IMG/VR virus record: IMGVR_UViG_3300001533_000144
Span: 18,026-38,086 of that record
DNA: 20,061 nucleotides
Strand: one strand, 5' to 3'
Source of the DNA: a virus
Part shown: positions 1-20,061 of the stretch, one piece after another
How the letters are laid out: every line of letters starts with the position of its first letter
Position numbering within the stretch: position 1 is the stretch's first letter
Program-made: the position numbers and the translations under genes
The notes under the pieces: generated by a model
The model's database searches: none
What the model saw: the letters and a program-made list of their open reading frames with translations, nothing else
What the model was told of the DNA's origin: nothing

Positions 1-73
1 AAAAAATAATTTAAAATTATTTTAAAAAAAATTAAAAAAAGTGCTTGACATGGGGTTTGGCCTGATGTATCTT
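1..73 (+). promoter_or_regulatory. sigma70 promoter P1 with AT-rich upstream element
   Basis: A consensus -35 box TTGACA lies at 45-50. It is followed by a 17-base spacer and a -10 box TATCTT at 68-73 (4 of 6 matches to TATAAT). Transcription should start near 80. Bases 1-44 are almost pure A/T with runs of A, as in an UP element that binds the alpha subunit of host RNA polymerase. Promoter P2 at 3662-3690 has the same -35 box, the same spacing and a similar AT-rich upstream stretch, so the two look like copies. P1 would let host polymerase read the early small genes and Lon. Confidence 0.82.
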
Positions 74-194
74 GTAATCAAACAGAGGGAGAAAGGCCAA
101 ACGGCAACCGGCACAGAAAAAAGCCAAACCAGAACAGGAAACTCCAGAGGACGGGACGCGATGATGAAAGAGCGCCGCCTGGTGACCCAAACAA
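74..194 (+). promoter_or_regulatory. 5' leader of the early transcript, upstream of ribozyme 1
   Basis: This is the stretch from the presumed transcription start (about 80) to the ribozyme. An open reading frame runs through it from a GTG at 41, but that frame covers the promoter and the ribozyme and has no ribosome binding site, so I treat the region as non-coding. It shares only short islands with the second leader (GAACAGG at 132-138 and 3750-3756, and a nearby CAGAG). The 21 bases at 186-206 are identical to 3807-3827. The distance from the -10 box to the predicted cleavage site is 152 bases here and 153 in the second copy. Confidence 0.6.
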
Positions 195-253
195 AGCCGA
201 AACGCTATGTGATGAGCATAGCGTCTGTTATTAAGGATAACACTGACGAGGCT
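195..253 (+). ncRNA. Type II hammerhead self-cleaving ribozyme, copy 1
   Basis: All core parts of a hammerhead ribozyme are present in permuted order, open at stem II. Stem II is AGCC 195-198 with GGCT 250-253. The GAA core is 199-201, and A202 pairs U224. Stem III is 203-209 with 217-223 (7 perfect pairs, 7-base loop). The cleavage residue is C225, within a GUC triplet. Stem I is 226-231 with 237-242 (6 perfect pairs, loop TAAGG). The second core segment CTGACGA is 243-249, and the invariant first pair of stem II is G250-C198. Predicted cleavage falls between 225 and 226. The ribozyme abuts the ribosome binding site at 254-260 of the first gene. The second copy at 3816-3871 supports every stem by covariation. 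Confidence 0.95.
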
Positions 254-265
254 AAGGAGGACAAC

Positions 266-448
266 ATGAGCAAGGCAAGACAGAGACGGATGGAACATGA
301 GGCTACCCGGTCAATCAGACGGGGATGGGACAACAACGAATACAAAGCATACCGCAAGCCTGCTGAGAAGAGTACCAAGCATCTTAATGGCCCGGTCAAG
401 GTTTTCACCCAGGAAGAAATCGAAGCGTATATGAGAGGAGAGTTATAA
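266..448 (+). CDS. Small basic early protein, unknown function (60 aa)
   Basis: This is the first gene of the early operon. The start at 266 has a strong AAGGAGG at 254-260, directly after the hammerhead ribozyme. The same frame is open back to 41, but an upstream start would place the promoter and ribozyme inside the protein. The product is rich in Arg and Lys (N-terminal MSKARQRRMEHEATRSIRRG) with an acidic end (EEIEAYMRGEL), so it is a soluble, basic small protein. I do not recognise a family. Position and size match the early phage proteins that inhibit or redirect host factors, but that role is inference only. The stop overlaps the next start by one base (TAATG). Confidence 0.8.
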   Translation: MSKARQRRMEHEATRSIRRGWDNNEYKAYRKPAEKSTKHLNGPVKVFTQEEIEAYMRGEL

Positions 449-582
449 TGACTGAATTAATGAGAATGGGATTCGAATTCATGGCAGCATTCGGAGTTGT
501 GACGGCATTATATCTGGTTAACACCAAGATTGTTCAGCCCTATCTGCACAAACGTACCGTTAAAAAACACTGCAAGAAATAA
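448..582 (+). CDS. Very small putative membrane protein (44 aa)
   Basis: The ATG at 448 overlaps the previous stop by one base, suggesting translational coupling; GAGAGGAG lies just upstream. The product begins MTELMRMGFEFMAAFGVVTA and continues into a hydrophobic stretch at about residues 9-25, then a basic tail ending KRTVKKHCKK. This fits a single membrane-spanning segment with a positively charged cytoplasmic tail. It has no recognised family. It belongs to the tightly packed early cluster under promoter P1. Confidence 0.65.
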   Translation: MTELMRMGFEFMAAFGVVTALYLVNTKIVQPYLHKRTVKKHCKK

Positions 583-593
583 AGGAGAACACC

Positions 594-743
594 ATGGAAA
601 CCTTATTAACTGTTGGCCTGATGATCCTGGTTCCGAAAGCATTAATTGAGACCTACCGGCTTCGGAGGGTTTATCAACTGAAGTACAGCACACTCAAGAT
701 CAAGTACCTGTTCTGGAAATTGAACAGGGCAATGAATAAATAA
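594..743 (+). CDS. Very small basic, possibly membrane-associated protein (49 aa)
   Basis: The ATG at 594 follows AAAGGAG at 582-588. The N-terminus METLLTVGLMILVPKALIET is hydrophobic for about 16 residues. The rest is strongly basic and amphipathic (YRLRRVYQLKYSTLKIKYLF). This could be a short membrane anchor with a basic helix. I do not recognise it. It lies 11 bases after the previous gene, and its stop is followed directly by the ribosome binding site AAGGAGG of the next gene. Confidence 0.65.
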   Translation: METLLTVGLMILVPKALIETYRLRRVYQLKYSTLKIKYLFWKLNRAMNK

Positions 744-753
744 GGAGGATGCC

Positions 754-903
754 ATGACCATTATATACACATTCGAATGCACACACTGCAAACACAAAGA
801 AGCATCTTCAGAGGCTGAATCCTATAAGACCAAGGGTATCAAGGCATGCCCATCATGTGGTAAGAAGATGACAGCAACCATGACCTTCGATGTAAGGAGA
901 TGA
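754..903 (+). CDS. Small zinc-ribbon protein (49 aa)
   Basis: The ATG at 754 follows AAGGAGG at 742-748. Two CxxC knuckles are visible, Cys9/Cys12 (ECTHC) and Cys32/Cys35 (CPSC). The C-terminal half ends in a short beta-like stretch, MTATMTFDVRR. This is the size and layout of a minimal zinc ribbon of the kind found in small regulatory proteins and phage peptides. A protein- or nucleic acid-binding role is likely, and the partner is unknown. It lies in the early operon between two small unknown genes. Confidence 0.72.
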   Translation: MTIIYTFECTHCKHKEASSEAESYKTKGIKACPSCGKKMTATMTFDVRR

Positions 904-906
904 ACT

Positions 907-1056
907 ATGACGACTAAAGAAGAGAGAGAACTCATGGATAGAGTATACCGGTATGACATGCTCTCTGCTGAGGCGAGGTTAAAAGGTAACACTCTGGTTG
1001 AGGAGACAGCAAAAGAATTAGCAGACAGATTCATGAAGAAACTACAAAGGAGATAA
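907..1056 (+). CDS. Small charged early protein, unknown (49 aa)
   Basis: The ATG at 907 follows AAGGAG at 894-899, which lies in the end of the previous gene. The product is hydrophilic and probably all-helical (MTTKEERELMDRVYRYDMLS, ending FMKKLQRR). Its first residues resemble those of the next gene (MTTKEERE and MTNREERE), so the two may be old tandem duplicates that have diverged. No family is recognised. Confidence 0.65.
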   Translation: MTTKEERELMDRVYRYDMLSAEARLKGNTLVEETAKELADRFMKKLQRR

Positions 1057-1059
1057 GCC

Positions 1060-1251
1060 ATGACGAACAGAGAAGAACGTGAATACGTAGAAGTATTGGC
1101 AGCCACTAGAACTTCGGTCTGGTATCCGATGTCCTATGAGGACGTGGATGAAGTCTTAAGTCAGATTGGTGTCTTTGTTGACATCCTGAAGCTGGAAGAG
1201 ATGAAGTCCCTTTGTGAAAAAACCGAAATGGTAACTGAATACAACTTATAA
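1060..1251 (+). CDS. Small acidic early protein, unknown (63 aa)
   Basis: The ATG at 1060 lies four bases after the previous stop and has AAGGAG at 1047-1052. The product starts MTNREEREYVEVLAATRT and contains an acidic central part (MSYEDVDEVLSQIGVFVDIL), probably helical. The start resembles that of the preceding 49-aa protein. No known family is recognised. It is part of the P1 operon and probably translated with its neighbours. Confidence 0.7.
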   Translation: MTNREEREYVEVLAATRTSVWYPMSYEDVDEVLSQIGVFVDILKLEEMKSLCEKTEMVTEYNL

Positions 1252-1262
1252 GGAGAATTAAA

Positions 1263-1388
1263 ATGAACCGTGAACTTTATGAAGCCCTGTACGAATACGT
1301 AGAAGAGAGAGAAGAAGCAAACCGCATTGCAGAAGAAGAAATGTTCGAGTATCTTCATGAACTGGAGGCAGCCCTGAAAGGAGAGTAA
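1263..1388 (+). CDS. Tiny acidic helical protein (41 aa)
   Basis: The ATG at 1263 follows AAGGAG at 1250-1255. The product MNRELYEALYEYVEEREEAN and the following EEEMFEYLHELEAALKGE read as one long acidic amphipathic helix with regularly spaced Leu, Tyr and Ala. It could form a short coiled coil or act as a DNA-mimic-like acidic peptide. Neither role can be shown from sequence. It ends one base before the Lon start, and its last codons contain the Lon ribosome binding site (AAGGAG), so it may be coupled to Lon. Confidence 0.65.
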   Translation: MNRELYEALYEYVEEREEANRIAEEEMFEYLHELEAALKGE

Positions 1389-1389
1389 C

Positions 1390-3648
1390 ATGAATATCAT
1401 CGGGATGGACAAAGGCGGCGTACTCATGATCGGGTCTTACGACCAAGTTGTTTTACCTTATATATATAAGATCCTGACATTTCCCATTGATGAGTTCTAT
1501 GGGCCGGATGTCACCAACATGCTGGATAACCCTCATGAGATTCATTTGGCCCTCTTGGTCAACCCCGATGTAATACGAACAAGGCCTTTCGTCGGTATGC
1601 TGGTTTCATTGAGCCATCCGAATATCCATCATGATCCTGGTACAGTCTCTCTTATGGTTAAAGGCTCTCAGCGTATGCTGATCAAGTCTCACATTGAAAT
1701 AGGTAACAGGTTCTATGCTGATAACTATGACAAGGTCTCATACAACATGGGATCAAGACCAGAACGAATCTATGAGATGTCAGACATGGCATTTGAATAT
1801 GTAAAGAAGCTCGGTAAAGATGACCTTGAGTGGAAAGAGGCTGTTGACTATATATCCTCACTCCCACCAAGTGACTTTGTAGATTACCTGCTGTACCAGT
1901 TCAATGAGGACAAACCTGAGGTACTGCATCAGATAGTAGCTGAAACTTCATTACATAGAAGATTAAGGAGATTGAACATGGATATTGATAATCATAAGAG
2001 TGCTGGTAACAATGGTGATGGTTTGAAATCCAACAACACAGACGTAAAAGAGATGATCGAAAGGTTCCGTAAGCTGGAACTGACAGGTAAAACATACGAT
2101 GAACTACATGCAGCCATTAAAGGCATCTGTAACGTAGCTACATCACACTCTGAATACCCCACGACCTTAAGGTATGTTAAGTTCTCAATCGAGCTTCTCG
2201 AAGCCAACAGCAACGTCACAGAAGATACTGACGTAGCAACAGTTGAAGAGAGCTTGGATACCTCCCACTATGGCATGGACAAAGCCAAGGAACGGTTGGT
2301 TGAGTTCCTGGCAGTGAAGAAACTGAATCCTGAATCTAAAGGTATGATCCTCCTGCTGGATGGCCCTCCGGGTACCGGCAAGACTACCCTGGCAAAAGCA
2401 TTCGCTAAAGCCCTGGGTCGTAAGTGTGAGCGTATCTCGATGGGTGGCTGCTCCGATTCATCATTTGTTAAAGGGCATAGCCGGACCTACACAGGTAGCC
2501 GGTATGGTAGGATAGCTTCTGCCATGCACTCCTGTGGTACACAGAACCCGGTCATCATCCTGGATGAAGTTGAGAAGATCATGTCTGCCCATGGTGACCC
2601 TGAAGGAGCCTTGCTGGAAGTCCTAGATCCGGAACAGAACAATGAGTTCACCGATACTTACCTGAACTTCCCGATCGATCTGTCCAAGGTCATCTTCATT
2701 GCCACATCCAACAATGCTGATCAGATTGCTGATGCCCTGTACGATCGGATGGAATACATTGGTTGTGATGGATACACCATGACTGAGAAGGTTAAGATCG
2801 CTCAGAGATATACCATCCCGAAAGCAGCCTCAGATGTCGGCGTTAAGGGCGTTAAATTCACGCCTGCTACGCTTAAGTACATCATCGAGGGTTACACTAG
2901 GGAGGCTGGTATGAGGACGCTTGAGAAGTCGATTAAGGCCCTTCTGAGAAAGGTTGCTGTGGAAAAGGCCAAGGGTAAGGATATCAAGATTACCAAGAAG
3001 CTGATCCATGACAGACTGGGACGTCCCTATACAGAAGAGAAACCAATGGAACACAATATCCCTGGCATCGTATCTGGCCTGTATTACAGCACCAATGGTG
3101 GGGGATGCCTTGACATCGAAGCTCTTATCACAGATGACGACGGCTCGAATAACCTGACCGTCACAGGTAAAGCTGGCGAGATCATGTTGGAATCTATGAG
3201 CCTGGTTCACAGCCATATGACAGCCAAGCAGTATGAGTATAGCCTGAATGAAGTTGACCTGATGGAAGTTGACATCCATGTTCATATGCCTGATGGGTCC
3301 ACTCCTAAAGATGGTCCTTCAGCTGGTGCTGCTTACAGCCTACTGTTCGGTAGCCTGGCTGCTAACCGCCCTGTTAAGGCTGGCCTGGCCCTGACTGGTG
3401 AGTGTACACTGACCGGACGGATCACAGCCATTGGTGGGGTGGATCAGAAGGTTGCTGGTGCAATCCGCATGGGTATGACCGATGTCATCCTCCCGGAAGC
3501 TAACCGGCGTGATTGGGATGAACTGGATAAGAAGGTTAAGAAGAGCATCAACGTACACTTCGTTACTACGGTTGCTGAGGTGTTGGAAATTGGTCTGGTA
3601 CCCGCTGAGAACGGCTCAGACTTGAACCTTGAAAATATTTCAATTTAA
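1390..3648 (+). CDS. lon: ATP-dependent Lon protease (phage-encoded, 752 aa)
   Basis: This is an AAA+ serine protease that unfolds and degrades proteins in the cytoplasm. Residues about 20-110 look like the Lon N-terminal substrate-binding domain, ending VSLMVKGSQRMLI. Residues about 290-560 form the AAA+ module, with Walker A GPPGTGKT at 325-332, Walker B VIILDE at 388-393, a sensor-1 ATSNN segment and a sensor-2 TREAGMR segment. The protease domain holds the catalytic Ser644 (PKDGPSAG) and Lys687 (GGVDQK). Their spacing of 43 residues equals that of E. coli Lon (Ser679/Lys722). Length is close to E. coli Lon (784 aa), the difference lying mainly in the middle linker. All catalytic residues are present, so the enzyme is probably active. 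It is the last gene of the P1 operon, 13 bases before promoter P2. It has an in-frame internal start with a good ribosome binding site at 1978. Confidence 0.96.
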   Translation: MNIIGMDKGGVLMIGSYDQVVLPYIYKILTFPIDEFYGPDVTNMLDNPHEIHLALLVNPDVIRTRPFVGMLVSLSHPNIHHDPGTVSLMVKGSQRMLIKSHIEIGNRFYADNYDKVSYNMGSRPERIYEMSDMAFEYVKKLGKDDLEWKEAVDYISSLPPSDFVDYLLYQFNEDKPEVLHQIVAETSLHRRLRRLNMDIDNHKSAGNNGDGLKSNNTDVKEMIERFRKLELTGKTYDELHAAIKGICNVATSHSEYPTTLRYVKFSIELLEANSNVTEDTDVATVEESLDTSHYGMDKAKERLVEFLAVKKLNPESKGMILLLDGPPGTGKTTLAKAFAKALGRKCERISMGGCSDSSFVKGHSRTYTGSRYGRIASAMHSCGTQNPVIILDEVEKIMSAHGDPEGALLEVLDPEQNNEFTDTYLNFPIDLSKVIFIATSNNADQIADALYDRMEYIGCDGYTMTEKVKIAQRYTIPKAASDVGVKGVKFTPATLKYIIEGYTREAGMRTLEKSIKALLRKVAVEKAKGKDIKITKKLIHDRLGRPYTEEKPMEHNIPGIVSGLYYSTNGGGCLDIEALITDDDGSNNLTVTGKAGEIMLESMSLVHSHMTAKQYEYSLNEVDLMEVDIHVHMPDGSTPKDGPSAGAAYSLLFGSLAANRPVKAGLALTGECTLTGRITAIGGVDQKVAGAIRMGMTDVILPEANRRDWDELDKKVKKSINVHFVTTVAEVLEIGLVPAENGSDLNLENISI
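1965..1980 (+). promoter_or_regulatory. Internal ribosome binding site and in-frame start inside lon
   Basis: AAGGAG at 1965-1970 is followed after seven bases by ATG at 1978, codon 197 of lon. The arrangement is nearly the same as the true start at 894-909 (AAGGAG, seven bases, ATG). Use of this start would give a 556-residue Lon with the AAA+ and protease domains but without the N-terminal substrate-binding domain. The codons AGG AGA that form the site encode Arg-Arg, so it could be chance. Confidence 0.45.
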
Positions 3649-3661
3649 TTTTAAAAAACTC

Positions 3662-3690
3662 TTGACATGTGAAATCCCCTGCTATATATT
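3662..3690 (+). promoter_or_regulatory. sigma70 promoter P2, upstream of the phage RNA polymerase
   Basis: A consensus TTGACA at 3662-3667, a 17-base spacer and TATATT at 3685-3690 (5 of 6 matches) make a strong host-type promoter. Transcription should start near 3697. An AT-rich stretch at 3632-3660 overlaps the end of lon and resembles an UP element. Host polymerase would use P2 to make the phage polymerase early in infection, independently of P1. Confidence 0.88.
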
Positions 3691-3696
3691 CTTACA

Positions 3697-3815
3697 CAAA
3701 GGCGGGGGAGAGCTTACCAGACGAAACTTGGAGAGAGACCGCCGAAGGGGAACAGGCAAGCCCGAACTCACAGAGTACCGTGTGATCAACCAGGGAATCC
3801 CAAGGCCCCAAACAA
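3697..3815 (+). promoter_or_regulatory. 5' leader of the RNA polymerase transcript
   Basis: This is the stretch between the presumed start of P2 transcripts and ribozyme 2. Near its 5' end GGCGG (3701-3705) can pair with CCGCC (3739-3743). The last nine bases (3807-3815) plus the start of the ribozyme are identical to copy 1. A reading frame from 3629 to 3877 crosses this area, but it overlaps the promoter and the ribozyme and shows no ribosome binding site. I regard the leader as non-coding. Its length up to the predicted cleavage is almost the same as in copy 1. Confidence 0.6.
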
Positions 3816-3871
3816 AGCCGAAACGCTCACTACGGTGGGCGTCTATAATTAATGATTATACTGATGAGGCT
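3816..3871 (+). ncRNA. Type II hammerhead self-cleaving ribozyme, copy 2
   Basis: Stem II is AGCC 3816-3819 with GGCT 3868-3871. The GAA core is 3820-3822, and A3823 pairs U3842. Stem III is 3824-3830 with 3835-3841 (one G-U pair), closed by a TACG loop in a C-G context, the very stable UNCG type. The cleavage residue is C3843, within a GUC triplet. Stem I is TATAAT 3844-3849 with ATTATA 3855-3860 around a TAATG loop. The second core segment is the canonical CTGATGA at 3861-3867. Cleavage is predicted between 3843 and 3844. Stem I and the distal part of stem III differ in sequence from copy 1 yet pair fully in both, which is direct covariation evidence. The ribosome binding site of the RNA polymerase gene follows at 3876-3882. 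Confidence 0.96.
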
Positions 3872-3889
3872 AATTAAAGGAGAACGTTT

Positions 3890-6193
3890 ATGAGACCTTG
3901 TGATAGAGCGCAACTGGCAGCAGCAGTACAGGAAGTTTACCTTGAGAACAAACTCACCAAATACCAGAAGAGCGCCCTTAAGAAGATTGTCAAGGTTGTT
4001 GGGGAATCAACACTTCTTGATGCTCTCATGGGAGCAGTCTCTGGTCTTAAGATCCAGGAGGAAGCTACACTGTCAAGCATCGTTACGACCGCTGGTAACT
4101 ACATCGCTAGTGACTACATTTATCATAGCCTTATTGACGGTCTTCCTAAGAAGGCTGTTGATTATATGACCAAGATGTTAGAGAAGCAAACAAAGTATTA
4201 CAACCACATGATCGAGAGATTGATTGGCCGTACTGGCGTCTCTATTAGAAACATCATCCCAATAATCATGAAGCTGGACTATGAGAAATTACCGAAGACT
4301 CAGACATCCCTTAGAAAGCTCAGATCAAAAGAAGCACGACTGGCTTATATTGAGGCGGCAAAGACCCTGGTGGATGAAATCCGTCCGGTTATGATCATGG
4401 TTATTGAATGCTTAACAACCAAGACTGATAGTTTCGAGATCATCCGTAAGTCTGAGAATGGGAAATCAAAAACCTGGTATCTGAAGAACAACAAACCCCA
4501 GGCTTTTGATGTTAACTACATGAGCATCGAACCTAAGAAACTTGATGAAATCAAATGTGACATTGATCTGTCCGGTGATTCCACATGCCGCCGAGCCGTT
4601 GAGCGCACCTTGAATCAGCCACACACACTCGACCAGGACGTCAATAATGCTATCATGGCAATCATTGATACTCCTTTATTTGAGAAGCTCATCCGCAAGA
4701 ACAACACGGATGAGCTGAGTGTACAGGCCAAGTTGGAGCAAACAAGATACTCCATCAAAGAAGGAATCGGTTTTTGGGGAGAACTTGGCAAGGGCAACGT
4801 CTACTTCGATTACGTGGTAGACTTCAGAGGACGGATCAATCAGATTGGTGGCATCTCCGCAGTTGGTAACAAGGTTGGTAAGGCAATGCTGAGAAGCGGA
4901 GTCTCTTATCCCTTAGGACAACACGGCTATGATGACATCCTGATTGCACTCGCAGGAGCGATGGGACATGATAAAGAAACTTTTGACGAAAGACTTAGAT
5001 GGGCACGGAACAACGTTGTTAGATTTACTGATCTGGGGAGTATGCTGTTACATTCCCCTGATCGCGCTTTTAATTTTCTAATCAAAGAGGGGGCGGATGA
5101 GATATTTGCTGCTGCTGCTATTTGTATCGAGCTTCACCGTATTAAGCATTATCATGGTGATATCAGAGATTATTGTTCAAACCTTTATATCGGGTACGAC
5201 GCTACTTCAAGTGCTGTTCAGCTCGTTGGTCTTATGATGGGTAACTACCGCCTGACCGAGGCTTCCAATGTTCGAGTAGGTAATGACACCGAAGATAAGA
5301 TCCATGACGCTTACATGCTCATGGCTGACTCCATGGATGAGCTGGCTAAGACCGGTGAGTTTAATGAAGAGGACGCAGAGTTCATCAAAATGTGGCTGGA
5401 CTTCCCCACCAAAACGAAACGGGCATTCGCTAAGCCGTTACTCATGACCAGACTGTACGGGTCTACCAGACTGACTTGGATTGATCGTTCTCGTGATGCA
5501 GCCCTGGAGAAAGGGATCATGAGACATGATGATCCGAGACTCCAGCAGTTCGGTATCTCGATTGCAAGACTGTTCGAAAGAGCGTTTAATGAATCAGATG
5601 GTTACGGTTCTCTGAAGGGCTACGAGCGCTTCATCAAAGAGATATCCAAGGCTTATGTATCAGTTGGTAAGCATGGTCGTTGGAATGTCTATGATGGCGT
5701 TGGTGATGCTATTCAGATGGTAGAGAACAAGTATACTGATTATGAGGGCGATGATTACCGGAGTTATTTTCAAGGAAAGAAATGCATTATGCGCTCCTAT
5801 AACCTGAGCATCCTCACTGACTGCAAAGAAGCATTGGATCTGTATGATGTATTTAAAATTGACAAGTACAGAGCAGTCTCTGGCATTGCTCCTAACTTCA
5901 TCCACAGCCACGATGCATTAGTCCTGCATCTGACCGTGAATGAAATGGGTGACGTCCCCATGAGACTGACCCATGATTGCTTTGCCTGCGCTCCTGGAAA
6001 GGTTGGAGAAATGCAGGATGCGATTATCAAAGTTTACACTGAGCAATTTGGTAATAACACTTTTGATCGCTTGGAGCGATTGAGAGATGACTGCGAGAAA
6101 GATACTGGCGTTTCGGTTGCGCTTCCTGAGGAGTACAATGCACAAGGTATTCCGATAAAGGAAGTATGCCAGGCCAAGTATATGTTCTCGTAA
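3890..6193 (+). CDS. T7-type single-subunit DNA-directed RNA polymerase (767 aa)
   Basis: This enzyme should transcribe the later phage genes from phage-specific promoters. Motif A is YDATSSAVQ with catalytic Asp437. Motif B is R511, K515 and Y523-G524 in KRAFAKPLLMTRLYG, with the same spacing as T7 R627/K631/Y639. The segment before motif C, SGIAPNFIHSHD, matches T7 closely. Motif C is LTHDCF with catalytic Asp696. The C-terminus YMFS corresponds to the functionally important T7 end FAFA. The protein is about 115 residues shorter than T7 RNA polymerase (883 aa). Asp437 lies exactly 100 residues earlier than T7 Asp537, so most of the loss is N-terminal, where T7 binds promoter and nascent RNA. 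The start has AAAGGAG at 3876-3882. The gene is driven by P2 and closed by terminator T1. Confidence 0.96.
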   Translation: MRPCDRAQLAAAVQEVYLENKLTKYQKSALKKIVKVVGESTLLDALMGAVSGLKIQEEATLSSIVTTAGNYIASDYIYHSLIDGLPKKAVDYMTKMLEKQTKYYNHMIERLIGRTGVSIRNIIPIIMKLDYEKLPKTQTSLRKLRSKEARLAYIEAAKTLVDEIRPVMIMVIECLTTKTDSFEIIRKSENGKSKTWYLKNNKPQAFDVNYMSIEPKKLDEIKCDIDLSGDSTCRRAVERTLNQPHTLDQDVNNAIMAIIDTPLFEKLIRKNNTDELSVQAKLEQTRYSIKEGIGFWGELGKGNVYFDYVVDFRGRINQIGGISAVGNKVGKAMLRSGVSYPLGQHGYDDILIALAGAMGHDKETFDERLRWARNNVVRFTDLGSMLLHSPDRAFNFLIKEGADEIFAAAAICIELHRIKHYHGDIRDYCSNLYIGYDATSSAVQLVGLMMGNYRLTEASNVRVGNDTEDKIHDAYMLMADSMDELAKTGEFNEEDAEFIKMWLDFPTKTKRAFAKPLLMTRLYGSTRLTWIDRSRDAALEKGIMRHDDPRLQQFGISIARLFERAFNESDGYGSLKGYERFIKEISKAYVSVGKHGRWNVYDGVGDAIQMVENKYTDYEGDDYRSYFQGKKCIMRSYNLSILTDCKEALDLYDVFKIDKYRAVSGIAPNFIHSHDALVLHLTVNEMGDVPMRLTHDCFACAPGKVGEMQDAIIKVYTEQFGNNTFDRLERLRDDCEKDTGVSVALPEEYNAQGIPIKEVCQAKYMFS

Positions 6194-6219
6194 TAGTTTA
6201 CATTGACCGCCGGGCACAC

Positions 6220-6254
6220 ATCCCCCTGATATCATTTGATATTAGGGGGATTTT
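6220..6254 (+). terminator. Intrinsic terminator T1 after the RNA polymerase gene
   Basis: ATCCCCCTGATATC (6220-6233) pairs with 6238-6251 to form a 14-pair stem with one G-U pair and an ATTT loop, followed by T residues to 6254. It would stop the host-driven P2 transcript after the polymerase gene and separate the early genes from the structural genes. Confidence 0.9.
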
Positions 6255-6264
6255 CACGTAGATG

Positions 6265-6283
6265 TTGGACTAACGTAGGGAAC
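6265..6283 (+). promoter_or_regulatory. Candidate phage RNA polymerase promoter before the structural genes
   Basis: TTGGACTAACGTAGGGAAC lies just after terminator T1 and 20 bases before the small terminase start. The part GGACTAACGTAGGGA resembles the core of T7 and T3 promoters (CGACTCACTATAGGGA in T7) with one base missing. No second convincing copy is present in the window, so this is a weak call based on position and resemblance. Confidence 0.3.
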
Positions 6284-6302
6284 ACGAAAGGAGATTAACA
6301 AA

Positions 6303-6767
6303 ATGGCTAAGAACAAAGGACCAGGAAGACCTAAAGAGTACAACACTGAGACTCTAAAGAGAATCTGTAACCTGATCATTGATGGACACTCTCTCACTGA
6401 GACAGCTAGAAAGATAGGAGTAACTAGACAGGCTATCTATAAGTGGAGAAAGGAAGATGATAACTTTGCAGAGATGTACCAGGAAGCCTTAGAAGTAAGA
6501 GCTGAAGGTTTAATGGATGAGATACTACAGATATCAGATGATGATAGTAGAGATGTCATAGTAGATGAAGAAACAGGTAGAAAGACAGGTAATACTACAG
6601 CAGTACAAAGAGATAAACTAAGGGTTACATCTAGAAATAGATTAATGCAATGGTTGAATCCTAAGAAGTTTAGTGAGAGATCTAATATTGATATCACCTC
6701 TAATGGTGAATCTGTTTATGGTGGTCTTATGATTACACCCCCTAAGGAGGAAGAAGATGTCGATTAA
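6303..6767 (+). CDS. Terminase small subunit (154 aa)
   Basis: The small terminase recognises phage DNA and hands it to the large subunit for packaging. After a basic N-terminus (MAKNKGPGRPKEY), residues about 31-50 form a clear helix-turn-helix (LTETARKIGVTRQAIYKWRK), as in small terminases of this kind. A charged helical oligomerisation region follows, and the C-terminal tail is acidic. The start has AAGGAG at 6288-6293. The gene differs from its neighbours in base and codon use: G+C falls to about 32-38% in its second half, and nearly every Arg codon is AGA with no CGN. Its end overlaps the next gene by 11 bases. Confidence 0.87.
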   Translation: MAKNKGPGRPKEYNTETLKRICNLIIDGHSLTETARKIGVTRQAIYKWRKEDDNFAEMYQEALEVRAEGLMDEILQISDDDSRDVIVDEETGRKTGNTTAVQRDKLRVTSRNRLMQWLNPKKFSERSNIDITSNGESVYGGLMITPPKEEEDVD

Positions 6768-7077
6768 GAATAAACACAGAGAGAAGAATGAGTATAAGAT
6801 CTGGGGAATGGAAGTTGGTCTCCTGGTGGAAGACGCAGAGACCTGGTGGAATAATGTTGGTAAAGACGTGATGAGGAAACGGACCTTCTCTGGGTCTGCC
6901 AAGGAACAGCAGGCTGCCCTGGATGCTACCAACCCTGTCCACCCTAATTACCTTGGTGGTAAATCTGGTATTCTCCTTGGTCTCTCATGGGACATGTTGT
7001 CTAACCGGGAGAGATATCAGGTCTTGAAAGCATACACCCTGACCATGAAGGAACTTATGGATGGCGAAATCGAATAA
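6757..7077 (+). CDS. Hypothetical protein between the terminase subunits (106 aa)
   Basis: The ATG at 6757 follows AAGGAGG at 6743-6749 inside the small terminase gene, and the end overlaps the large terminase start by 17 bases. The product is soluble, with many charged residues and Trp/Trp in EDAETWWNNVGKDVM. It also has a segment GSAKEQQAALDATNPVHP followed by a Gly-rich stretch, YLGGKSGILLGLS. I do not recognise a family. Overlap on both sides suggests translation together with both terminase subunits and perhaps a role in packaging. That role is inference. Confidence 0.8.
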   Translation: MSIKNKHREKNEYKIWGMEVGLLVEDAETWWNNVGKDVMRKRTFSGSAKEQQAALDATNPVHPNYLGGKSGILLGLSWDMLSNRERYQVLKAYTLTMKELMDGEIE

Positions 7078-8701
7078 CATCACACAGCTGGATCTGTCTT
7101 ATCACAGAACCATTTGGGATTTCATGCAGGATGATAGTTTCGTACGCATGGTCATTGGCCCGGTTGGCTCTGGTAAATCTACTGGGGTCATCTGTGGTGA
7201 GATCATGAGGAGAGCCTTTATGCAGGAGCCTTCACCGAAGGATAACATCCGGTATTTCAAGGCTCTCATCGTACGTAACACTTTGCCTGATCTGAAGAAA
7301 ACCACAATCAAAACCTGGAATGGTATGTACCCCCAGAGTGTTGGGAAATGGCGGGAGAACCCTCCCTCACATCACTTCCAGATTAAACCCACAAAACAGC
7401 AACCTGGTCTTGACCTACTGGTAGAATTCATGGGTCTCGACACTGCCAAGGACGCAGGGAAGTTACTCTCCTATGAGGGTACTTTGATTGCGTTCAATGA
7501 ATGCAAGGAGATCCAGAAGGACATCGTTGACCAGGCTACTGCTCGAGTAGGACGTTACCCGTCCATGAAGCAGGGCGGTATCATGCCCACCTGGTACGGC
7601 ATCATTGCTGATACCAACCCGTATAATGCGGGACACTGGATTGATGTCCTTGAGAAGAACGTGCCCGAAGGTTGGGCCTTCTTTAGGCAGCCCCCAGGTG
7701 TTCTTGAGATGGAGAAGGTAGAGGGAGGATGGAAGTCTCTCGAGTCTGCATGGCCCATGAACATCCCTGAGGACAAACCTGAATACATCCACAAAGGTGG
7801 TGGGTCTATCTGGGCTGTCAATCCTAAGGCCGAGAACCTGCCTTATTTGCCTGTTAACCACGTAATGGACCCGTACTATCAGGAAGAACTGAGAGACGAT
7901 CCTAAGTACATGAAAGAGGCTAGGAGGAGGGCCGGCAGTTATTATGCAAACATCATCAAAGGAAAAGAGCGATCTTACATCCAGATTTATGTCCAAGGTA
8001 AGAATGGCGCTCTTACGTCTGACCATGCAGTGGTTCCGGAATTCAATCAGCAAACGATGGTCTCAGAGGCGATAGAATACAATGAACTTATCCCACTTCA
8101 CGCTGGCATCGACTTTGGTGCTGGTACCTTGAACCCGGCTGCTGTCTTCGGACAGATAGATCCGATCGAGGGGAGGTGGCACATCCTTAAAGAAGTTGTG
8201 TGTCCTAACATGGGCTTGGTTCAATTCACAGAACAAGTCCTTCGGACCATCAAAGATAATTTCTTTGGTGTGTCAGATTTAAGAGTATGGGGTGACCCTG
8301 CCGGTATGCAGCGGGATGGTATCTCGATGAAGACCTACTTCGATCATATGAGAACCCAGGGGCTATTTGCTCAGCCTGCCCCGACAAACCAAATTGATGT
8401 ACGGATAGAATGTATCAAGACACCTATGCTGCGGTTCTCAGGCGGAAAGCCTGGGATGCTGATCAGTAACAAGTGTCCCATACTGATCGAAGCCCTTGCA
8501 GAGAAGTGGTGCTATAAGCGCCTCAATGTGTCAGGGGAAGTACGCTACGATGACAAGCCTTGTAAGGACCATCCCTGGTCAGATGTTGCCGATGCTCTCG
8601 GTTACATGCTGGCGGGTGGTGGTGAACATGGCGCGTTATCGTATAACCAAACAAACAGGCTTGAACCTATGATTATGAATACAGACTGGGAGGTGTTCTA
8701 A
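7061..8701 (+). CDS. Terminase large subunit (546 aa)
   Basis: This is the packaging motor ATPase and headful or end-cutting nuclease. Walker A GPVGSGKS is at residues 33-40. The Walker B-like strand LIAFNE is at 142-147, with Glu147 as likely catalytic carboxylate and Asn in place of the usual Asp. The RNase H-like nuclease domain shows three acidic clusters: Asp351 (HAGIDFG), Asp412 (VWGDPAG) and Asp508/Asp511 (WSDVADALGY). Length is near T7 gp19 (586 aa). The ATG at 7061 has AAGGAA just upstream and overlaps the preceding gene, so the two are probably coupled. Terminase stands upstream of portal here, whereas in T7 it lies at the other end of the structural cluster. Confidence 0.95.
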   Translation: MAKSNNITQLDLSYHRTIWDFMQDDSFVRMVIGPVGSGKSTGVICGEIMRRAFMQEPSPKDNIRYFKALIVRNTLPDLKKTTIKTWNGMYPQSVGKWRENPPSHHFQIKPTKQQPGLDLLVEFMGLDTAKDAGKLLSYEGTLIAFNECKEIQKDIVDQATARVGRYPSMKQGGIMPTWYGIIADTNPYNAGHWIDVLEKNVPEGWAFFRQPPGVLEMEKVEGGWKSLESAWPMNIPEDKPEYIHKGGGSIWAVNPKAENLPYLPVNHVMDPYYQEELRDDPKYMKEARRRAGSYYANIIKGKERSYIQIYVQGKNGALTSDHAVVPEFNQQTMVSEAIEYNELIPLHAGIDFGAGTLNPAAVFGQIDPIEGRWHILKEVVCPNMGLVQFTEQVLRTIKDNFFGVSDLRVWGDPAGMQRDGISMKTYFDHMRTQGLFAQPAPTNQIDVRIECIKTPMLRFSGGKPGMLISNKCPILIEALAEKWCYKRLNVSGEVRYDDKPCKDHPWSDVADALGYMLAGGGEHGALSYNQTNRLEPMIMNTDWEVF

Positions 8702-8702
8702 G

Positions 8703-9098
8703 ATGCAGAAATTCTATGTTATCTTCAGTGAATGCGAAACACCACGGTGGTATTCATGGTTCTTAGATTCTAAATACAGGCACGCTTGGGCAGCCAAGGC
8801 AGTGTACCTTTCTGATGGAACAGAGCTCTTAATTGCATTCGAGAACCTGTTCGGATACATCAGTCTGGACCTGACCTATGTGAGACCCGGGGATATATCC
8901 GAGCTCTGCCCAGGTACGACCTGTATCGTAGAGTATCAAGCGTACGTCGATGTCAATAAGAGGAGTTTTCCGCAGCCGATCACATGTATCACCGTGCTGA
9001 AGAAACTCCTCGGCATCCATAAACTTTTAATTCAAACGCCGAAGCAGCTAAAAGAATATCTGTTACGGCAGGGAGGAACTATCATATGGGAGCGGTAA
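8703..9098 (+). CDS. Hypothetical protein after large terminase (131 aa)
   Basis: The ATG at 8703 lies one base after the large terminase stop, with GGGAGG at 8688-8693. The product appears globular and beta-rich in its first two thirds (FYVIFSECETPRWYSWFLDS, a segment with a GYISLDL strand, and a CIVEYQ strand). The C-terminus is helical and basic (LIQTPKQLKEYLLRQGG). No catalytic motif is recognised. Its position in the packaging-head cluster suggests a packaging or head-assembly accessory, but nothing in the sequence proves that. Confidence 0.78.
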   Translation: MQKFYVIFSECETPRWYSWFLDSKYRHAWAAKAVYLSDGTELLIAFENLFGYISLDLTYVRPGDISELCPGTTCIVEYQAYVDVNKRSFPQPITCITVLKKLLGIHKLLIQTPKQLKEYLLRQGGTIIWER

Positions 9099-9301
9099 TG
9101 GACGCACTGTCAGGTAAACAAGCTACGCCTGATACGTCAGCCCTTAAGGCACAGGAAGAAGCAGCACGAAAGAAAGAGTTACAGTTGGCTAATGAAATCG
9201 CAGCTCGTAGGCGTGCCGGGTCCGGAGCTTCTAAAACCATCTTCGGCGCTGTAGAAGGTAGAGCTACACAGACCGCTAAGAAAGTAAAATTGGGGGAATA
9301 G
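9086..9301 (+). CDS. Small Ala/Arg/Lys-rich putative virion protein (71 aa)
   Basis: The ATG at 9086 overlaps the previous gene by 13 bases and has GGGAGG-type sequence upstream (9071-9077). The product is a charged helix (SALKAQEEAARKKELQLANE) followed by a basic Gly/Ala segment (ARRRAGSGASKTIFG). Short proteins with a helical start and an Arg/Gly-rich segment are common beside the portal in podoviruses and are often virion components. This assignment rests on general resemblance and position, not on a clear family match. Confidence 0.7.
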   Translation: MGAVMDALSGKQATPDTSALKAQEEAARKKELQLANEIAARRRAGSGASKTIFGAVEGRATQTAKKVKLGE

Positions 9302-9304
9302 TAT

Positions 9305-10858
9305 ATGAACAGTACAGACCTGATGAAGCGGGTAAAGAAAGCATGGTCTACAAAGCAACAGTGGGTAGGTCTGTACGACGATGCTTATGCGCTCGCTATT
9401 CCAAACCGCAACACAATGCACGAACAGGCTGCCGGTCAGGATAAGACCCAGGTGGTCTATGATTCAACACTCCAGCAGTCGACCGCCAAACTCGCATCGA
9501 CTCTGCAATCAACAATCACCCCACCCTTTACCGAGTGGGCAACCATGGGGCCTGGGCCTTTCATTACCCAGGACAAAGATGAACTGAGGCGGAAGCTCCA
9601 GCTTATCAACAAGACCGTGTTTGCTGCTATCGGATCATCCAACTTCGACACCGCTATTGGTGAGTTCTGGCTGGATGTCTGTATCGGAACTGGCGCACTG
9701 CTGGTCTTGGAGAACAAGGGTGATGATCAACCTTTCAAATTCATCCCCGTACCGATATCTGAGATAGCCTTAGAGGAAGGTCACGACAATACCGTAGGCG
9801 CTGTCTTCAGGAAATACAAGAAGCCTGGACGAGTGCTGAGACGCACCTGGCCTGACATGAGAAACATCCCTGAAGTTGAGAAACAGATCATGGAAGACGG
9901 TGGTAAAGATATCACCATTCATGAACTTACGCATCGGGAAGAAGGATCCGACAAGTGGCTGTATACAGTGATGCTCGATAAGATCGGGAGTAACTCTGAC
10001 CCAGTCGTAATCGTTGAACGGAAGTATTCCACCAACCCCTGGATCATCTCACGCTGGATGAAGGTGGCTGGTGAAACCTTTGGTCGTGGTCCTGTGCTTA
10101 ACGCCCTGCCGGATGCAAAGACCCTGAATGCCGCCAAGAAGATGGAGCTTCAGAATGCATCACTCGCTATCTCTGGCGTATGGCTGGCCAGGAACAACGG
10201 TGTTCTGAATGGTAATTCAATCCGCATCAGACCTGGTGCTGTGATCCCTGTTCAGTCCACTGGTGGATCCATGGGAGCTGACCTGGTTCCTTTACAGGTT
10301 GGCGGAGATCTGAACTATTCACAGATCATTGCGACCGACCTGAGGCAGTCCATCAAGGATGCCATGTTTGATCGGTCCATCCCTGATACTGGTGCTGTCC
10401 GTTCTGCCACTGAGTGGATCGTGAGACAGCAGGAATTACAGGAGGCTATTGGTGCTCCCTTTGGTCGTATGCACCAGGAGCTTATCATACCGCTGTACAA
10501 CCGTATCCTTGATATCCTTTATAAGAAAGGCGTCATCGACAAGTTGAAGGTGGATGGTAACAACGTCAAGGTCCAGATCACAGGCGCCCTGGCACAGGCA
10601 CAGAATCTTAAAGAAGTTGAGACCATTGTTAACTGGGCGCAGACTGCCATGTCCCTCACAGGACCTGAAGTCTTCCAGGCAACAGCTAAGGTCGAAGATA
10701 TGGTAGACAAGCTCGGTTCCCTGATGGGTATCGATGCTAACCTAATAAGAACAGATGATGAACGGGCACAGGTGGCTCAGGCTGCCATGCAGGCCGTTCA
10801 AGGAGGTATGAGTGGAGGACAGCAAGGAATGGCTGGAGGCCAACAGATCCCTGCTTAA
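9305..10858 (+). CDS. Portal (head-to-tail connector) protein (517 aa)
   Basis: The portal forms the twelve-subunit ring at one capsid vertex through which DNA enters and leaves. Length matches T7 gp8 (536 aa). The N-terminal part, with a helical start and segments such as VYDSTLQQSTAKLASTLQS and TPPFTEWATMGPG, is typical of the T7-like portal family. The C-terminus is Gly/Gln/Met-rich (GGMSGGQQGMAGGQQIPA). Its last 47 bases overlap the start of the next gene, and the ribosome binding site of that gene lies within the portal codons at 10800-10806. The gene sits between terminase and scaffold, as expected. Confidence 0.92.
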   Translation: MNSTDLMKRVKKAWSTKQQWVGLYDDAYALAIPNRNTMHEQAAGQDKTQVVYDSTLQQSTAKLASTLQSTITPPFTEWATMGPGPFITQDKDELRRKLQLINKTVFAAIGSSNFDTAIGEFWLDVCIGTGALLVLENKGDDQPFKFIPVPISEIALEEGHDNTVGAVFRKYKKPGRVLRRTWPDMRNIPEVEKQIMEDGGKDITIHELTHREEGSDKWLYTVMLDKIGSNSDPVVIVERKYSTNPWIISRWMKVAGETFGRGPVLNALPDAKTLNAAKKMELQNASLAISGVWLARNNGVLNGNSIRIRPGAVIPVQSTGGSMGADLVPLQVGGDLNYSQIIATDLRQSIKDAMFDRSIPDTGAVRSATEWIVRQQELQEAIGAPFGRMHQELIIPLYNRILDILYKKGVIDKLKVDGNNVKVQITGALAQAQNLKEVETIVNWAQTAMSLTGPEVFQATAKVEDMVDKLGSLMGIDANLIRTDDERAQVAQAAMQAVQGGMSGGQQGMAGGQQIPA

Positions 10859-11084
10859 TCTTTCCGAGTATTATTACCATGCATTTGGGGACGGTCCTGG
10901 AGCTAAGGTGCTTCAGGATCTGACCCAGCTAACTGAGCTGTCATGTCTGTCCCCCAATGGGGCGATGGACTTCCAGGCGGAGATTAGCCCGGAACAACTC
11001 ATGTTTATTCGGGAGGGACAGAACCAGGTTATCAGACACATCAAACAGATGATCAAGTATTATAAGGAGAATAAGAATGGCTGA
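10812..11084 (+). CDS. Bbp19-like small structural or packaging protein (90 aa)
   Basis: The start is a GTG at 10812 with a perfect AAGGAGG at 10800-10806, five bases away, inside the portal gene. The product carries the pattern of the Bbp19-like phage proteins: an aromatic segment then a Gly-containing loop and helix (YYYHAFGDGPGAKVLQDLTQ), later a Cys, and a C-terminal part with FQAEISPEQLMFIREGQNQV. Members usually lie next to the portal, as here. Their function is not firmly known. It overlaps the scaffold gene start by eight bases. Confidence 0.75.
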   Translation: MEDSKEWLEANRSLLNLSEYYYHAFGDGPGAKVLQDLTQLTELSCLSPNGAMDFQAEISPEQLMFIREGQNQVIRHIKQMIKYYKENKNG

Positions 11085-11919
11085 ACCAGAAGGAATCCTC
11101 GCTAATGCTGAGGCACCAGCCGAAGAAAGCCAGGCTGAGGAGACTATTACAACCACTACACCGCCCGATGGATCTAAACCGGTAGACGCTCCGGTCCGTC
11201 CTGACTACATCCCGGAGAACTTCTGGAATGCTGAGAGTGGTGAGGTGAACACTGAAGGGCTTGCCAAGAGCTACGCAGAGTTGCGTAAGGCGTTCAACGA
11301 AAAGAACAATGACAAGGCCGGAGAGAAGGTCGAAGACTATTTCTCTGAAGAGTTCTATACAGAAGACGGTATGTTCAAATCAGAGAAGGTCGAGATTTCC
11401 AAAGACGATCCTGCAATCAAGGCTGCCTATGAAGCCGCCAAGAATGCTGGAATGGGAGTCAAACAGGCTAATGAATTCATCTCCCAGTTTGTAGCTGGCA
11501 TGGAAACCAACCTCCCCCCGAAGGTGGATGTCCAGGCAGAGTTGGCAAAGCTCGGAGAGAATGCAGAGAAGACAGTATCTGGTCTTAAGACCTGGGTTGA
11601 TGGTATGCTGAACAATAAGGACATCGATGCTGAAGTCCATGCTGCCATGCTTGACCTTGGAAAGACCGCTGCTGGTATCAAAGCGCTTGACGTATTGAGA
11701 CAGAAAACAGGTGAGATGTCGCTGCCTATCGGCGAAGCAATGACCGGTACCACGCACATGTCCCTGAATGACTGGTATACTGCTACCTATGAGTCACACG
11801 GAGAAGCTGGTGAATCACGCCAGGCCTTCCAAGAGCGGATGCATGAGCTCGGCAAGAAGCTGATTGGACAGGGCCACGGTACCTATAATGGTGCTGGCTT
11901 TGGTGTTCGTACTCGGTAG
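11077..11919 (+). CDS. Capsid assembly scaffolding protein (280 aa)
   Basis: This protein guides assembly of the procapsid and is then lost. It is acidic, with a long Ala/Glu/Thr-rich disordered start (AEAPAEESQAEETITTTTPP). A conserved segment with PDYIPENFW and a helical stretch (EGLAKSYAELRKAFNEKNN) follows, and the rest is helical. Length is close to T7 gp9 (307 aa). The PxxIPExFWN-type segment and the place directly before the capsid gene are typical of podovirus scaffolds. The start has AAGGAG at 11064-11069. A 145-base gap with possible RNA structure follows. Confidence 0.88.
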   Translation: MAEPEGILANAEAPAEESQAEETITTTTPPDGSKPVDAPVRPDYIPENFWNAESGEVNTEGLAKSYAELRKAFNEKNNDKAGEKVEDYFSEEFYTEDGMFKSEKVEISKDDPAIKAAYEAAKNAGMGVKQANEFISQFVAGMETNLPPKVDVQAELAKLGENAEKTVSGLKTWVDGMLNNKDIDAEVHAAMLDLGKTAAGIKALDVLRQKTGEMSLPIGEAMTGTTHMSLNDWYTATYESHGEAGESRQAFQERMHELGKKLIGQGHGTYNGAGFGVRTR

Positions 11920-12064
11920 CTACAAGATTCTAAGAAGGCCGTCTAAGTCGATCGCAACCCTCGGGCCGGTCAATGACAAGGGCGCAACCTGACTGCGAGT
12001 CTATCATTAGAGTTGTTTTTATTAACTATTTTATCATTATTTTATTTTTTAAGGAGAATTTATC
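11920..12064 (+). promoter_or_regulatory. Capsid gene leader: possible structured RNA plus AT-rich enhancer
   Basis: This is the longest gap in the structural region. Bases 11950-11956 can pair with 11994-12001 (one bulge). Inside this stem CCCT (11958-11961) can pair with AGGG (11979-11982), and GTCA (11969-11972) with TGAC (11990-11993), which together would be a pseudoknot. CGCAACC occurs twice, at 11953 and 11983. Bases 12012-12050 are A/T-rich and unstructured, followed by AAGGAG at 12051-12056, a layout that favours strong initiation on the capsid mRNA. No known RNA class is recognised. Confidence 0.4.
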
Positions 12065-12901
12065 ATGAGTCGTTATATTAGTGATCTCGCAGTTGCTGAA
12101 TACGACCGGGACGTGAAACAGGAGTATTCCCAGAACGCACAGCTGCGACAGACTGTTAAAGTTAAAACCGGGATCGAAGGTTCTACCGTTCGTTTCCAGA
12201 AATCCGCTCAGGGCACTGCCACCAAGAAAGTACCCCAGGCTGACGTTTCCCCGATGAACATTGATTACAGCTACGTGACTGCCACCATGGAAGACTGGAA
12301 CGCTCCGGAATATACGGACATCTTCGACGCTCCCAAGGTGAACTTTGACGAGAGAGCAGAGCTGGTTTCTCTGTCCGCTAAAGCTGTTGCACGGCGTGAA
12401 GACCAGATCATCATTGATGCCCTGGAAGCTGGCGCTACCACGCTTACCGTTGCCAAGACCATTGGCACCACCGCCGGTATGAACACTGCCAAGTTCCGCG
12501 ATGCCAAACGGCAGCTGGATTACTACAATGTTCCTGGTGATGGCCGTACCTTCCTGATGTCTTCCGAAGCTCTGTATGACATGCTTGGTGATGACGATGC
12601 TGATACCTTCGACAAGAACGCTGTGAAAGCTCTTGTACAGGGTGAGCTGTCTACCTGGCTTGGTTTCAAGATCATGACCGTTGGTTACATGGCTGAAGGC
12701 GGCCTGCCGAAAGCTACCAATGACCGGTCTGCCTTTGCTTATCACAAGGGTTCCCTGGGTTATGGTATTGGTCTGGACATGAGAACCGAAATCAACTACG
12801 TTCCGCAGAAGACTTCTTGGCTGGTCAATACGATCTTCTCCGCTGGCGCCATTGCTATTGACGCTTACGGTATGGTCACGATTACCCACGAAGAAGCATA
12901 G
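12065..12901 (+). CDS. Major capsid protein, HK97-fold type (278 aa)
   Basis: This protein forms the icosahedral head shell. The sequence has the features of short podovirus capsid proteins: a helical, charged N-terminus (SRYISDLAVAEYDRDVKQEY), an extended arm, and a long helix after FDERAELVSLSAKAVARREDQ. The C-terminal part has Gly-rich strands (GYGIGLDMRTEINYV) and ends with WLVNTIFSAGAIAIDAYGMV, a typical capsid ending. It is shorter than T7 gp10A (345 aa). Codon use is strongly biased to the common C-ending codons, as expected for a very highly expressed gene. The strong AAGGAG and AT-rich leader support this. Confidence 0.92.
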   Translation: MSRYISDLAVAEYDRDVKQEYSQNAQLRQTVKVKTGIEGSTVRFQKSAQGTATKKVPQADVSPMNIDYSYVTATMEDWNAPEYTDIFDAPKVNFDERAELVSLSAKAVARREDQIIIDALEAGATTLTVAKTIGTTAGMNTAKFRDAKRQLDYYNVPGDGRTFLMSSEALYDMLGDDDADTFDKNAVKALVQGELSTWLGFKIMTVGYMAEGGLPKATNDRSAFAYHKGSLGYGIGLDMRTEINYVPQKTSWLVNTIFSAGAIAIDAYGMVTITHEEA

Positions 12902-12980
12902 TATTTCATTGGTTGAATTAACAGTACAAGATACTAACTACCATTAATCATGCACAATTAATTACACAAGGAGAGAAAAA

Positions 12981-13196
12981 ATGAAACATTTAGTTGAAAG
13001 AAATTGCGATCATATGAAGACCAAGTTTTTCTGGTATGTAACATGTAATTGCTGTGGTAATAAAACATGGCGATACATTACAGCGGATTTCCTTTCTGGG
13101 ACATACAAAGGTCAATCTGCTATTATCTGTAGAAAGTGTTCAGAGAAATATCGCCTCTTTCGCAGGGGCGCCCAGGCAGAAGTCGAGATTAATTAA
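12981..13196 (+). CDS. Zinc-ribbon protein inserted after the capsid gene (71 aa)
   Basis: The ATG at 12981 has AAGGAG at 12969-12974. Two Cys pairs are visible, Cys22/Cys25 (CNCC) and Cys50/Cys53 (CRKC), with an aromatic and basic segment between them. This is a classic zinc-ribbon layout for binding nucleic acid or protein. The gene is richer in A/T and less codon-biased than the capsid gene before it and the decoration-type gene after it. This suggests a later insertion (a 'moron'-like gene) into the head module. No family can be named. Confidence 0.78.
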   Translation: MKHLVERNCDHMKTKFFWYVTCNCCGNKTWRYITADFLSGTYKGQSAIICRKCSEKYRLFRRGAQAEVEIN

Positions 13197-13216
13197 TTTA
13201 TATAGGAGTTTTAAAC

Positions 13217-13474
13217 ATGGCTTACACCGCTAAAAACCTTAACAACATCGCCGGGTCCATTGGACGCGCTAACGTATGGGTCTACACTGACGCTGATGTT
13301 GATCCCTCTGACATGGATGCTGACGACTACTTCGCTGGCGCCAATGATTACGGAATGAAGGTCGGTGACCTGATCTTCCTGTCTGGTGCTTCCGGAGAAT
13401 GTATCCTTGGTTGCGTAACTGAAATCACGGCTACCGCTTCTACCATTTCAGCCCTGACGGCTGTTGGATCTTAA
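13217..13474 (+). CDS. Putative head decoration or fibre-type structural protein (85 aa)
   Basis: The ATG at 13217 has AGGAG at 13204-13208. The sequence starts MAYTAKNLNNIAGSIGRANV and continues with a WVYTDAD segment, an acidic DDYFAGAN turn, MKVGDLIFLSG and a Thr/Ala/Ser-rich end. The pattern of a W-x-Y-T strand, a YF turn and a VGDLI strand is seen in many small phage proteins encoded directly after the capsid gene, thought to be head decoration or fibre bases. Codon use is as strong as that of the capsid gene, fitting an abundant virion protein. Terminator T2 follows at once. Confidence 0.75.
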   Translation: MAYTAKNLNNIAGSIGRANVWVYTDADVDPSDMDADDYFAGANDYGMKVGDLIFLSGASGECILGCVTEITATASTISALTAVGS

Positions 13475-13484
13475 CATTTAATAT

Positions 13485-13529
13485 ACCCCCTGCATCCTGG
13501 TTCGATCCGGGGTGCAGGGGGTTTTTTTT
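13485..13529 (+). terminator. Intrinsic terminator T2 after the head genes
   Basis: CCCCCTGCATCC (13486-13497) pairs with the G-rich arm ending at 13521 to give about 12 pairs with one G-U pair, followed by eight T residues (13522-13529). It lies between the decoration-type gene and tail tubular A, the same place as the T7 terminator after gene 10. It would leave head genes more abundant than tail genes. Confidence 0.92.
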
Positions 13530-13544
13530 CTAAGGAGGCTTACC

Positions 13545-14201
13545 ATGGCCCTAACTGACGTACAGATTTGTGCCAACGCTTTGGTCCGGTTGGGCGCCCA
13601 GCCTATCCAGAGCTTCTCTGACGGCACAGACATCGCAACCTTTTGTAATACCATTTATGATTCGAAGAAGAAATACATCTTAAGTTCATACCCCTGGCTG
13701 TTCTCAATGAAGTTTGCACAGCTATCCAGGGACACCGCTAGACCAGCAGCACAGTGGAAATACCAGTACACTCTCCCGGCAGACCGGGTTAAGTCTGGCA
13801 TGCCTGCAGTGTACACATCTTCCGATGAATACGCCCCGCCTATCAAGGCATGGACGATTGTCGGGAACAAGCTCATGGCACATGAGAAAGAGATCTGGGT
13901 CAAGTACCAGTACAATGTGGACGAATCCCTTTGGCCTGAGTATTTCACAGAACTGATGATCAATGTCATGAAAGCAGAACTGGCACAGCTTGTCACAGAC
14001 AACACACAGCTGTATCAGGAAATTAAATTGGAAGTATACGGAACTCCCACTGAGGGTGGATTTGGTGGATTGGTGAACATCGCCCGATCACTCGACAGCA
14101 GGGATGCACCGACTACATATATCAACGACTTCACGCTTGTTAATGCCAGGTTCGGTGGCTCACGCATGAGCGATTTTGGCATAAACTATAACGTGGTTTA
14201 G
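13545..14201 (+). CDS. Tail tubular protein A, gp11-like (218 aa)
   Basis: This protein forms the upper ring of the short tail, attached to the portal. The sequence begins MALTDVQICANALVRLGAQP and has the conserved block SSYPWLFSMKFAQLSRD plus QWKYQYTLPADRV, both typical of the T7 gp11 family. Length is near T7 gp11 (196 aa). I chose the ATG at 13545 because it has AAGGAGG at 13532-13538. An upstream GTG at 13512 in the same frame lies inside terminator T2 and has no ribosome binding site. Tail tubular B follows eight bases later. Confidence 0.92.
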   Translation: MALTDVQICANALVRLGAQPIQSFSDGTDIATFCNTIYDSKKKYILSSYPWLFSMKFAQLSRDTARPAAQWKYQYTLPADRVKSGMPAVYTSSDEYAPPIKAWTIVGNKLMAHEKEIWVKYQYNVDESLWPEYFTELMINVMKAELAQLVTDNTQLYQEIKLEVYGTPTEGGFGGLVNIARSLDSRDAPTTYINDFTLVNARFGGSRMSDFGINYNVV

Positions 14202-14209
14202 GAGGCAAT

Positions 14210-16219
14210 ATGGCAGTAGTCAACCTGATTCAGAACAGCTTCACGGCTGGTGAACTGGATCCGAAACTTCGTGCCCGTAATGACCTGGCTACTTTCTACA
14301 CGGGCGCATCTAAACTCAGGAATGTACTTCCCATCCCACAGGGTGCGGTGAAGCGCAGGCCTGGGCTTGAGTACCTCAGCCAGCTATCCTCATCTGACGT
14401 AAAGATGATTGAGTTCTTGTACGATGACCTAAACAGATACATCCTGGTCTTTGAACCGCTGCTTACAACGGTATATAAGGATGGGGTGGAGATAGATACT
14501 GTAGTTACATCCATCACCGCGTCACAGTTGGCAGACCTGACATTTGCACAGAGTAACGACTATCTCCTGGTCTTCCATGAGGAGTTCAGTCCTATCTATA
14601 TCCTGCGGGAATCAGACACTACATGGTCAACTGGGACCTGGACAATCAATAACACACCAACCCATAACTTCTCAACCACAGCTACAACAACCTCCCTCTC
14701 AATCCAGAGAGCTGGTGGGGGCGATATTGACTTCTCCGAATGGGTAGATGGTTCTACATTTGTTGGCCGTGCCGTGGCTGGTGCTAACTATTTTGCTGCT
14801 GGTGATGTCGGTAAGTACATACGTGGTCCGCTTGGTGGATACGCTGAGATAACTGCGTTTACAAGTCAGCTTATAGTAGATATAACCATATACGCCCCAT
14901 TCACAAATGAGCTTTCTGGTGGTGCTACAACTATGAGAGCTGGTGAGTGGCAGCTGGAAGAGGCGGTGTTTAGCTCTACCTATGGATACCCGAGGTGTGG
15001 GACGTTCCATCAGGGGAGACTCTGGCTGGCTTCTACCCCCTACCTGCCGGATGCGGTGTGGGCATCGAAGACTAATGATGAAGAGGACTTCGGTAACTGG
15101 GTCCCTAGCTTTGCAGACAATGGGATATTTCTAAGGGTCAGAGATTCACGCGCAGGGTTCAATGAGATGATCCCTGGGAGGCATTTAACGCTCCTGAGTA
15201 CGGAGGGTAGCCACTTCGTTGAAACGCCGTCTAACGAGCCTATAACCCCCACAAACGTGAGCGTAAAACCACTCACAGCAGGCGTTGGGGCAAAGGCTGG
15301 TATCAGACCATTCATAATCTCTGATTCGACCGTTTTCCTAAGGAATAGTGGAAAGTCTGTAATTGAAGCTACTTACAGCTTTGCAGATGGTAGGTATCTG
15401 ACAAAAGACCTTAACCTATTGGCTTCTCACGTCCTTAATACACCTGTAGATATGACCTACCGTAGACAGAACAACACGGATGAGTCTGACTATCTGATTA
15501 TTATTAATAATGATGGTACAGCCTCAGTCCTCTGTACACTAAGGGAGCAGCAAGTTACCGCATGGTCTATCATCGAGACTGAAGGAGACTTTAAGAAGGT
15601 GGTCACGGATGGTGATAACATCTACTTTGTGGTACAGCGGACTATCGATGGCGTAGTCAGCTACATGCTAGAGATGTTCAATGATGACCTGATGCTGGAC
15701 TGTGCCCGTATAGATCAGGGACCATCTCCTAAGACTTCAATATCAGGGATGAGCCACCTCATAGGTGAAACTGTGAAGATCATAACAGACAATACAATCC
15801 GGGCAGATCAGGTGGTGACAGGTGATACAGTTAACTTTGCCGCTGGTGAGTCTGGATTAGACGTACAGGCTGGTTTAAACTTCCCAGAAGTAGACTCAGC
15901 GACAGGCTCTCAGGTCTTTATTGAGAGTATGCCTATTGATATCGAGTTAGGCGGAGGGTCGACCACAGTAGGAAAGAAGAAACGTATATCGGAAGTCACA
16001 GCAATGTTGTATGAGACTTCCCATCTTGTAATTAATTCAAACAGCGTGGCAATCAGGAGAATAGGAGTAGATACCTTAGACACCGGAGTTCCTAAGAGAA
16101 CTGAGAACTTGCAGGTTAAAGGGATACTTGGATGGAACGATGAAATCCAGATATCAGTGGGGCAGACACTCCCACTACCTCTAACGCTCCTCGGTATGTC
16201 ATATAAAGTGAGGGCGTAA
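14210..16219 (+). CDS. Tail tubular protein B, gp12-like nozzle (669 aa)
   Basis: This protein forms the tail nozzle. The N-terminus carries the family signature, NSFTAGELDPKLRARNDLA, followed by GASKLRNVLPIPQGAVKRRP. The rest is beta-rich, consistent with the propeller-like T7 gp12, and somewhat shorter (T7 gp12 is 794 aa). Later segments such as GYPRCGTFHQGRLWLASTP and ISEVTAMLYETSHL also fit this family. The start has AGGAGG at 14201-14206. The stop shares one base with the next start (TAATG). Confidence 0.94.
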   Translation: MAVVNLIQNSFTAGELDPKLRARNDLATFYTGASKLRNVLPIPQGAVKRRPGLEYLSQLSSSDVKMIEFLYDDLNRYILVFEPLLTTVYKDGVEIDTVVTSITASQLADLTFAQSNDYLLVFHEEFSPIYILRESDTTWSTGTWTINNTPTHNFSTTATTTSLSIQRAGGGDIDFSEWVDGSTFVGRAVAGANYFAAGDVGKYIRGPLGGYAEITAFTSQLIVDITIYAPFTNELSGGATTMRAGEWQLEEAVFSSTYGYPRCGTFHQGRLWLASTPYLPDAVWASKTNDEEDFGNWVPSFADNGIFLRVRDSRAGFNEMIPGRHLTLLSTEGSHFVETPSNEPITPTNVSVKPLTAGVGAKAGIRPFIISDSTVFLRNSGKSVIEATYSFADGRYLTKDLNLLASHVLNTPVDMTYRRQNNTDESDYLIIINNDGTASVLCTLREQQVTAWSIIETEGDFKKVVTDGDNIYFVVQRTIDGVVSYMLEMFNDDLMLDCARIDQGPSPKTSISGMSHLIGETVKIITDNTIRADQVVTGDTVNFAAGESGLDVQAGLNFPEVDSATGSQVFIESMPIDIELGGGSTTVGKKKRISEVTAMLYETSHLVINSNSVAIRRIGVDTLDTGVPKRTENLQVKGILGWNDEIQISVGQTLPLPLTLLGMSYKVRA

Positions 16220-16686
16220 TGGGCGCATTAGTTGCAGCTATCCCAGCATTGGCTGGTAGTGCAGGAACTGCCCTGACGGCTGTATCCGCAGCGACCACCG
16301 TAGTTGGCGGTCTAGCGAGTATGGCTCAGGGATCACGACAGGCAGAGATGGCAGAAATACAGAGCAGACAGCTAGAGCTACAGGGACGTATGGATGCAAT
16401 CAGAACCAACACGGAACTGATCCGTACACTGTCTCGTAATAATGTAGCAGCTGCAACCGGCGGTCTTCAAACTGCTGGATCTGTTGATTATGCTAAGAGA
16501 GAATCAATGGCCAATGCAGCAGAACAGCTTAGCATTGACCGTATGAATGTGAAGACACAGCAAGCCAGTGTAGAGGCAGCCGGTAAGGCAGCCAAAACAG
16601 GCGGTCTATTTGATGCTGTTGGCTCAGCTGTAACAGCTGGTGATATGATAGGCGGGGCACTCCGCAGGAAGAAAGAAACTCAATAG
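16219..16686 (+). CDS. Internal virion protein, gp14-like (154 aa)
   Basis: The start overlaps the tail tubular B stop by one base. Residues about 3-38 are a long hydrophobic Ala/Gly/Val segment (ALVAAIPALAGSAGTALTAV) that could insert into a membrane. A charged helix (EMAEIQSRQLELQGRMDAI) and a Gly/Ala-rich end follow. T7 gp14 (196 aa) forms the outer-membrane part of the ejection channel. Order after the tail nozzle gene, size and composition support the same role. Sequence identity to T7 cannot be judged by eye. Confidence 0.8.
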   Translation: MGALVAAIPALAGSAGTALTAVSAATTVVGGLASMAQGSRQAEMAEIQSRQLELQGRMDAIRTNTELIRTLSRNNVAAATGGLQTAGSVDYAKRESMANAAEQLSIDRMNVKTQQASVEAAGKAAKTGGLFDAVGSAVTAGDMIGGALRRKKETQ

Positions 16687-16694
16687 GGGGATAT

Positions 16695-18338
16695 ATGGCA
16701 CAGACAATCTTTGACGCTCAGCGTCCGAGGATCTCAATATCTGGTAGCCAGCCTTCTGCAGACCCGACACGGCTATTGAACACGGTATCTCGTTCTTTAG
16801 CCATGGCGGGGGACGAACAGTTCAAGCGTTGGCAGGAGGGTGTTGTCAAGACTGCACAGCAGGAGGGTGAACTGGCAGGAGCGCAACTGGCGCCGGAATA
16901 TAGAAGTGGTGATACTCTCTCTGCTAATGCTTTCAATGATGCGGCAAAGAGAAGCTATCTCACCAGGTTGGAAACAGAATCATCAACTAAAATGCAAGCC
17001 CTGAGGGAGACCTATAAAAATGATCCTGAGGGGTATCAGAAAGCATCTAAGCAGTATATAGACGGGGTAGTATCAGGACTGAGAGAGTCCAGCCAGACAG
17101 CAGCAGCAGCCGAATTCATGGGCGCACGTCTGCAGATGGCACAGCAGTCTGACGGCTATATGGTCAGTAAGCAGTACATGGCTCAACAGGCCGAGGCAAT
17201 TCAGGTGGAAACTGAAGATCTTATTCACACCTTGAATACTAACGCCTACCGGGAAGCTGGTGGGATGTTCTCTAAAGATCCGAATGTACAGGCTATGGCA
17301 ATCGAGAAGTTCTCCGTATCAAAGCAAGCCTTAGAGAACGCTCTTCATACCACCTTACCTGATGGTACACCGGTATATAGTCCTAAGGCTGTACAGAACC
17401 ATATGAATGCTTTCCATGAGAAGTTCTACACACGGTCAGTTCAGGATTATGTGTCTCAGAATGATGTCACTGATGAGGAGATAGACCAGATCGTTAATGG
17501 GACCTTCGCTGTTAATATCGAAGGTGTAGGGAGCATCAACCTTTTAGATGAACTAGGGGCTGATAAATATGACAGGGAAGTCAAAGAGTTCACGTTCCGG
17601 AAGATACACGAACAGAACGCCGCGCAACAGAAAGCAGAGACACTTGCCGATAAGGCGTCCAAGGAAATGCAGAAGGTGAACGGAGTAACCTTGATAGGCG
17701 AGTTACTCGCTGGTTCTCCTGTAACCCTGGATGGTGTTTATGAGAAACTGAATGCCGGCCTTATCTCTTCTGGCGATGCTATGGCAGCGGTGAAGATCAT
17801 CACAGATCCTAACGCAGGGCAGGATGACTCTGATATTGTGGCAGACCTTAAGGTGAAGCTCGCCCTCGGTCAGGATGTTAGTGCGGATATACGAAAGATG
17901 GCACCGTACATGACCGGTAGGACATACACAAACCTTATGGAAGATGCAGCAAAGGTACAGGCAGGTCGTATCGATGAAGCAGAAAACTGGTTGGTGAAGC
18001 AGGTATTGAAGCCTGATGAATTTGGATTCCCGAATCCTGACAGCCAGAAGCAGGCAGCGGACATCCAGACTTCGTACAGACAGATGATAGAAGACGGCAT
18101 GGACCCGCAGGTAGCATACGAGAAGGCACAGACTTTGGTAGACACGCTACGCTCTAATCAGCAAGCGTCTGCCTCACGTATCCCTCGATACTCAGTACCT
18201 GATGGTAGTGGTGGATTCGACATAGTGGCCACCTTTGAAGAAACAGAGAAAGCCTTTAAGGAAGGCAGAATATCATACGATGAAATGATGGCAGAGGGAG
18301 CTAAACTCAAAGAGTTTCAATCCTCCCTGGCCCAATAG
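16695..18338 (+). CDS. Internal virion (ejection) protein, gp15-like (547 aa)
   Basis: This is probably the second internal core protein, which helps build the periplasmic ejection channel. The sequence is mostly helical, Gln/Ala-rich and without membrane segments, with stretches such as AMAGDEQFKRWQEGVVKTAQ and AAAEFMGARLQMAQQSDGYM. T7 gp15 is longer (747 aa). The ATG at 16695 follows AGGGGG at 16685-16690. The order gp14-like, gp15-like, gp16-like is that of T7. The call rests on order and general composition. Confidence 0.78.
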   Translation: MAQTIFDAQRPRISISGSQPSADPTRLLNTVSRSLAMAGDEQFKRWQEGVVKTAQQEGELAGAQLAPEYRSGDTLSANAFNDAAKRSYLTRLETESSTKMQALRETYKNDPEGYQKASKQYIDGVVSGLRESSQTAAAAEFMGARLQMAQQSDGYMVSKQYMAQQAEAIQVETEDLIHTLNTNAYREAGGMFSKDPNVQAMAIEKFSVSKQALENALHTTLPDGTPVYSPKAVQNHMNAFHEKFYTRSVQDYVSQNDVTDEEIDQIVNGTFAVNIEGVGSINLLDELGADKYDREVKEFTFRKIHEQNAAQQKAETLADKASKEMQKVNGVTLIGELLAGSPVTLDGVYEKLNAGLISSGDAMAAVKIITDPNAGQDDSDIVADLKVKLALGQDVSADIRKMAPYMTGRTYTNLMEDAAKVQAGRIDEAENWLVKQVLKPDEFGFPNPDSQKQAADIQTSYRQMIEDGMDPQVAYEKAQTLVDTLRSNQQASASRIPRYSVPDGSGGFDIVATFEETEKAFKEGRISYDEMMAEGAKLKEFQSSLAQ

Positions 18339-18348
18339 GAGATAATAT

Positions 18349-20061
18349 ATGGAAGGTTTCAGCAACGGAGATCGGAAGTCGTTTCTCGAACTCGGGAAGG
18401 ATTACGAGGGAGGGAGCGATTCCTATCTGCAGGCAATCAGACAGGCGGAGATCGATAGACTTCGCAAGGAAATACTTGGTGGTCAGGGCAAGCCTCTGGC
18501 TCCTGAGGCCCCTAAGGAAGTAACCGAAGAACAGCCCACAGAACAGATGAAACCTGAGGAAACGACACCCGAGAAAGAAGAAGACGGGGGTATCCTCGGG
18601 GCTGTGGGCGACTTCTTCAAAGAGCTGCCGTCTCAAGTAGCAGGCGGGGCTTTGGATGCAATCAACGCCACACTTCAGACAGCTAAGGACATGGGCGAGG
18701 GTATCGGAATCCCAGACTATGCCCTTCAGCTGTTTGATGCAGAAGGTAACTTGGACATCGGCCTGCTCACCCCTCAGGAGATTGAGGAAGCGGGTGGACG
18801 TAGGGCACAGCTCGCACCGGACATTGAAGAGGCTGACACAGCTGGTGGCGGGTTTGCTCGGGCAATCTCCCAGTTCGCTGTGGGCTTCATCCCTGTGTCA
18901 AAGGGGCTGCAAGCTGCTGGCATGGCTGGCGGTGCTGCTCGTGGTATGGTGGCTGGTGGCGTGGCGGATGCTGTGTCAATGGATCCCCACCAGGCCCGCT
19001 TGGCTACACTGTTGAACGAAGTACCAGTCCTACAGGAGATCGTACCTGATTACCTGGCTGACAATAATCCTGAAAATGAATCTGCCTGGGAAGGGCGGAT
19101 TAAGAATACATTGGAAGGTCTCGCCCTTGGTGGTGCATCCGAAGCCTTGATTAAAGGCACAACCCGGATGATCAAGGCATACAAGACCATGAGTAAAGCA
19201 CCTGAGGCGGCTAAGACAGCATCCCAGGTGATCAATGAAGATGTGATAGGGGATGTGGCTGATGACGCTGCCGATGCAATGCGGACAGAGAAAGTCGTCG
19301 ACCTTGGCCCTGAGGAGATACTATATAAGGATGGGGACAAGACCTACCTCAACCATGCCAGGATTAACTCTGCCGATGATGTCAAGAAGGTTATGCAGAA
19401 CATGGCCGATGAAGTAGACATGACAGGTAGAATGAGTCTGGATGACATGGCTCAAGCGTCTAAGGAAGAGTACAAAGCTGTATCTGACTTACTTGGGCGT
19501 GAGGTGGACAGACCGTTCACTGCCTCCGAAGCTGTAGCAGCTCGTAACATCATGACAAGCTCAGCCGAAGAGTTGACCAAACTGGCAAAGATCGCAGTGG
19601 ATCCGCTGGCCTCACCGGAAGATATGTTTAAGTTCCGGAGAGCTACTGAGGTTCACAAGAGTATCCAGGAAGTTGTGCTGGCTGGTCGGCGTGCTACTGC
19701 TCGGTCCCTGAAGTCTTGGGATATTAGTTCGGCCTCGTCTAAGATGAGAACCAAACAGATCTCAGAGTTGATGGAATCCAAGGGCGGTGACGTCAAGAGG
19801 CTGGCGAAGATGATCAATGATGTAGCAGAGAACGGCGGTAACGTAAGCAAGGCAGTGGGTGACAGCCTGACGAAGAAGTGGTCTGACTCATACTATCAGG
19901 TATGGATCAATGGGCTACTGTCTTCTCCGTCTACCCATCTTGCCAACATTACGTCCAACGCTGCTACCTCAATGCTGGCTATTCCTGAGCGCTACCTTAC
20001 TGCTGGCTTCGATGCTATGCGGGGTGCTGGTGGGGAATCCTTTGTTCAGGCTAATGCCAGA
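18349..20061 (+). CDS. Large internal virion (ejection) protein, gp16-like, partial
   Basis: The ATG at 18349 has AGGAGA upstream (18337-18342), and the frame is open for 571 codons to the window edge, so the C-terminus is missing. The first 75 residues are charged and disordered (Pro/Glu/Lys-rich). A Gly/Ala-rich region at about 165-205 (AISQFAVGFIPVSKGLQAAG) could be membrane-active. Residues about 535-550 carry WINGLLSSPSTHLANITSNA, a segment I associate with very large phage virion proteins. T7 gp16 (1318 aa) has an N-terminal transglycosylase; none is evident in the visible part here. Confidence 0.82.
   Translation, partial: MEGFSNGDRKSFLELGKDYEGGSDSYLQAIRQAEIDRLRKEILGGQGKPLAPEAPKEVTEEQPTEQMKPEETTPEKEEDGGILGAVGDFFKELPSQVAGGALDAINATLQTAKDMGEGIGIPDYALQLFDAEGNLDIGLLTPQEIEEAGGRRAQLAPDIEEADTAGGGFARAISQFAVGFIPVSKGLQAAGMAGGAARGMVAGGVADAVSMDPHQARLATLLNEVPVLQEIVPDYLADNNPENESAWEGRIKNTLEGLALGGASEALIKGTTRMIKAYKTMSKAPEAAKTASQVINEDVIGDVADDAADAMRTEKVVDLGPEEILYKDGDKTYLNHARINSADDVKKVMQNMADEVDMTGRMSLDDMAQASKEEYKAVSDLLGREVDRPFTASEAVAARNIMTSSAEELTKLAKIAVDPLASPEDMFKFRRATEVHKSIQEVVLAGRRATARSLKSWDISSASSKMRTKQISELMESKGGDVKRLAKMINDVAENGGNVSKAVGDSLTKKWSDSYYQVWINGLLSSPSTHLANITSNAATSMLAIPERYLTAGFDAMRGAGGESFVQANAR

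Follow-up and report, generated by a model that had tools for sequence, protein, structure and literature searches.

What a self-cleaving RNA might do between the promoter and the first ribosome binding site of a phage operon is the question raised by positions 195 to 253 of the DNA analyzed here, a stretch of 20,061 nucleotides (the window) that belongs to a 38,086-base IMG/VR virus record with T7-like replication genes (SSB, endonuclease I, helicase-primase, and family A DNA polymerase). The original prediction placed a type II hammerhead at this locus, and sequence inspection finds every claimed core element at the position given for it. In this element (HHR1; all window features described here are on the forward strand), AGCC (195–198) and GGCT (250–253) form an open stem II of four pairs, followed by G12-A13-A14 (199–201), the closing pair A202–U224, an eight-pair stem III (203–210/216–223), the GUC cleavage triplet (223–225), a 17-nt stem I of seven pairs with a triloop (226–242), and the CUGACGA core (243–249), with cleavage predicted between 225 and 226. 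The minimum free energy (MFE) structure of 190–258 is this hammerhead (MFE z-score −3.15), which bears out the paired stems I and III and the four-pair open stem II that had been claimed. By the same stem rules no hammerhead arises in 200 shuffles of the whole window or 5000 shuffles of 1–300, and a motif scan of 1.17 Mb of reversed sequence returned no hammerhead match. The C at N7 is ordinary, since among the matches listed related hammerheads carry U in 82 of 155 cases and C in 62. The observation of a type II hammerhead at 195–253 is confirmed. Stem III was also considered as an intrinsic terminator (pattern at 202–224) and rejected, as it has no real U tract and such matches occur at or below the shuffle level.

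The original prediction had proposed a search with the Rfam hammerhead models as a check. Model RF02276 did not report this copy in whole-window or local searches, and a second copy (HHR2, below) scored 28.9 bits (E 0.029), below the gathering score of 37; neither copy reaches that score, which is a database cut-off and not a structural feature. Matches to RybB, SNORA71, and snoTBR5 were far under threshold and were discarded. Because RF02276 was silent on HHR1, we built our own covariance model (R1) from 50 viral hammerheads with a 17-nt stem I, with the window excluded from training; R1 finds HHR2 at 59.7 bits (E 2.7e-14), HHR1 at 58.1 bits (E 7.4e-14), and nothing else in the window. The alignment of the 50 training sequences, which were taken from a scan that demanded pairing, has 97.4% of its cells paired and double-sided changes at 14 of its 18 pairs; its covariation score of 0.643 compares with 0.149 for shuffled and <0.12 for slid controls. 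Raw DNA-pattern matches for which stem I pairing was not demanded nonetheless have at least five stem I pairs in 128 of 146 cases among the matches listed, and in several of the remainder stem I seems to be paired except for a mismatch close to its base.

These relatives come from a single DNA pattern run in IMG/VR, which yielded at least 120 stretches (L009–L128) and at least 164 unique type II hammerheads. Their stem I falls into two size classes, one of 17 nt with 7 bp, conserved G6–C12 and U7·G11, a triloop, and a 4-bp stem II, and the other of 22 to 24 nt and of the pseudoknot type. A pseudoknot between loop I and the 3′ tail is a feature of most type II hammerheads; by eye, HHR1 has no clear 4-bp match of this kind and HHR2 a possible UUAA self-complement, and loops in the 17-nt class are 3 nt long. 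Across 18 loci Rfam passes 10 hammerheads at its cut-off versus roughly 30 by our own scan, so that it is insensitive to the 17-nt subclass; much of the type II class, and of this subclass in particular, escapes the current Rfam model.

The original prediction saw one hammerhead in the window and overlooked a second, paralogous copy. HHR2 (3816–3871) was found by pattern scan at 3820–3867 and is also recognized by the covariance model; its end at 3871 lies 18 nt upstream of the ATG of an RNA polymerase gene, and its predicted cut, between 3843 and 3844, falls 46 nt ahead of that start codon. Each copy is part of a module that comprises a TTGACA-17-TATNTT promoter, a U-poor leader of ≈115 nt, the hammerhead, and a Shine–Dalgarno site. 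Promoter 1 (sigma70-like TTGACA-17-TATCTT, 45–73, 10/12) and promoter 2 (TTGACA-17-TATATT, 3662–3690, 11/12) are the only two strong forward promoter-like sites within 1–4000, and the leaders, delimited by assumed transcription start sites at ~80 and ~3697, are paralogous and align over their entire length. Leader 1 (80–194) has five T in 116 nt, the lowest T content of any 116-nt window in the 38-kb record, and leader 2 (3697–3815) has 10 T in 119 nt. The Shine–Dalgarno site AAGGAGG (254–260) abuts stem II of HHR1, and that of the RNA polymerase gene, AAAGGAG, is at 3876–3882. The placement of HHR1 between a sigma70-like promoter and the first strong ribosome binding site is thus consistent with the sequence, and the predicted cut 40 nt upstream of the ATG at 266 agrees with both the sequence and the independent covariance model. 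In the remaining 18 kb of the record, scan and covariance model found no additional hammerhead, and three loose pattern matches there were rejected for want of stems. A run of N occupies record bases 18012–18025, directly ahead of the AT-rich stretch that bears promoter 1.

Comparison of the two copies bears on whether these segments are RNA structures or simply coding DNA. Stem III differs between them in length and sequence and is paired in both, and stem I carries compensating changes (G–C/A–T and T–A/A–T). Open frames (41–448 and 3629–3877) do cross both hammerheads and would give similar peptides (TKPKR...SIASVIKDNTDEA and TKPKRSLRWASIINDYTDEAN), as expected of a coding segment that is no ribozyme; however, the frame of copy 2 stops at 3875–3877, ahead of the RNA polymerase, the differences between the copies alter amino acids and preserve base pairs, the downstream frame is open in only 61 of 153 relatives among the matches listed, and the class as a whole covaries. 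We rejected the coding explanation on these four grounds and consider it highly improbable.

That the operon is early, as originally proposed, is drawn from gene order. Module 1 is followed by a small open reading frame of 60 residues (266–448) with no Pfam match and, farther on, by a phage-encoded Lon-type protease of 752 residues (1390–3648; Lon_C 3e-53, AAA 4.5e-22), and module 2 by a single-subunit (T7-type) phage RNA polymerase of 767 residues (3890–6193; PF00940 3.4e-28). The Lon-type protease (AAA plus Lon_C) adjoins the phage RNA polymerase here and is present in the L136/L140 sister phage as well. Window positions 19860–20061 and record bases 1–202, that is, the last and first 202 bases of the record, are 94% identical, which may mean that the record is almost complete and either circular or terminally redundant.

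On this basis we propose that the hammerheads probably trim the 5′ leader autocatalytically, giving uniform, decay-resistant mRNA 5′ ends beside the ribosome site. The proposal starts from motif, structure, class covariation, duplication, and position, which are in silico observations; cleavage in the cell, the order of events, protection, and insulation are what we infer from them. Two paralogous modules with host-type promoters would drive the small-gene/Lon block and the RNA polymerase gene; each hammerhead would fold during transcription and cut after GUC, at 225/226 and 3843/3844, freeing a leader of ~145 nt with a 2′,3′-cyclic phosphate and leaving mRNAs whose 5′-OH end is the stem I hairpin itself, 40 and 46 nt upstream of their start codons. 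Since type II topology places stem I first in the 3′ product, the mRNA is predicted to begin with a 5′-OH, the 7-bp hairpin, CUGANGAGGCU, and then the Shine–Dalgarno site, and folding of the product retains the HHR1 stem I as this 5′-terminal hairpin. Every transcript would then receive the same short 5′ end regardless of promoter or read-through source, as from a natural insulator or 5′-end maturase. RppH- and RNase E-initiated decay acts poorly on a 5′-OH end or 5′ hairpin, and synthetic biology uses hammerheads between promoter and ribosome binding site as insulators; from this background the elements would serve to give the small-gene/Lon and RNA polymerase mRNAs uniform, protected 5′ ends. 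Trimming is favored by complete cores and stems in both copies, both of which the independent covariance model matches, by duplication of the promoter–leader–ribozyme architecture, and by a hammerhead-like motif of another topology that a sister phage keeps at the equivalent place. Taken as a whole, the original interpretation of 195–253 is supported at the level of sequence.

Simple unmasking of the ribosome site by cleavage was also considered for the window phage: in folding before and after the cut, the unpaired probability of the Shine–Dalgarno site goes from 0.86 to 0.81 for HHR1 and from 0.55 to 0.44 for HHR2, a change so slight that unmasking is unsupported. The same predictions bear on a regulated switch, in which a ligand, Mg, or a phage or host factor modulates cleavage and toggles translation of the small genes and RNA polymerase. 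The Shine–Dalgarno site does abut stem II, and cutting should free the site held within stem III of the sister-phage element described below, but no aptamer-like domain is present and the window sites are predicted to be mostly open both before and after the cut; we regard a switch as quite unlikely.

A portal query retrieved sister phages with the same gene order. Relative to the window phage, L136/L140/L144 have an RNA polymerase 34% identical, a Lon ~41% identical, and a capsid ~82% identical, and the RNA polymerase of L138/L142/L143 is 36% identical; a single-protein query of viral contigs with the RNA polymerase found no close relative. Neither group carries the type II element. Ahead of the RNA polymerase gene L136/L140 have no hammerhead, and in L138/L142/L143 the leader there is short and likewise lacks one, so the group can do without the element. 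That related lineages live without one is what a decayed or neutral passenger of promoter duplication, active or not and of no use, would lead one to expect; in the window, however, two diverged copies both retain every core base and all three stems, and we give a passenger hardly any weight. Farther afield, scan and model detected no hammerhead in the terminase relatives L006 and L007 or in stretches from phages MEP301, Hodr, SI2, and BcepC6B. Upstream of its structural genes, L006 has a lengthy series of degenerate repeats that encode units of ~23 residues (5581–7830).

In the early leader of L140, directly before the first ATG, lies a candidate type III hammerhead (3297–3349; also in L144 and L141) that reads CCUUAU-A^-UAUAGCGAGCAGCUAUA-CUGACGA-GAGU(UAACAC)ACUC-GAA-AUAAGG-AGG. 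Its core is present, stems I, II, and III have 6, 4, and 6 pairs including the A–U pair, the cleavage site AUA fits NUH, and Shine–Dalgarno bases lie within stem III, so that predicted cutting should free the ribosome site. A type I/III scan of 1.42 Mb matched nothing else (the two loci that contain it overlap on a single contig), against one match with a long loop among the controls, and none of 5000 shuffles recovers it. A second metagenome has an identical sequence. By its sequence the element is likely a type III hammerhead; a single sequence type in two metagenomes is thin evidence, however, and type III is therefore not established. L138 retains CGAAAUAAGGAGGCACAACAUGG and has lost the rest.

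The L140 leader also resembles leader 1 of the window, which bears on a reading in which cutting serves above all to release the leader. The functional product would then be the U-poor 5′ fragment, with the stem III hairpin at its 3′ end, acting as a small RNA, a decoy, or an antitermination-type RNA bound to polymerase, and trimming of the mRNA would be secondary. A 20-nt block of leader 1 (GGCACANAAAAAAGCCAAAC; leader element GGCACAGAAAAAAGCCAAAC at 110–129) has 19 of 20 positions in common with the leader of L140 (blastn E 3e-5), a sister phage whose RNA polymerase is only 34% identical; the exceptional T-poverty of leader 1 and the strong 3′ hairpin that stem III would supply argue in the same direction. 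Against this, the GGCACANAAAAAAGCCAAAC block is poorly kept in leader 2, the sister lineage L138 lacks a long leader, and most viral relatives among the matches listed begin at an upstream stop codon and would release no free leader. A freed leader as the main product is thus an unlikely reading, if the least unlikely of the alternatives to trimming. A blastn search of phage records with leader 2 produced nothing beyond short matches at chance level, and a full-length leader–ribozyme pattern search gave no match.

The positions of those relatives speak to trimming more generally. Of the matches listed, 160 are followed by enough sequence for this comparison; a Shine–Dalgarno site and ATG lie within 90 nt downstream in 68% of them versus 16% of random positions (median distance to the downstream start among the matches listed, 31 nt), and the hammerhead starts no more than 10 nt from the upstream gene's stop codon, mostly overlapping it, in 69% of the matches listed versus 7% at random; locus L020 alone has nine. 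Most listed type II hammerheads therefore occupy the whole space from the stop codon of one operon gene to the Shine–Dalgarno site of its successor, in keeping with the proposal of Perreault et al. that phages cut long transcripts into gene-length mRNAs (PMC3088659). The window copies are promoter-proximal, whereas these relatives are mostly intercistronic; the rule of stop codon, hammerhead, and Shine–Dalgarno site suggests that mRNA processing is the general role. For the T7-like group itself, it is conceivable, at somewhat less than even odds in our estimation, that selection keeps a hammerhead right ahead of the initial ribosome site in one operon with a host-type promoter even as the circular permutation of the ribozyme shifts (type II in the window phage, type III with Shine–Dalgarno bases in stem III in the sister phage), and that the window phage duplicated the cassette to control its own RNA polymerase, which would amount to autocatalytic 5′-end maturation for transcription take-over.

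Among known systems, RNase III processes the early mRNA of T7 into hairpin-ended units, a protein-catalyzed step that would be autocatalytic in the window phage. The synthetic insulator RiboJ is a type III-derived hammerhead placed between promoter and ribosome binding site that leaves a hairpin and a uniform 5′ UTR; RiboJ is engineered, whereas such a function in the window phage is only presumed. The L140/L144 candidate shares with the window copies an equivalent early-leader place, a 17-nt stem I, and the CUGACGA core, and differs in its open stem III, AUA cleavage site, and Shine–Dalgarno bases in stem III. Both window copies match type II hammerheads (RF02276) in the CUGANGA/GAA/A–U/NUH core, strand order, closed stems I and III with stem II open, phage setting, and multiple copies per genome (PMC3088659), and differ in the 17-nt stem I with a triloop, the 4-pair stem II, and the lack of an obvious pseudoknot. 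Two points of the original prediction need correction: the stem-II-open form is not the rarer one, type II being as frequent in bacteria as types I and III (Perreault 2011; PMC3088659), and the position, for which the original prediction knew of no described case, has a precedent in haloviruses HF1/HF2, where a hammerhead variant precedes the first gene of an early transcript by 13 nt and the mapped 5′ end of that transcript is ≤3 nt from the cut site (PMC3088659). That element (HHphage) likewise stands just ahead of the first gene of an early transcript, but it is a single copy with an altered core before a helicase gene of an archaeal virus, whereas the window phage is T7-like, with two copies before a small-gene block and RNA polymerase. 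Ribozyme class, phage setting, and placement ahead of the leading gene in an early transcript are therefore known (PMC3088659); we found no report in the open-licence literature of a promoter–leader–hammerhead cassette ahead of a phage RNA polymerase, and the paired, promoter-linked arrangement of two hammerheads is unusual. What role hammerheads play in bacteria and phages is acknowledged to be an open question (PMC6155905). Because each of the two copies has a recognizable promoter on one side and a ribosome site on the other, and one precedes the phage RNA polymerase gene, loss of cleavage has a clear predicted read-out, and paired, promoter-linked copies in one genome offer a clean way to test what a hammerhead is for.
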